Shown here piece after piece: positions 1 to 64,000 of a stretch of DNA of 64,000 nucleotides. Numbering within the stretch: position 1 is the stretch's first letter; the number at the start of each line of letters is the position of its first letter. The position numbers and the translations under genes were made by a program. Source of the DNA: an uncultured Halieaceae bacterium (GTDB taxonomy: Bacteria > Pseudomonadota > Gammaproteobacteria > Pseudomonadales > Halieaceae). Below the pieces are notes generated by a model. It was given only the letters and a program-made list of their open reading frames with translations, made no database searches and was not told where the DNA came from. The stretch covers positions 62,001-126,000 of the forward strand of contig CALJGI010000009.1 in assembly GCA_938074045.1 (NCBI GenBank), given 5' to 3'.

Positions 1-810
1 TTTCTCAAAATGGTCGAGACGCACACTGGCCACATCTGAGAGTCGGATAAGCTGATCACCGCGACGGTCCAGAATCAGCTGTTCCAACTCTTCCAGAGAG
101 TCAAAGCGACCGACCGTTCGCAGCAGATACTGTCGTTTTCCAGCATCCACATCCCCCGCAGGTCGGTCGCGATTACGGGTGCGAATACTGTTGCGCAGAT
201 CAACGAGTGTGAGCCCGCGCTGTGCCAGGCGGGCGGGATCCACTATCACCTGTATCTGACGAAGTGAGCCACCCCATACGCTGATGTCAGATACACCGGG
301 TACACTCGACATCCTCGGCCGAACCTCATCCTCCAGGAAGTCTTTTACCAGATCCATATCCACGCCGCGCGGATTGCCAGGCAGCGGATGCACTGAGAAA
401 AACATAAACGAATTGCTGGAAAAGGAACTCGCAAATATCTGCGGTTCATCTACATTCTCAGGATATGAGGGTACCTGGCTCAGCGCGTTGTTCACCCGAA
501 TCATCATCTGGGTTACATCTACACCGAGCGGAAACTCAAGCTCTATATTCGCGGAGCCGGTTCCCGCTGACGCTGTTATGCGCGTAAGATTGGGCAGGTT
601 ACGCAGATACTTTTCCTGCTCAATAAGTATCTCCTTTTCCACATCCTGGGGTGTGGCTCCAGGCCACTGAGTGCGAACCCCTATCGTCCGCAGATCGAGG
701 TCTGGAATCATCTGGACGGGTATGCGGGTAGCGGCTGCAATTCCCAGCACAGCAATGATAAGAACGATCACCGTTACCAGAGTGCCCCGCTCTATGACCC
801 GCTCAAACAC
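1..810 (-). CDS. RND efflux permease, N-terminal part (runs off left edge)
   Basis: The reading frame is open from a GTG at 810 through base 1, giving the first 270 residues of an inner-membrane RND (HAE1/AcrB-type) proton-driven exporter. Visible features are the first transmembrane helix (about residues 10-27, a run of V/I/L/A) and the start of the porter domain (PDLDLRTIGV, then QWPGATPQDVEKEI), typical of the family. Full-length members have over 1000 residues, so most of the gene lies outside. The GTG begins two bases after the stop of the adaptor gene at 813-1892, which fits one operon encoding a tripartite pump. The substrate cannot be told from this part. Confidence 0.9.
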   Translation of the reverse strand, partial: MFERVIERGTLVTVIVLIIAVLGIAAATRIPVQMIPDLDLRTIGVRTQWPGATPQDVEKEILIEQEKYLRNLPNLTRITASAGTGSANIELEFPLGVDVTQMMIRVNNALSQVPSYPENVDEPQIFASSFSSNSFMFFSVHPLPGNPRGVDMDLVKDFLEDEVRPRMSSVPGVSDISVWGGSLRQIQVIVDPARLAQRGLTLVDLRNSIRTRNRDRPAGDVDAGKRQYLLRTVGRFDSLEELEQLILDRRGDQLIRLSDVASVRLDHFEK

Positions 811-812
811 GG

Positions 813-1892
813 TCAGAACCCTGCCAGGGGCGCAACGTTAACCCGTTGGCCGCTGCGCAGCGCCTCGTTGCCACGCACAATCACAAACTCGCCGGCAGCG
901 AGCCCGTTTACAATCTCTACCTTGCCGTCAAACATACGTCCTGTGTCAACCCGTCGTTCCTCAACTTCGGTCAGCCCTGCAGCCTGGTCCACGACCCACA
1001 CCACCACTCGACCATCGGCAAAACGTAGAACGGCGTCCCTGGGTATGACCACACCATTACGACCTGTTTCCAGCTGTAGTATCACTCGCGCGGACATGCC
1101 GGGCCGCATGTGTTCCACCGCCTCTTGCGGTACGATTCGGACCAGGGCTGTCCTCGATGTTGGGTCCGATACTGGCACAATGGCCGAAATTCGGGCCAGA
1201 TACATTTCCTCGCGATTAGAGCCCAGAGAAAATTGTGCGGAATTCAGTCCATCCAGTTGGGTGAGATTGTCTTCGGGCAGCTGCACATCAATTCTGAGAC
1301 GTTGGATAGAAACCAGGTCCATAACAGCTGTTCCAGGAGTTACCCACTCACCGGGATTTACATAACGTGCACTGATCACACCCGCAAAGGGCGCATTCAG
1401 GGTATGGCGCTCAAGAATCCCCCGCTGATAACTGGCATCGGCCTGAGCCTGTCGCACGGCAGCTTCATCCTCCAACACTTCGGCTTCCAGGCCTTTTACC
1501 ACAGTCTCCGCAATGCTCTGCTGGGGCGCCAATTTTCGCGCTTCCTCCAGCCGCCGCCTGGCATCCGCGAGAGCCCGTTCGGACTGCAGCATGGCCGCTT
1601 CTGCAGCTTGCGACTGATAAGTCGCAAGCTCAGCATCCAGCTCCAGCAATTGATCGCCCCGCTCGACCACATCCCCGGCATCTGCCTGCAAGCTGCTCAC
1701 CAGTCCGCTAATGGCTACTGACAGGGCGGCATCCCGTTCTGCGGTAACAGTGCCTGAAAGCTGCACAGATTCGCGTATGGTGTCTGTAGCAACCTGAATC
1801 ACCTCAACCGGGGCCACCGGCTGGGCATACCCCTTAGGAGCGCCCACAAAAGCGAAGCTAACCGCTATGATTAATATGCTGGGGAATCGCAA
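813..1892 (-). CDS. RND periplasmic adaptor (membrane fusion protein)
   Basis: A 359-residue HlyD/AcrA-type adaptor that would link the inner-membrane RND permease to an outer-membrane channel. The first 23 residues form a signal peptide ending GYAQ. Next come the first half of a lipoyl-like barrel-sandwich domain, an Ala/Gln/Glu-rich alpha-helical hairpin (about residues 85-150), the second lipoyl half (APFAGVISARYVNPGEWV) and the beta-barrel domain. The start is TTG at 1892, preceded by AGAGAG. The permease gene follows after two bases. There is no lipobox, so the adaptor is probably soluble in the periplasm or held there by the pump. Confidence 0.92.
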   Translation of the reverse strand: MRFPSILIIAVSFAFVGAPKGYAQPVAPVEVIQVATDTIRESVQLSGTVTAERDAALSVAISGLVSSLQADAGDVVERGDQLLELDAELATYQSQAAEAAMLQSERALADARRRLEEARKLAPQQSIAETVVKGLEAEVLEDEAAVRQAQADASYQRGILERHTLNAPFAGVISARYVNPGEWVTPGTAVMDLVSIQRLRIDVQLPEDNLTQLDGLNSAQFSLGSNREEMYLARISAIVPVSDPTSRTALVRIVPQEAVEHMRPGMSARVILQLETGRNGVVIPRDAVLRFADGRVVVWVVDQAAGLTEVEERRVDTGRMFDGKVEIVNGLAAGEFVIVRGNEALRSGQRVNVAPLAGF

Positions 1893-2119
1893 GAATTGCT
1901 CTCTTCAACTAAAAATACACATGGGCTTACCTTAGATCGGCCAGCCTCGGTGTTCAAGGAAAATGGCGTCAATGGACGCAGATCGCAATGCACTGAAGTC
2001 CAATCTGCGTCAACCAGACAAGGAGCGCAAGAGTTGCGGTTGCCACGATTGCGCCACTGTTGCATGCTGTCGCGCCTTGCGGAGTTGCAATAGCACATGG
2101 TTAAAGGAGTAAACACGAA

Positions 2120-3073
2120 TTGAGTACGCAAGCGCCGGATATCAAACTTCCCAAACTCCTGGTCACGTCGGTTGTGCGAGGCAGTCAGCAGGGAGAGAGC
2201 CACGGTGGTGTGTATGCGGTGGATTTTGCAGATCAATCCCTGGAGCAATTGGTTGACTGGAACACAACCAGTATAGATTTCGAAGGCAGGGGCGCAGACC
2301 GTGGTTTACGAGGCATCGAATTCGACAGCGATGACATTCTTATCGCCGCGTCTGATGAACTGTTTGTCTTCAATCGTGATTTTTCTATCAAGACATCCTG
2401 GCGGAACCGCTACCTCAAACACTGTCATGAAATATCTCGCATGGGCCAGATGGTGTTTCTTACATCAACCGGATTCGACAGCCTGTTGGCATTTGACCTG
2501 GAAAAAAGAGCTTTCACCTGGGGGTTTCATCTGGAGAAGCAGTTAGACGCCTGGACCGGCTTTGTGTTTGATCCGCGTAGTGGGCTGGGGCCGCGGCCGG
2601 TTAACCATCATCACATCAATATGGTGCACGTCGACAACACGGGCATATATCTCAGCGGGCTAAAAACGTCTGCACTGCTGCATATCAACCGCGATATGGA
2701 AGTCAACGTGGTCTGCGACCTGCCGGGCGGCACTCACAACGCTCGACCATTTCAGGATGGAGTGATCTTTAACGATACGGCCAGCGACTGTGTACGCTTC
2801 TCATCCCGGCAAGGCGAACAACGCACCTTCAAAATTTGCCATTATGATCCAAATGATATTGTGAATGACGGTATCGATGATTCAAGAATAGCCCGCCAGG
2901 GCTTCGGGCGTGGGCTGTGTACTTACCGAGACCGGTTTCTCGTAGGTGGCTCATCCCCTTCAACGATTTCCATCTACGATTTGGTGTCTGGGCAGACCGT
3001 GGGGTCGGTAAATCTGACCATGGATATTCGCAACGCCATTCACGGCCTTGAAGTCTGGCCCTTTGATGACTGA
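2120..3073 (+). CDS. Beta-propeller-like protein of unknown function
   Basis: 317 residues with no signal peptide or membrane segment. Repeated short beta-type blocks (GGVYAVDF, DELFVFNRDF, DSLLAFDLEKR, TISIYDLVSG) suggest a propeller fold like those of DUF4915/TIGR03032-type proteins; I cannot assign it firmly. A His-rich segment (VNHHHINMVH, about residues 161-170) and conserved-looking HEIS and HNAR motifs could mark a metal or ligand site. The start is TTG at 2120, chosen because AAAGGAGT lies 8-10 bases upstream. It converges with the flavoenzyme gene at 3092, with no sign of an operon. Confidence 0.75.
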   Translation: MSTQAPDIKLPKLLVTSVVRGSQQGESHGGVYAVDFADQSLEQLVDWNTTSIDFEGRGADRGLRGIEFDSDDILIAASDELFVFNRDFSIKTSWRNRYLKHCHEISRMGQMVFLTSTGFDSLLAFDLEKRAFTWGFHLEKQLDAWTGFVFDPRSGLGPRPVNHHHINMVHVDNTGIYLSGLKTSALLHINRDMEVNVVCDLPGGTHNARPFQDGVIFNDTASDCVRFSSRQGEQRTFKICHYDPNDIVNDGIDDSRIARQGFGRGLCTYRDRFLVGGSSPSTISIYDLVSGQTVGSVNLTMDIRNAIHGLEVWPFDD

Positions 3074-3091
3074 GGGATCGCAACACGCCGA

Positions 3092-5161
3092 CTATGCCTC
3101 GTCGTAAAAAACCCTATCCTGTCTTGCAAACACGTCCGGGTCAGTCTGCTCATCCAATTCTCGGGCGTATTTGTGTCCGGCGTATACAGCGGCGGCAATG
3201 ATAGACGGCGAGTCCGCGTCACCGATTCTTTGCACCGTTTTAGGCGCGCCCTGAACCCCAGTTTCCATAGCGTCAACCAGCGCGTGATAGAGCGTGTCAC
3301 GGGGAGTTCTGCAGGTGACCATGACCACGCTATCTGCTGTTTGCGTTGACTCTTCCTCGGTGTAGACGCAAGCCAGCCTGGCTTTATTACCATCGAATGA
3401 CTCCAGCCCGGTGTTCAGCACAATTTCAGCTCCCGTCGCCGCCAGCCGCTTGTGAACCCGGTACTGCTCGTCACTGTTCAGGGTCCATTGAGAGACGTGC
3501 GCTGAGGGTGTCACATAGACAACTTGCAGACCTTCGAGGCACAGCTTTTCCGCAATCACCGCCCCCAGATAGTAGCTGTCATCGTCGAATACGATGGTCC
3601 GACCTTGGGGAATGGTTCCCGCCATGATGTCTTCCGGTGTAAAAACCCTCTCGTCATTGAAATGTTGCGGGATTGGCACCGTGTGGTGTTTGCCGTAGCC
3701 ATCCCGGCGCCAGGCGGCACCGGTTGCAACGGCTACATGATCAGCGCCAACGTTCAGTACCTCTGCCAGTGCCAGTTCACTTTCCCGGTATACGTCGACC
3801 GTCAAAAGCTTGTTGAGCTGACCCACCCTATAGTCGCGCACACGAGCCCACTCACTGAGTCCCGGCAATGCTGACTCTCCCGTCACTCGCCCCCCAAGTT
3901 CTCGGGTAGCCTCTGCCAGCATGACCTCATAGCCGCGCTTACCCAGGGCCACAGCTGCCTCAAGGCCTGTCGGCCCTGCTCCGACAACCAGTACTCTGTC
4001 GTTGGATTTTTTCAGGGCGATTTTTTCGGGATGCCAGCCACGGCGCCACTCTTCACCCATTGTGGGGTTCTGTGTACATCGTAGCGGATACCCCAATGTA
4101 TCCCCCGTGTAGCAGACGTTGCAGCCGATACATTCACGGATATCCTCAAGCCTGCCCTCTTCAATTTTTTTGGGTAGAAATGGATCTGCGATGGATGGGC
4201 GAGCACAGCCGATGAAATCCACCGCGCCCCGCTTAACCTGCCCAACCATGGTGTCGGGCGAGGTAAACCGACCCACCGTAACCACTGGCTTGGTGGTCAT
4301 TGATTTCACCATAGACATATAATCTTCCAGTGCGCCCTCTTTGACGAACCGTGAACTACCCATTTCGAGAGAATAATCCCTGACATTGATGTCCCAGAGA
4401 TCAGGCACTTCAGCCAGTTCCTCAAAGATCTCCATGCGCTCGCCAAAAATGGGGGATCCGTCGCCGCCCCCACCATCGTCCAGAGCGTATCGAATGGCTA
4501 TGGCACAGGTATCTCCGACCGCGTCCTGTGTATCCTCGATGATTTCACGCAGGATACGCATGCGGTTCACCCGGCTGCCGCCATATTCATCTGTACGGGT
4601 GTTCTGAACAGGATCCAGGAAGTTGTCCAGCAGATATTGATGCGTCGCATAGACGTAAACAATATCGAATCCAGCCTCCTTTGCCCTTAAGGCGGCCTGT
4701 CTGTGCCAACGACGCAAGTCCTTGATGTCTCGCTTGTCCATGGCTCGGGACTGCACAGGCTGTCCGTTCCAATTGGGTATCGATGCCACGTCCCGCGGTG
4801 GCTCCCGGCTCATCAGGTTTGAGGATCGGCTGCCGCTGACCCACAACTCCACGCCCGCTAGAGCGCCGTGCGCATGGACCTTGTCCGTCATCAATCGATG
4901 AGACCTGACATCACCCTTGTCCCACAATGCGTGACTGGGGGTCGGAATATCATCAGAGGATGGGTGAATTGAGCAGTACTCGGTACAGACCACGCCCCAG
5001 CCGCCTTCCGCTTTGATGCCCCGCATCTCTGCCACCATGCGCGGGCGTACCCAGCCCATGCCGGTGCAGTGGGGTACCTGGTAAAAGCGATTCTTTGCGG
5101 TTACCGGCCCTATGTTCACAGGCTCAAACAGAATATCGTAGCGAGGATCTCGGTGGTTCAT
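3092..5161 (-). CDS. Trimethylamine-dehydrogenase-like iron-sulfur flavoprotein
   Basis: 689 residues from the ATG at 5161; the frame is open further upstream, but family similarity begins here. Layout is that of the TMADH/histamine dehydrogenase/2,4-dienoyl-CoA reductase group: an FMN TIM barrel (about 10-340), a 4Fe-4S cluster (C344, C347, C350, C362 in CIGCNVC...RC), then FAD/NAD-type Rossmann domains (VLVVGAGPTGLEAA). The QVPHC motif keeps the Cys (C32) that carries 6-S-cysteinyl FMN in TMADH, and Tyr62 matches TMADH Tyr60. The positions of TMADH Trp264, Asp267 and Trp355 are not conserved (Asp354 replaces Trp355), so the substrate is probably not trimethylamine. Soluble, likely passing electrons to an ETF. 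Confidence 0.88.
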   Translation of the reverse strand: MNHRDPRYDILFEPVNIGPVTAKNRFYQVPHCTGMGWVRPRMVAEMRGIKAEGGWGVVCTEYCSIHPSSDDIPTPSHALWDKGDVRSHRLMTDKVHAHGALAGVELWVSGSRSSNLMSREPPRDVASIPNWNGQPVQSRAMDKRDIKDLRRWHRQAALRAKEAGFDIVYVYATHQYLLDNFLDPVQNTRTDEYGGSRVNRMRILREIIEDTQDAVGDTCAIAIRYALDDGGGGDGSPIFGERMEIFEELAEVPDLWDINVRDYSLEMGSSRFVKEGALEDYMSMVKSMTTKPVVTVGRFTSPDTMVGQVKRGAVDFIGCARPSIADPFLPKKIEEGRLEDIRECIGCNVCYTGDTLGYPLRCTQNPTMGEEWRRGWHPEKIALKKSNDRVLVVGAGPTGLEAAVALGKRGYEVMLAEATRELGGRVTGESALPGLSEWARVRDYRVGQLNKLLTVDVYRESELALAEVLNVGADHVAVATGAAWRRDGYGKHHTVPIPQHFNDERVFTPEDIMAGTIPQGRTIVFDDDSYYLGAVIAEKLCLEGLQVVYVTPSAHVSQWTLNSDEQYRVHKRLAATGAEIVLNTGLESFDGNKARLACVYTEEESTQTADSVVMVTCRTPRDTLYHALVDAMETGVQGAPKTVQRIGDADSPSIIAAAVYAGHKYARELDEQTDPDVFARQDRVFYDEA

Positions 5162-5398
5162 AGTGATCGGCAGAGCGCCAGGTTTCCTTATGACAAGAGT
5201 AATTAGATTGCATTGGAGTCGCCTCCAGCAGTATTGGCTAATAGTTACACAATTGAGCTGGTGATGCTTCCTGATTCGCACGTAGTACGTTCACCGCGTA
5301 CGCAAATCAATTTGTCTATCCAAACACAATAACTCTTCGCCAGCTTCTATATACTGCCGGCAGGGCAAAGCCTCCACAAACAAGCAAGTGAGCACTAC

Positions 5399-6244
5399 AT
5401 GATCGGCGTTGGCGAACCACACAATTTGAACGTAGCAAGCATCAGTGACTCTGGTGCGTATCTGGATGCAAAAAACCTGGGCCAGGTGTTGCTACCCAAC
5501 CGGCATAAGCCCGACAACATCTCTGTGGGAGATCGAGTGACAGCCTTTCTCTACTATGACAGTGAGGATCGGCTGATCGCTACCACCCAACAGGCAAAAG
5601 CCAAAGTGGGTGAATACGCCTATTTGCAGGTCACTGACGTCAACGACTTCGGCGCGTTTCTGAACTGGGGGCTCGACAAGGATGTGCTGGTACCCTTCTC
5701 CGAGCAGCACCTGCCGATGCAGGTGAAACACTCCTATCTGGTTTACCTCTATATCAACCACGCGGATGGTCGGATAGTCGCTTCTTCAAAAATTGATCGC
5801 TTTGTAGAAGATGATCCCGATCACAGCTTTCTGCCCAGGCAGGCTGTTAACTTGATCATCGCCAACAGTACGGATCTCGGTTACAAGGCCATCATTGATC
5901 ACAGCCACTGGGGTGTCTTGTACAAAGACGAGGTATTTCAAAGGCTTAGTTTTGGCCAGTCGATCAAGGGCTATATCAAGAACGTGCGACCGGATGGGAA
6001 AATTGATTTAACGCTGCACGGAGGACAGGAAACACGAGACCAATACAGCGAGGCTATTCTGAATCACCTGCGACTACAGGGTGGGTATGCGGCGGTGCAT
6101 GATAAATCTCCGCCGGAATTGATATCACGCCTGTTTGGCATGAGTAAAAAGTCCTTCAAGAAGACGATAGGCGGACTTTACAAGTCGCGGTTGATTACCA
6201 TTGAAGAGGGTGGCATTCGGCTCAACTCTCAGGAGGAAGGATGA
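5399..6244 (+). CDS. cvfB: CvfB-family S1 RNA-binding protein
   Basis: 281 residues with the CvfB/YitL arrangement: three S1-type OB folds (about 1-65, 66-130, 140-205; see KVGEYAYLQVTDVNDFGAFLNWGL and GQSIKGYIKNVRPDGKIDLTL) followed by a C-terminal winged helix (SPPELISRLFGMSKKSFKKTIGGLYKSRLI). The family binds RNA and affects expression of virulence and other genes in firmicutes; its role in gammaproteobacteria is less clear. Cytoplasmic. The start ATG at 5399 has a weak GTGAG upstream. The gene stands alone, 81 bases before the PLP decarboxylase. Confidence 0.92.
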   Translation: MIGVGEPHNLNVASISDSGAYLDAKNLGQVLLPNRHKPDNISVGDRVTAFLYYDSEDRLIATTQQAKAKVGEYAYLQVTDVNDFGAFLNWGLDKDVLVPFSEQHLPMQVKHSYLVYLYINHADGRIVASSKIDRFVEDDPDHSFLPRQAVNLIIANSTDLGYKAIIDHSHWGVLYKDEVFQRLSFGQSIKGYIKNVRPDGKIDLTLHGGQETRDQYSEAILNHLRLQGGYAAVHDKSPPELISRLFGMSKKSFKKTIGGLYKSRLITIEEGGIRLNSQEEG

Positions 6245-6325
6245 AGGCTTAACTCGATGGCTCCACTGCCTTCCATTCGTTACACTGTCAACCACCCCAT
6301 CTCCCCACAATGACACTGGAAGTCT

Positions 6326-7792
6326 ATGTCAGAGCAAAGACTGGCCGCGCTGGAAAAGCTCGTTCTTCCCCTTGAAGTCGGCCCCCAGACAACCAGCGAC
6401 CTCTCCATTCGACAACAGGTTTGTGATTACACCGACGACTACCTGGAACGCGTAAAGACGGCGCCCGCCTTTGTGCCTGTAGCACCGGATGACATAGTCC
6501 CCGCCGATTTTTCGGTGACGGAAACACCCTCAGAACTGCCGCAGTTATTATCGCTTCTCGATAAACAAATCGACCGCAAGGCGGTGACAGTCGGACAGAA
6601 CTATCTTGCATTCATTCCCGGCAGTTCTACCCAGGCCTCCGCTCTGGGCGACTATATTGCAGCCATCACCAACAGTTATACCGGTGTCTCCTTTGCTGCA
6701 CCGGGTGGCGCGGCATTGGAACGCGAACTTCTGTCCTGGATGGCCAGCTTTATCGGCTACGCCAACGACAGCTTTGGCGGCGACCTCACCTCGGGTGGAA
6801 GCGTCGCCAATCTGTCCGCCATTGTCACTGCACGCAAAGCGCATCGATTAAAGTCCCGTGACTATGATCGCTGCACTGTTTATTTAAGCGACCAAACCCA
6901 CCACTCTATCGACAAGGCCCTGCGTATCGCCGGTATGGAAGAGTGTGTGATACGTCGCATCGGCGTGGACACTCACTACCGGATGGATGTTGGCGAGCTG
7001 AAGGCAGTCATAGCGACTGACCAAAAAGCCGGGTTGATCCCCTGGCTGGTAGTAGCCAGTGCTGGCACTACTGATATGGGTGTTGTCGACCCACTGAATA
7101 ATATTGCCGGGATTGCGACCAGCGAAAATCTGTGGTTTCACGTTGATGCGGCTTACGGTGGCGCCTTTGCACTGTGTGAAGAAGGCAAGCGCAAGCTGGA
7201 TGGCATCGAAAAATCAGACTCTGTCACACTGGACGCACACAAGGGTTTGTTTGTGCCTTTTGGAAGTGGCGCCGTATTGGTGAAGGAGCGCCGTCATTTA
7301 CTGGATGCTCAGCACTACAGTGCGGCCTATATGCAGGATACCGTGTCTCTCACATCCCTGGATCAAATTTCTCAGGCTGAAATGTCCATCGAGCTTTCCA
7401 GACCGTTCCGGGGATTACGTTTGTGGTTACCCCTTCGATTGGCTGGGGTCGGCGCTTACCGGGCGGCACTGGAAGAAAAACTGTTGCTGGCACAATATTT
7501 CTACAAGCGGCTAAACAACATCGATGGTTTTGAGACCGGACCGGCTCCAGACCTATCCATCGTTACCTTCAGATACAATCCCCCTGCTGGAAATAAAGAT
7601 GAGTTCAACACCAGATTGCTGTCCCTTATCCAGGAGGACGGGCGGGTGTTCCTGTCCTCCACCATCATCGCAGGGGAATTCACCATTCGCATGGCGGCGT
7701 TGAATATCTCTACCCACAAAGCAACCATGGACCTCGCGCTGAACATACTGCAAGAAAAAGTGGCGTCCTTACTTGGTGAGACATCACGTTAA
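6326..7792 (+). CDS. Pyridoxal-phosphate amino acid decarboxylase (group II)
   Basis: 488 residues, the usual length for the glutamate/aromatic/tyrosine decarboxylase family. It should remove the alpha-carboxylate of an amino acid using PLP. Lys306 in LDAHKGLFVPFG is the Schiff-base lysine, Asp274 in FHVDAAYGGA binds the pyridine nitrogen, and the THHS pair (His192/193) gives the ring-stacking residue. TSGGSVANL is the phosphate-binding stretch. The substrate (aromatic amino acid, aspartate or glutamate) cannot be fixed from sequence alone. GGAA lies just upstream of the ATG at 6326. No pathway partner adjoins it. Confidence 0.9.
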   Translation: MSEQRLAALEKLVLPLEVGPQTTSDLSIRQQVCDYTDDYLERVKTAPAFVPVAPDDIVPADFSVTETPSELPQLLSLLDKQIDRKAVTVGQNYLAFIPGSSTQASALGDYIAAITNSYTGVSFAAPGGAALERELLSWMASFIGYANDSFGGDLTSGGSVANLSAIVTARKAHRLKSRDYDRCTVYLSDQTHHSIDKALRIAGMEECVIRRIGVDTHYRMDVGELKAVIATDQKAGLIPWLVVASAGTTDMGVVDPLNNIAGIATSENLWFHVDAAYGGAFALCEEGKRKLDGIEKSDSVTLDAHKGLFVPFGSGAVLVKERRHLLDAQHYSAAYMQDTVSLTSLDQISQAEMSIELSRPFRGLRLWLPLRLAGVGAYRAALEEKLLLAQYFYKRLNNIDGFETGPAPDLSIVTFRYNPPAGNKDEFNTRLLSLIQEDGRVFLSSTIIAGEFTIRMAALNISTHKATMDLALNILQEKVASLLGETSR

Positions 7793-7808
7793 ATCCAACA
7801 TCCTTGAT

Positions 7809-8661
7809 TCAGTACAAAGAGCTAGGCTGGAGATCACGCAACTCATGGGCGTCTATATCCATCTCACCCCGCAGGGAAGCCAACACTGGGAGAGATGCGC
7901 CTTCCCAGCCAAGTTCTGGCCTGAGAATTTCCACTGGTACGGTTGCCGTCCAGTCGTCCCAGTCGGGAGAGCCCAGGTCAACCTCTGACAACATAATGTG
8001 TTCAGGGGCATCCCCCACCCGTGACCAGAACACATACAGCGTGGAACCCTGCACCAGCAATCCGGTATGACGCATATCCGGTTCAAACAGAATTTTTGCA
8101 CGGGGTTCAAAAGGACCCGTCAAGTTTTTCCCGCGATACAAAACCCCCGGCATGCCCAATAAGTAATGCTGCGCATCATACTCAAAGGCTCGCAGATAAG
8201 TGCTGAAAACGGTTCTGTCCAATGACGAAAAATTCAACCCATCAAGGGAGGTCGCGATACGACTGCTCTGTCCACCCCTATGGACAAAGCCGCGGTAATA
8301 GAGAACCAGGCGTTGGTTTTTCTGATCAATATGGACATTCGGGCTGGCTACATGCAATGCGTCATTGGCAGCGGCGCTGATTCCCCGAGACTCGCGCTCA
8401 GCGGGACCGGAGATTGTGGCTCGATAGACAAGCAACAAGTAATCGCGAAGCACATAGAGGGAGAAGGTATCCCAAAGTTCCTTAAGGACCGCGCTCCCCG
8501 GCCACATCGTTGATAATCGGCAGCTCAGACAGACGCTGTGCCTGCCAGGGTGATGATGTAGCCGGTAGGTAAGGATAGCGGGGCCACATCCACCAAATAC
8601 CCAAAGCCAACAGCAGAAACAGGCCGGTTAGTGCCTGCACCAGTCTTTTCAGTATTGACAA
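7809..8661 (-). pseudogene. Membrane-anchored propeller-type protein, frameshifted
   Basis: Two reading frames make up one gene. From a TTG at 8661 (AGG six bases upstream) there is a cytoplasmic tip, a transmembrane helix (LVQALTGLFLLLALGIWWMW) and a linker up to ELPIINDVAG. The frame then closes at a TAA near 8482. The other frame (8507 down to 7809) continues naturally with SAVLKELWDTFSLYVLRDYL and carries beta-rich repeats like five-bladed propeller/GH43-type proteins (ASPNVHID, RIATSLDGLNF, MRHTGLLVQGSTLYVFWSRVGD). Removing one G from the GGGG run (cccc at 8496-8499) would restore a protein of about 280 residues. The break could be a real mutation or a base-calling error. Function unknown. 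Confidence 0.55.
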
Positions 8662-8737
8662 GTTAAACCTACATGAAAAAAAATTCACCGATAGGCCATA
8701 CTGCCTGTCGCAACCATAACTGGCAATTCCGGACTGC

Positions 8738-8749
8738 AGAAACGTTTCT
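8738..8749. promoter_or_regulatory. Perfect 12-base palindrome in divergent promoter region
   Basis: AGAAACGTTTCT is a perfect palindrome with the AACGTT centre seen in many LacI-family operators. It lies in the 174-base gap between the minus-strand propeller gene and the plus-strand TetR gene. No LacI-type regulator is visible here, so this may be a chance occurrence. Confidence 0.25.
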
Positions 8750-8835
8750 ACGGGAACTTTGAGGTTACGCGCCGCCTTCAGGCTGGCTGTATGGTAAAGT
8801 TTTCCCTTAAGTGAAGTCTCGGTAAGTAGCACAAC

Positions 8836-9447
8836 GTGGCCAAAACAAGTAAACCTAAGCGCACACAGGCGGAGCGTCGGGCACAGTCCCGACAGGCGGT
8901 TCTGGACAGTGCCTGTCGATTGTTTGGTGAAAAGGGGTACGCTGATACCTCTCTTGAGGACATTGCCGCTGACTGCGATCTTACTATCCGACCGATCTAT
9001 CATTATTTTGGCAACAAGAAGTCTCTCTTCTCAGCTGTAACAGAGCATATGAGTTCCCGCATCCTGGATACGTTGACTGTTGACGAAGATCTGGATGTCG
9101 ACGAGACCCTGCGAAGGGGCTGGCGTAGTTTTCTCGACTTGTGCGATGACGTGGCTTTTCGCCGCATCGTATTGATCGACGGCCCCAATATACTGGGCCG
9201 GGACCAGTGGTCTAGCAGCCTGGTTTATTCGAGAGCTAGCGAGGTGGTCGATACCAACAGCCCATCACCCGGTCGCAGCAAGGTAAAACAATTCCGCGCT
9301 ACCCTGACTAATCGGGTGATGATGGCCGCCATGGCGGAGGTTGCACTTACCGTTGCGGAAGCGGAGGACATTCCGATCGCCAAGAAAGAAGCCGAACGTC
9401 TGGTTATGACGCTGTTCATGCGCCTGGCCGAATCACCTTCTGCATAA
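8836..9447 (+). CDS. TetR-family transcriptional regulator
   Basis: 203 residues. The basic N-terminus is followed by the TetR helix-turn-helix (residues about 16-62: AVLDSACRLFGEKGYADTSL, then IAADCDLTIRPIYHYFGNK) and a helical ligand-binding domain. In such proteins the C-terminal domain binds a small ligand and releases the operator. The start is GTG at 8836, with no strong ribosome-binding site. It sits immediately upstream of, and on the same strand as, the OYE operon whose promoter at 9483-9528 contains a perfect inverted repeat. I infer that this regulator acts there; the ligand may be an OYE substrate. Confidence 0.93.
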   Translation: MAKTSKPKRTQAERRAQSRQAVLDSACRLFGEKGYADTSLEDIAADCDLTIRPIYHYFGNKKSLFSAVTEHMSSRILDTLTVDEDLDVDETLRRGWRSFLDLCDDVAFRRIVLIDGPNILGRDQWSSSLVYSRASEVVDTNSPSPGRSKVKQFRATLTNRVMMAAMAEVALTVAEAEDIPIAKKEAERLVMTLFMRLAESPSA

Positions 9448-9482
9448 ACCCCAGATACCACGGCCAGGATGGCTGGCTTATC

Positions 9483-9528
9483 CCTGATTTATTGACTTAT
9501 GTAGTCATACTACATATGATAAATCGGG
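9483..9528 (+). promoter_or_regulatory. Sigma-70 promoter with operator palindrome in its spacer
   Basis: A -35 TTGACT (9492-9497) and a -10 TATGAT (9515-9520) are separated by exactly 17 bases. The spacer is almost entirely an inverted repeat: TATGTAGT (9498-9505), CAT, ACTACATA (9509-9516). A second pair of arms, CCTGATTTAT (9483-9492) and ATAAATCGGG (9519-9528), is complementary apart from one base. A dimeric repressor bound here would block RNA polymerase, and the adjacent TetR gene is the obvious candidate. It drives the gene starting at 9552. Confidence 0.75.
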
Positions 9529-9551
9529 TAATTACATGCAGGAATTAAGCC

Positions 9552-10769
9552 ATGAGCGTATACCTGGATCGAGCTTTCTCACCAGCCAAGCTGGGGAACC
9601 TTCCGCTCAAAAACCGAATCATCAAGGCGGCGACATACGAGGGTAAAACCCCGGATGGAGTACCAGGCGAACTGTTGCTTGACTTCCACAAAGACGTCGT
9701 GGCAGGTGGAACCGCGATGACCACCATCGGCTATTGCACCTCGGAAGCCGATGGCCGCATTAACGACCAGATGATGTGGATGCACGAAGGTATTCGCGAG
9801 CAACTGGTTCACATGAATACAGAACTGAAGAATACCGTTCCGGATGCCAAAATATCTGGCCAGATGACCCACTGCGGCAACTTTTCAAAGAATCGAAAGC
9901 TGCAGCGACTTAGTCGTCCTCTGGGGCCCTCGCGTCAATTCAACATGCTGGGTGCACCAGCAGGCCTGCCCTTTGCCGGAGCCATGACTGTCACAGATAT
10001 CGATTACCTGGTGCAGACCTATCACGACGCAGCGAAATTCATGCAGGAAACCGGCTTTGACGCCGCTGAAATTCATTTCAGTCACGGCTACGGTCTGAGT
10101 CAGTTTATCAGTCCCAAAACCAACCGCCGCACCGACGAATACGGCGGCAGCCTCGTCAACCGTATGCGTCTGCCACTGCGGGTGCTGGAGGCTGTGCGCA
10201 GTGCTGTTGGGGACGATTTTCCCATCCTGGGCAAAATGGGAATGACCGATGGAATCACGGCAGGGCTGCAATTTGACGAAGCCATTGAGGTAGCGACCAT
10301 GCTTGACCAGGGCGGCATTGACGCCTTGATCTGCTCCGGTGGTACCAGCAGCTTCAACCCCATGGTTTACTTCCGTGGCGATACCCTGGACAAGGGCCTG
10401 ATTGAAGCAGAAAAAAACCCTATCACCAAGTTGGGTCTCAAGCTGATTGGTTCGAAGATGTTTCGCTATTACCCTTACGAGGAGCTGTACTTCCTGGAGG
10501 ATGCCAAGAAGATTCGCGACCAGGTCAACTGTCAGATGGTCTACATCGGCGGCTGTAGCGAAACGGATTCAGTTGAACGCGTGATGGCGGAAGGTTTCGA
10601 CTTCATCCAGATGGGCCGCCCCCTGATCAAGGACCCGGCCTTCGTCAACAATGCCATGGGCAATCCGTCGTACAAGAACGGTTGTATTCACTGCAACCGT
10701 TGCGCCACCCTGATCGAGGCGCCGGGTGGTGTCTATTGTCCACTTAACCTCGAGGCAAGGGCATCGTGA
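9552..10769 (+). CDS. NADH:flavin oxidoreductase, Old Yellow Enzyme family
   Basis: 405 residues forming one FMN-binding TIM barrel without the FeS/FAD extension of the longer flavoenzyme at 3092-5161. The HFSHGYGLSQFISP motif supplies the substrate-anchoring histidines. RRTDEYGGSLVNR is the family signature and YIGGCSETDSV...GRPLIKDP binds the FMN phosphate. A terminal Cys cluster (GCIHCNRCATLIEAPGGVYC) recalls the FeS-binding loop of dienoyl-CoA reductases but is cut short. It should reduce activated C=C bonds of enones or dienoyl compounds. First gene of a TetR-controlled operon; its stop overlaps the VOC gene by four bases. Confidence 0.92.
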   Translation: MSVYLDRAFSPAKLGNLPLKNRIIKAATYEGKTPDGVPGELLLDFHKDVVAGGTAMTTIGYCTSEADGRINDQMMWMHEGIREQLVHMNTELKNTVPDAKISGQMTHCGNFSKNRKLQRLSRPLGPSRQFNMLGAPAGLPFAGAMTVTDIDYLVQTYHDAAKFMQETGFDAAEIHFSHGYGLSQFISPKTNRRTDEYGGSLVNRMRLPLRVLEAVRSAVGDDFPILGKMGMTDGITAGLQFDEAIEVATMLDQGGIDALICSGGTSSFNPMVYFRGDTLDKGLIEAEKNPITKLGLKLIGSKMFRYYPYEELYFLEDAKKIRDQVNCQMVYIGGCSETDSVERVMAEGFDFIQMGRPLIKDPAFVNNAMGNPSYKNGCIHCNRCATLIEAPGGVYCPLNLEARAS

Positions 10770-11431
10770 TCGAGGATTTCAGTAATATCCCGGACATTCC
10801 CACAATCTTCGGGGACGCCCGGCAGATCGCCTACGTGGTTGATGACATCGATGAGGCGATGCAGCGCTGGCACAGGGAGTCCAACGTCGGGCCCTTTCTT
10901 GTGACGCGCAATACCCGTCCGCTGAGCAATGCGTATTACCGCGGCGAGAAAGCCGCCCCTACGCGCTTGAACATCGCTTTCGCCTACGTGGACGAAATGC
11001 AACTGGAATTGATCGAATTGATTGGTGACACTCCAGGCTTGTACAAGGAGTCCCTGGACAGAGGCGATTACGGCGTCAATCACTACGCGGTACTGGTTGA
11101 CGATTTTGCAAAAACCTACAACCAGGCATTGAATCAGGGCTGGGTCGCCATCATCGATTCCGGGCTGGATGGGCTGGCTCGTATGTCCTACATAGAGAGC
11201 CCCGAAAAATCCATGGTACTGGAAGTGATTGAGTGGAATCCCCTCACGCGCCCCTATTTCAACGGCCTGGAAAAACTGGTGAAGTCCGCTGAGGTTGGCC
11301 AATTGGTACACGAATTTGACCTTAAAGACATCACGCCGACACTTGCAGTATTTACCGGCCTGGTGAAATACACGCTGAAAAAACTGTTCGGTCAGGTGCA
11401 GCAGACTCGACGCGAGGCGCCTACGGTCTAG
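10766..11431 (+). CDS. VOC/glyoxalase superfamily protein
   Basis: 221 residues. RQIAYVVDDIDEAMQRWHRE at the N-terminus and GVNHYAVLVDDFAKTYNQAL in the middle are the two beta-alpha-beta-beta-beta modules of the vicinal oxygen chelate fold. Likely metal ligands are the Glu residues around LELIELIGD, His97 in VNHYAV and Glu near VLEVIEWN. Members act as isomerases, epimerases or extradiol-type enzymes. The start is GTG at 10766 inside the stop region of the OYE gene (GTGA overlap), so translation is probably coupled. By context it should handle a metabolite of the OYE pathway; the reaction is unknown. Confidence 0.87.
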   Translation: MIEDFSNIPDIPTIFGDARQIAYVVDDIDEAMQRWHRESNVGPFLVTRNTRPLSNAYYRGEKAAPTRLNIAFAYVDEMQLELIELIGDTPGLYKESLDRGDYGVNHYAVLVDDFAKTYNQALNQGWVAIIDSGLDGLARMSYIESPEKSMVLEVIEWNPLTRPYFNGLEKLVKSAEVGQLVHEFDLKDITPTLAVFTGLVKYTLKKLFGQVQQTRREAPTV

Positions 11432-11465
11432 ACTTTAAGGGATACGCAGGCTAAGGGAACAAAAC

Positions 11466-13697
11466 ATGAACCCAGTACGACTTGCAGCCAGACTGTTTAT
11501 CTTAACCACTATTGTCGGCTGTGATGGAAAACCTCACCCCACAGGCACGGTGGAAAGCACCGCTCTGGCTCCTGAGTCTGTGAAACAGCGTGATGTCGAA
11601 CGCAGCGATCCTGCTGGCGGATCGGCGGGTGTAAAACAAATTCTTTTTGGCGACCTGCACGTTCACAGCACGTATTCGGTGGACGCCCATGTTCTCGAAC
11701 TGCCAATGATGGGACTACAGGGGATTCACACAGTCGCCGATTCCTGTGACTTTGCCCGCTACTGTGGGAAGCTGGATTTTTTCAGCTACAACGACCACGC
11801 TGAAGGCCTGACCCCAAAACACTGGCGAGCCACCAAGGAAACCGTACGCGCCTGCAATGCCAGCGCCAACCCTGTCAATCCGGACCTCGTGGCTTTTGCC
11901 GGTTGGGAGTGGACGCAGATGGATAGCGACGCCAATCGCCACTGGGGGCACAAAAATGTGATTTTCCCTGGAACCGGGGAAGACGAACTGCCAGCGCGCC
12001 CGATCAGTGCGCGCCCCACGCCGGAAGATTTCGGGGTTTTTGCCTCCGCTCGCCAGAGTGGCTCGATCAAATTTATCGATCCCTTTAACTGGAGTTCCTA
12101 CGTCGATTTCGTACGCCTGTTGGATGACATCGAAGCGGTTCCCGCATGCCCTACCGATGTAAACAGCCGCGACCTGCCTATGGAATGCATGGAGAACGCC
12201 CCCACACCGGACGTTCTATATCGCAAGCTGGACGAATGGGGGTTTGACCATATGGTCATCCCGCATGGCAACACCTGGGGTGCTTATACACCGCCCACGG
12301 CCACCTGGGATAAGGCGCTGGCTTCCAGGTATCACAGCGATAGGCGTCAGCCATTGCTGGAAGTCATGTCCGGACATGGCAACAGTGAGGAATACCGACC
12401 CTTCAAACAGGCCATCCAGAACAAGGACGGTAGTCTGAGCTGCCCTGCTCCACAGGGAAACTATGTGCCCTGCTGTTGGCAGGCTGGAGAAATCATGCGC
12501 AACCGCTGCGGTGACCTACCGGGCGACGAATGCCACCGGCGGGTGGAATTGGCCAGGCAGTTCACGGTGGAAGCCGGCAACCGCTACATGGGAGTCTTTC
12601 CAGATACCGAAGCCCAGGATTGGCAACAGTGCGGCCAATGTCCTGACTGCTTTAAGACTGCCTTCAACCAGGTGTTCAATGAGAGCTCTCAGGCCGCCAT
12701 GGCCCTGACTAATTTCGAAGACAGCGACGCCAAAGGTGATCCCCTGCGCTTTCGCTGGGGCTTTATCGCATCGACTGACGATCACACGTCCCGCCCCGGT
12801 ACCGGCTACAAACAATATGAACGCCGCAAAATGACCCAGGCCAACGGCGGGCGCAGCAAGTTCTTCGGCGGTCTGATGGCGGGTTTAACTGGAAATATGA
12901 AGGACCCGCAAATGCCGCAGCAGGTGACAGGTTACACCGTAATCCCTGACCTCGAGCGTATGGCCAGTTTCCTCTACCCGGGGGGTATCGTCGCGGTACA
13001 CGCTGGCAGTCGGCAGCGGCAAGATATCTGGAATGGATTGGCAAGTAAGGAGGTGTACGGTACCTCAGGGCCGCGAATGCTGCTCTGGTTTGACCTGCTA
13101 AACGGCCCGGAAGGTGCAGTTCCCATGGGGTCCGGGGCCAACATGTTTGACATCCCACGCTTCGAGGTACGCGCATTGGGTGACTGGATACAACAACCGG
13201 GCTGCCCTGCAGACGCCGTCAACGGGTTGGATAGCGAACGTCTTGCATACCTGTGCGCGGGAGAGTGCTACAACCCGTCAGATGAGCGCGAGATCATCGA
13301 ATCCATCGAGGTGATTCGTATCCGCCCCCAGAGCTACCCCGGCGAACCCCTGGAAGGTCTGATCGAGGACCCCTGGCTGCGCCTGGAGTGCCCAGCTAAT
13401 CCGGAGGGTTGCGTGGTGCAATTTGCGGATCCAGACTATACCCGTGACGGTCGGGACACCGTTTACTACGTCCGCGCCCTGCAAAGAGCTACCCTCGCCG
13501 TCAACGGTGCCAACCTGCGACCGACCCTCGATGCAGAAGGCAATGTTGAGGCAATCAACCCCTGCTACGGCGATTACCGCACCGACTTCAGCGATGACTG
13601 CCTGGCACCCGTGCATGAGCGAGCCTGGTCCTCGCCGATCTTTGTCGATCAAGCGGCACCAGGTTCTGGAACGGTTGAACTCCAGCCCCGAGGCTAA
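11466..13697 (+). CDS. DUF3604 lipoprotein, PHP-like metal site
   Basis: 743 residues. A lipoprotein signal ends at Cys19 (TTIVGC), so the product is exported and lipid-anchored. The DUF3604 domain fills the rest: [13 protein letters not shown] gives a D-x-H-x-H metal motif, with [17 protein letters not shown], and late [14 protein letters not shown] and [10 protein letters not shown] motifs. This pattern suggests a metal-dependent hydrolase related to PHP phosphoesterases, but the substrate is not known to me. It ends with [12 protein letters not shown], shared with the paralogue at 42133-44169. It lies 34 bases after the VOC gene in the TetR/OYE operon. Its many Cys residues suggest disulfides outside the cytoplasm. 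Confidence 0.87.
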
Positions 13698-13775
13698 TCA
13701 GTTCTCAGTCGACTCTGCCCAAAAGATACTTTTACCATTAATAATTTCAATTTAACTGAAAAAGGAAAATGGCAA

Positions 13776-14540
13776 ATGAGAAATATAGTCATCAGCGGCA
13801 GTGCGTCCGGCATCGGTCATGCGTGCCTGGAACGACTGGAAGCAGTGGGCGATCGCGTTATAGGCATCGATATTCGCGACGCAGAAATTATTGCCGACCT
13901 GTCCACCCTGGAAGGCCGGCAGCGGGCAATTGACGAAGCCCTGAAACTCAGTGGTGGTGAGATTGACGGTCTGGTGTTATCGGCGGGCGTCAGTGGCATG
14001 CAGCATCCGGGGGATTTCACAGTTTCCCTCAATTACTTCGGCTCTGTGGAATTATTCGACGGTCTGCGCAACGCCATGGAAGGACGACCAAACCCATGCG
14101 CCATTGGTCTGGTTTCCAACTCGTCACAGTTCGATATCGACTACGAAGACCCAATGGTGCTGGCCCTGCTAGATGGTGATGAAGACACCTGCAGGGAGAT
14201 GATTCTCGAACTGGATCGCGGTGCGGGCTATCGCTTTGCCAAGCACGCCCTCGCACGCGCCATCCGTCGTCGCGCCTCCGAATGGGGACCACTTGGTGTT
14301 CGAATCAACGGGATTGTCCCAGGTATGACAGAGACACCCATGGTAGACGCGCTGCAAGAAGACCCGGAAGTTGGTCCCATGCTGGACCTGCTACCCATCC
14401 CCATGGGGCGCAAGGGCAACGCTTGGGAAATGGCCGGCGTGGTGAAGTTCCTTCTCAGTGATGACGCATCCTACATACACGGGATGATGATGTGGGTTGA
14501 CGGCGGAACTGACGCCGCCATAAGACCCGATAGATTCTGA
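13776..14540 (+). CDS. Short-chain dehydrogenase/reductase
   Basis: 254 residues, classical SDR size. SGSASGIG near the N-terminus is the nucleotide-binding glycine motif and GIDIRDAEIIADLS follows beta-2. The active-site serine lies in LVSNSSQFD, and the Tyr-x-x-x-Lys pair in GYRFAKHALAR. GIVPGMTETPMV and a C-terminal SYIHGMMMWVDGG complete the family pattern. An Asp after beta-2 favours NAD(H) over NADP(H). An insertion (about 115-140) before the catalytic Tyr resembles 3-alpha-hydroxysteroid dehydrogenase-like SDRs. It should interconvert an alcohol and ketone, and appears to be the last gene of the TetR/OYE operon (78-base gap). Confidence 0.9.
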   Translation: MRNIVISGSASGIGHACLERLEAVGDRVIGIDIRDAEIIADLSTLEGRQRAIDEALKLSGGEIDGLVLSAGVSGMQHPGDFTVSLNYFGSVELFDGLRNAMEGRPNPCAIGLVSNSSQFDIDYEDPMVLALLDGDEDTCREMILELDRGAGYRFAKHALARAIRRRASEWGPLGVRINGIVPGMTETPMVDALQEDPEVGPMLDLLPIPMGRKGNAWEMAGVVKFLLSDDASYIHGMMMWVDGGTDAAIRPDRF

Positions 14541-14635
14541 TTCCGGCTGTGCTGCAAGCCTGGCGATATACGGTCGCAGTGTAAGCCATGGGGTCATCCA
14601 TCACATCTTGAAACTGGCAATCTCAATCTTCTTCC

Positions 14636-14658
14636 ATTGCCCAGCATGACTGGGCAAT
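14636..14658. terminator. Perfect stem-loop after the SDR gene, possible terminator
   Basis: ATTGCCCAG and CTGGGCAAT form a perfect 9-base stem with a 5-base loop, 96 bases after the SDR stop. No clear T-tract follows on either strand, so it is a weak candidate for an intrinsic terminator. It might instead protect the mRNA end. Confidence 0.35.
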
Positions 14659-14819
14659 AGTACCCAGAAAAACTTCTGGCAGCTTCTCTCTTCGAATAGC
14701 TCTATTGTGTCACCCAACTGCCGCGGAATAAACTGGCAACTATTTACTGCTAAGGGCAATATTTAACTATGGTTTATGGCCTTTAGAACCTATCACTAGC
14801 TATCAGAAGAGAGATTCAC

Positions 14820-15164
14820 ATGGCTTACGAGCTAACCGGCAAGATCAAGCTGATCCAGGAACCAATGACCTTTAACAGCGGCTTCACCAAACGGGAGATG
14901 GTGGTCGTGGTTGAAGATGGCAAGTACCCTCAGGAAATCAACCTGGAATTCGTCCAGGATAAAATTGCCTTACTGGACGCCTTGGAGCCAGGACAGGAAG
15001 TGACAGTGACCTTCGATATTCGCGGCCGCGAGTATAACGGCAGGTATTTCAATAATCTCCAGGGCTGGAAGGTGGTAACCGCGAATGATGAGTCAAGTGC
15101 TCCCCCACCGGATTCTCACTACCCCGAACCATCCGATTTTGGGGATGACGATATTCCGTTTTGA
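14820..15164 (+). CDS. DUF3127-type OB-fold protein with SSB-like acidic tail
   Basis: 114 residues. A beta-rich core (LTGKIKLIQEP, FTKREMVVVVED, EINLEFVQDK, GQEVTVTFDIRGREYNGRYFNNLQGWKV) matches DUF3127, an OB-fold family resembling single-stranded DNA-binding proteins. A Pro/Ser/acidic linker leads to a C-terminus DFGDDDIPF that copies the SSB tip, which in SSB recruits replication and repair proteins. I infer single-stranded nucleic acid binding with partner recruitment; neither is proved. It is a single gene with a leader of nearly 300 bases upstream and no strong Shine-Dalgarno sequence apart from AGAGAG before the ATG at 14820. Confidence 0.82.
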   Translation: MAYELTGKIKLIQEPMTFNSGFTKREMVVVVEDGKYPQEINLEFVQDKIALLDALEPGQEVTVTFDIRGREYNGRYFNNLQGWKVVTANDESSAPPPDSHYPEPSDFGDDDIPF

Positions 15165-15327
15165 CCGCCTAGATTGATGGTGGTGAGCACATTCAACCTC
15201 AAGCAATCTCGTATATCACCCTCGTTTGATACGCACTACCTTCATGACTTCAAAGGTCATACCCGCGACAACTTCCTCTGCCGGATAATAAGTCAGATTC
15301 GCTCTGGCACCTTTCAAGCTTTGATAC

Positions 15328-16157
15328 TTGCTTTTGCGCTTGCTTCTTGCGCTTCGCTTCTTCTTCCTCGGCCTACGTGGCATTCAGATATTCCTGCTGG
15401 TCGCCGTAGTAATCAGCAATCGCAACCGAGGGGCGGCTGAAGCGCTCGCCGCTGAGGTCACACGCGACAGCGGTAACAAAAATGTCAGCACGCTGGATCT
15501 GGATCAAGCCTCCCTGGCCTCGGTAACTACCTGTGCAGATGCCTTGCTAAGGTCGCACGACAAAATGGACGTACTGATCAACTACTTGGGCCGGATGAGT
15601 ATGAATGAAGCCATCACTGAAGATGGCTTCGAACTTCAGTACGCCGTCAACAGCCTGGCGCCCTTTCTCCCCACCCTGAGGTTACTGCCAGCGTTGGAAG
15701 CAGCCGCCCCTCCCAGGTGATATTCGTAACGTCCATGATGCACAAGTTTGGCAAGCTGGATTTCGATAGCTTTCAAGGCTGGTCTAAATACAGCGGTGGT
15801 GCTTCCTGCAATCAGTCCAAACTGGCCATCATGCTGCTTGTGGAAGAACTGGCCGATCGCCTCGAAGGCAAAGACGTCCGGGTGCGCAGTTTGCACCCAG
15901 GTGCCGTGAATAAAGGCATTCTGGACAAATATGGAAAGGTCGCCCAGTTTTTCCTGCGACGTATTTTCATCTATCCCGAAAAAGGCGCGAGAACATCCAC
16001 CTATCTGACGGAACAGGATGCCGACGCCTTGCCTACCGGTAAATATTTCGTGAATTCAAAAGCGGAAAAACCCGGAAAGCAACTGAACGATTCGGCTCTG
16101 CGAACAAAGTTGTGGGATGTCAGTTGTTCACAGCTCGGGATTGCCCCGACGATCTGA
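15328..16157 (+). pseudogene. Decayed short-chain dehydrogenase (retinol-dehydrogenase-like)
   Basis: Two overlapping frames read as one SDR: 15328-15720 (VVVISNRNRGAAEALAAEV, then DVLINYLGRM) and 15717-16157 (VIFVTSMMHKFGKLDF, then QSKLAIMLLVEELADRL). The switch at about 15714-15719 fits loss of one G. The glycine-rich cofactor motif expected upstream of VVVISNRN is missing; in its place is a low-complexity cttcttgcg-type stretch, so the first 20 or so codons are doubtful. NNAG has become NYLG, and the catalytic Tyr of YxxSK is replaced (SCNQSK). These changes show real decay, not only a sequencing slip. Confidence 0.7.
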
Positions 16158-16172
16158 CGACCATCTCCGCCT

Positions 16173-17375
16173 TCAGCAGCGCTCTATCAGCACTGCACAA
16201 CCCGCTCCGGCTGCACCGCTGGTGGCAACGATACCTCGTTTGAGATCCCGGCGCTCCAGTTCATCCAGCAGCGTGCCCAACATGATCGCTCCGGTCGCTC
16301 CCATAGGGTGACCGAGGGCAATCACACCACCATTGACGTTAAGTTTCTCGTCCGGGATACCCAGATCTCCCTTGCATTTGACCATGGTCGCGGCAAAAGC
16401 TTCGTGTATGTCGAAAAGGTCCACGTCGTCAACACCGATCTGCTGTTGTTCCATCAACCTGGCAGTCGCCGCAATGCAACCAGTCAGAACCTGCAGCGGG
16501 TCATCGCTGGCATTGGCGACGCCGACAACCCTTGCCCGGGGATCTCTGCCGGTTTCAGCAGCCAGCCGTTCATCCGCCAGTAACACCAGCGATGCGGCAT
16601 CGGCCATGGCCGGGGAATTTCCCGCAGTATGAATATGCTCAATAGCAGATAATCCGGGATACTTGGCCAACTGAGCGGCATCTATACCGCTGGCTCCCAA
16701 CTCGGCAAACGCGGGCTGCAAAGCTGCCAGGGACCCGGCGTTGGTGTTTTCACGTATGCACTCGTCGGCGCTAATCACACTGTCTTTAATGAGATTGTGC
16801 ACGGGAATGATCGATGTGAAATAACCACAGCGGCGCGCAGTCGCCGCACGATGCTGACTTTGAAGGGCGACTTCGTCTGCCTCCTCGCGAGTCACTTGAT
16901 TAAGTGAGGCGATCAGATCAGCGCCGCTGCCCATCATGTACATCTGGCAGGCACGCGCCATATCCGGATCCAGAAACGCGGCGGCCTTGTCACTCATCAT
17001 GGGAATCCGCGACATCATCTCCACCCCGCCGGCGACAGCAACCTGTTCTTGCCCCGTTGCTATCTTGAGCGCTGCATTGACGGTGGCATCAAGACCGGAG
17101 GAACAGAAACGATTTACAGTTATTCCCCCGGTTGAGGTGGGCCAACCCGCATAGAGGGTTGACGTTTTTGCGATATTACCTGCCTGCTCCCCATGCTGGG
17201 TGACACAACCCAATATGACCTCATCTACCAGCTCAGTGTTCAGGGCATTACGTGACTCTAACGCCTGATAAAGGGTTTTAAGCAGGTCGTGCGGCCGCAG
17301 GTCATGCAGACCACCCGAGGCTTTTGCCTGGCCCCGGGGAGTTCTGACGGCATCGTAGATATAAGCGGACTTCAA
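16173..17375 (-). CDS. Acetyl-CoA C-acyltransferase (thiolase)
   Basis: 400 residues, a degradative-type thiolase that should cleave 3-ketoacyl-CoA to acetyl-CoA plus a shortened acyl-CoA. The nucleophilic Cys is in NRFCSSGLDA, His in DIHEAFAAT and NVNGGVIALGHPMGATGA, and the second Cys in GAAGAGCAVLIE. GAAGAGCA replaces the common GGGxG form, a small departure. It is the last of three minus-strand genes with 4-base overlaps (acyl-CoA ligase, second thiolase, this one), so they are probably translationally coupled. It converges on the decayed SDR. Confidence 0.93.
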   Translation of the reverse strand: MKSAYIYDAVRTPRGQAKASGGLHDLRPHDLLKTLYQALESRNALNTELVDEVILGCVTQHGEQAGNIAKTSTLYAGWPTSTGGITVNRFCSSGLDATVNAALKIATGQEQVAVAGGVEMMSRIPMMSDKAAAFLDPDMARACQMYMMGSGADLIASLNQVTREEADEVALQSQHRAATARRCGYFTSIIPVHNLIKDSVISADECIRENTNAGSLAALQPAFAELGASGIDAAQLAKYPGLSAIEHIHTAGNSPAMADAASLVLLADERLAAETGRDPRARVVGVANASDDPLQVLTGCIAATARLMEQQQIGVDDVDLFDIHEAFAATMVKCKGDLGIPDEKLNVNGGVIALGHPMGATGAIMLGTLLDELERRDLKRGIVATSGAAGAGCAVLIERC

Positions 17376-18613
17376 CCGCCGACACCCACAACAAAGCTGG
17401 CGCAGGTTGTGGTACTCCCCCCCACGTTAAAGGTCAGCATGTTCTCCGCATTTTTGAGTTGGTAGCCACCGGCTCGGCCCGTAACCTGGCGCGCGCAGTC
17501 CAGCACCATTCGCACTCCAGTCGCACCCACCGGGTGACCCAGTCCGATTAAGCCGCCACTGGGATTGATCGGGAAATCGCCGTCCCGGGTGATGCGCCCC
17601 TCCTCCACCGCCTGCCAGCTTTCACCCGGTGCCGTCAGGCCGGAGTGATCAATGGCCATGTATTCAGTCACCGTGAAACAGTCATGGGTTTCCAGACCAT
17701 CGAGATCTGTCAATTCCGAGAATCCCGCGCGCGCTACAGCTTCCTGCATCGTCAGAGCGGCATGCGGGAAAAGCAGCCCTTGTCCCTTGCTCAGTTCGAG
17801 CTTGTGTTCCAGTAATAAAGGAGCGGACCGATGCCCCCACCCCTTGATACGTGGCAGGTCCTTCAGTGTCAGGCCCTGCACCGCTGCATACTCCCTCGCC
17901 ACTTTCTCACTGGCGAGGATAAGGCAGGCCGCGCCATCGGTGATCTGACCGCAATCCTGTTTGCGTACACAGCCCTCGATCACTGGATTCAGGGCGTCAT
18001 CGCAACTGAACGCGCCCTCAGTGAATGCCCAATTGCGCGTCTGTGCACGAAGATTGTCCCGGGCGTTGGCAAAGTTTATTTCCGCAATTCGATTAAGGTG
18101 CTCGCTGTTGATGCCGTGACGTTCTTCATACTCACGGGTAATCCGGTCAAACAGAAATGGCCAGGGAAAATCGCAGCCGGTTGCCTCCTGACCGGCGTAA
18201 GCCGCGGCACCCAGGTACTCCGCCCCGGTTCTCCCATCGACATTCCGCATCAACTCGAGACCCAGCACACAGGCCGTGTCATAGTGGCCGGCCTCAATAT
18301 CCCGCATCGCCGCCATCATCGCTATTGATCCGGAGGCGCAAGCCGCCTCGTGGCGCGATGTTGGCAGCATGGCCAGCTCAGGAAAAACATGACCAAAAAA
18401 ACCACCGACCAACCCTTGCCGTGCGAACAACTCAGCTACAAAATTGCCGACGTGGCCGACTTCAATTCGCTCGGGTTCAATACCTGCATTATCGATAGCC
18501 TCTATGAGGCACTCTGAAAACATGTCGAACAAACCAAGCCCCTCGCGCGCCCAATTGCGTGCAAAATCGGTCTGGCTACCGCCGAGAATATAGATAGAGG
18601 GCGATGTGCTCAT
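17372..18613 (-). CDS. SCP2-type thiolase / acetyl-CoA acetyltransferase
   Basis: 413 residues of the SCPx/acetyl-CoA acetyltransferase branch. Active residues are the Cys in HEAACASGSIAMM, the His in GLETHDCFTVTEY and the glycine-rich NPSGGLIGLGHPVGATG. Such proteins thiolyse branched or side-chain 3-ketoacyl-CoAs, for example in steroid or terpenoid breakdown. It overlaps the ligase stop and the next thiolase start by four bases each. Two different thiolases after one ligase suggest successive rounds of chain shortening or two chain types. Cytoplasmic. Confidence 0.9.
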   Translation of the reverse strand: MSTSPSIYILGGSQTDFARNWAREGLGLFDMFSECLIEAIDNAGIEPERIEVGHVGNFVAELFARQGLVGGFFGHVFPELAMLPTSRHEAACASGSIAMMAAMRDIEAGHYDTACVLGLELMRNVDGRTGAEYLGAAAYAGQEATGCDFPWPFLFDRITREYEERHGINSEHLNRIAEINFANARDNLRAQTRNWAFTEGAFSCDDALNPVIEGCVRKQDCGQITDGAACLILASEKVAREYAAVQGLTLKDLPRIKGWGHRSAPLLLEHKLELSKGQGLLFPHAALTMQEAVARAGFSELTDLDGLETHDCFTVTEYMAIDHSGLTAPGESWQAVEEGRITRDGDFPINPSGGLIGLGHPVGATGVRMVLDCARQVTGRAGGYQLKNAENMLTFNVGGSTTTCASFVVGVGG

Positions 18614-20244
18614 GTTGATTCCTTTATTCTGGCAGCGACCTGATCCTGCAGACTGAATCGCTGTACCTTACCCAGTGGATTACGCGGCAGCGCATCGAAT
18701 ATTTCGACTCGCTCCGGCAGTTTGAATTTTGCAAACCCGGCCTCCAGAAAATAGGCCTGAATATCCGCCAGTGGTAAGGCGTCGCTTCCCTCGCGCATCA
18801 CCGCGCAGGCACAAATTTTCTCGCCCAGACGCTCATCTTCGTAGGCACACACTGCGCCCTCGACAAGGTCAGAATGTTGTTCCAACACGACATCCAGTTC
18901 CGCCGGTGATATTTTCATACCACCGCGATTTATGATGTCTTTGCAGCGGCCAACAATTTGATAGTAAACCTGATCAGACCCCGAAATCTCTACCAAATCA
19001 CCCGTCAGAAAGAAGCCATCACTGCTGAATACATCCACGTTGTCGTGCTCGAAGTAGCCATCGAAAACCGTAGCGCCAGCAATCTGTAGCTCTCCCCGTT
19101 CACCCGCCGCATAAAGCTCCTGTCCGGTTTCGGGATCAACTACGCGGGTGACACTCCCGGAACGGGCGGCGGGTTGTGGGAAGCGATTGGCACGGACCTC
19201 GGGGTCAGCAGCTGTCTCCGGGGTTGAGAACAGGCTGATCCCTTCATTCGAGCCGTAAAAATTGACGATCTCCTTGCCATACTCCCGACCGAAGGTTTCG
19301 ATCATCCACGCGGATAGCGGTGCAGATCCAGATCCAATACTCCGCAGGTTGCTAAAATCAAATTGCTCCCACAGCTCGGGTGATTTTGCCAACTGATTCA
19401 AAAGCGCCGGTGGCGCAATCGTGAACGTTATAGCTTCGTCCTGCATCTGGCGCAGGAACAACGGCGGATCCAGCGGATGGTGCAGGACAATGCCGCAACC
19501 CAACAGCGCCGCTGGAAACAAAAACCCTCCCAGAGCCGCCATGTTTACCAGTGGAAACGGGTTCAACAGAATGTCATCGGGCTGATAGTTGCCGGCGGCG
19601 ATGGTGCTTCGGGCAGTCGCCAACCACATATTGTGAGACCTTGGTACGCCCTTGGGCGTCCCCGTGGTTCCGGATGTCCAGCATATACTGAGAACATGAT
19701 TGGCATCCACGGCAGGCAAAGTCTCAGGCTCATCGCTACTGTGGGGATCTACCACAAGATCAGAACCGAAAACCAATACCGGGATATCTCCCAATAAAGC
19801 GCGAGCTGATTCGGCCATGGGACCTCCCCGAAACTCTTCGATGGTAATCATTGCCCGGGGTTTAAGTACCGTGGCAATAACACTGAGTTCGTGGCCGCTG
19901 TATTGCACGGGAACAGGGGAAACAATCACACCAAGTATGCTGAGAGCATAGTAGGTCACCATCAATTCCGCGATGTTGGGCAGTTGCACCACGACTTTAT
20001 CTCCGGCGCCTATCCCCAGATTCTGCAACTGTGCTGCCAATGAACTGCTACTGCGATCCAACTCAGACCACGTCAGCGACAGAGGTGGGTCTCCGGTCAA
20101 ATCTGCTCGGTTTGGCTGATCGCGAATCGCCAGCTCGGCGGGTTGATTACAAGCGTGGTCAGACAATAGTGAGTGCAGCGTATCCTCACCCCAATGGCCG
20201 GCTTCACACAGGGATGAGATTCGCTCAGTACTTGTTGTCTTCAT
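18610..20244 (-). CDS. Acyl-CoA synthetase (AMP-forming)
   Basis: 544 residues of the ANL superfamily. It should activate a carboxylic acid with ATP and CoA. Motifs in order: CWTSGTTGTPKGVPRSH (P-loop A3), FYGSNEG (A5), GFFLTGDLVEIS (A7), GRCKDIINRGGMKISPAELD (A8 hinge) and RNPLGKVQR, whose Lys is the A10 catalytic lysine. The acid is not evident; the two thiolases downstream point to a fatty, steroid side-chain or terpenoid acid. First gene of the three-gene operon. No strong promoter was seen in the 326 bases upstream. Confidence 0.92.
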   Translation of the reverse strand: MKTTSTERISSLCEAGHWGEDTLHSLLSDHACNQPAELAIRDQPNRADLTGDPPLSLTWSELDRSSSSLAAQLQNLGIGAGDKVVVQLPNIAELMVTYYALSILGVIVSPVPVQYSGHELSVIATVLKPRAMITIEEFRGGPMAESARALLGDIPVLVFGSDLVVDPHSSDEPETLPAVDANHVLSICWTSGTTGTPKGVPRSHNMWLATARSTIAAGNYQPDDILLNPFPLVNMAALGGFLFPAALLGCGIVLHHPLDPPLFLRQMQDEAITFTIAPPALLNQLAKSPELWEQFDFSNLRSIGSGSAPLSAWMIETFGREYGKEIVNFYGSNEGISLFSTPETAADPEVRANRFPQPAARSGSVTRVVDPETGQELYAAGERGELQIAGATVFDGYFEHDNVDVFSSDGFFLTGDLVEISGSDQVYYQIVGRCKDIINRGGMKISPAELDVVLEQHSDLVEGAVCAYEDERLGEKICACAVMREGSDALPLADIQAYFLEAGFAKFKLPERVEIFDALPRNPLGKVQRFSLQDQVAARIKEST

Positions 20245-20570
20245 ATCAAAATTTCCGCGGGCGACGATTCATGTGCTCAACCACTTACCGCACATACTGA
20301 ACGGGCTTTGCGGCAATTTTGCAACATCAATACTAGATAGCAAAGGCTTCATCTGGCTGCATCAACCCAGTCCACAAAAATCTACCGATGCTCGCAAATC
20401 ATTACTTTTATAAAAAGACTTATTCTAATCACTTCACCTTGGGCCAGCAAGACCTGCAACCACGCATCATTGAAAATCCGCAACTGCCTCGCGTATTCAT
20501 AGCTACTTGCATAACAGAACTTAGTTTCATAACATTGCTCGGCATTGTTCCAACAAACAAGGGAGCCGCG
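20245..20570. other. Divergent intergenic region without a recognised gene
   Basis: This 326-base, AT-rich stretch separates the acyl-CoA ligase operon (leftward) from the carotenoid oxygenase operon (rightward), so both promoters should lie here. I found only weak -10/-35 matches and no clear operator. The plus-strand frame stays open from 20388 into the oxygenase, but that part has no family similarity. Confidence 0.5.
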
Positions 20571-22103
20571 ATGAGCAACTTCCAGATCAACCGTGACTAC
20601 CCCCATACAGAGCGTTGTATCGGCGGGGTCACAGAGTTTTCCGATACGGCTCCCTGGATTTATGAGCTGGATAACCCCTACCTGCATGGCGTGCACGCAC
20701 CCACTGTCAATGAGATAGATGTTGATGGGCTCGAAGTTCTCGGAGAACTGCCCACAGACCTGAGCGGCGCCTATCTGCGCAATGGACCAAATCCGGTCTA
20801 TAAACCCAAAAATCGTTATCACCCCTTTGATGGTGACGGCATGGTCCACGGCGTATATTTTGGCGAAGGCACAGCGTCATATCGGAATCGCTTTGTAGGC
20901 ACCGATGCGCTTTCCGCGGAGAAACGGGAGGGATACTCCCGCTCCCCCGGGGTAATGGGACCCTTCGATTACTCCATCAGCCCGTTCGGCATCAAGGATA
21001 CCTCCAACACCGATGTCTTTGCCTACAACGGCGACATCATGACCCTGTGGTACAACGCCGGGAACCCATGTCGGCTTGATGGACGCACCCTCGAATCCCT
21101 TGGGCCCTATACGCTAGAGGGGCGTGCAAACAGGGGGATGTCGGCCCACTCCAAGGTTGACTGGCAAACGGGTGAGCTGCTTTATTTTAATTACGGTGAT
21201 GAACCACCATTTTTGACCTACGGCGTTGCGGACCGCAACGGCAAGCGCCTGCACGAGGTTGCAATTGATCTCCCTGGCCCCCGGCTACCCCATGATCTAG
21301 GCTTCACCACCAATTACACGATATTGCATGACCTGCCATTCTTCCACGACATAAATGTGCTACGACAACACAAAGTGCGCGTTCTCACCTTTCATACCGA
21401 TATTCCAACACGTTTCGGCATTATTCCCCGGCATGGCAGTTCAGGTGACATCCGCTGGTTCGAATGTGAACCCTGCTACATCCTGCATGTGACCAATTGC
21501 TGGGAGGAAGACGATTGGGTGGTGATGGACGGGTGCCGCTCGCTCAACCCCATGCCGGATGCAACACCGGGTGAGGGGGAACTGGCCTCCATGCTTGCTT
21601 ACATGCGCCTGGAAGCCAACGCGTATCGATGGCGTTTTAATCTGCGCACAGGCGAAGTTCGCGAGGGTGATATTGATGATCTCAACACCGAGTTCAACAA
21701 ATCCAATGCCCTGTTCCATGGCATAAAGACACGTTACTCCTATCATCAGCGTATTCCTCTGCTCCACGAGGGCGGACATACACTTCGCTTTACCGGGCTT
21801 GTGAAATACAACAATGACACCGGACAATCAACTCAGTGGGATTACGGACCGGGTGTTTACGGCAGCGAAGCGGTCTATGCACCCAAAGTTGGCGCCGATC
21901 GAAGCAGCGGGGAGGACGATGGCTACGTCGTCAATATCGTCACCGATAGCAACACCTGGAAATCCGAATGCTTCATTTTTGATGCCCGTGACATCACGCC
22001 GGGCCCGATATGCCGGGTTCAGCTACCCCAGCGCGTGCCGTATGGGTTTCACGCTGGCTGGGCACGTTCTGAGGATCTGAGCCAGGCTAATGCTGGACAA
22101 TGA
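20571..22103 (+). CDS. Carotenoid cleavage oxygenase family protein
   Basis: 510 residues from ATG 20571, chosen because GGGAG lies eight bases upstream and similarity starts there. RPE65/lignostilbene dioxygenase family: a seven-bladed propeller with Fe(II) held by four His. Likely ligands lie in MSAHSKVDW, in PHDLGFTTNY or ILHDLPFF, in CYILHVTNCWEED and in VPYGFHAGW. LRNGPNPVYKP and HPFDGDGMVHGVYF are typical N-terminal motifs. It cleaves a C=C bond of carotenoids, apocarotenoids or stilbenes with O2. The C-terminus after GFHAGW is unusual and short. Its stop overlaps the LLM gene by four bases (ATGA). Confidence 0.92.
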   Translation: MSNFQINRDYPHTERCIGGVTEFSDTAPWIYELDNPYLHGVHAPTVNEIDVDGLEVLGELPTDLSGAYLRNGPNPVYKPKNRYHPFDGDGMVHGVYFGEGTASYRNRFVGTDALSAEKREGYSRSPGVMGPFDYSISPFGIKDTSNTDVFAYNGDIMTLWYNAGNPCRLDGRTLESLGPYTLEGRANRGMSAHSKVDWQTGELLYFNYGDEPPFLTYGVADRNGKRLHEVAIDLPGPRLPHDLGFTTNYTILHDLPFFHDINVLRQHKVRVLTFHTDIPTRFGIIPRHGSSGDIRWFECEPCYILHVTNCWEEDDWVVMDGCRSLNPMPDATPGEGELASMLAYMRLEANAYRWRFNLRTGEVREGDIDDLNTEFNKSNALFHGIKTRYSYHQRIPLLHEGGHTLRFTGLVKYNNDTGQSTQWDYGPGVYGSEAVYAPKVGADRSSGEDDGYVVNIVTDSNTWKSECFIFDARDITPGPICRVQLPQRVPYGFHAGWARSEDLSQANAGQ

Positions 22104-23071
22104 AACTTAGTGTTGTTACACCACTGTGGCAGGATCGCCCACCAGCCGATAACCTGGATGTCGCCGTAAATGCCGACCGTCTTGGCTACCCTGAATTGTG
22201 GGTTGGTGAAATGGCAACTTATGACGCCTTTGCCTTCGCCACCGCGGTGGGAAATTTGACCAAGCAAATCGCGCTGACCATAGGCCCACTGGCCGTTTCG
22301 GTGCGCACACCCATGACTATTGCCATGGGAGTAGCGTCGGTCGCCGCCTTAACCGGAAGAACAACCAATGCAGCACTGGGTGCCTCAAGCAACGTGGTTG
22401 TAGAACAGTGGCACGGCAAAGAGCGGCTGCGCACCGCGCGGCATCTGGATGAGACTGCACATATTCTGCGCGGTCTTCTAGCGGGGAACAAGGTGGATTA
22501 CAGCGGTGAGCTGGCTTCCTGCAATGGCTACCATCTGCGGCTGGAACCCTCCCCTACACCGATCACCATTGCAGCTTTTGGTCCTGCAGCGGTGCGTGCT
22601 GCCGCCCGCCGTGCCGATAGAATGCTGCTGAACACGCTGACACCTGAGAGTCTGGGTAGACTGAGAAATCAGTTGGATGTGGAAGCAACTAAGGCTGGGC
22701 GCGAATCGACTCCTTCATTGGCGGTCTGGCTCACCTGTGCCGTCGATCCGGATCCGACTGCCACAAGGCAAATGCTACAGGCACTGGTGGGATATTTGTC
22801 GGCACCCGGTTACAGCGATATGTTTATTGAGGCCGGTTTTTCTGACGTAGTGGAATTCGCCCGCACCCGCCCACATCCACGAGAGGTGTTGGCCGCCATG
22901 CCTGAGGAGTTGATTTCAGCAACCGGACTGATCGGCGACATAGTGCATATTGCCGGGCGTCTTGACGCTTACCGTGTAGCTGGTGCCGATGAAATTTGTC
23001 TGGTCCCCGCAACTGCCGGAGACCCCGGTGGAATGAGAACTCTGGAAGCAATGCAGCATTTGATTCGCTAG
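22100..23071 (+). CDS. LLM-class flavin/F420-dependent oxidoreductase
   Basis: 323 residues of the luciferase-like monooxygenase fold (TIM barrel): N-terminal KLSVVTPLW, AADRLGYPELWVGE-like segment at about 20-40, GPLAVSVRTPMTIAMGVASV, and PITIAAFGPAAVRAAARRADRMLLN. The cofactor may be FMN or F420, which sequence does not decide. It is coupled by ATGA to the carotenoid oxygenase, so it probably acts on the same substrate or on the aldehyde or ketone product. A tandem HxlR regulator follows 39 bases later. Confidence 0.88.
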   Translation: MKLSVVTPLWQDRPPADNLDVAVNADRLGYPELWVGEMATYDAFAFATAVGNLTKQIALTIGPLAVSVRTPMTIAMGVASVAALTGRTTNAALGASSNVVVEQWHGKERLRTARHLDETAHILRGLLAGNKVDYSGELASCNGYHLRLEPSPTPITIAAFGPAAVRAAARRADRMLLNTLTPESLGRLRNQLDVEATKAGRESTPSLAVWLTCAVDPDPTATRQMLQALVGYLSAPGYSDMFIEAGFSDVVEFARTRPHPREVLAAMPEELISATGLIGDIVHIAGRLDAYRVAGADEICLVPATAGDPGGMRTLEAMQHLIR

Positions 23072-23110
23072 TCATCACTCAGCAATTCCTTCGCGAGCAC
23101 GCCCAATCAC

Positions 23111-24037
23111 ATGAGCAAGCTGATAACGCAAGCCAGTTCAATCAATCGCGCCCTGGACCAGATCGGGGATAAATGGTGCCTGCTTATCATTCAGGAGGTG
23201 TTCTGGGGAATAAACTCCTTCAACGATATGATGGCAGCCATGGGCGTGTCCCGAGGTGTACTTTCAGATAGATTGAAATGGTTGCAGTCAATCGACTGCC
23301 TGAATCGCCTCCCGGAGACCGAGGGTGGCAAAAGAATGCGCTACCATCTTACACGGAAATCTATCGATTTGTACGACTGCGCCCTGATGGCCATTGCATG
23401 GGAACGCGAATATTTTAGCACTCCCAAGCTTGATGAGGTCACACTGGTGCATCTTCAATGTGGCCAGTCATTCCAGGCCCAGATGAACTGTAGAACATGC
23501 GGCGAACTGGTTGATTCCTGTTCAGTCAGTTTTCAGCCTGGCCCGGGAGCCACTCTCGATGAGCGTGATAAAAAAGTTAGACGGCGATCTTCCATTTCAG
23601 TGCAGGACGCTCCGAGTAAACACAACCTTTACAAGAATCTGATCAACCTGGTGGGAGATCGCTGGACGGCCAATGTCATCGCCCTCTCCTTCCATGGACT
23701 TACTCGATTCGACCAGTTTCACGGGGAACTTCCCATCGCGACCAATATACTGACAGACAGGCTCAAGTTTCTGGTTGAGGAAGGCGTGTTCCAACAGACC
23801 CCTTACCAGGAACGCCCGATTCGCTGGAAATATCAATTAACAGCCAAAGGTCGTTCGCTCTTTCCCTGGTTCCAGGCACTTCTGCAATGGGGCGACAAGT
23901 GGTGTAATCCAAAGGACAACGGCAACCCCCTGCAGGTTACTCACGATAGCTGCGGGAAATCGCTACACGGACAGGCAACATGCAGTGCCTGTAGTCATGC
24001 CCTAAAAGCGCACGAGGTTGAATTCAGCCTCCCATAA
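23111..24037 (+). CDS. Tandem (duplicated) HxlR-family transcriptional regulator
   Basis: 308 residues, about twice a normal HxlR protein. Two winged-helix domains lie in series: residues about 10-105 (SINRALDQIGDKWCLLIIQEV, then VSRGVLSDRLKWL) and about 172-265 (LINLVGDRWTANVIALSF, then ATNILTDRLKFLVEEGV). Each is followed by a small Cys cluster: CGQSFQ...CRTCGELV and CGKSLHG...CSACSHAL, which could be zinc ribbons. One chain may therefore imitate the usual HxlR dimer. It lies at the end of the carotenoid oxygenase/LLM unit and probably controls it; no target site was identified. Confidence 0.9.
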   Translation: MSKLITQASSINRALDQIGDKWCLLIIQEVFWGINSFNDMMAAMGVSRGVLSDRLKWLQSIDCLNRLPETEGGKRMRYHLTRKSIDLYDCALMAIAWEREYFSTPKLDEVTLVHLQCGQSFQAQMNCRTCGELVDSCSVSFQPGPGATLDERDKKVRRRSSISVQDAPSKHNLYKNLINLVGDRWTANVIALSFHGLTRFDQFHGELPIATNILTDRLKFLVEEGVFQQTPYQERPIRWKYQLTAKGRSLFPWFQALLQWGDKWCNPKDNGNPLQVTHDSCGKSLHGQATCSACSHALKAHEVEFSLP

Positions 24038-24245
24038 ATGCCAGCGTGGGCGTTCCCTTGTTTTTCATAGTCATGCAATTGACGATGTGGAACAGCCCCA
24101 TGCCGGGCGCGAATGGCCCAACCTCGAAGGACTTAATAATCTGCACCGCACATGTACAACTGCCAATCAGCATAGGGAAGCCTTTAAGTTCAGTGTAAAG
24201 AAACATCGCGTCGGGGCCAGTTAGGTGCGTCATCATCCTTGCCAT
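24024..24245 (-). pseudogene. N-terminal remnant of a wax ester synthase/DGAT acyltransferase
   Basis: A 73-residue frame begins MTHLTGPDAMFLYTELKGFPMLIGSC, which closely resembles the N-terminus of WS/DGAT bifunctional acyltransferases (L-x-x-x-D-A-M-F-L-Y, then P-M-x-I-G). Similarity fades after about 35 residues and the frame ends beside the tandem HxlR stop. The roughly 400 downstream residues, including the HHxxxDG active site, are absent. It is best read as a truncated leftover. Confidence is limited by its short length. Confidence 0.4.
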
Positions 24246-24471
24246 ATTTCGCTCATCATTAACAGGCAGTTTACGAATATGTCTGACTCAGCAAGAGTAC
24301 ACAAAGCGTCTAATGTATTAGCTCAATCATTCACAGCCATTCTGGTATTTGCCTATTCAGTATGTCACTTCAACCATAATCCAGCAGACCCGGCTGCTGC
24401 TGATCGTTACTTCGCGCAAAGAAAAATTGTCGACACGACTCCAGCATTCACCCCGGCTTGAGGTACAATCG

Positions 24472-24490
24472 CCTGTCAGCTGAGGACAGG
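24472..24490 (+). promoter_or_regulatory. Leader hairpin overlapping the symporter ribosome-binding site
   Basis: CCTGTC (24472-24477) pairs with GACAGG (24485-24490). The 3-prime arm contains the AGG of the AGGGA Shine-Dalgarno sequence for the ATG at 24501, so the helix could mask it. The stem is only six base pairs, so this is tentative. Confidence 0.3.
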
Positions 24491-24500
24491 GAAAAACTAA

Positions 24501-26048
24501 ATGGATATTGGTGAGAGTTCTAGCCTGATTCTGGGAACCCTCTGCGTGTACTTCCTGTGTGTTGTTGGCCTCGGTGTGTTCTATTCGCGCAGGTCGAATT
24601 CCACCGAAGACTTCATTCTTGCCAGTCATTCCCTCTCCACCCCCTTTGTTACCGGATCAGTGGTCGCCACCTGGCTGGGTGGTGCCGTTATTCTCGGTGG
24701 TGCGACAGAGGCTTACGTGGGCGGTTTTCAGGCGATAGTCTGGGACCCCTGGTCACCGGTTCTGACCCTGCTGTTTTGCGGCTTTTTTATGGTCGGTGTA
24801 TTTAGAAGATCCAGGTTTACCACCGCCATTGATTATTACAAATCCCGCTTCGACTCCCGAATAGCTATGGTGTGCCTGACCCTTGCCATGTTTGCCTATA
24901 TCTCCTGGGTTGCTGCACAATTTCTTTCACTGGGGATATTAATTCGCATGGTCACCGGGATGGGAGAGGTCTACGCAACCCTGTTGGGTGCCGCGGTGGT
25001 GTTGACCATCTCGCTGACGGGAGGCCTGTGGGCGCTGTCCCGCTCAGATATGCTGGCCTTTATTATCATGACCTTGGCGCTGCTATTGATTCTTCCGTAT
25101 GCCCTGGGGGCCGTAGGCGGACCCATGGCGTTTATAGAGAACGCAGGTACCCAGGAAGGCGCACCGCCCTTCAGCCTTTTTTACACATCTGAACTGACTA
25201 CGGCGGGCGAGCCTACCGGCTTTTACGGCTACCTGGGTTTACTGGGCATCTTCTATATGTTGGCGGCCTGGTTCTCCGTCGCTATAGGCGATATAGGCGG
25301 ATCAGTACTAACGTCCCGGGCATTGGCGGCCAAGAACGCCTCCTCGGCCACCCGCGGATTTGTCTATGGTGGATTGATATATCTTGTTCTGGGCATGATT
25401 CCGGTCATCGTCGGTATGTGTGTATTTATCCTCAAGTCTGATATTCCCGAGGCGGCTCTTGACGACATTTTCCCCTGGTTTGTACAACACTATGTTCCAG
25501 AGTGGATTGCAGTGCTGTTTTTTGTCGCTGCCGCATCAGCGATTGTCAGTACCGCGGGCGATACCGTGCTGACCTCCGGCGCCTTACTTGGGCACACAGC
25601 CTTGCGAACGATTTGGCCTGAATCCACAGACAAGCAGCGATTGCTGGCCACGCGTATCGCCATGCTTGTTTTCGCCGGTACGGGTCTGATGTTTGGTCTC
25701 GCAATGGGCAATCTATACAACCTGTTGGTTTTCGCCGGTGCTGTCTCCTTTCCTGTCATTTCTTCCCTGAGCATCTGTGGCATTCTTTGGAAAAAAGCCA
25801 ACAACACCGGCGCCTGGGCTTCCGTCATCGCCGGTACTATCACCTGGCTTGCTCTGATTATGGTTCTCTTGCCAGAGGTGGACGGAGAAATTTGGGATGC
25901 TATTTACATCGCCTCAGTGCCGGCTTTCCTGGTAAGTTTTACCGCGATTATCGTGGTTTCACTGCTGACGCAAAAGTCCTGCCCACCCCGCCCTATGCGC
26001 GACGTCGAAGGAAATGATATCTCGGACACTCGTCTATTTAACTGGTGA
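24501..26048 (+). CDS. Sodium:solute symporter family protein
   Basis: 515 residues, strongly hydrophobic with about 13 predicted membrane helices, the SSS (solute:Na+ symporter) architecture. GLGVFYSRRSNSTEDFILASHSLST after helix 1 is the typical loop. TGSVVATWLGGAVILGGATEAYVGG covers the unwound helix that carries Na+ and substrate contacts. The late ASAIVSTAGDTVLTSGALLGH contains the Ser-rich Na2-site segment. It imports a small organic solute with sodium; the solute is unknown. AGGGA lies nine bases before the start. It converges with the serine hydrolase gene, leaving only eight bases between. Confidence 0.92.
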   Translation: MDIGESSSLILGTLCVYFLCVVGLGVFYSRRSNSTEDFILASHSLSTPFVTGSVVATWLGGAVILGGATEAYVGGFQAIVWDPWSPVLTLLFCGFFMVGVFRRSRFTTAIDYYKSRFDSRIAMVCLTLAMFAYISWVAAQFLSLGILIRMVTGMGEVYATLLGAAVVLTISLTGGLWALSRSDMLAFIIMTLALLLILPYALGAVGGPMAFIENAGTQEGAPPFSLFYTSELTTAGEPTGFYGYLGLLGIFYMLAAWFSVAIGDIGGSVLTSRALAAKNASSATRGFVYGGLIYLVLGMIPVIVGMCVFILKSDIPEAALDDIFPWFVQHYVPEWIAVLFFVAAASAIVSTAGDTVLTSGALLGHTALRTIWPESTDKQRLLATRIAMLVFAGTGLMFGLAMGNLYNLLVFAGAVSFPVISSLSICGILWKKANNTGAWASVIAGTITWLALIMVLLPEVDGEIWDAIYIASVPAFLVSFTAIIVVSLLTQKSCPPRPMRDVEGNDISDTRLFNW

Positions 26049-26056
26049 TCACGAAA

Positions 26057-27274
26057 TCAACGCTCACCCAGATAATGGGAGATGGCAATAAATCCACGGT
26101 CCAGATCATCGAGATAGTGGAACTCTTCAGGTTCGGGGTGACTGGCAAGATGGGCAATGACCACTGAAGAAACCGGGTCAACGACCACAAATTGCCCATG
26201 GATACCAATCCCCTTGTACGCTCGATGGGAGTCACTCAGATTCACATACCACTTTGAGCGGTAATGATGCGCTGGCATATCCGCCGCAAAGCTGCCCCTG
26301 TTCCAGGCCTCCTGGTCGCCATTTTCTCTAAAATCCTGAATCCACCCCGCGGGAACCACCTGTCTTCGATCGACTTTGCCGTTCAACAAATGCAGCCGCC
26401 CGAATCGTGCCAGGTCCCGGGCCGTCACGCAGATGCCACCATCGGCTTGTGGCGCACCGAGTCGATCTAGCGTGATATAGGCGTCATACTCCGCCCCCAT
26501 GGGCTGCCAGATATGCTCGGAGAGGAGCGTAGCAAAATCACGTTCGCCCGCTCGCTCCAGAATCCAGCCCAGCAGGTCGGTATTGGCCGACACATAGTTA
26601 AACGTGTGGCCATGCTCGCCCCCACCCTTCAAGCCGGTGAGAAACTGGCGCATATTGTCGGCAACACCGGGGACCGGGGTGCGCCAGCCCGCCGCAACAT
26701 CCAGCCGCCAGACATCGCTCATCGGGTCGACATAGTCTTCGATAAAATCCAGATCCACCGTCATATCCAGCAGATGTCGGACTTTTGCGCCTTCATAGGC
26801 AGAGCCGGATACTTCCGGAATGATGTCGGTGACCAGGTCATCAACTGACAATGTTCCATCATCAACTAACACCGCACACAAGGCAGATGCTATTGACTTA
26901 GACACCGACATAACCAAATGAGGTTCGTGACGACAAAAACCCGGGGAATATTGTTCGGTAACAATAACCCCATCCTTGAGTACGACTAAGGCATCGGTAA
27001 AGCTCTCTCCCATCAACTTCCCGATGGTTTGCTCCTGACCCTGACTATCTTCAAAACTAATCTCGCTCAAATCGACAAGGTCGGTATCCAGCTGCATGAT
27101 CGGGCCATCACCTCGCCATATCGGTGCGGTCGGGAGTAGTCGACGCATTTGTCTGAACGCCCAGCGGTTGAATGGCGGCGACTGCATATTGTCCAGCTCG
27201 ACCTGAGTACCCGTGCTGGCGGGAAACTCACTCATCAAGTTTTTGTAGTCAGCCAACTTATTGGCCCAGCGCAT
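26057..27274 (-). CDS. Class C beta-lactamase-related serine hydrolase
   Basis: 405 residues. MSVSKSIASAL carries the Ser-x-x-Lys nucleophile, FNYVSANTD the Tyr-x-Asn motif, and GIHGQFVVVDP the C-terminal HxG-like motif replacing KTG. No signal peptide is obvious, so the enzyme may be cytoplasmic, as in EstB-type esterases and 6-aminohexanoate hydrolases of this family. It probably hydrolyses an ester or amide. The ATG at 27274 overlaps the preceding M20 gene by 17 bases, suggesting coupled translation; an internal ATG at 27235 is an alternative start. Confidence 0.88.
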   Translation of the reverse strand: MRWANKLADYKNLMSEFPASTGTQVELDNMQSPPFNRWAFRQMRRLLPTAPIWRGDGPIMQLDTDLVDLSEISFEDSQGQEQTIGKLMGESFTDALVVLKDGVIVTEQYSPGFCRHEPHLVMSVSKSIASALCAVLVDDGTLSVDDLVTDIIPEVSGSAYEGAKVRHLLDMTVDLDFIEDYVDPMSDVWRLDVAAGWRTPVPGVADNMRQFLTGLKGGGEHGHTFNYVSANTDLLGWILERAGERDFATLLSEHIWQPMGAEYDAYITLDRLGAPQADGGICVTARDLARFGRLHLLNGKVDRRQVVPAGWIQDFRENGDQEAWNRGSFAADMPAHHYRSKWYVNLSDSHRAYKGIGIHGQFVVVDPVSSVVIAHLASHPEPEEFHYLDDLDRGFIAISHYLGER

Positions 27275-28862
27275 AAAGCATATCGACGTAGGCTTTTTCG
27301 ATCTCCGCCAGGCCAGCGATGTCGCTGCCCTCGGCCGGCTCTATCACGTAGTACTCGTTGGGCGCGTGCGCGCCACTGCCATGTCCCAGCCCCGCTGGCA
27401 GCAAGGGTAAACCAAGTCGCTCTGTGAACTGATAAAACGGCGCACTGCCGGGAAGCCGGGGGTTCACGGTAGGCGGTTCAGTGTACTTGTTAACAACCTG
27501 AATGACCGATTGCACCAACGCGGTTTCCACCGAAGTCTGCGCTGCCGGGTATGCACCCAGCTTACGCAACACAATATCTTCATAACCCTGGGCATCCAGA
27601 TGTGCGCGAATCTTCGCCAGTTGCTTGTCCGGGTCCTGGCCGTAGGGCATGCGCGTATCAATCTTTGCCGTCGCCATATGCGGCAGAATAGTTTTGGTGC
27701 CGGGACCGGTATATCCGCCCCAGATACCGTCGATATTCAGTGACGGGGTATAAATCGCCTCAACGATCGCATCACGACCTGTAAGATCATCTATCCACTG
27801 GTCAACATCAAACAATCCCTGCATCACCTCGTCGTTCCAGGTGGCAGCCAGACCGTTGATCAGGCGCTGCTCCTCGTCGGTAGGTGGACGAACATCCTCA
27901 TAGAAACCCGGTACCAATACAGTATTGCCGTCTTCACTGGTCAGCGTGGAAAGAGCTTGCACCAAACGCCAGACAGGCGAATCCGCCAGCACCTTGTAGG
28001 AGCCGTGTATTTCTGCAGATCTTGGTCCGCCCCATCTTCCACCAGTCGCCTCCGCCTCGAAATATACAATCCCCTTCACTCCAAGAATCATGGTGGTCTT
28101 GCCATTCGGGCTTTGTCCGGACATGGGGAACAATACACCATCAGCCGTTCGCAGGCGTTCCTCGTAGGCGTCAACAATCTGCGGATAATGTGGTGATCCC
28201 AACTCTTCCTCACCCTCAGCCGTAATCATCAGGTTCACCGGCAGCTTGCCCTCGGTGGCGATGATCGACTGTAAGGCATTGAGAAACGCCCGCTGCGGGC
28301 CCTTCTGATTAGTCGCGCCGCGGGCCATAAGAACCTTTCCCAGTGGGCGCTGGACGATATTGGCCTCGAAAGGTGGTGAGTCCCAGTCCTCGGGGTCAAC
28401 GGGCTGCACGTCATACATCATATACACCACCAGCGTCTTGTCGGCGCCGGCATCATAATATCCCCACACACCCGGGTGGCCATCGGTCTCCACCAACTCT
28501 GCCTCCTGAAAACCCAGGTCCACAAAATCCTGTCGCACCATCTCCGCCATTGCGCGCACCCCTACGTTCTGTGCGCTGATGGAGGGCTGTCGCATCCAGC
28601 GCTGCAGCTCACCGATATGAGCTTCAAGGTTCGCATCAATATGCGCATATACCGCATCATGGGATCCTGAATAGGCAGGAATAGTCGCCGAATCAAAAAC
28701 AGCATCGGTAGTGATACTGAATTTGGGGCGAGCTACCTCCGCAGGCTGCTCGACGGCAGCATTTGGCACCATGGGTTCAACGGCAGATTCCTGTGCGCAG
28801 GCAAAGAGCGCAAATGGAAAAACAAACAACGCTGCAAGTTGCAGATTCAAGCCAGATTTCAT
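27258..28862 (-). CDS. M20-family lipoprotein hydrolase with altered zinc site
   Basis: 534 residues from ATG 28862, preceded by GGAG. A lipoprotein signal ends LFACAQE (Cys22), so it is exported and anchored. The fold is that of M20 dipeptidases: AEGEEELGS (catalytic Glu pair), a lid domain with IWGGYTGPGTKTILP, and GHGSGAHAPNEYY with the last zinc His. Two usual ligands differ: the His of the GHYDVQP motif is Met here (YMMYDVQP), and the expected Asp near VLFPMSGQ is also Met. The metal site may therefore be single or different. The serine hydrolase gene overlaps its end. Confidence 0.85.
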   Translation of the reverse strand: MKSGLNLQLAALFVFPFALFACAQESAVEPMVPNAAVEQPAEVARPKFSITTDAVFDSATIPAYSGSHDAVYAHIDANLEAHIGELQRWMRQPSISAQNVGVRAMAEMVRQDFVDLGFQEAELVETDGHPGVWGYYDAGADKTLVVYMMYDVQPVDPEDWDSPPFEANIVQRPLGKVLMARGATNQKGPQRAFLNALQSIIATEGKLPVNLMITAEGEEELGSPHYPQIVDAYEERLRTADGVLFPMSGQSPNGKTTMILGVKGIVYFEAEATGGRWGGPRSAEIHGSYKVLADSPVWRLVQALSTLTSEDGNTVLVPGFYEDVRPPTDEEQRLINGLAATWNDEVMQGLFDVDQWIDDLTGRDAIVEAIYTPSLNIDGIWGGYTGPGTKTILPHMATAKIDTRMPYGQDPDKQLAKIRAHLDAQGYEDIVLRKLGAYPAAQTSVETALVQSVIQVVNKYTEPPTVNPRLPGSAPFYQFTERLGLPLLPAGLGHGSGAHAPNEYYVIEPAEGSDIAGLAEIEKAYVDMLYALGQ

Positions 28863-29057
28863 AGCTATCTTTCTCCAGGACAATAAACCAGACAGCAAAA
28901 TGGTAAACGATCTGCCATGGTGCCTGCCATGGCAATGACAAGTTAAATATCGACACCACTCCAATTGGGACCAGAACACAAAAACCTGGAAAAGTATCGG
29001 GCAGACTAACTTCGGCCAAAGTCACCGCAGCTATTATTATCAGCCTATGCGCACTAA

Positions 29058-29815
29058 ATGAAAGCGCCATCAATGGCCGATAACGCCCAGTCTGATTTAA
29101 TCGGACAAACAACACCCGTGGTCGACTCTGCACCCGGCTTTGAAGCACTGCTGGAAATCTTCTCTCGATTCAACGACTTCTCGCCTCTTCTGCGACTGAC
29201 AATTGCCGGCGGCGTGATTGCAGGCTCTCTACTGCTTATGTTGCTGCTTCGCCACTTGATCGGGCGACGCATCCGACATTTGGACGCGATTCCCGAAGAG
29301 AGCTTTCGCCCATTGCGCTGGCAATCGCAGGACCTGCTCTCCACCGTCGAGATGAAAAACTTGTGGCTGGGTTTCTGGCGTGCCGTGGGATGGTTGGTAT
29401 CTTTGATGTGCGGTGTAGGTGCGGTGTAGGTGCACTGTTTGGCCTGCTTGTCAGTAACAACGTAAACGTGAGTCTGGCGATGCAGTTAATCGCTACAATC
29501 TTCTCTATCTTGCACTACTTGTGGACAGGTTTTGTAGGGTATCTACCGAGTCTGCTTACTATTGTGGTCATCGTGCTGGTTGGACGATTTATTTTAAAAC
29601 TCGTGCCAGCCATTTTTCACAGCATCAAAAGCCGGAGGATCTTTCCCTAACTGCCCGGCCACAGCTCCCCCCCCCCTTTCAGGGCATTTCAATTTCGTGG
29701 GGGTGTTGGTATCCCTGGGATCAACCACAGCGATAGCCAACATCATTGCTGGCATCGTTCTCACTTACACACGAGCCTTTCAGGTGGGCGATCAGGTAGC
29801 GGTCAGCAATTTCCT
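29058..29815 (+). pseudogene. Decayed MscS-type mechanosensitive channel
   Basis: Several frames together spell a small-conductance mechanosensitive channel: membrane helices in the first frame (LLRLTIAGGVIAGSLLLMLLL, up to 29429), more in a second (LTIVVIVLVGRFILKLVPAIF), and the pore/beta-domain entrance in a third (SLGSTTAIANIIAGIVLTYTRAF, about 29715-29790). The first break is an 11-base tandem duplication at 29408-29429; removing one copy restores MCGVGALFGLL. A run of ten C (29667-29676) lies near a missing internal segment and a further frame change. The 3-prime end is cut off at the neighbouring M20 gene. It cannot make a working channel. Confidence 0.8.
29408..29429. repeat. 11-base tandem duplication inside the MscS gene
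   Basis: GTGCGGTGTAG occurs twice without a gap (29408-29418 and 29419-29429). Deleting one copy restores the channel reading frame through this point, so the duplication is an inactivating mutation, probably from replication slippage. Confidence 0.85.
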
Positions 29816-29820
29816 GTTTG

Positions 29821-31134
29821 CTAGCGGGCCATTAACTCCATCAAGGCGACTACCGTAGATTCAACCCCTCTGGTTACAGCAGGCTGCGGTGAAATCTTAA
29901 ACAATGGCGAGTGATGACTGGGTACCGGAGCACCGCCGGCTGCTTCGACATCAAACGCCTCCTGGGGGGTGCCGCCAATAGACCAGTAAACACTGCGGAT
30001 ATCGGGGTCAACGGAAAAGAACGGAAAGTCCTCTGCCCCCATGCCCTTGGTAGGAATATCCACTACCACCTTGTCACCGATCTCCTTTCCCCATGCCTGT
30101 TTCAGGCGCCTGGCAAGGGTTGGATCGTTAATGGTGGGCGGTACGCTTTCCTCGGAAACAATCACCTCGGGCAATTTATCTTCGGGCAGGCCAGCGACGC
30201 GCCCCATATTCTCTGCAATGCGTTTGATGCCAGTCAGCAGCAGGTCTCGCGTTTGATTGCTGGTGTTCCTGACGGTTAACTGCAAATGTGCACGATCGGA
30301 AATAATATTGTGCTTGGTGCCGGCGTGGAAGGACCCCACTGTAACCACACCCGGATCACGCGGTGACAATTCACGTGCGACCAGGGTTTGCAGCGCTAAC
30401 ACAATCTGGCTGCCCAGCACGATGGGGTCCTTGCCCCGGTGTGGGTGAGCGCCATGGCTGCCTACGCCATGAATAATAATATCCACGGTATCTGCCCCGG
30501 CGTAGGGGCTGCCCTCGGAAACATTAATCAGGCCTGCGACATCATTGCCCTGCACGTGAAAGGCCAGCGCATAATCCGGCGTTCCAAACCGCCCCCAGAT
30601 ATCGTCTTCCTTCATCGCCTTGGCGCCAATGACACGCTCCTCCGCGGGTTGAACAACCAGCATCAAAGTTCCCTTCCACGCGTCTTTGTTCGCCGACATA
30701 TGGCGGGCAGTGCCTACCAGGCTGGTGATATGCACATCGTGACCACAGGCGTGCATGACATATACCGTATTGCCGGTTATCGGGTCGGTTTGTTGCGCTC
30801 TCGATGCATTCTCAAGCCCTGACTTCTCCTCCACCGGCAGACCATCCATATCGGCTCGCATCATCACCAGGGGGCCATCACCGTTTTTCATGATGGCGAC
30901 TACGCCGGTACCACCAACCGCTTCAGTGACGTCAAAGCCCGCAGACCTCAACTCCTTTGCCATCCGCGCCGCGGTTTTGGTTTCAACGGTAGAGAGTTCG
31001 GGGTTGCGGTGAAAATGGTCAAACAGACCGGCAAGATAGCTGTCGTAATCCTTTTGAATAGCATCACTGAGCCCACCTCCCAGTGCGGAAGCAGAAAAGA
31101 GAACGGCGAATATACTCGAAGCAATTTTTAACAT
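29821..31134 (-). CDS. Exported M20 amidohydrolase (IAA-amino acid hydrolase type)
   Basis: 437 residues with a cleavable signal peptide (MLKIASSIFAVLFSASALGGG). Active-site motifs of the M20D amidohydrolases are present: MMRADMDGLPVEE, MHACGHDVHITSLVG (zinc ligands), VQPAEERVIGAKAM with catalytic Glu, and GVGSHGAHPHRGKDP in the lid domain. It should remove N-acyl groups or hydrolyse amino-acid conjugates in the periplasm. All usual metal ligands appear intact, unlike the other M20 protein at 27258-28862. It lies 87 bases after the cyclase pair on the same strand and could be co-transcribed, though a link to signalling is not evident. Confidence 0.92.
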   Translation of the reverse strand: MLKIASSIFAVLFSASALGGGLSDAIQKDYDSYLAGLFDHFHRNPELSTVETKTAARMAKELRSAGFDVTEAVGGTGVVAIMKNGDGPLVMMRADMDGLPVEEKSGLENASRAQQTDPITGNTVYVMHACGHDVHITSLVGTARHMSANKDAWKGTLMLVVQPAEERVIGAKAMKEDDIWGRFGTPDYALAFHVQGNDVAGLINVSEGSPYAGADTVDIIIHGVGSHGAHPHRGKDPIVLGSQIVLALQTLVARELSPRDPGVVTVGSFHAGTKHNIISDRAHLQLTVRNTSNQTRDLLLTGIKRIAENMGRVAGLPEDKLPEVIVSEESVPPTINDPTLARRLKQAWGKEIGDKVVVDIPTKGMGAEDFPFFSVDPDIRSVYWSIGGTPQEAFDVEAAGGAPVPSHHSPLFKISPQPAVTRGVESTVVALMELMAR

Positions 31135-31221
31135 GATGCACCCGTAATAGTTATTACAAACAGTGTATGAAAATAGGCGTCAATTGCCTAGCGGTAGCGA
31201 AGCGAGGTCTGCAGGATGGCA

Positions 31222-32981
31222 CTACTTCTTTGTCAACTCCCACACACCATCCCAGTTATCTCCCAGATTGACGTTTGACAGAGAATCGAGACGCTCGATC
31301 AAGGACCGTGCCGGCCCATCCTTTGCATCCAATGCGAGACATTCCTCAAAACGCGCCCTGGCAAGTTCCCAGTCCTGATTGCGATAATGCAGAAGTCCAT
31401 CCTCATATATGTCGCGCAGTTTCAACGTCGGCGCAGCAGTTTCACCCCGGATGCCCAAGAGTTCGTATATCCGCACTGGCTCTTCCTTGCCCACTACCTG
31501 AATCATATCAATCTCTCGTGTTTCCATTTCGTCGGCGATCATTGAGCGCGTCTCTTCGACAATGAGACAACACACCCCGTAAATCTTACACGCCCCCTTT
31601 AATCTGGACGCGATGTTCACTGTGTCACCCAGAACGGCATAGGACATTGATTGCTGCGAACCCATGTTACCGACCACCACCGGGCCGGTGGAGACACCCA
31701 CATAAATATTCAACGATGAAACATCTACCGCTTCTTCGAAATCGCTTTGCAGACGCTTATGTAAGTCATCGACTGTTCGTAATTGCTCCAGCACAGCCTT
31801 GCAAGCCATTGTGGCGTGGGCTGATTCAGCGTTAAAGGGCGGCCCCCAAAATGACATGACCATTGAATCAATATACTTATCGATAACACCCTTATGCTTC
31901 GTGACCGGGGTTGATAGCGCTGTCAGGCAATCGTTAATCAGACGCACCAGGTCAACTGGGGCCAGCGCATCAACTTGCAGCGAGTGGAAATCGAATTCCG
32001 TAAAGACCACTGTCATTTCTTCTTTGGCACCACCGGTTTCCAGTGAATCATCACCATCCATCAAATTTTCGACGACCCTGGGGTCAACGTATTTACCAAA
32101 GGTGCTTTTGATTTTATCCGTTAAGATGAGCTCGTCCACCATCCCGCCGAAGGACTCTGCCAATTCACCAATTTCATCATTGGAAGTTACCTCGACAGCA
32201 ACATCAAGGTCTCCCCCACCAACCCGACGCATGTCCTCCATCAATTTGTGCATCGGCCGGACCAGCCCAAGGGTCAAGACAAAGGAATACAAAAGGCCCA
32301 CTACGACAGCAAGGCCAGTCACTATGGAGTTAACTCGCAGCAGCGTCTGTTGCTGTGCTCGGGTAGCCGCCATAGCAGAACGATTGATCTCTTGAAAAAC
32401 AGTCCGAATTGAGTGGATCTCATTATCAAATAGTGACTCGATCTCACGCAGCCGAACACGCTGCTGCGTCGCCAAGAGCGTGTCTCCGTTATCAAGGGCG
32501 GAAACAAGCTCATGACTAATACTCGACACTGCCCAAACTGACTACTCAGGTCAGCGAGCCGAGGTTGCAATCGCGTGAACTGCTGCCGCCGTGAATCGTC
32601 TTCCAACTCGTCAATCGCATCGTCAGTTAACAGCGAAGCGCTAGTCAGACTCTCGCGACCGGTTCGCCTGATCGTTTCAAAAGTAATGAGCTCTTTATCG
32701 ATGGCATCCCTATTGAGAATACGGTCTGCATATAGCCGACCTATTCGTTCGATGTGAACTTCCTGATTCAGGCTCTGTAGTCGCACATCGGTAATCTGAT
32801 TGGAGATTGGAATGAGGTAATCGTTTAATTGAGAAACCTGCGCCTTGATATCATGCAATCTTGCAGAACTGATATAGGCAACGAAGATCAACAGCAACAG
32901 TAAACTCGTGGCGATTGAAAATATCTTTACACCCAGAGATACTCTGAGTCCGGCTTGTGGCCTGGCACGATCTAACGTCAT
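31222..32981 (-). CDS. Class III cyclase homologue, C2-like half (metal Asp lost); frameshifted
   Basis: Two frames make one membrane cyclase of about 586 residues. Start ATG 32981 has GGAG upstream and overlaps the previous gene as ATGA. Order: TM1, periplasmic helical sensor, TM2, HAMP (LVRPMHKLMEDMRRVGGGDLD), linker DKIKSTFGKYVDP, cyclase domain, TPR-like tail ending NWDGVWEL. A one-base loss near 32535 splits the sensor; a GTG at 32529 could restart translation in the second frame. Counting from that GTG, metal-binding Asp positions are Glu178 (VVFTEFDF) and Ser222 (KYIDSMV), while transition-state Asn305 and Arg309 (GDTVNIASR) and Lys218 remain. This matches mammalian C2 halves. Probably inactive alone. 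Confidence 0.82.
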
Positions 32982-35177
32982 AGCCACGCTCCGTCCCAGT
33001 CAGATTCCGGCGGCTTCGCGCGCAACACTTGCACTCTATGCAAGAGTACCCTGCTGGGCCCGTCCTCCGGACAAAGCTCTAGACAGGTATTGAAAGACTG
33101 CTCAGCATCGCTCCAGGACTGTTCCCAATACTGCGCCATACCCTGCTCAAAAACATCACGTAACTCTGCTTGATCCGCCGGCAGCTCGCCCTTGATGCTA
33201 AGCAGCTCAAATACCGACATCAACTGATCAGCCCCATTGACTCGGATGCGGTCGACGAGACGTGTTTCAATACGGTTACCGGCCAACTCTCGGGTTGATT
33301 CCGAAATAAGAATACGTGTACCGAAAACCTTGTTCATCCCCTCTAAGGTCTCCGCCAAGGTCGTCGTGTCGCCATAGACAGTGAAGGATCGAAAGTCCTC
33401 TGAGCCAATGTCACCGGCAAGAACATTCCCCGTTGCAATACCAATTCTGATATTCAGTGGAGGCAGGTTTTTACGAATACCAAGTAAATCGGGCAGACGT
33501 CGGCGCATGATCTCCAGTTGTCTGAACTGCTCAAGGGCGGCTCTACAGGCCAGTGTCGCATGATCCTTTTCACCGGAAAAAGGAGGCCCCCAGAATGCCA
33601 CAACCGCATCACCGATAAACTTATCGATAACACCATCCAACTCCAGAATGGGTTCTGACGACAGCGTCAGGTACTCGTTGACGAGAGTTACCAGTCCGCC
33701 AGGTGTCAGGAATTCACTGATACCGCTGAATTTCTCGATATCAGAGAAAAGCACTGTCATGTCTTTCCGCTCAACCCGCTCGCGCGAAGCAGCGCCGGAC
33801 CGAAGCATCCTATCCACTATGCGCGGATCGACAAAATGCCCGAAAGTGGCTCTGATCCTGTCCTTTTCCTGAATTCCCGCCACCATCGAATTAAAGTATT
33901 CGCTGAGTTTGCCGACCTCGTCTGTCGTTGCTATGGGAACATTAACGTCCAGGTTACCCCGCTTTACTTCAGTGGTCGCAGACAGCAGCCTATTCAGTGG
34001 TTTCATCAGTCCGCTGGTTACAAACCAGGCAATCAGTAGCCCGGTGGATATGGCAACGATGACGACTGCCCAACTGATTCGAATAGTGCCCTGTTCCTCT
34101 AGCTCAATCTTTGCGACGGAGCTTTGTACCAGTAATGCGATCAGCGAGAATGCCGCATCCAAATCTCGATTTAACTCAGTTTGTTCCTTGGCCAGGTCGT
34201 CCTGTAACAGTTCAGCCTCAGCTTTGGTTTCCTCATGCAGCATCTGGATAATGGCAAGCGCCCGATCGAACAAGTCAGCGTGGTCTTTTTCTACGGCCGA
34301 CAGCTCGGACTTTATTGGAAGAAAATCTACCGCACTCAGTTGATTTGCCAGCGTATCCAGTGAGTTGTAAGAATTAGTGATGGCGGGCAGTTGACCATTC
34401 GCGTCATGTTGCACGGAGGTTTGTTCTTTTAACGGAGAGTTTCCAGCACCTTCAGTGCCCGGGCCGTGACTGTTGTCCGACGACTCGAACCTCGAAACGT
34501 CTCCAGCTTTCTCAGGAATATGGTGTTGTAGCGTTTGCTCAACAGTGATCAAGCTCAATCGCACTGGCGCAACATCCGCAAGGTCGTGCACTTCCTCCAC
34601 ATCGATTACACTCTGATTAGACTGTGATATCGACTGCGACAATCGCTTCTGCGCCGCGTCCAACGCGTCCTGTAGTTCCCGAGTACGCTGCTTGGTGTCC
34701 TTTCTCACATAGCGAATGATTTTTTTTCGCCTGTGAATCAATATCGATGTGTTCCTTCCTGATATCACCTAGACGGGTCTTCACTTCGGATAACTCGGCG
34801 ATTTCGGCTTTGCTATCTACGCGACCAATTGCGCTGTCTGAACTTTGGATAGCGGCGGCGATATCCTCGGCTATCAGCGTCGTGTAGCCCTCAAATTCAC
34901 GCAGTTCATGCGCGAGCACATCAAGATCCAGCGGTGCAACCTCGTAGATACTCCAGATTCGTTCAAGGTGAACATGCTGGGCAAGAATGCTGATGCTGAT
35001 ATTGGCGACTCGATCTCGCAGAGGAGCAAGATAGTCGGCAATGTCCTCCATTTCGCCGGACACCCGCGTGACCCGATCATAGGTGAAAAGGCTCAACCCG
35101 ATGAGTAAGGCCAACATGCTCAACGAAAGCGCAAATATTTTCGCGGCAATCGGGACCCTAAATTGCATCGTTCTCAT
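32978..35177 (-). CDS. Class III cyclase homologue, C1-like half (Asn/Arg lost); frameshifted
   Basis: About 732 residues across two frames. Start ATG 35177 follows GAGG. Order: TM1, long periplasmic helical sensor with a Ser/Gly-rich insert, TM2 (ISWAVVIVAISTGLLIAWFV), HAMP, linker DRIRATFGHFVDP, cyclase domain, TPR-like tail ending SDWDGAWL. An A8 run (T8 at 34720-34727) has one base too many and separates the frames. Counting from the downstream frame start at 34768, metal-binding Asp343 (FSDIEKF) and Asp387 (IGDAVV) are intact and 44 residues apart, but the Asn and Arg positions are Thr470 and Thr474 (GDTTTLAET). This matches mammalian C1 halves and complements the next gene. Confidence 0.82.
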
Positions 35178-35229
35178 CGCAAACCTCAAATGGAGTTAGA
35201 ACAAGTTAACTCAAAGGTCTGGTGAAAAT

Positions 35230-36126
35230 CTATCTGTCAGAACAAATCCAGCTGGAATTTGCCCTAGTCAACACTTCCGCTGTGTTGATAATTTCCTCTC
35301 TAAACGCCAACAATCCGTTTTCCAATATCGCTCTGACGACATGAATTTTCATCGCCTCTGAACCGAAATTGTTGTAGTACAAAAACATATTTGTGTCGTT
35401 GAGTGTATTGCAACTTGAAAGCGAACCATTCTTGTACTGAGTGAAGGTATGCTTGTGGTACAAATCCGTCGATCTCATTATCGACAACTGATGAGTATGT
35501 CCGCAAAAAGCATGCTCGATATTGTTCTCGCGAATAAACTCAACCACAAGCCGGGAATTGAATAGGGGATCTGAGTCCGTATCCAGAATAGAGTGATGAT
35601 TCAGAAGAATAATTCTGTCGAAGTTCGCCCGTGCAATTAAGTGCGAAAGTGTCCTTAGCATTTCCGGGTCTACAAAGCCGTTGTCCTCATAAAGTGAATT
35701 TGAGTCAAGACATACCAATAGAAAAGACTCTCCATCTATCGAGATGTTCTTCAGAAAGTTGATGTCGGTAAAGGTGTCCTTGATGCCACTTACGTTCTCG
35801 TCCAGGAAAATATCCTTCTTCCGACAGTTGTCACGGTTCAGTGGACGGATAACCTCCACGTCTTCGATGTAATGCCGAAAATAGTCCGCGCTGCGCATAT
35901 TGCGTTTGTCATGATTTCCAGGGATGGAGACAACATGCGGACAATCAATTGCCCTCAAGAAGCTTCCGGCCGCCTCAAACTCGATTTCAAGCGCATCCGT
36001 CGTGTTGTCACCCGTATTTATGACAATATCGGCCGGATAGCTGTTCAACTTATCCAACAGCAGCTCATTCCGCCCCAACCAGTGGCGAGGGCCAAAGTGC
36101 ATATCTGAAATGTGTAGCAGGTTCAT
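35230..36126 (-). CDS. Calcineurin-like phosphodiesterase, CpdA type
   Basis: 298 residues with all class III cyclic-nucleotide phosphodiesterase/metallophosphoesterase motifs: ISDMHFG (Asp8, His10), INTGDNTTD (Asp40), SIPGNHDK (Asn71, His72), ILLNHHS and FCGHTHQ. These bind two metals and are shared with CpdA (cAMP phosphodiesterase). No signal peptide, so it is cytoplasmic. It is the first gene of the minus-strand unit, 52 bases before the C1-like cyclase, which strongly suggests that it degrades the nucleotide made by the cyclase pair. Another substrate is possible, because this superfamily is broad. Its base composition looks more AT-rich than its neighbours. Confidence 0.87.
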   Translation of the reverse strand: MNLLHISDMHFGPRHWLGRNELLLDKLNSYPADIVINTGDNTTDALEIEFEAAGSFLRAIDCPHVVSIPGNHDKRNMRSADYFRHYIEDVEVIRPLNRDNCRKKDIFLDENVSGIKDTFTDINFLKNISIDGESFLLVCLDSNSLYEDNGFVDPEMLRTLSHLIARANFDRIILLNHHSILDTDSDPLFNSRLVVEFIRENNIEHAFCGHTHQLSIMRSTDLYHKHTFTQYKNGSLSSCNTLNDTNMFLYYNNFGSEAMKIHVVRAILENGLLAFREEIINTAEVLTRANSSWICSDR

Positions 36127-36346
36127 GGGTGTTTAGTATGTATACCTTCCGCTGGCTGCTGATTTTTGTCCAACAATGAACAATTGGTTGAATCGTGTTC
36201 TGATCTGGCACCAAAAATCCCAGAGTCATGGCGACGATGGACGAAGAGTACTCCGATACTGGAACAATAGCGCGTGTTGAGGACAAAAGGTGATTAGTGA
36301 GACTTGGAAGATTGCCCGTCGGCCAATCAGCGCCGTGAATCTGTTG

Positions 36347-37378
36347 TCAGTCTGCTTGATCCAGCAATTTTTTCAGTGATACCAGGACCGCCTTCGCAAC
36401 ACTCTTATCGGCTGTATATCCTACAGGGCTGATGCGCTGTGCAAAATCACCGTAGCGGTCAACAAGCTTTTGTGCCACTTCATTGGGCGTGCCAGTGATG
36501 GCTATCGTTTCCAGAATATCGTCGGTGACCAGGGCTGACATGCCGGCCCAATCCCCCTCTTTCGACAATGTGTTCAGTTGCGGTTGTAGCTCACCCAGAC
36601 CCTCGGCGTCCAGAGCGGGGCGATACGCTGGGGTAGAACCATAAAAGCCAATCATGTGACGCACCATAGCTTTGGATTGCTCGAGTTGTTCCTCAGTTTC
36701 GCCGATCGCCGTCAGGCATTGCACAGACACATCGAAAGTATCCCGCGAGCGGCCGGCGATATCCAACCCCTTCTGCAGCGCGGGCATGGAGTACTCCAGC
36801 AAAAATTTTCGGGTATTGAGCGGATGCACCAAAAATCCATCACCCACCTCGCCACACACCTGCACCATTTTTTCGCCAAATCCTGCGATGTAGAGTTTGG
36901 GCAGCCCGCAGGGGTGGGGTCCCGGATTGAAGTTCTGATTCATTATTGTGTGGGTGTAAAACTCGCCGCGAAAATCAAGCTTACTATTGCCTTCCCACGC
37001 GTCCCAAATGGCCCGTATGGCCTGCACCATTTCCCGCATACGGGAGGCAGGTTTTGACCAGGTCATACTGAAACGCTTCTCGATATGGGGTTTTATCTGG
37101 GTACCCAGGCCGAGAATGAAACGCCCGTCACTCAATAGCTGCATGTCGTAACCCAGGTTTGCCAGTGTCATCGGATTTCTTGAAAAGGCAACCGCGATGG
37201 CGGTGATCAATTCGATGCGCTCTGTTTTGGTGGCCGCCATGGCGAGCGGCAGAAATGGGTCGTGGGGGCCTTCAAACGTATATAAACCATCGAACCCGGA
37301 TTCTTCCAGTTCTTGTCCCAGATTCGCAGCATCCATTGGGTTGCTGACCAACATTGAAGCATCAATTTTCATAGACAT
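36347..37378 (-). CDS. LLM-class flavin/F420-dependent oxidoreductase
   Basis: 343 residues, luciferase-like TIM barrel. KIDASMLVSNPMDAANLGQELEESGFDGLYTFEG-type N-terminus, ITAIAVAFSRNPMTLANLGYDM, GRFILGLGTQIKPHIEKRF and PKLYIAGFGEKMVQVCGEVGDGFLVHP fit the F420-associated TIGR03617-like group. Oxidises or reduces an unknown substrate; cofactor FMN or F420. It lies 105 bases after the Coq4-type gene on the same strand and may share a transcript with it. Not close to the LLM at 22100-23071 in sequence. Confidence 0.9.
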   Translation of the reverse strand: MSMKIDASMLVSNPMDAANLGQELEESGFDGLYTFEGPHDPFLPLAMAATKTERIELITAIAVAFSRNPMTLANLGYDMQLLSDGRFILGLGTQIKPHIEKRFSMTWSKPASRMREMVQAIRAIWDAWEGNSKLDFRGEFYTHTIMNQNFNPGPHPCGLPKLYIAGFGEKMVQVCGEVGDGFLVHPLNTRKFLLEYSMPALQKGLDIAGRSRDTFDVSVQCLTAIGETEEQLEQSKAMVRHMIGFYGSTPAYRPALDAEGLGELQPQLNTLSKEGDWAGMSALVTDDILETIAITGTPNEVAQKLVDRYGDFAQRISPVGYTADKSVAKAVLVSLKKLLDQAD

Positions 37379-37483
37379 TTAACTCACAAGATTTCGGAAC
37401 AGCCCCGTAGAATACTCTACGTACTGTGCTTCAGCGGACATGGATTGTATCCACCGCTAGGGATGCGCGATCAAAATACAGAT

Positions 37484-38512
37484 TCAGTGTGCAACCGGTT
37501 GATCAGCATGTCGCTTCAGTTGACGGCTGTATTTAACCAACTGATAGCCAATGGCCAACTTTTTGAAAAAAGGTCCATCGTCGATGGATTCCAGCATGTC
37601 GGCGGGAAAAATGCTTTGATAGATAGGTATGGCGTGGGTGTCTCGAATTTCCTCAAGGGAGTGGTTCCAGTGGTCCTCCCATTCGATATCCATCATCACT
37701 GGAGTGTTTCTTCCGTGTTGCCAGGCTTCAGCAATAATTTGCATCAGGATAATAAAGCCACGGGGCTCCTTGAAGGTGCTTATAGTCATGACCGCAGCCA
37801 GAAACATCGACGAATAATTGTGTCCGAACTGGGCCAGCTGAAATGACGAAATAGCGATTTCGTTGGAGGACGTGGTTTCGTAGCCGGCTACCAGGTGCCA
37901 GACATCATGCATCTGCAGAATGCGGGCGTTCAGATAGTGGAGCGAGTGTGGCAGCTCACCCAACGAAATCTCATCGCGATCAAGCACCTCCGGATCATAA
38001 CCATTGTCGACAATCATCTGATAGAGCGACTTTCCCAAACTGTTTTCCGGACACTCCGCCAACGCTGCCATATCGGTATGGCCGGGGATGGGCCGGGTCA
38101 CTGCACGTGCCGCACCGGGATGCTTACAGGCGAGATCGTCGGCGATTGTTGCGAAGTCTGTGTGCACAGCTCCGGCCAATGAAGCGACCGCAACGGTGAT
38201 CGTGAGCGCGTCATAACCTTCATCGTGACCGTCCACCACAGCCCAGAAAGCGCTCCAGAAACTATCCTCCAGCGGCGCCTCTGGCAGACCGCCCGGTATG
38301 TCCGGTGTCGGCCCACTGCCCAGCCAGGCCGATGCAATATTGTCGCAAACCGCATCGGTTGCCTCCGGGCAGCAATACGCAACCCACGCCATGACCGCAC
38401 AAAGCTTTAATCGGCCTTCGGCATCACCACGTTTTGCTTCAGCGACGGCACCCAGGATGACTTCGGGACTCACTCTGCCGGTCATTTGCTGTAATCTTTC
38501 TCTTCGTGTCAT
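37484..38512 (-). CDS. Coq4-family protein
   Basis: 342 residues. QMHDVWHLVAGYETTSSNE carries the HDxxHx11E zinc motif of Coq4 (His202, Asp203, His206, Glu218). Coq4 binds metal and acts on the ubiquinone ring or scaffolds the ubiquinone-synthesis complex; bacterial homologues outside quinone operons are less understood. The protein is longer than a typical Coq4 by about 100 residues at the N-terminus, a helical Ala-rich part without a recognisable domain. GGGGA precedes the ATG. No quinone genes are near, so a different isoprenoid or steroid role is possible. The next gene on this strand is an LLM oxidoreductase. Confidence 0.85.
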   Translation of the reverse strand: MTRRERLQQMTGRVSPEVILGAVAEAKRGDAEGRLKLCAVMAWVAYCCPEATDAVCDNIASAWLGSGPTPDIPGGLPEAPLEDSFWSAFWAVVDGHDEGYDALTITVAVASLAGAVHTDFATIADDLACKHPGAARAVTRPIPGHTDMAALAECPENSLGKSLYQMIVDNGYDPEVLDRDEISLGELPHSLHYLNARILQMHDVWHLVAGYETTSSNEIAISSFQLAQFGHNYSSMFLAAVMTISTFKEPRGFIILMQIIAEAWQHGRNTPVMMDIEWEDHWNHSLEEIRDTHAIPIYQSIFPADMLESIDDGPFFKKLAIGYQLVKYSRQLKRHADQPVAH

Positions 38513-38659
38513 GATGATTCCCCGAAAATTTACCTGTGGAGCGCTGCGTGACAGTAGAGCAGTTTTGTCAAGAAACAGTCACTCTGCGACAAAGTATACG
38601 ACTTATCATGCAGATAACCAGAGCCATGAGACCCATCCCATTCGCCGTGGAGCGTCCCC

Positions 38660-39379
38660 GTGCTGACTAGAGCGCTACTGCTTATCGTCGCTCTGGTCGT
38701 ATCGCTGGTTGCGGTTTTTTCCTGGTCCTATACTGGTTCTATCGCGAGTGTTGAGGTCGAGGAGAAAGTGATTGCACTGACCTTTGATGACGGCCCCAAT
38801 CCCCCGTACACCCAGGCCATGCTTGATACGTTGGAGAAAGCCGGCATCAAGGCCACGTTCTTTCTGATGGGTCGCCATGCGGAGGCGTTTCCCGATCAGG
38901 TTAAAGCGATAGCTGATGCCGGTCACGAAGTTGCCAACCACAGCTACTCACATCGACTCATGCTCGCCAGCACAAAGTCGGTTGCATTGGAGGAATTGCA
39001 ACGCACCAATGCTCTACTCGAAAACATCACGGGTCATAAACCAATCCATTTTCGGCCGCCCTATGGCATGCAGGGGCCCGGTGCGAAACTCGCTCTGGAA
39101 CAGCTTGGCTTGAGGTCAATTCTGATGAACGTCAATGGCAGCGATTGGGAGCACACCAGCCCCGAACCCATTGCCAATGCCGTTCTTGAATCTATAACAC
39201 CAGGCAGCATTGTGCTACTGCATGATGGCCACGGTGACGTAGACGATCCCATGGCCCAGGACAGCCGTAGTGCCAGCGTGGAAGCGACCGCTATCATTAT
39301 TAAATCACTGCAGAATCAGGGTTATCGCTTTGTCACCGTCAGCGACCTGCTGCAACTGGCAGCTGCCACTGACGACTGA
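38660..39379 (+). CDS. Polysaccharide deacetylase (NodB domain)
   Basis: 239 residues. An N-terminal hydrophobic segment (LLLIVALVVSLVAVFSW) anchors or exports it. The NodB domain has ALTFDDGPNPPYT (Asp43 base, Asp44 metal), HSYSHRLM (metal His pair), RPPYGMQGP and LLHDGHGD, the five carbohydrate-esterase family 4 motifs. It should remove N- or O-acetyl groups from a cell-wall or extracellular polysaccharide. The start is GTG at 38660 with GGAG upstream. It stands alone and converges with the hydroxylase gene at 39383. Confidence 0.92.
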   Translation: MLTRALLLIVALVVSLVAVFSWSYTGSIASVEVEEKVIALTFDDGPNPPYTQAMLDTLEKAGIKATFFLMGRHAEAFPDQVKAIADAGHEVANHSYSHRLMLASTKSVALEELQRTNALLENITGHKPIHFRPPYGMQGPGAKLALEQLGLRSILMNVNGSDWEHTSPEPIANAVLESITPGSIVLLHDGHGDVDDPMAQDSRSASVEATAIIIKSLQNQGYRFVTVSDLLQLAAATDD

Positions 39380-39382
39380 ACT

Positions 39383-40297
39383 TCAATTGATCGGGGCCTT
39401 ATGTGGGGTAACCTGCGGTTTTTTCAATGCCTGCGACCAGGCAACAAATGGTCCTGTCTGAGCGTGCCACACGGTTTCAATTTTTTCGCCCGAGGACAAT
39501 CCGGTGGGTGGGTACTCGTCTACCTTGGGGTGGTAATAGCTGCCAAATGCCAAATCAAAGATTGGCAACCAGATCGCAAAATTTGTGTCCTGGTGCTGCG
39601 GCAATTTTGAATGGTGTATCCAGTGATACTGCGGTGTGGAAAACACCGGCAAGAGTCTGTGCAGCCAATCAATCCGAACATTGGCGTGTATAAAATAATC
39701 CCAAAACACGGGGAGAAAGCCCCCCGCAATAATCGCAATAAGCGTCTGTGGTGCCTGATTGGTATCAAACACCAACCCGATAGTCAGTCCTCTTACGAGA
39801 GCCTGGCCTGCAGGCTCGAGAAAATGTGAACGGTAGATGGTGGTGGCATTCAGATTCTCATCGCTGTGATGCAGTTTATGCAGCTCCCACAAAAAAGGAA
39901 TTTTATGCTGCATGCGATGCCACCAGTAATAGGAGAAATCCCCCAGAAAACAGGCCGTTAGAAAAATGATCCCACCCTGGATAAACAGATCCAGCGCAGG
40001 AAGACCAAGGGATATCTCGACGGTAGACACTTCCAGGCTGGGAAGACCGAGCGCTCCTGTAAAGCTGATCGTCAGCAGGACGACCAGGGCTGAAAACCCC
40101 GGCGCCAGCGCTGCGTTGCTGGCGGTAATTTTCCAGTTCAGCCAATAGTTGGATGGGGGTGTTGGCTCACCGGCGGGAGAGATTCGCTCCATCAGCAAAA
40201 ACAGCGGCCAACTGATAAGCAAGGACAAATAGGCCACAAGGAGTATGACAAATGCGCCCGACGCCAGGGTCGAGTACTCGGATAACAATTGCTGCAT
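39383..40297 (-). CDS. Sterol desaturase/fatty acid hydroxylase family membrane protein
   Basis: 304 residues from ATG 40297, preferred over the GTG at 40315 because AGGGA precedes it. Four to five membrane helices carry the histidine clusters of the di-iron hydroxylase superfamily: HRMQH, HKLHH and HWIHH with a further His near FIHANV. It should insert oxygen into or desaturate a lipid, sterol or carotenoid substrate in the inner membrane, using electrons from a separate donor. Divergent from the amidohydrolase gene, sharing a short promoter region (40298-40364). Confidence 0.9.
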   Translation of the reverse strand: MQQLLSEYSTLASGAFVILLVAYLSLLISWPLFLLMERISPAGEPTPPSNYWLNWKITASNAALAPGFSALVVLLTISFTGALGLPSLEVSTVEISLGLPALDLFIQGGIIFLTACFLGDFSYYWWHRMQHKIPFLWELHKLHHSDENLNATTIYRSHFLEPAGQALVRGLTIGLVFDTNQAPQTLIAIIAGGFLPVFWDYFIHANVRIDWLHRLLPVFSTPQYHWIHHSKLPQHQDTNFAIWLPIFDLAFGSYYHPKVDEYPPTGLSSGEKIETVWHAQTGPFVAWSQALKKPQVTPHKAPIN

Positions 40298-40364
40298 AAA
40301 AGTCCCTGCTTTCACCAGTTATGCTACGATTCCATCAATAAAAAATAACACGGAGCATTATGTC

Positions 40365-42089
40365 ATGCACGATCTCGTTATTCGTGGTGGTACTTTATTC
40401 GACGGTTCCGGCCGTGAAGGCTATGTGGCCGATGTCGCCATTGATGGAGACACCATCGCAGCCATCGGGACGGACCTTCCCCCGGGAAAGGAGGAGATCG
40501 ATGCCAACGGCCAGATCGTCATACCCGGCTTCGTTGACATACACACCCATTACGACGGCCAGGCCACCTGGGATGCGGAGATGGCACCCTCTTCCTGGCA
40601 CGGTGTAACCACCGTGGTGATGGGGAATTGCGGCGTGGGTTTTGCCCCTGCAAGGCCTGACCGGCATGACTGGCTGATCGGCCTGATGGAGGGTGTTGAA
40701 GATATTCCCGGTACTGCACTGTCTGAAGGAATGAGCTGGGAGTGGGAGAGCTTTCCCGAATACCTGGATGCCTTAGAGGCACTGCCCCGCACGGTGGACG
40801 TGGGCACACATGTACCGCACGGCGCCGTGCGGGCCTATGTAATGGGTGAACGTGGAGCCGCGAATGAAGCACCCAGCGAAGAAGACATAGAGGGCATGGC
40901 GGCTATTGTCGAAGAAGGCCTCAAAGCCGGTGCGCTGGGATTTTCCACTTCCAGGACGGTACTGCACAAATCCGTAGATGGTGTACTCGTGCCCGGCACT
41001 ACAGCAACCCGGGAAGAGCTGCTGGGTATAGGGCGCGCCATGGGAAAAGCTGGCCACGGTGTTTTTGAAATGGCCAGCGATCTGAAACGGGAATGGAACG
41101 AATTCGAGTGGATGGGTGAGCTTAGCCGGGAAACCGGCTTACCGGTTTCATTTGCAGCCCTGCAATCAGACGCCCACGAGATACCACTCGAAGAACAAAT
41201 AGCCTCCATGCGCGAGGAGAATAGCAAGGGAGCCAGGATCACGGCCCAGATAGCGCTGCGTGGCAATGGCATTATCATGGGTTGGCGTACGACCATCCAT
41301 CCTTTCCTGTTCAGACCGGCCTGGGGTGAAATTGCAGGCCTGCCCTGGGAGGAACAACTGCAGCAGCTGGAGAACCCTGAGTTCAAGTCACGTCTGCTGG
41401 CACAGGACAATATATCCATCGAGAGCGATGTGGCGCCACTGCTGGATCTGGTGACCTCTGGCTGGTTTACCCAGTACGAGATGGGTGGCGAATTCAATTA
41501 TGAACCGACCAGCGCCGAGAGCATCCAAAGTCGAGCTGCCTATGCCGGGGTTGCCGCCCAGGAATACGCCTATGACACCATGCTTGCCAATGGCGGCGAA
41601 GGGTTTATCTATTTCCCGATTCTGAACTATGCCGATGGCAACCTCGATTTCCTGGCCGAGCTACAGGCCGCTGAAGATTGCGTTAACTCACTGTCAGATG
41701 GCGGCGCTCACTGCGGAACAATCTGCGATGCCGCTTCACCCACGTTTATGTTGCAGCACTGGGTGCGGGACCGAGAACGCGGCCGTATCAGTCTGCCACA
41801 AGCCGTCAAACGGCAATGCCGCGACACCGCCCTGCTCTACGGCCTGGGCGACCGCGGACTATTGGCAACCGGCTACCTCGCTGACATCAACGTGATCGAT
41901 CTCGAAGCTATCAAGTTGGGCAGTCCCTGGATGGCTTTTGATCTACCTGCGGGCGGCAAGCGGCTACTGCAGAAGGCCGAGGGCTACAGGGCCACCATCA
42001 AATCGGGGCAGGTAACCTTTCGCGATGGCGTCATGCAGGGACCAACGCCGGGGGGTGTGTTACGAGGCCCCAGGCAGATGTCAGCCTGA
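40365..42089 (+). CDS. N-acyl-D-amino-acid deacylase-like amidohydrolase
   Basis: 574 residues from ATG 40365, with GGAG about ten bases upstream. D-aminoacylase/amidohydrolase family: N-terminal beta-sandwich ([17 protein letters not shown]), metal motif [32 protein letters not shown], and [15 protein letters not shown] with a late metal-site Asp. The C-terminal part ([13 protein letters not shown]-like) closes the sandwich. It hydrolyses an N-acyl amino acid or related cyclic amide; the exact substrate is uncertain. The DUF3604 gene follows 43 bases later, so the two may be co-transcribed. Confidence 0.92.
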
Positions 42090-42132
42090 GAAGATCACCG
42101 TCCTGAACTGACACGCCATACAACTCAGACAC

Positions 42133-44169
42133 ATGTTAAAAAAAGCGGGGGCAATCCTTCTCTGCCTCCTCGTTGCCGGGGCCATATGGGCCTGGTTTAA
42201 CGGCGGCAGTGACCTGTATGAACTGCAGCAGGCAACCTCGCCTGCAACCGTACCTGAAGATTATGCCCTGCAGGATGACAGCCAGGTCGCCATTCCACCC
42301 CGGGAACCGCACAAATTACAAAACTACAATGAACTGAAGAACCTCTATTGGGGTGATCTCCACGTACATACGGTGGAAAGTTTTGACGCCGTGCTATTCG
42401 GCACGACACTGGGAATAGAAGACGCCTATCGATTTGCCCGGGGCGACGCTCTGCGCAATGACGGTGGCGAATTGATGAGTTTGTCCAGGCCGCTGGATTT
42501 TGTGGCGATCACCGACCATGCCGAGGGATTCGGCCTGCGCACCCGCTGCGGGGATACAGATCTTTCCATGATGGAAGATCTCAATTGCTGGTTGATGCAA
42601 ACCCCCAACGTAATCACCTTTCTGGCACTGGCTGCTGCCGCCAGCACCGCTGATGAACAACCTTCCACACCTACTCCTCCGGGTACTTACCGCAACCGCC
42701 TAAGACAGGCCCCCACTCTCGCTGACATTTCCATCTGCAACCTGAATGACGAAGACCCGGACCGCTGCTACCGGGACGCCGAAGCCGACTGGAAAAAATA
42801 CCAGGGATTGGCAGACGACTTTAATCAGCCCGGGATTCTCACCACCTTTTCGGCCTATGAGTATTCACCGCCACTACCCGCATCGGGCAAGCACCATCGC
42901 AACGTGATTTTTAATGGCACTGAGTTACCACGGCATGCCCTGTCGTATTTCGACGTAAGTAACGCCATCGACCTATGGGATGGCCTGGAAAAACAATGTA
43001 CTGGGGATTGCGATTTTCTGACAATTCCCCACAACATGAACAAGGGCTGGGGCTTGTTCTACAGCCCTTTCACCTGGGACGGACAAGCCTACGATCGCCG
43101 TGGCTGGGAGCTGCGCCAGCGCAGGGAACCGCTGGCAGAAATCTACCAAATCAAAGGTTCTTCCGAGTGCGCCTTGGGTGTAGGTGCTACCGACGAGGAG
43201 TGCGGTTTCAGCCAGGTGTTGCCACCCTGTACCCCAGGACAGGAAAGCGGCTGCGCCTTTACCACCAGCTTTACCAGACAGGGCCTGAAAACAGGTTTGC
43301 AGCTACAAGAGAAACTGGGCTTCAACCCGCTGGCATTTGGCCATATCGCCGCCACAGATACCCACAACGCCAATCCCGGTGACGCCGAGGAATGGGACTT
43401 TGTCGGTAAGGTGGCGGCCACCACATCACCGGCTACACGGCGCATGCGGGAGTGGCCGGGACGGGAGCCCTATCAATCGAACCTGGAATTTCATACCTCT
43501 GGTGGCCTGACGGCGGTGTGGGCTGAGGAAAATACCCGGGATGCCCTGTTCAGTAGTATGCAGAGAAAGGAGGTGTACGCCACCTCAGGGCCGCGGATAA
43601 CGCTGCGCTTTTTCGCAGGCTGGGGTCTGGACGCCACCATGCTTGAACGCCCCAATGCGATTGCGCTGGCAACAGCCAGTGGGCAACCTATGGGAGCCAC
43701 CCTGAATCCGGCTGACGCCGGGGTAGCCAGCCCGGTCTTTCTGGTCTGGGCCGGGGCGGATTTGATGAGTGCACCGCTGCAACGTATTCAGATGGTAAAA
43801 GGCTGGCTGGATGGCGAGGGCAACACCCATGAAACAGTCATGGATATTGCATGTTCCGACGGATTGACAGTGGACCCAATCGCAAACCGCTGCCCCAATA
43901 ATGGCGCCAGTGTTGACATCACAACTTGCACTATCCAGGGCGGTTCGGGAGCTACAGATCTGGCTGTGACCTGGCAGGACGCGAACTACGACGCAAGCCA
44001 ACACGCGTTCTACTATGTCAGGGCATTGCAGAACCCCACCTGTCGTTGGTCAACCTATGACGCATTGCGACTGGGTGTCGCTCCACCCACCAGCGTACCC
44101 GCCACTATTCGGGAGCGAGCCTGGTCGTCACCCATCTGGATCAAAGCCGCGGAGTCCAACAAGCCATGA
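42133..44169 (+). CDS. DUF3604 protein with N-terminal membrane anchor
   Basis: 678 residues, a paralogue of the lipoprotein at 11466-13697. The start has a membrane/signal segment (ILLCLLVAGAIWAWF) without a lipobox. The DUF3604 metal motifs are WGDLHVHTVESFDA, AITDHAEGFG, FLTIPHNMNKG and AATDTHNANPGD, with shared KEVYATSGPRITLRF and [10 protein letters not shown] near the end. A PHP-like metal-dependent hydrolase acting outside the cytoplasm is inferred. Its stop overlaps the start of the alpha-L-fucosidase by four bases (ATGA), so the two proteins should be made together and may act on the same glycan or sulfate/phosphate ester. Confidence 0.87.
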   Translation: MLKKAGAILLCLLVAGAIWAWFNGGSDLYELQQATSPATVPEDYALQDDSQVAIPPREPHKLQNYNELKNLYWGDLHVHTVESFDAVLFGTTLGIEDAYRFARGDALRNDGGELMSLSRPLDFVAITDHAEGFGLRTRCGDTDLSMMEDLNCWLMQTPNVITFLALAAAASTADEQPSTPTPPGTYRNRLRQAPTLADISICNLNDEDPDRCYRDAEADWKKYQGLADDFNQPGILTTFSAYEYSPPLPASGKHHRNVIFNGTELPRHALSYFDVSNAIDLWDGLEKQCTGDCDFLTIPHNMNKGWGLFYSPFTWDGQAYDRRGWELRQRREPLAEIYQIKGSSECALGVGATDEECGFSQVLPPCTPGQESGCAFTTSFTRQGLKTGLQLQEKLGFNPLAFGHIAATDTHNANPGDAEEWDFVGKVAATTSPATRRMREWPGREPYQSNLEFHTSGGLTAVWAEENTRDALFSSMQRKEVYATSGPRITLRFFAGWGLDATMLERPNAIALATASGQPMGATLNPADAGVASPVFLVWAGADLMSAPLQRIQMVKGWLDGEGNTHETVMDIACSDGLTVDPIANRCPNNGASVDITTCTIQGGSGATDLAVTWQDANYDASQHAFYYVRALQNPTCRWSTYDALRLGVAPPTSVPATIRERAWSSPIWIKAAESNKP

Positions 44170-45653
44170 ACCTATTCCGAATCACCTCCATGCTTGCCAG
44201 CGTTCTACTACTGACTGCCTGCGCTGACCCATTAAGCGAGGAACTGCACCAGCGGTCTCGCACGCAACCCACCTGGTTTGAGGATGCGAAGCTGGGCATT
44301 TTCATTCACTGGGGCTTACCTTCGGTACCGGCGTTTGCCTCGGGTGATCCGTTGCAGCCGGGAGACCTGGAGGAAATTCTGTTGGGAGACGGACCACGGC
44401 GGGAGCTTCCCTATTCCGAGTGGTATCTGAATACGAAAGCGTATCCCGACAGCGAAACCGCCGAGTTTCATCGTCAGCAATACAACGATGCACCCTACGA
44501 AAATTTTCAACCAGAATTCGAAGCAAACGTAGATCGTGGCTGGGATCCCGATGCCTGGGCTGCAAAATTTGAACGTGTCGGAGCACGCTATGTGGTGCTG
44601 GTAACCAAGCATCACGACGGGTATTCGCTGTGGCCTACTGAGGTGGACCACCCCCATCGCGAGGATTGGCATTCTCCACGGGATCTGGTGGGCGAGCTCG
44701 CTGCAGCGGTCCGATCCAGAGGGATGCGTTTTGGCGTGTATTACTCCACCGGGCTGGACTGGAGTTTCAAAATGGTCAACGAGGGCGACTTCGTCCGCGA
44801 CGTGATGCGATCTGCGCCTGAAAGTCAGAGCTACGCTGACTACGCCTACCAGCAGTCAATGGAACTGATTGATCGCTACAAACCCGCCGTATTCTGGGCA
44901 GATATCGGTTATCCATCCAAGGGCAAGATCGACGACCTCTTTGCGCATTATTTTCAAACCGTACCCGATGGCGCCGTTAACGACCGCTGGGCCCCGGTAG
45001 ATGTACTCGGTCAGATCGCCGACTGGCCCGGAGGCACCTGGCTGTTGAAATCCCTTGCCGCGTGGAGCCTCGAAAATCAGCCCAGTGATGTGTTCGATGA
45101 TCCGGAACGGGTCGGATTTAAAACCACTGAATACAGCAACCTCTCGGAAATCGCCCCCTTCACATGGGAGTCGACCCGCGGTCTGGGTGGATCATTTGGT
45201 TTTAATCGCCGGGAAAACAGCGACGATATGCTGTCGGGCTCAGAGCTGATCACCTACCTGGCTGACACGGTTTCCAAAAATGGCAATGTGCTTATCAATG
45301 TCGGGCCGGACAGTCATGGTGCCATACCACAAATCCAACAAGCGCCACTGCGCGAATTGGGGCACTGGATGCAAATCAATGGTGAGGCCATCTACAACAC
45401 TCGCCCCTGGAAACGTTTCAGCAATAACAGCGGACGTGATCTTCGCTACACGGAATCAGACGACGCGCTGTATGCCATCGTTACGGGACCGGTTGAACAA
45501 CAATTTACCATAGAGCATCCGGACATCACTTATACCGACGTACAGGTGTTAGGCGCTGAGCTACTCTCGGTGCAAGAAAGTCCCGGCAGCCTGGAAATGG
45601 AGTTAAATGCGCCGCTACCCGCCCCCGCGGTCGTCGTACGCTACGCGAAGTGA
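44166..45653 (+). CDS. Alpha-L-fucosidase, GH29 lipoprotein
   Basis: 495 residues. A lipoprotein signal ends LLLTACAD (Cys19). The GH29 barrel is clear: PTWFEDAKLGIFIHWGLPSVPAFAS, YVVLVTKHHDGYSLWPT (substrate His pair), GVYYSTGLDW and KPAVFWADIGYP, where Asp246 is the nucleophile. LINVGPDSHGAIP is a late family motif. It releases alpha-L-fucose from oligosaccharides, at the periplasmic face or cell surface. It is translationally coupled to the DUF3604 gene. Its last 13 bases overlap the convergent epoxide-hydrolase-type gene. Confidence 0.94.
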   Translation: MNLFRITSMLASVLLLTACADPLSEELHQRSRTQPTWFEDAKLGIFIHWGLPSVPAFASGDPLQPGDLEEILLGDGPRRELPYSEWYLNTKAYPDSETAEFHRQQYNDAPYENFQPEFEANVDRGWDPDAWAAKFERVGARYVVLVTKHHDGYSLWPTEVDHPHREDWHSPRDLVGELAAAVRSRGMRFGVYYSTGLDWSFKMVNEGDFVRDVMRSAPESQSYADYAYQQSMELIDRYKPAVFWADIGYPSKGKIDDLFAHYFQTVPDGAVNDRWAPVDVLGQIADWPGGTWLLKSLAAWSLENQPSDVFDDPERVGFKTTEYSNLSEIAPFTWESTRGLGGSFGFNRRENSDDMLSGSELITYLADTVSKNGNVLINVGPDSHGAIPQIQQAPLRELGHWMQINGEAIYNTRPWKRFSNNSGRDLRYTESDDALYAIVTGPVEQQFTIEHPDITYTDVQVLGAELLSVQESPGSLEMELNAPLPAPAVVVRYAK

Positions 45654-46609
45654 CGGCTCAACCAGCGGCTTAAGTGTGCATTGAAAACCGCAGGTTGCTC
45701 CTGCTGCATCCAATGACCTGAGTTTTCCACCAGATGCATTTCCAGATTGCTGCAGCGATCCGGCATATCCGCTGCATATTCCGGGCGCAATGCAGGGTCA
45801 CGATCCGCCATTAACATCAGACAAGGTATGTCCACTGGGTCCACGCCCACACCCGGATGAGCCAGTGCATTGTTGTCAATATTGCGATACCAGTTGATGC
45901 CACCCCGGTATCCCGTCTGGTTAAACGACTCCACATAGTGACGGTGTAAATCTTCGCTTAGCAGCGGCGCACCCAGAGCTGCCGTACTCTGAATATCCAG
46001 GAAGGGATTCATATTTAACTTGCCATCGGCATAGGCGCTGGCATACACCTCATCAAGCGGCGCGCCCGTGCGCATGATCTTCGACACAATGGTGTCTACC
46101 TGCTGATCCATAACTGCTTCGGCGATACCTGGCAGCTGGAACCACGCGACATATTGGCGTTCGAGAACACCGTCAACTACATCCATATGAACCGCCACGC
46201 TGGGAAACGGAATGTAGGGGGTGCAAGCGGCTGCCACACCCAACACGCGATCGGGGTGTAACACCGGCATAGCCCAGGTAACAAACCCACCCCAGTCGTG
46301 GCCCACAAATACGGCTTTCTCAATCTCTAGCTTGTCCAACAGGGCCACCAGATCGCCTGTTAACTCTGCGATCGTGTAGGCCTCGACTTCTCCCGGACAA
46401 GAACTTCCGCCATAGCCTCGCATATCAGGGGCCAGGGCGAGAAACCCCTGCCCGGCAATCGCATCAAGCTGATTGTGCCAACCCATAGCGAGGTCAGGAA
46501 AACCATGGCAGAACACTACCGCCGTACCAGCGCCGGCCTGGTAGGTAGCGAGATGAAAATCGGGGTCAGCGGCGCGGCCCGGCAGCTGCACCCGTTGCAA
46601 TGTAGCCAT
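45641..46609 (-). CDS. Alpha/beta hydrolase, epoxide hydrolase type
   Basis: 322 residues. FCHGFPDLAMGWHNQ gives the HGxP oxyanion loop, VGHDWGGFV the nucleophilic Asp105, and NSGHWMQQEQP the catalytic His; the Asp nucleophile favours epoxide hydrolase or haloalkane dehalogenase activity. The HGFP loop, rather than a Trp/Asn halide site, favours epoxide hydrolase. Cytoplasmic. The 3-prime end overlaps the fucosidase stop by 13 bases on the opposite strand. Confidence 0.9.
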   Translation of the reverse strand: MATLQRVQLPGRAADPDFHLATYQAGAGTAVVFCHGFPDLAMGWHNQLDAIAGQGFLALAPDMRGYGGSSCPGEVEAYTIAELTGDLVALLDKLEIEKAVFVGHDWGGFVTWAMPVLHPDRVLGVAAACTPYIPFPSVAVHMDVVDGVLERQYVAWFQLPGIAEAVMDQQVDTIVSKIMRTGAPLDEVYASAYADGKLNMNPFLDIQSTAALGAPLLSEDLHRHYVESFNQTGYRGGINWYRNIDNNALAHPGVGVDPVDIPCLMLMADRDPALRPEYAADMPDRCSNLEMHLVENSGHWMQQEQPAVFNAHLSRWLSRHFA

Positions 46610-46820
46610 AACTTCGCCTGTTACGGAGTATGGCCGTCAGTGTCTCCAACCTACAAACGGCTGTCCAGCACGGGATAGCCCAGGACGTTGACGAATACCA
46701 TTCATGGATTAGCACTCCCTCAAGCAGCCATAACCACCAGGTAGAGACTACATCACCAAATTGACAGCCGTCGCGACGTGGCACACACTGAAAACAGGCC
46801 AACGCTATAGGAACGTAACG

Positions 46821-47768
46821 ATGCAGGCTTTCAAGACCAAGCTCAAAGCCGACATAGTCGCCCAGATAGAGGTTATGGGTGGCAGGCACGATGAAGCATC
46901 AATTTACGACGGCCCGGTAGGAGACGAGGGGCTGACCGGCGGCCCCAACAGCATGTCCTGGGAAATCAATGGTGATCTCGCCAGCGTGACCGGCGCCGGT
47001 GTGGCCGCCATCCTGATGGAAGTACTGCACCCTTCAGTGATGCACGGTGTCTTTACACAATCGTCCTATCGCACCGATCCCTATACCCGATCCCGCAATA
47101 CGCTTGGCTATGTACTGCGTTCAACCTTTGGCAATACTGAAGCTGCCACCAATGTCATTGCACAGGTGAGGCGAGTGCACGGTTACGTGAATGGAACGCG
47201 GGAGGACGGCGTGGAATACCGCGCGCTGGATCCGGTACTTCTCGCCTGGGTCCACACCTGTATTCCCTGGGCCATCATGATGGCCTTTGACCGCTACCAG
47301 CGTCCTCTCAGTACGGCGGAAAAAAACCAGTATCTAAAGGAGCAAGCGCTTATCGGCCGCATGGGTGGTGCGGAGGACGTACCCGAAACCGTGTCGGAGC
47401 TCGAGGACTATGTGGAGCGCATGCGCCCGTTGATGGCCTACAACGACCAGACCCGGCAATTCGTAGACTTTTTGCTGGGTACCAGCGGTGATGTCGAAAC
47501 CACCCGGCGACAGCGTTTTGAATCATGGATGGGCCTGCACGGCGCTATGGCCATGATGCCCGACTGGGCACGAAAAATGACCGGCACGGCACACTCGGCA
47601 TTTGCTGAACGTTTTTTGTTCAGACCCAACGAAAATCTGAAGAGTAAAATTGTGCGCTGGGCTTTGGGAGAACTGCCCTGCAAGACCATGGCGCTGGCGA
47701 GAGTGACAGGCTGCGGTACCCAATCGACAACAGCACCACAAGATGCCGTCGAACTGTCAGTAGCCTGA
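46821..47768 (+). CDS. MpaB/latex-clearing-type oxygenase domain protein (DUF2236)
   Basis: 315 residues from ATG 46821, chosen because AGGAA lies about nine bases upstream; the frame also opens at 46761. The DUF2236 signature is present: MEVLHPSVMHGVFTQSSYRTDPYTR, TLGYVLRSTFGNTEAA, VRRVHGYVNGTREDG and LLAWVHTCIPWAIMMAFDRY. Characterised relatives (rubber oxygenase Lcp, fungal MpaB) cleave prenyl C=C bonds oxidatively, some with haem. A role in oxidising an isoprenoid is inferred. No signal peptide. The neighbours are an epoxide-hydrolase-type gene (divergent) and a TonB receptor. Confidence 0.87.
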   Translation: MQAFKTKLKADIVAQIEVMGGRHDEASIYDGPVGDEGLTGGPNSMSWEINGDLASVTGAGVAAILMEVLHPSVMHGVFTQSSYRTDPYTRSRNTLGYVLRSTFGNTEAATNVIAQVRRVHGYVNGTREDGVEYRALDPVLLAWVHTCIPWAIMMAFDRYQRPLSTAEKNQYLKEQALIGRMGGAEDVPETVSELEDYVERMRPLMAYNDQTRQFVDFLLGTSGDVETTRRQRFESWMGLHGAMAMMPDWARKMTGTAHSAFAERFLFRPNENLKSKIVRWALGELPCKTMALARVTGCGTQSTTAPQDAVELSVA

Positions 47769-47862
47769 ACGACAATGACTGATGAAGGGCTGTCGAAACA
47801 TCGATAACCCACATAGCCATGCAATAGAACAGAAATAAAAAAATATTGAAGGGCCCCTGATC

Positions 47863-50118
47863 ATGATTGAAACAGCTTATGTCAGAAGCACATTTCTCGG
47901 TGTTCTGTTGTTAGCGCCCTCTGTCCTTTTGGCCCAAACGGCTCCAGTTGCAGAACAAGGTCATGTGTTAGAGGAACTTATCGTCACCGCTCGCAAGCGA
48001 GAGCAAAATTTGCAGGATGTCGCACTGGGTGTCTCTATGCTATCCGGCAAAGCATTGGCGGAAGCACATCTGCAGAACGCGATGGAACTCAGTGATTCAT
48101 TGCCCACACTCAATCTACAGGCCAGTTCCGGTCCCGGCACGTCCTCTTTCAATATTCGAGGCATTGGTACACGTACCTTCAGCGTGGGTGTTGAACCCAG
48201 TGTTTCGACCATGCTGGATGGCGTGGTAATGGCGCGCTCCGGCATGTCCTTTGTCGACCTGGTGGATATTGAACGGGTTGAAGTCCTGCGCGGCCCGCAG
48301 GGAACTCTGTACGGGAAAAACGCGTCCGGGGGCGTAGTTCATATGATTACCCGGGACCCCACCGAAGAACTGTCCGGAACCCTTTCGCTCACGGCCGTCG
48401 AACAAGACGAATACCGTCTTAATGGCACCATCAGCGGCCCCATCACTGATCGCCTCAGTTATCGCCTCACGGGCAATATGGTGGACGACGGCGGCTGGGC
48501 AACCAATGAATTCGATGGCAGCGATATCAACAACAGCGAGAGCTCCAGCCTGCGGGGAAAACTGCTGTTCGTCGTCAATGAAGACCTTGAGCTGCTGTGG
48601 TCCAGCGATATCAGTGAAACAGATTGCAACTGTACCGCGCTGACGGTGCGCTCAATCATGGAGTCGCCGCTGCAGGATATTCTCATTCAGGAACAGCTAC
48701 CGGTGGTCGCGAGCGACAGTAATCAGGACGTCAACAATGATCAGGACACCATCAGTGAAACCAGTGCCACTGGACACTCGCTGACCGTCAACTGGAGTCT
48801 GGACAACTACCAACTCACTTCCATCACAGCCTGGCGTGACTGGGATAGCGAATCTATTGTCGACTTTGATCGCCGACCCACCAACCCGCTGGCACTGGGG
48901 TTTCCGGTGCTGCCCTTTTCTGAGCTGGAACAATTCTCCCAGGAGTTTCGACTGAGTTCCGAGTCCGCCGACTGGGGATCATTTGTGGTGGGCGCCTTTT
49001 ACTATGATCACAAAATAGAAGGCGGGCGTGCCTTTTATACCGAGCTGGCCGCGCCCATTATCCCCCCGGGAACGCAGACAACCGCTTCCGAATTCAACAG
49101 CGAAAACTATGCCGTGTTCGGCGAAGCCACATTCAATTTCTTCGAGAACTGGGAGCTGACGCTGGGTGCTAGATACACCAATGACAAAGTCGACTTCTAT
49201 GAAGAACAACTAGGCGTTCATCTCATCGTGTTTCCCGTTGAGTCGATCGTAAGCGACGAACTTGATGCCAGTGATTTCTCTCCCAAGGTCGCCCTGCAGT
49301 GGAATGTCAGCGATCGCGCCATGCTTTATGCAAGTTACGTTAAAGGCTACAAGGGCCCGGCGCTGGACTTTGCCAGCATCCAGAATGATCAGCCGGTCGA
49401 TGCCGAAACCAGTGACGCCTGGGAGTTGGGCCTCAAGTCCAGTTGGTTGGACGGGCGACTAATTCTGAATGTTGCGGCGTTCCACGCCGAATACGAGGAC
49501 TTCCAAGCCGAATCCTATGTCGACACCAACGAAATGGACCGTCTACCAGGTTCGTTTATTCTGGTTAACGCGGGCGAGGTGTTAACGAAAGGCGTAGAGG
49601 TCGAAATTATTGGGCAGCTTACTGATAACTGGAATGTGTCAGGTGGCCTGGCCTGGACAGACGCCACGATTGAAAATTTCCCCGGTGGACCCTGCAGCGC
49701 TGGCGAGTTGTATCGAGGAGAATGCCCCGCAGGTTTCCGCGATCTTTCCGGTGGTCAGTTGCCAACCACACCCAAGTGGAAACTAAACCTCAGCACCAAC
49801 TACACCTGGCAGCTTGAGCAACTTCCCTTTAACGTCGTATTGGGTGCCAGTGTTCGCGCCCAGGATGATGTGCTGTATGGCATTTCCCAGGATAAATACA
49901 ACGAGCAGGAATCCTACACGATCGTAGACGCCAGTCTTATGATTGCCCATCGCGAGCACGGCTATCGGGTAACGGCTTTCGTCAAGAACCTGTTTGACGA
50001 AGACTATGCCAGTATCATCTACGCCAACGACGAAATCGTGATGGCAAACTCCTATGTCCAGATGGTGCCCAAGTACGCGCAGCAAACTCTGGGTGTAGAA
50101 CTGAGATACGATTTTTAA
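47863..50118 (+). CDS. TonB-dependent outer-membrane receptor
   Basis: 751 residues. Signal peptide to about residue 25 (LLLAPSVLLAQ), a TonB-box-like EELIVTARKREQNLQD, a plug domain (about 40-160; SFNIRGIGTRTFSVG, ERVEVLRGPQGTLYGKNASGGVVH) and a 22-strand barrel ending in Tyr-Asp-Phe. It imports a large or scarce substrate across the outer membrane. The absence of a siderophore operon and the neighbours (MpaB-type oxygenase, DUF1214 remnant, quinone oxidoreductase) suggest an organic ligand such as a terpenoid or glycan, but the substrate cannot be read from sequence. Confidence 0.94.
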   Translation: MIETAYVRSTFLGVLLLAPSVLLAQTAPVAEQGHVLEELIVTARKREQNLQDVALGVSMLSGKALAEAHLQNAMELSDSLPTLNLQASSGPGTSSFNIRGIGTRTFSVGVEPSVSTMLDGVVMARSGMSFVDLVDIERVEVLRGPQGTLYGKNASGGVVHMITRDPTEELSGTLSLTAVEQDEYRLNGTISGPITDRLSYRLTGNMVDDGGWATNEFDGSDINNSESSSLRGKLLFVVNEDLELLWSSDISETDCNCTALTVRSIMESPLQDILIQEQLPVVASDSNQDVNNDQDTISETSATGHSLTVNWSLDNYQLTSITAWRDWDSESIVDFDRRPTNPLALGFPVLPFSELEQFSQEFRLSSESADWGSFVVGAFYYDHKIEGGRAFYTELAAPIIPPGTQTTASEFNSENYAVFGEATFNFFENWELTLGARYTNDKVDFYEEQLGVHLIVFPVESIVSDELDASDFSPKVALQWNVSDRAMLYASYVKGYKGPALDFASIQNDQPVDAETSDAWELGLKSSWLDGRLILNVAAFHAEYEDFQAESYVDTNEMDRLPGSFILVNAGEVLTKGVEVEIIGQLTDNWNVSGGLAWTDATIENFPGGPCSAGELYRGECPAGFRDLSGGQLPTTPKWKLNLSTNYTWQLEQLPFNVVLGASVRAQDDVLYGISQDKYNEQESYTIVDASLMIAHREHGYRVTAFVKNLFDEDYASIIYANDEIVMANSYVQMVPKYAQQTLGVELRYDF

Positions 50119-50160
50119 CAGCCACAAAGGACACAGCAATTGAGCAGTTGCCGACCTGGT

Positions 50161-51121
50161 CTACGGTGCCCATCGAAGAGCAGCATGTTGGCGTCGCGCT
50201 ATTATTTCGTCCTGACGAGCGGCGGCAGTTACCTGCTGTGTATCCTCGGGTAAATGATCAGCCAACTCAATCAGTGGCACAAGTGTCAGCGTCGGCTGTA
50301 TCACTTCTTCCACACCTTGCATGCTGATCAGCAAGGTGCCTTCACGATGTCCTGTCGTATCCACCCAATTGGGCACACCAGGATCGGCGTGCGCCACAAC
50401 AAAGCGCACTAAGCCGTCGCTGCCAACAAAGGCCTGAGAATCATTAAAGCTGGTTGTGTTATTGATATAGTCGAGAGATTCCCACCAGACATTGCCAAGC
50501 TGGATACTCCACAACAGAGCACGAGGTGGTTTGAAGGCCACAACAAGCGCTTCGTCGGGTTGCACCCTAAACCACGAAGTTCCGTAATAGTTGGCGCTCA
50601 GCCCCTGATCGGTTTGCTGCATGTGCACGCGATTGACCAGGTGTCGTTGCGTTTGCTCGACCATGCCTCGCCATTGTACGGCTCGACCTTCAAAGTACTC
50701 GCTGGCGTTAGCCAGCATCGCAATACTGTCTGCAGCCGTTAACGGACCGGCGGCGGGCATGTAGTCCTCCCGAACAAGGTGGTAAATCCCCGGGCGTTCG
50801 TGTTCCCAGTCGCTGAAGTACTCCCGGACTAACAAATCGGTTGTCGCCTAATGCATGGGTAGCCATGGGCCCGACCAGTCCACGGGCTTTTCCTTTGATA
50901 TCAGTATTTCAAACTGACGATTGCCATCAATCTCAAACTGATCACCTGTCAGAGCGGCGAAGGCTTGATAAGCCTGTTTGCTCATAGCCGAAAGTTGAAT
51001 GGCACTGAGCCGTGCAGAATGGATTGGCTCGTCATCGCCTGGATCTCGCGCCCAATGAAACACCCCGCCATTATGGCAGTGATTCAGATCCGGGTCCCGA
51101 AAATGCCGATCATGTCCTGGC
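50161..51121 (-). pseudogene. DUF1214 protein interrupted by amber codon, 5-prime truncated
   Basis: One continuous frame carries a TAG at 50848-50850 after PVDWSGPWLPMH. The protein sense continues directly with ATTDLLVREYFSDWEHERPG, exactly as DUF1214 proteins do, so this is an in-frame nonsense codon (a single change from CAG, for example). The C-terminal part shows the DUF1214 pattern (FKPPRALLWSIQLGNVWWESLDY, VGSDGLVRFVVAHADPG, TTGHREGTLLI). The N-terminal part is short and begins at the end of the oxidoreductase gene, so the 5-prime third or so seems missing. TTG 50835 could still start a 224-residue product. Confidence 0.7.
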
Positions 51122-52225
51122 TCAGAGAATATTAATGACGATTTTGCCTCGCGCCCGCCCAGTTTCAGAGTAGGCAATGGCCTGCGGTACTTCTGCCAAT
51201 GAATAGCGACGATCAATGACAGAATTGAGCTGTCCAGCCTCCATCAGATCAGCCAGAATGGCCAAATCTTCGCTGTTTATTTCCGCCATTATGCCTTCCA
51301 GATTCTGCGACACGAAGGGTTGCGTGAGCATGCTCATAACCGGTGTCAGCAACGGACCCACCCAATCACCCGGTGCCCCGCCGACGATAACCAGTGTGCC
51401 GTCGACTTTAAGTACCTGAGTGTTTTGCAGCGGTGAGTGGTTAGCCACATTATCGATAATCAGATCGTAGCGCTGATCGGACTCCGTGTAGTTTTCAACC
51501 TTGTAGTCGAACACGCGATCAGCGCCCAGCGAACGCACCATCTCCACATTTCGAGTACTGCAAACACCGTGCACTTCTGCGCCCCAGGCTTTGGCGATCT
51601 GCACGGCATACGTGCCAACTCCGCCCGATGCACCATTAATCAGCACTTTCTGCCCGGCCTGCAAACCGCCCTGGTCACGCAGGGCCTGTAGCGCTGTAAG
51701 CGCGGCAACAGGTATAGCCGCCGCCTGCTCAAAACTCACGTTGTCTGGTATCTGCACAACGCCAGCGGTGGCTCGTTTGGTCAGATACTCACCGAATGCG
51801 CCGTTGCGCCCACCGAACACCCTGTCACCGGGGCTAAAATTCGTAACATCGGCACCGACAGCTTCCACAGTACCAGCAAAATCAACGCCCAATTCGATAC
51901 TGCTGGGCGCACCAATCCCTGCCACCAATCGCATCAGATAGGGTGAGCCGCGCATATAATGCCAGTCCAAAGGGTTTACCGAAGCGGCATGGACTTTGAC
52001 CAGCAGCTCATCAGCAGCGGGCGTTGGTTTTTTGATGTCCACATATTCCAGCACCTCGGGAGAGCCGTAACAGCGGTAGGTGATTGCCTTCACAGCTTCT
52101 CCATCGATAGCCACCTGGGATGCCGGACTACAGGCCGACGTATGACCAACCACCAGGGCCAGAGCGGACATAGCGACCCCGAGTACCAGCAAGATACCCA
52201 GTGGTATTTTGTAACGTAACTTCAT
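51122..52225 (-). CDS. Zinc-free MDR quinone oxidoreductase with N-terminal anchor
   Basis: 367 residues. An N-terminal membrane or signal segment (IPLGILLVLGVAMSALALVVG) precedes a medium-chain dehydrogenase/reductase: GroES-like domain (ASVNPLDWHYMRGSP, GVDFAGTVEAVGADV, FSPGDRVFGG) and a Rossmann domain with VLINGASGGVGTYAVQIAKAWGA binding NADP(H). No structural-zinc Cys cluster is present, as in QOR-type members. It reduces a quinone or enone. The anchor is unusual for this normally cytoplasmic family, and if it is a Sec signal the cofactor supply would be a problem, so an inward-facing single anchor is likelier. Confidence 0.9.
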   Translation of the reverse strand: MKLRYKIPLGILLVLGVAMSALALVVGHTSACSPASQVAIDGEAVKAITYRCYGSPEVLEYVDIKKPTPAADELLVKVHAASVNPLDWHYMRGSPYLMRLVAGIGAPSSIELGVDFAGTVEAVGADVTNFSPGDRVFGGRNGAFGEYLTKRATAGVVQIPDNVSFEQAAAIPVAALTALQALRDQGGLQAGQKVLINGASGGVGTYAVQIAKAWGAEVHGVCSTRNVEMVRSLGADRVFDYKVENYTESDQRYDLIIDNVANHSPLQNTQVLKVDGTLVIVGGAPGDWVGPLLTPVMSMLTQPFVSQNLEGIMAEINSEDLAILADLMEAGQLNSVIDRRYSLAEVPQAIAYSETGRARGKIVINIL

Positions 52226-52260
52226 TTAGCTGCTTCCCCTTGAACTTTGGATACTCTGAT

Positions 52261-52285
52261 ATGGTGTTATATATAACCATAACAC
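52261..52285. promoter_or_regulatory. Operator-like inverted repeats in divergent promoter region
   Basis: GTTATATATAAC (52266-52277) is a perfect 12-base palindrome. It overlaps a second inverted repeat, GTGTTAT (52264-52270) with ATAACAC (52279-52285). Both lie in the AT-rich 232-base gap between the leftward oxidoreductase and the rightward desaturase. A dimeric regulator may bind here; none is encoded next to it. Confidence 0.4.
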
Positions 52286-52457
52286 TTATCCTTTACGATA
52301 TCAAAACAAAATGGCGGTTCCTTGTGCGCGCAGACATTCAGGCTCACTTAATGAATCGGAGGTATCATTTTGACCAAATCGCAGCGAGCGTCGCCGATAA
52401 CGTTCTCTGCCTACACCCGTTCCTGCACTGGAATAAAGATTACCTGCTGACAAAATT

Positions 52458-53870
52458 ATGACCGCACATCACGACTATGCACTGACGGATGCCTCCAGCG
52501 AACGGGCAATAGCGGATGGCCTGGCGTTGGCCCAGTGGTATGTAACGGATGTTCCCCGGGAGAAATTGCAGGCGTTGCTGGTGCGCAAGAACGGGCCGGC
52601 CATCCGCGATACAACCATCTGGTTCTCTATATTGATCATCAGCGGTGTGAGCGGCCTTTTGCTCTGGGGAAGCTGGTGGGCGGCGCTCCCCTTCGCGATC
52701 TACGGCGTGGTCTATGCGTCCAGTTCCGACTCGCGCTGGCACGAATCCAGCCATGGAACGGCCTTCAAGACCCCCTGGATGAACGATGTGCTGTATGAGA
52801 TCGCGTCCTTTATGATTTTTCGCGAGGCTACACCCTGGCGCTGGAGCCACGCTCGTCACCACAGCGATACGCTTATCCGCGGGCGTGACCAGGAAATTGC
52901 CGTTAAACGACCCACCGATTTTTTCGGGTTGTTTCTGTCCTTTTTTTCGTTGAAAAGAATGCAGACCGAGTTGCGTAATATGCTCCTGCACGCCGTCGGG
53001 AAAGTGACCGAGGCAGAGCGCACATTCGTTCCCGAAAGTGAGTTTTCCCGTGTGTTTATCAGCGCACGTATCTACCTGGCCATTTATGGGTCGGTGATCA
53101 CATTGGCCATAGCCACCGACAGTTTATTGCCGCTTATGTATATCGGGCTACCGACGCTGTACGGCTCCTGGCTGTTACCTGTGTATGGCACACCACAACA
53201 TGCGGGTCTGGCTGAGAACGTGCTGGATCATCGACTCAACAGCCGCACCATGTACATGAACCGCCTCAATCGGTTCCTGTACTGGAATATGAATTACCAC
53301 CTGGAGCATCATATGTTTCCACTGGTGCCCTATCATGCCCTGCCCCAGTTACACGAACTGGTAAAACACGACTTGCCCAAGCCCTACGAGGGTCTGGTTG
53401 ATGTCTACAGGGAGATTATTCCGGCGCTGATCCGGCAAGCCCAAGACCCCGAGTACTACGTGCAGCGACCGCTGCCCACCCCGGCACCGAAGACTGCTGA
53501 ATCAGCATCTGAGGACATCATTGCCACCGACAGCCTGCCGGATGATCTGGGGTGGTTGGAAATATGTGATAGTGACGATCTCGACCTGAATGACGTAAAA
53601 CGCTTTGATTTTGGCGACCAGTCCTATGCCATTTATCGCACGACAAACGGATACTATGCCACGGCTGGCTACTGCACCCATGGCCAGACGCACCTCGCCG
53701 GGGGTTTACTGATTGATAACCTTATCGAGTGCCCCAAACACAATGGCCGGTTTGATATTCGTGATGGCTCAGCACAGAGAAAGCCCCCCCGTGTTGCACT
53801 GTGCACCTACCCAACCAGAATTGATCATGGCAAGCTCTACCTGAAACTCGACACAAGCGGCGAAGAATAA
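52458..53870 (+). CDS. Fatty acid desaturase fused to a Rieske ferredoxin
   Basis: 470 residues. The first 340 or so form a membrane desaturase with four helices and three His boxes: WHESSHG (His95, His99), HARHH (131-135) and NYHLEHH. A linker rich in Pro and acidic residues follows. The last 100 or so residues are a Rieske [2Fe-2S] domain with YCTHGQTHLAGG and ECPKHNGRFD (Cys-x-His and Cys-x-x-His). In rhizobial moc genes, desaturase MocD and ferredoxin MocE are separate; here the electron donor is built in. It should hydroxylate or desaturate a lipid-like substrate. An Nramp-like gene follows after five bases. Confidence 0.92.
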   Translation: MTAHHDYALTDASSERAIADGLALAQWYVTDVPREKLQALLVRKNGPAIRDTTIWFSILIISGVSGLLLWGSWWAALPFAIYGVVYASSSDSRWHESSHGTAFKTPWMNDVLYEIASFMIFREATPWRWSHARHHSDTLIRGRDQEIAVKRPTDFFGLFLSFFSLKRMQTELRNMLLHAVGKVTEAERTFVPESEFSRVFISARIYLAIYGSVITLAIATDSLLPLMYIGLPTLYGSWLLPVYGTPQHAGLAENVLDHRLNSRTMYMNRLNRFLYWNMNYHLEHHMFPLVPYHALPQLHELVKHDLPKPYEGLVDVYREIIPALIRQAQDPEYYVQRPLPTPAPKTAESASEDIIATDSLPDDLGWLEICDSDDLDLNDVKRFDFGDQSYAIYRTTNGYYATAGYCTHGQTHLAGGLLIDNLIECPKHNGRFDIRDGSAQRKPPRVALCTYPTRIDHGKLYLKLDTSGEE

Positions 53871-53875
53871 TCCCT

Positions 53876-55132
53876 GTGGAATCACGCTTAAGCGCAGCCC
53901 GGAACGCCATTGCTGCACTACTGCCCGGGATTTTTCTCATCGGCTACAACGTCGGCACGGGCAGTATTACTGCGATGTCCAAGGCTGGCGCTATCTTTGG
54001 CACCGATCTTCTCTGGGCGGTTTTACTAAGCTGCCTTATCACCTACTACCTGATGTCTCTCTGCAGTCGCTTCACCATCGTGACCGGCATGACATTGATA
54101 GCCGGGATAAAAACGTATATTCATCCGACAATCGCCCTGTTTTTCCTACTGGTTTTGGGCGGGATCATTCTCAGTGCCCTGATCGGGGTTCTGGGCATCG
54201 TCGCCGATGTACTGGCGGTATGGAGTGCCACGTGGTCAACAACTGGCGTATCGAGGAATATCTGGGCGATGGGCACCGCGGGTTTGGTTTTTGCCCTCGC
54301 GGCAACAGGAGATACAGGTCGGTTCGAGAAACTACTGGCGGCATTTGTTGCCACCATGGCAATTGCTTTTATCGGCACCATGATTATCGAGTTTCCCGGG
54401 TTCGCGACCATCGGCGCCGGACTACTACCATCTATACCTGAGGTGGCAGACAGCGGCGATAACAGCCCGTTGGTAATTGTGGCGGGCCTGGTGGGCACAA
54501 CTGTTTCTGTATTCGTGTTGGTCATTCGCACCGGGCTGGTACAGGAAAAAGCCTGGGGGGTGGAAGATTTTAGTACGGAGCGACGCGACGCCCGGGTCAG
54601 TGCAACATTGATGTTTGTTATCAGCGCCGCTGTGATGATTACAGCAGCAGCCACGCTTCATGAACAGGGCATACAGCTCAATCGCATTGCTGACATTATC
54701 CCCATGCTGGAGCCGGTTTTCGGCTCCTTTGCTCTGGCTGCTTTCGTGGTTGGCGTCGTGGCGGCTGGCCTGTCGTCCCACCTGCCCAATCTATTGGTGA
54801 TTCCCTGGATTATTGATGACTACCGCGGCCTGCCGAGAACTACACACTCGAAGGAAAAACGTGTGCTGTTACTCGGACTGAGTTTGTTAAGCGCGCTGGG
54901 CGTAACCCTGGGCGGCAGTCCGGTATTTCTGATGCTGGTATCACAGGCGTGCATCGCCGTGGTGCTACCCGCCCTGCTGAGTTGTGTTATCTACCTGACC
55001 AGCGCCACGACTGTCATGGGTCAGTGGCGCAACCGGCCGCGAGATTTTCTGATACTCGCCGCTATTCTGGCCTTTGCCTGCTACATGAGCGCACAGGGTA
55101 TCGAAGGTCTGATAGCCGATCTGTCCTCATGA
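53876..55132 (+). CDS. Nramp-like transporter lacking canonical metal ligands
   Basis: 418 residues with about 11 membrane helices and the LeuT-type Nramp order. Helix 1 is PGIFLIGYNVGTGSITAMSKAG, where typical Nramps have the metal-binding DPGN; the Asp and Asn positions are changed. Helix 6 is LVGTTVSVFVLVIRTGLVQEK instead of the A-x-M-P-H motif, so the methionine ligand is also lost. A Mn2+/Fe2+ role is therefore doubtful; related divergent Nramps carry other ions or organic solutes. The start is GTG at 53876, five bases after the desaturase-Rieske stop, so the two genes form an operon. Confidence 0.82.
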   Translation: MESRLSAARNAIAALLPGIFLIGYNVGTGSITAMSKAGAIFGTDLLWAVLLSCLITYYLMSLCSRFTIVTGMTLIAGIKTYIHPTIALFFLLVLGGIILSALIGVLGIVADVLAVWSATWSTTGVSRNIWAMGTAGLVFALAATGDTGRFEKLLAAFVATMAIAFIGTMIIEFPGFATIGAGLLPSIPEVADSGDNSPLVIVAGLVGTTVSVFVLVIRTGLVQEKAWGVEDFSTERRDARVSATLMFVISAAVMITAAATLHEQGIQLNRIADIIPMLEPVFGSFALAAFVVGVVAAGLSSHLPNLLVIPWIIDDYRGLPRTTHSKEKRVLLLGLSLLSALGVTLGGSPVFLMLVSQACIAVVLPALLSCVIYLTSATTVMGQWRNRPRDFLILAAILAFACYMSAQGIEGLIADLSS

Positions 55133-55148
55133 AATCTCAGGGATAACC

Positions 55149-56561
55149 TCAGCCCACCATCTCTTCCAGCTCCAAGCCCCGGGTTTCATGAACCATCTTG
55201 TGTACGAATATCGCAGAAATCAGCGCGCTGACCGCGTAAAAGCCGTAGGCACCAAACAGGCCAATACTGGCGAGCATAATCGGGAAACTCATGGTAATCA
55301 GGAAATTGACACCCCACTGGCTTAAGCCGGCTATCGCAAGGCCTGAGCCGCGCAACTGATTCGGGAACATCTCACCCAGCATGACCCACATCACGGGACC
55401 CCAGGAACCGTTAAATACCATCACGTAGGCATTGGCTGCCACGAGTGCAAGAACACCCATATTGTCGGACAGTGATAGTTGTCCATCGACCACTGACCCG
55501 GTGGAAAATGCGAACGCCACCAAACCCAGGGTCACGGCCATTCCCAATGAACCGGCAAACAGCAGTGGCTTACGACCAATCTTGTCGACAAGACCGATGG
55601 TGATCAGACAGGCGGCAATACTGACCGCGCCGGAGATCACATTGATCAACAGCGCGTCTGATTCGGAAAAGCCCACGGCCTGCCACAAAACCGCGCCGTA
55701 ATAAAATACGACATTGATACCCACCAGTTGCTGAAACGAAGCCAGACCGATGCCGACCCAGACAATTTTCCGAATTTTTCCGGTTGAGCTGTCTAACAGG
55801 TCTTTGAGCTTGGGCCGGTGGTGATCCGCAGCCAGTGACTCGTAGATGGCATCTACCTTTCCCTGCGCCGCGATTGCGCCATACAGTCGGGTCAGGACCG
55901 TGACTGCCTGCTCTTTCTTACCGGAAGCCACGAGAAACCTCGGACTCTCAGGAATCAGGAGCAGCGCAAAAAAGAACAGGCCCGCCGGTGCCATTTCTAC
56001 CCAGAACATCCAGCGCCATGCCTCAAAACCCAACCAGAATTCCGCTGTAGAGGCGCCGGCAAAATTGGCGAGGGCATAATTGCTGAGAAAAGCCACAAAC
56101 AGACCGCTGATAATGGCAACCTGCTGAATAGTAGTCAGACGCCCGCGATACTCCGCTGGCGCTACCTCGCTGATGTAAGCCGGAGCCATGACACTGGCCG
56201 CCCCAACCGCCAGACCGCCGATAACCCGATAGATCACAAATTCCAGTGAACCCCCTGCCACACCGGAACCCCAGGCGCTGACAAGAAACAACAGGGAAGC
56301 AACGATCAGCAGGGAGCGCCGCCCATAGAGATCAGCCAGGCGCCCGGCGAAAAAAGCGCCAGCTGCACAGCCCAGCAGCATCGAGGCAACGTTAAACCCT
56401 GTTCCCACAGAATCAGAGTCAAATGCCTGGCGCAGGCCATCCACAGTGCCATTGATAACCCCGCTGTCAAAGCCGAACAGAAATCCACCAATGGTTGCGA
56501 CGCAACTGATTACAATCACTAGCCCATGATTCACGTCCGAGTCTGTGTTGTGCTCATCCAT
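55149..56561 (-). CDS. MFS sugar porter (sugar:H+ symporter family)
   Basis: 470 residues with 12 membrane helices. Sugar-porter signatures: GFLFGFDSGVINGTVDGL (helix 1), GRLADLYGRRSLLI (loop 2-3), PESPRFLVASGKKEQA (after helix 6), QQLVGINVVFYYGAVLW (helix 7, sugar contacts) and DKIGRKPLLFAG (loop 8-9). It imports a monosaccharide with protons. AGGA precedes the ATG at 56561. It lies 48 bases after the GH3 glycosidase in one operon and probably takes up the sugar released by it, such as glucose or xylose. Confidence 0.93.
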   Translation of the reverse strand: MDEHNTDSDVNHGLVIVISCVATIGGFLFGFDSGVINGTVDGLRQAFDSDSVGTGFNVASMLLGCAAGAFFAGRLADLYGRRSLLIVASLLFLVSAWGSGVAGGSLEFVIYRVIGGLAVGAASVMAPAYISEVAPAEYRGRLTTIQQVAIISGLFVAFLSNYALANFAGASTAEFWLGFEAWRWMFWVEMAPAGLFFFALLLIPESPRFLVASGKKEQAVTVLTRLYGAIAAQGKVDAIYESLAADHHRPKLKDLLDSSTGKIRKIVWVGIGLASFQQLVGINVVFYYGAVLWQAVGFSESDALLINVISGAVSIAACLITIGLVDKIGRKPLLFAGSLGMAVTLGLVAFAFSTGSVVDGQLSLSDNMGVLALVAANAYVMVFNGSWGPVMWVMLGEMFPNQLRGSGLAIAGLSQWGVNFLITMSFPIMLASIGLFGAYGFYAVSALISAIFVHKMVHETRGLELEEMVG

Positions 56562-56609
56562 TTTTCTTATCCTTGTATAGTTGTTATCGCTCGCATTTGG
56601 CCATGAGCA

Positions 56610-58649
56610 TCAGGCTATCGTGACCAGTCCGCTCACCAGATCCTCTGGGCGGCTGCTGGTTCCGATATACATCTCATGAGCAGCGTCTTCCTGTACCCAG
56701 ACCTTTTCTGTTTCGTCGTACCAGCTCAATGTATCAAGCGGCGCCGACAAACAAACTTGCATTGATTCACCTGGCTCCAGAGAAACGCGCTTGAAATCTC
56801 GTAGAATTCTCAGGGGGCGATCCACCTCCGATTGACTGCAACCCATGTACAGCTGTAGCACTTCGTCACCGGCACACTCACCAGCGTTCTGTATGGTTAT
56901 CTCTGCCCAGAAACTGTCACCACGCCGCTCAAACACCGCACCCGTCAACTCGAACCTGGTATAGGACTCACCAAAGCCAAAGGCATAGGCCGGTTCCTGC
57001 CCTTCTTTTTGCAGCAGGGTATAGCCGTGGTAGTAACCGTATTCTATCGTTTCGGCATTCTTGTCAAAAAATGGTAGCTGGGAACTATCCAGCGGAATCG
57101 AAAACGGCAACTTTCCACCCGGGTTCACCTCGCCAAACAGGGTACGAGCGACCGCATTCCCACCTTCCATGCCGGGATAGTATGCCAACAAAATGCCGGG
57201 CACTTCCTGTTCCCACTCCGACAGCGTGATCGCGCTGCCACCGATCAGCACTACCACCAGATTGGAATTCTCCCTCGCTGCTGCCCTGATCATTGCTACC
57301 TCGTCGGGTCGCAGACTCAGGTGATCACGATCGCCGCCTGGAGAATTTTTGGAATTCATAATGAACTCTCCCTCATCATCGTGCCGATTACCCACCACGA
57401 CAACAACAGCGTCTGCGGCGGCGATTGCTTCGGTAATGGCCGCCGCATCACTGCCAGCGCAATGATCCACCTGGACAGATTCACCGAGATAATTTTTCAG
57501 GCCTTCCAGCACGGTAACAACATAGGGGGGTACAACTTTACTGGAACCGTGGTCGCCGATGTTTTCCACATCGGCCAATTCGCCCAAAACAGCCAGTCGA
57601 GTGATGTTGCTCGCGCTAAAGGGCAATGTGGCAGACTGGTTTTTCAGCAAGGTCATGGACTTTTCCGCGACTGTGCGGGCAAGCGCTTTGTGTTCTTCGC
57701 AGACCACCACGTCCGGGGAGACGGTGCTCTGTTGCAGTATGTCGTCGAATTTCAGAACTGTCTGGACAATACGTACTGCCGCGTCGTCGATATGCTCAAT
57801 ATCAAAACTTCCCGAGTTAACAGCTTTGACCAGCTTGTTCGCGAAGTGGTTGGGCCATGGCATTTCGATGTCCATGCCATTGCGAACGGCATCCCGGGTG
57901 CTGTGCACACCCCAGACAAAATCACTGATGACAAAACCATCAAATTCCCACTCTCCTTTTAGAATGGTGCGCAGCAATTCTTCGTTTTCACCACAGTACT
58001 GCCCTCTGACCTTGTTATACGCAGTCATCACGCTGGCTGCACCGGCATCGATGCAGTCCTTGAAGTGTGGCAGATAGACTTCTCGCAGCGTGCGCTGAGA
58101 ACAGGTGACATCGATCTTGAATCGGGCGTTCTCCATACTGTTCATGGCAAAGTGCTTTAGGCAGGCCATCACTCCCTGTGACTGCACACCCCGGGTGACG
58201 GAGACACCCATCTTGCCCAGTAGACAGGGGTCTTCGCCGTAGGTTTCCTGTGCCCTGCCCCAGGCGGGATGCCGCAGAAGATTAATACAAACCCCGCCAA
58301 AGTAATTACCACCAGCGGCCCTGATTTCGCGTGCCATGGCTACTCCAACGGCTTCTTCCAGTTCCTGATCAAAAGTCGCGCCTCGCGCCATGGCAACCGG
58401 GAAACAGGTAGAGTTCTGGCTCACGACTCCGCGGGGGCCGTCACAGAATTTTATCGTCGGGACACCCAGTCTCTCCACCCCCTTGTTTTCATAAGGCGTC
58501 CGGTTGTAGTGTTTAAAAACAAGGGCGTGAATCGGTACCTTTAACATATTCAAGCGTCGGCCAGACATCAGACCAACCTTTTCCTTCAGGCTCATCTGAG
58601 CTACCAGATCTTTGCTTTTCTCGTGGTAGGTATCGGGAGTGTGGGTCAT
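56610..58649 (-). CDS. GH3 beta-glucosidase-type glycosidase
   Basis: 679 residues with the GH3 order: barrel domain (about 1-280), alpha/beta sandwich (about 320-540) and fibronectin-III-like C-terminal domain. FDGFVISDFVWG holds the nucleophile Asp243; CLKHFAMNSMEN is the substrate Lys-His motif; GDHGSSKVVPP, GNRHDDEGE and YAFGFGESYTRF are later motifs. No signal peptide, so it is cytoplasmic and should hydrolyse beta-linked gluco- or xylo-oligosaccharides or glycosides after import. GAGGA precedes the ATG. The MFS sugar porter follows in the same operon. It is divergent from the GH2 gene. Confidence 0.93.
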   Translation of the reverse strand: MTHTPDTYHEKSKDLVAQMSLKEKVGLMSGRRLNMLKVPIHALVFKHYNRTPYENKGVERLGVPTIKFCDGPRGVVSQNSTCFPVAMARGATFDQELEEAVGVAMAREIRAAGGNYFGGVCINLLRHPAWGRAQETYGEDPCLLGKMGVSVTRGVQSQGVMACLKHFAMNSMENARFKIDVTCSQRTLREVYLPHFKDCIDAGAASVMTAYNKVRGQYCGENEELLRTILKGEWEFDGFVISDFVWGVHSTRDAVRNGMDIEMPWPNHFANKLVKAVNSGSFDIEHIDDAAVRIVQTVLKFDDILQQSTVSPDVVVCEEHKALARTVAEKSMTLLKNQSATLPFSASNITRLAVLGELADVENIGDHGSSKVVPPYVVTVLEGLKNYLGESVQVDHCAGSDAAAITEAIAAADAVVVVVGNRHDDEGEFIMNSKNSPGGDRDHLSLRPDEVAMIRAAARENSNLVVVLIGGSAITLSEWEQEVPGILLAYYPGMEGGNAVARTLFGEVNPGGKLPFSIPLDSSQLPFFDKNAETIEYGYYHGYTLLQKEGQEPAYAFGFGESYTRFELTGAVFERRGDSFWAEITIQNAGECAGDEVLQLYMGCSQSEVDRPLRILRDFKRVSLEPGESMQVCLSAPLDTLSWYDETEKVWVQEDAAHEMYIGTSSRPEDLVSGLVTIA

Positions 58650-58892
58650 GTATCCTCGTTTGTCAGAGCCTTAAATTGTTGCATTCGCCGGTCAGCATCC
58701 AATGTTACATAACGAGCCTATCAATACAGCCTGAAGTGCACCTTAAGGGAATCGCCAACGATAGTTCCACCGGTTAAGGTCTACTTCATGCTGAAATCAT
58801 ACGATGTAGCTATTAACAAAAGTCCACCAATGGTACGTAGCATGAAAACAGGCGTTCACCGCCATTATCAAGATCATGGAATCTCGCAGCGC

Positions 58893-61800
58893 ATGATTCT
58901 TCGGAGCCTGTTTCTTCTATGCACGCTGATCGTAACAGCGTGCTCGCGAGAAATTACAGAATCACCCTACGCGGAGGGGACACGCCTTATACAACCGCTG
59001 AATCAAAGCTGGCAATTTACACTCGCTGAACCCCAACCCGGCGCGCCACTGACAGATCATGAATGGCAGGACATCACTTTGCCACACACCTGGAATGCCC
59101 GCGACGGGCAAAACGGCGGCGATGATTATCACCGGGGCACTGGCGTCTATCGGCGCCAGATTCAATTGGATACAAATTTTGAAGGTAAACGCCTCTACCT
59201 GCATTTTGACGGGGCAGCCATCTCCGCCGCTGTTTATGTAAACGGAAAACGCGCGGGGGAACACAAGGGAAGCTACGGTGCATTCCGCTTCGATGTTACG
59301 AATCTGATAGTAGCGGGAGAGAACTCACTGGAGGTGCATGTCAGCAATGTCCGCGACGACAACATCGCACCGCTGTCAGCCGATTTTACTTTTTTCGGTG
59401 GTCTGTACCGCCAGGCAAGACTCATTGCCACCAATTCCTTGCACATCGATACCATGGATCACGCCTCGAGCGGTGTGTTCTGGACCCAGAAAAAAGTTGA
59501 CAAGCATCGCGCGGAATTGAACCTGAGAACAACCATAGTCAATGAATCCGCTGCAGATGAAGCCGTCACCGTCGTCGCCCGACTGACTGACGATCAAGAC
59601 CGCGTGGTCACCGAAGAACGAAGGGACATTATCCTCGCCGAGGGCGAACACAAGAAAATCGAATTGGCCTTGTCTGTGGACAGTCCACGCCTCTGGCACG
59701 GCCGGGAAGACCCCTATCTTTATAAGGCGCAGGTCACTGTTCGTCGTGGGGATCAGATACTTGATGATGTTAGCGAGCCACTGGGGCTGCGCTCCTTTTC
59801 AGTTGATTCGCAAAAAGGCTTTATGCTTAACGGCGAGCACTATCCTCTTCGTGGTATCAATAGAATGCCCGACTTTCTCAACAAGGGTACCGCGATTTCC
59901 CGGGAAGACCATGAGCGCGATATACAACTGATGCTCGAAGTGGGAGCCACGTCAGTACGCTTTGGCCACCAGCAACGGGATGCCTGGGTTTACCGGCGGG
60001 CCGATGAAGTGGGCCTGGTAGTCTGGGCGGAAATTCCACTGATCAATCGCATCAACGACACCGAGATTTTTGCAGAAAATCTGAAGCGCCAGGCCCGGGA
60101 GCTGATAAGGCAAAACTACAACCGGGGGTCCATCGCCATCTGGGGTTTATACAACGAAGTTACTCTAAAGCCCGGCCCTGATCCTCGACCCCTGGTACAG
60201 CAGTTACATACTCTGGTAAAAACCGAAGACCCGATTCGTTTGACCTCTGCTGCTGTGGCCGCTGAAGGCGCCCTGGATGACCCGCTGGTCACGACCCCAG
60301 ATCTGATCTCATTCAACCGCTATGACGGCTGGTACTACGGCAACCTCGATTCGTTTTCCGAATTTCTCGATCACATGCGCCGAGAAAACGACGAGTTGCT
60401 GATCGGCATTGGCGAGTACGGCGCCGGAGCCAGCCCACAGATTCAAAGTGACCAGCCTGTCATGCAGGATCATTCAGAACAATACCAGGCGCTATACCAT
60501 GAGGCGTACTGGGAAGCCCTGCAGGCTCGCCCCTGGCTTTGGGGACATTATATCTGGGTGCTGGCAGACTTCGCGGTGGACAACCGCAATGAAGGAGACA
60601 CCCCGGGCCGCAATGACAAAGGGCTCGTGAGCTACGATCGAAAAGTAAAGAAAGATGCATTTTACTGGTACAAAGCCAGCTGGTCGCAAGAGCCGGTCCT
60701 GCACATCACAGGTAGCCGCCATACGCCGCGCATCGACAGTGTTATCGATGTAAAGATCTACACCAATTTGAGCACAGTAGAACTCAAAGTAAACGGCGAA
60801 TCCCTGGGTCAAAAAAACCGGGAAGAGCTGACCAGAATGGTGTGGGAAAACGTGCCGCTCAAAATGGGTGAAAATCGTATCGAGGCAAAAGCCACAAAGA
60901 ATGGAACAACGGTTTCCGACGCCATCCAAGTGACGCGTATAAACAGCAACGACACTGGCCTCCACTCCCGGTTCCTGGGGGTGGATAACGAACGGGCTAA
61001 GATCTACAACGCTCCCTTTGGTGCGCAACTTAGCGACGTGAAAGTATTGTTGGATACACCGACTGAGAGCAGCCTGGCAATCGCCGGGAACCCAGAGGAT
61101 GCCACCCTGATGCCCGGCATGAGTATCCGCGTCACCGCTCAGGACGGTGTGACCAGCCAGAACTATGAACTGATGCGGGCACCACTCAGTGTCGGAAAAC
61201 CGGTCTGGGCAAGCAGCGAAATTGCCGGAGAAATGTCTATCGGGCCTTTTGATATGCCCGAAATGAGTGCGGCCAGGGCCAACGACGGCATTATCAACAG
61301 CGACCCTGACCAGGGCATGTTGGACGCCAACATATGGATGACCACGGGCGGCAAGAACCATTGGTGGAAGGTGGATCTCGGCGCTGAGTATCACCTGGAG
61401 AGCATAGAAATTACCTGGCCACAACACGCCGGTATGATTGTGCAGGGTGCCATGACCTACAGCGTGGAAATAGCGAAGGACTTCCAGCAGACCTTTGACG
61501 TGTTTTCTGAAACCTATCAAGAGGTTGTGGACCAGCGTAACAATCAGCGCCCAAATACAACCACCGACATACTACAGACGAGTGGCCGGTATGTGCGGCT
61601 TAAACTGCTCGATTCCGGGATTTTTTCCGAAACACCTCTGGTCGGGAAATACCCGATCTACGGCGCGGAGGAGATCACCATACTCGGTGGCCTGCTCTAT
61701 TCTGGAACGCTCGCAGTGGACTATCGAGAGCGATCGATTACCGTACCCGAAGGGACAACTGCAGCCGAAGTGCTGGGTTCTTTGAGCGCTGTCAAAGGCG

Positions 61801-61943
61801 GCAGCCTCGAACTGATAGACATTAAGAACCAGCCACTTCAAGGCAAGATGCGGGTATCACCTGGCGCCCTGGTAATTGCACGGGATGAATCCGGAAAACT
61901 GATCGAATCTTATGAACTGGTACAAAAACATAAATACCGCTAA
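58893..61943 (+). CDS. GH2 beta-galactosidase-type lipoprotein with F5/8 C domain
   Basis: 1016 residues from ATG 58893, taken because a lipoprotein signal (LFLLCTLIVTAC, Cys17) starts there; the frame opens earlier at 58788. Order: jelly-roll sugar-binding domain (WQDITLPHTWNARDG, LYLHFDGAAISAAVYVNGKR), Ig-like domain, GH2 barrel with acid/base Glu422 (AIWGLYNEV) and nucleophile Glu508 (IGIGEYGAG), DUF4982/Ig-like parts and a C-terminal discoidin-like F5/8 domain (about 790-915; NHWWKVDLGAEYHLESIEITW, GRYVRLKLL). It should cleave terminal beta-galactosides or related glycosides outside the cytoplasm. Substrate not fixed. Confidence 0.9.
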   Translation: MILRSLFLLCTLIVTACSREITESPYAEGTRLIQPLNQSWQFTLAEPQPGAPLTDHEWQDITLPHTWNARDGQNGGDDYHRGTGVYRRQIQLDTNFEGKRLYLHFDGAAISAAVYVNGKRAGEHKGSYGAFRFDVTNLIVAGENSLEVHVSNVRDDNIAPLSADFTFFGGLYRQARLIATNSLHIDTMDHASSGVFWTQKKVDKHRAELNLRTTIVNESAADEAVTVVARLTDDQDRVVTEERRDIILAEGEHKKIELALSVDSPRLWHGREDPYLYKAQVTVRRGDQILDDVSEPLGLRSFSVDSQKGFMLNGEHYPLRGINRMPDFLNKGTAISREDHERDIQLMLEVGATSVRFGHQQRDAWVYRRADEVGLVVWAEIPLINRINDTEIFAENLKRQARELIRQNYNRGSIAIWGLYNEVTLKPGPDPRPLVQQLHTLVKTEDPIRLTSAAVAAEGALDDPLVTTPDLISFNRYDGWYYGNLDSFSEFLDHMRRENDELLIGIGEYGAGASPQIQSDQPVMQDHSEQYQALYHEAYWEALQARPWLWGHYIWVLADFAVDNRNEGDTPGRNDKGLVSYDRKVKKDAFYWYKASWSQEPVLHITGSRHTPRIDSVIDVKIYTNLSTVELKVNGESLGQKNREELTRMVWENVPLKMGENRIEAKATKNGTTVSDAIQVTRINSNDTGLHSRFLGVDNERAKIYNAPFGAQLSDVKVLLDTPTESSLAIAGNPEDATLMPGMSIRVTAQDGVTSQNYELMRAPLSVGKPVWASSEIAGEMSIGPFDMPEMSAARANDGIINSDPDQGMLDANIWMTTGGKNHWWKVDLGAEYHLESIEITWPQHAGMIVQGAMTYSVEIAKDFQQTFDVFSETYQEVVDQRNNQRPNTTTDILQTSGRYVRLKLLDSGIFSETPLVGKYPIYGAEEITILGGLLYSGTLAVDYRERSITVPEGTTAAEVLGSLSAVKGGSLELIDIKNQPLQGKMRVSPGALVIARDESGKLIESYELVQKHKYR

Positions 61944-61976
61944 ACACTGGTGACCGAGAACCTGATCTTCCCCTTC

Positions 61977-62999
61977 TTAACGAGTTCCCTGGCCAACTCC
62001 ACCCGGGTCTTCGCCAGTACCACGGTCTTGCGTGGAATCCTGACGCGCAAAGCAATTGTCAACGCCATGGGCAAAGCAGTCCAACATAAACTGTTTCGCT
62101 CGCATGCTAACTTCAGCATTGGGCACCATGCCATCGAAACCGTGAAAACATCCGGCAAACACTTCAAACTCAACCGGAATGCCAGCCGCCCGAAGGTGGT
62201 TTACATAGTCAATGGTTTCATCCCTGAAGGGCTCCAGGTCTCCCACATACGTCGCTGTAGGCGGCAGGCCTGAATAGTTTGTTTCTCTGGATGGTGCTGC
62301 ATACACCGGAATAGCCTGCCCATTTTCATGCAAGCCTTTCAAATAAAGGCCCCAGGCGAATGAATTTAACTTGGAATCCCATACTGGAGCATTATTGTCA
62401 GAGGCCGATTCAGTTATCATTCTGTCATCGATCATCGGATAGATGGGCATTTGAAAAGCAATATTCACCTCACCCCTATCCCTCGCCATCAAGGTAATTG
62501 CTGCTGTTAATCCCCCGCCCGCGCTGTGGCCAGCCACCATAATCTGGTCATCTCTGGCACCAAGATTGCGTGCGTTCTCCGTCACCCACTTTAAGGTATC
62601 GTAACAATCATCAATCGCCGCAGGATACGGCTTTTCGAGGGATCGTCGGTACTCCGGAGCGACTACGACACAGTCCCTTTCGCGGATAAAGCTCTCGATA
62701 ATGAAGTGAGACATTTCGGGCACTGTCAGGGCATAGCCGCCACCATGCAAATACAGAAGAACCGGGAGTTCCTGGTCTATCAAAAGTGGCTTATACACTC
62801 TCACCCGAATTTCAGAGTCTTCACCACTTCTTGGAATCCATACTTCTCCGCAGTCCAGCCCCTCAATACTTTTTCCCCTGAACGAAGTTGAAAGCCGGTT
62901 ACTGAGTTTAAACATCCACAGCCAGGGAAAACTGATCAGGTTGATGAGAAAGGCCGTGAGGCGAAGTTCTCCGTCAACCATGTTCCACGTTACTTTCAT
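61977..62999 (-). CDS. Alpha/beta hydrolase, hormone-sensitive-lipase/acetyl-hydrolase type
   Basis: 340 residues. LLYLHGGGYAL gives the HGGG oxyanion hole (85-88) and VAGHSAGGG the nucleophile Ser159; the acid and base lie in VGDLEPFRDE and GCFHGFDGM. This is the bacterial HSL family, which includes carboxylesterases and acetyl-xylan-type deacetylases. A hydrophobic N-terminal stretch (LTAFLINLISFPWLWMFKL) may tether it to the membrane. It lies between two glycosidases and could remove acyl groups from glycans. 30 bases separate it from the GH3 gene upstream in transcription, so they are likely one operon. Confidence 0.9.
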   Translation of the reverse strand: MKVTWNMVDGELRLTAFLINLISFPWLWMFKLSNRLSTSFRGKSIEGLDCGEVWIPRSGEDSEIRVRVYKPLLIDQELPVLLYLHGGGYALTVPEMSHFIIESFIRERDCVVVAPEYRRSLEKPYPAAIDDCYDTLKWVTENARNLGARDDQIMVAGHSAGGGLTAAITLMARDRGEVNIAFQMPIYPMIDDRMITESASDNNAPVWDSKLNSFAWGLYLKGLHENGQAIPVYAAPSRETNYSGLPPTATYVGDLEPFRDETIDYVNHLRAAGIPVEFEVFAGCFHGFDGMVPNAEVSMRAKQFMLDCFAHGVDNCFARQDSTQDRGTGEDPGGVGQGTR

Positions 63000-63029
63000 C
63001 AGGGTGCGCTCATAGGTTAAGGCCGACGA

Positions 63030-64000
63030 TTACTCATAGGACAGACCAAAACCGAAGGCATACAGAGGATCAAGGGAGTCGTGTGGAACGTCCTCAAACT
63101 GGTTTTCCACTGCTGCCATAGAACTGGGCAATTCAAACGGCAGCTTACCGGTGGGGTTGAATTCCCCGAAGATAACATCCAACAGTGCGTCGTCTTCCGC
63201 GCCGAACTCTGCTATCAATCCCGCTGCCGATGCAGCCAGTTCCGGGATAACTGCCGGCCGTTCCATGTACACACTGATCACGGTAGGTAGCTGGCTCACT
63301 AACTTTTCGATATGCGCCAGCTCCTCGCCCTTAAAGTTCAGATCGCCCTGATGGAGGATGGTCTCGATGATATTTTCACCAAGATACAGGTCGGTGCGGG
63401 GTGGATCGTAGGGTGCTTGCAGACGCACCAGCGCGAAGTCTGCGTCTTCCGGCCGCTGCACCACCTCTCCATAGCGCTTGGCAATATCGGCACTTATTCC
63501 CTGGACATATATCCTGACTCCCCGGGCAAGCGGTAGTCTGGGCCCGGATGTAGCGCCCTCATTTTTCAATAGTACCAACGACTTTCGCTGCGCCAGCTTC
63601 CCGGCAGTAACAAAGTCCTGCTGTCCAGAGATACTTGCAGCCTTCTCGACATCAACATAGGGGTTGTCGAACAACCCCAGCCTAAATTTATCCCTGAGAA
63701 TACGTTTTATAGATTGATCAATGCGCGACTCACTGATAATCCCATCTTCTACAGCGCCTACCAGAATGTGTGGAATTTCCTCACCACCGAACTGATCTAT
63801 GCCGGCCTCCAGCGCCTTGGCAAACCGTTCATCCACCGTCAGGTCCTCTACTCCCCAGGCGCGGGCGCGCATGGCGATAAAACCAGGCCCTCCCTTGTCA
63901 GCTATCACACTCCAGTCCGCACATACCACGCCCTCAAACCCGTAGTGCTCGCGCAGAAGCCCGGTAATGATGTCCTTATTAAACGCCATCGCAACATCTT
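63030..64000 (-). CDS. GH3 glycosidase, C-terminal part (runs off right edge)
   Basis: The frame stays open to base 64000, so only the last 323 residues or so are visible. GFEGVVCADWSVIAD carries the GH3 nucleophile Asp. The alpha/beta sandwich follows, with SLVLLKNEGATSG and VRIYVQGISADIAKRYG, and the end is DPLYAFGFGLSYE, the usual GH3 close. The second domain is shorter than in the GH3 gene at 56610-58649, and the fibronectin-like domain is absent. It should act on beta-glucosides or xylosides; export cannot be judged because the N-terminus is outside. The HSL-type hydrolase gene follows it. Confidence 0.9.
   Translation of the reverse strand, partial: DVAMAFNKDIITGLLREHYGFEGVVCADWSVIADKGGPGFIAMRARAWGVEDLTVDERFAKALEAGIDQFGGEEIPHILVGAVEDGIISESRIDQSIKRILRDKFRLGLFDNPYVDVEKAASISGQQDFVTAGKLAQRKSLVLLKNEGATSGPRLPLARGVRIYVQGISADIAKRYGEVVQRPEDADFALVRLQAPYDPPRTDLYLGENIIETILHQGDLNFKGEELAHIEKLVSQLPTVISVYMERPAVIPELAASAAGLIAEFGAEDDALLDVIFGEFNPTGKLPFELPSSMAAVENQFEDVPHDSLDPLYAFGFGLSYE

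Follow-up and report, generated by a model that had tools for sequence, protein, structure and literature searches.

Two class III nucleotidyl cyclase genes lie side by side on the minus strand of a 64,000-nucleotide stretch of DNA from an uncultured Halieaceae bacterium (hereafter, the window). The first, of a C1 type (gene 1), occupies 32978..35177 and the second, of a C2 type (gene 2), 31222..32981; a one-base frameshift interrupts the reading frame of each. The ATG of gene 2 overlaps the stop of gene 1 in the four bases ATGA (32981-32978), an overlap also present in the related intact pair L046, from Desulfococcaceae HSG8. The two proteins are 37% identical over the part that can be aligned and share the same domain order: a transmembrane helix, a periplasmic helical sensor, a second transmembrane helix, a HAMP domain, a class III catalytic domain, and a TPR-like tail that ends in a WDG motif. 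The catalytic domains (33200..33874 in gene 1, together with the preceding signalling helix, and 31456..32127 in gene 2; both minus strand) score 58.7 and 47.0 bits against PF00211, for which the curated cut-off is 21.9, and both are thus class III nucleotidyl cyclases; comparison with NCBIfam gave weak matches below cut-off only. The catalytic domain of gene 2 is predicted to adopt the class III fold: its AlphaFold2 model has a mean pLDDT of 84.7, and the closest solved fold is that of CyaB of P. aeruginosa (3r5g; Z 26.2, 186 residues, 2.2 A). The sensor of gene 1 (34000-34720, minus strand) contains ~110 extra residues, among which one of the sensor hairpins is apparently repeated.

Upstream of the pair and on the same strand is a gene for a calcineurin-like phosphoesterase (35230..36126), a possible phosphodiesterase that could degrade the cyclic nucleotide. 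It is not a regular neighbour of other pairs, and no conserved gene neighbours of the pair are apparent among the listed ORFs. On the plus strand at 29058-29840 lies the remnant of an MscS-like mechanosensitive-channel gene. It lacks its end and is disrupted by a stop-containing short tandem duplication, a run of C and changes of frame.

The mechanism of class III cyclases is established: a metal-binding pair of Asp residues together with Lys, Asn and Arg is needed for one full site of the dimer. The two window genes divide these residues between them. Gene 1 keeps both metal-binding Asp (in FSDIEK, 33740-33742, and FIGDAV, 33608-33610), which are 44 residues apart, as well as Lys (33620-33622), and has Thr in place of both the transition-state Asn (33359-33361) and the transition-state Arg (33347-33349). 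In gene 2 the Asp positions, also 44 residues apart, hold Glu (31996-31998) and Ser (31864-31866), and Lys (31876-31878), Asn (31615-31617) and Arg (31603-31605) are retained (all minus strand). This reading bears out the initial annotation, which had identified the complementary substitutions in both genes from the sequence. Three features had escaped it: the base-specifying, base-contacting Thr of the family is Ala in gene 2 (31636-31638, minus strand), the sensor of gene 1 has its extra segment, and neither gene has a single open frame.

Each gene is split across two minus-strand ORFs, 35189-34617 and 34768-32978 for gene 1 and 32987-32322 and 32538-31222 for gene 2. The sequence, together with the relatives, places the frame switch of gene 1 in an A8 run (34720..34727) and that of gene 2 in the stretch TTTGGGCAGTG (32525..32541). 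In intact relatives the regions that correspond to the ORF fragments on either side of each frameshift are contiguous, so the simplest reading is that each gene gained or lost one base. The A8 run could also suggest programmed frameshifting, and this was rejected: the intact relatives are encoded in single frames, the two sites differ, and sequencing error or decay is a simpler explanation. Coding scores across 330 kb gave no informative estimate of frameshifts, as the candidates checked were either normal neighbouring genes that overlap or lacked a Pfam match by which to judge them.

Given both frameshifts and the Ala at the Thr position of gene 2, the window copy may be broken. It is quite possible, though not the reading we prefer, that the whole locus is decaying, so that the two genes are frameshifted pseudogenes and the Glu, Ser and Ala of gene 2 arose partly from decay; the badly broken channel gene ~2 kb further on would fit such a history. 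However, long open frames survive (596 and ~438 codons), the C-terminal regions are still ~52-54% identical to those of the intact L046 pair, and the end branches of the window proteins (0.71 and 0.78) are similar in length to those of L048, an intact pair (0.74 and 0.69). Moreover, the frameshift of gene 1 sits in a homopolymer, and homopolymers are common places for sequencing errors. The window pair may therefore be newly damaged, or merely mis-sequenced, in the sensor region. As the window copy is a poor representative, the case for the pair rests on intact pairs in its relatives.

Relatives were sought in 84,980 genomes, using an alignment of both proteins as the query and two peptide patterns that excluded the positions of the second Asp, the Asn and the Arg. 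The scan yielded 80 loci, 11 of them with a C2-type protein; the other 69, all unpaired relatives, are without exception catalytically complete, with Asp, Asp, Lys, Thr/Ser, Asn and Arg. Together with the window, 12 genomes thus contain both types, from Cyanobacteriota, Thermodesulfobacteriota, Nitrospirota and Spirochaetota besides the window's own lineage. A complete C1-type partner adjoins the C2 gene in eight of the 11 scan genomes. In two Symploca genomes C1 is on a contig (L176, L177) separate from that of C2, and in Spirulina it starts beside C2 and runs off the contig (L061); the copy at this contig end has Ala at the second Asp, and a fragment on another contig (L188) has the intact Asp. 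With the Symploca C1 genes unlinked and the Spirulina C1 continued elsewhere, there is no C2 without a C1 in any of the 12 genomes. The order of the genes is C2-C1 in cyanobacteria and C1-C2 in the others. The same pair with co-varying losses, which the initial annotation had proposed to look for in related genomes, therefore recurs in 11 more.

At strict cut-offs, no further pairs came to light among 140 genomes sampled from the window's family, 391 from its order and 274 from its class, nor among those sampled from Cyanobacteriota (386) and Thermodesulfobacteriota (345). This rarity suggests that the two genes have been transferred together as a unit. Plasmid-borne relatives amounted to nine matches, with identities of at most 37%. 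A different cyclase, with Glu and Gly at the base-specifying positions, occurs in many genomes of the window's family (L003, at G000:C25:193541-194185, L019, L023, L025, L029 and L031-L038). The same E-G pair is reported to occur in Cya2, a guanylyl cyclase of Synechocystis (PMC4215837); the family's protein may likewise be a guanylyl cyclase, one widely retained in bacteria.

The division of residues is held with little variation across the pairs. In C2 types the second Asp is lost in all 12 genomes (Thr in 11, Ser in the window) and Lys, Asn and Arg are always retained, with the first Asp present in seven and otherwise replaced by Gln, Glu or His. C1 types retain the second Asp in 12/12 (counting L188 for Spirulina) and the first in all 11 copies that cover the position. 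They have lost Arg without exception (to Thr, Glu, Tyr, His, Lys, Ile, Gln or Asp) and Asn in 11 of the 12, L046 being the one that retains it, and the base Lys has become Gln in eight. Neither the window genes nor any of their paired relatives combine Asp, Asp, Lys, Asn and Arg in one chain; in all 12 genomes the Asp pair belongs to one subunit and Lys, Asn and Arg to the other, each subunit being without the other's set. The initial annotation had named orthologues complete in both genes as evidence against its proposal; such relatives were sought and not found. Because the complementary split recurs in 11 other genomes while all the unpaired relatives are complete, it goes beyond chance.

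Not every loss weighs equally. Ma1120 of M. avium naturally has Ala at the Asn position and is nevertheless active (PMC4215837), so the loss of Asn alone is weak evidence; the loss of Arg from every C1 and of the second Asp from every C2 is the stronger. Ma1120 also shows that some class III cyclases function with unusual residues (PMC4215837), and three C1 proteins (L050, from an intact pair of Adonisia, L051 and L056) have Lys in place of Arg, which would suit an alternative that we consider unlikely, namely that C1 types are active homodimers tolerating the loss of Asn and Arg, with C2 types as dead regulators or nucleotide-binding partners. Such homodimers are hard to reconcile with the loss of Arg from all 12 C1 proteins and the change of the base Lys to Gln in eight of them, and a mere binding partner need not retain the other catalytic half, yet Lys, Asn and Arg are kept in every C2.

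Phylogeny and selection also bear on how the split came about. In maximum-likelihood trees of 62 proteins, among them eight C1 rows and 11 C2 rows, the C1 types and the C2 types each form one side of one branch, whether or not the catalytic columns are included; with these columns removed, the C1/C2 clades stand at 100/99 support and appear in 100% of 200 bootstrap trees. Cyanobacterial and other members split apart in both subtrees. The two clades sit among bacterial relatives of the homodimer type; they need not be each other's sisters, nor need they go back to one founding duplication. For both genes, dN/dS is 0.10-0.15 in three species pairs, indicating purifying selection. Drift after a tandem duplication can yield broken copies, and two cyclases that do not assemble might have dropped different residues by chance; but the same split is maintained across several phyla, dN/dS is low in both genes and C2 never occurs without C1, which makes this explanation highly improbable.

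Together, the two single-origin clades, the purifying selection on both genes, the profile matches described below and the split in 12/12 genomes support the initial proposal of an obligate heterodimer. We consider it very probable that each gene encodes one half of a membrane-bound class III nucleotidyl cyclase that works only as a heterodimer, and a bacterial lineage of such enzymes is strongly indicated by the sequences. Gene 1, in the C1 role, would supply the two metal-binding Asp, and gene 2, in the C2 role, the base-binding Lys, the Asn and Arg of the transition state, and a Lys on the phosphate side; in the relatives, Thr would join the base-binding Lys. A C1:C2 dimer would then have a single complete active site beside a degenerate pseudo-site, while C1:C1 and C2:C2 dimers would each be without an essential residue set. 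In the window, the full site of the C1:C2 dimer would carry Ala for Thr next to the base. The Lys/Thr combination suggests ATP as the nucleotide.

Each subunit would span the membrane with two helices around a periplasmic four-helix sensor and continue into HAMP, an arrangement in which an extracytoplasmic signal is proposed to pass to one asymmetric cyclase core; heterodimerisation, activity, nucleotide and signal are what we infer from the protein sequences. A set of periplasmic His and Glu residues (H63, E66, E68, H70, E91, H176, H180 and H182 in the numbering of L046 gene 2, encoded at 5377-7212, where the cluster covers residues 63-91 and 176-182) is conserved in the pair proteins and not consistently in unpaired relatives; in the window copies the motif is incomplete. 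Structure prediction for the full-length protein (pLDDT 87.2) shows the periplasmic region as four long helices; the His/Glu residues are in helices 1, 2 and 3, at most ~16 residues from the ends that point away from the membrane. At a guess, the cluster might be a site for a metal or a similar ligand. A fold search with the full-length model returned, among the matches listed, only cyclase domains and is uninformative on the sensor. A more speculative picture, offered tentatively, is that bacteria evolved an obligate C1/C2 membrane cyclase separately from animals, that the putative pseudo-site binds a regulatory ligand, that the two halves of the sensor respond, via the conserved His/Glu cluster, to a metal or some other signal in the periplasm, and that the two-gene unit has moved between phyla.

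In mammalian transmembrane adenylyl cyclases, C1 carries the metal-binding Asp pair and C2 carries Lys, Asn and Arg without the second Asp, giving one catalytic and one degenerate site. The bacterial pair splits the Asp pair from Lys, Asn and Arg in the same way as VC1:IIC2, and the likeness drawn in the initial annotation is reflected in profile comparisons with solved structures. The C1 profile has its best stretch within the C1 halves of AC8 (409-557) and AC5 (464-620), the C2 profile within the C2 halves of AC8 (984-1144) and AC5 (1069-1248). The C1 profile matches VC1 (1azs_A) at 1e-6 versus 7e-4 for IIC2, and it also matches sGC alpha and, in soluble AC, the first half; the C2 profile also matches IIC2 (1azs_B, 5.7e-9) and sGC beta. 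As the catalytic residues in common contribute to these matches, they point to the same division of roles rather than to common descent. Nor do the bacterial proteins belong to the mammalian type, as they come from two genes and each has a helical sensor flanked by two hydrophobic segments: the mammalian enzyme is one fused chain with two hexahelical membrane domains, whereas each bacterial subunit has a two-helix membrane sensor with HAMP, and the second base position is Asp in the mammalian enzymes and Thr in the bacterial pairs.

Soluble guanylyl cyclase alpha/beta resembles the pair in being an obligate heterodimer from separate genes, and it is there that the C1 profile finds the alpha and the C2 profile the beta subunit. 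It differs in being soluble and eukaryotic, with a haem-based NO sensor and GTP-specific residues. Closer at hand are the bacterial homodimeric HAMP class III cyclases, whose solved member CyaB (3r5g) has the same catalytic fold as the gene 2 domain. The nearest unpaired bacterial relatives are built like the pair, with a membrane sensor followed by HAMP, the cyclase domain and a tail, but with all residues in one chain (69/69) they would form two equal sites. The catalytic domains of the pair also match PycC models, as class III domains may do, and none of the listed ORFs adjacent to the pair looked like a Pyc effector.

The initial annotation knew of no described bacterial membrane pair of this kind, and the open-licence literature likewise yielded no description of a bacterial class III pair with split residues. 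According to a 2022 perspective, bacterial class III cyclases are monomers that homodimerise, and no bacterial form is known in which the dimer is fused; the same authors ask what advantage a linked dimer brings (PMC9552081). The bacterial pair would offer a simple two-gene system in which to test, in E. coli, the advantage of one working and one spare site in a dimer of two unlike subunits and, if our reading is true, a natural obligate heterodimer for engineered cyclases. A eukaryotic parallel exists in the RGC/NeoR rhodopsin-guanylyl cyclases of chytrid fungi, in which two membrane sensor-cyclases from separate genes form an obligate heterodimer (PMC8815786). However, RGC1 and RGC2 retain all known catalytic residues and their need for a partner has been ascribed to other domains (PMC8815786), whereas in the bacterial pair it is the catalytic residues themselves that are split.
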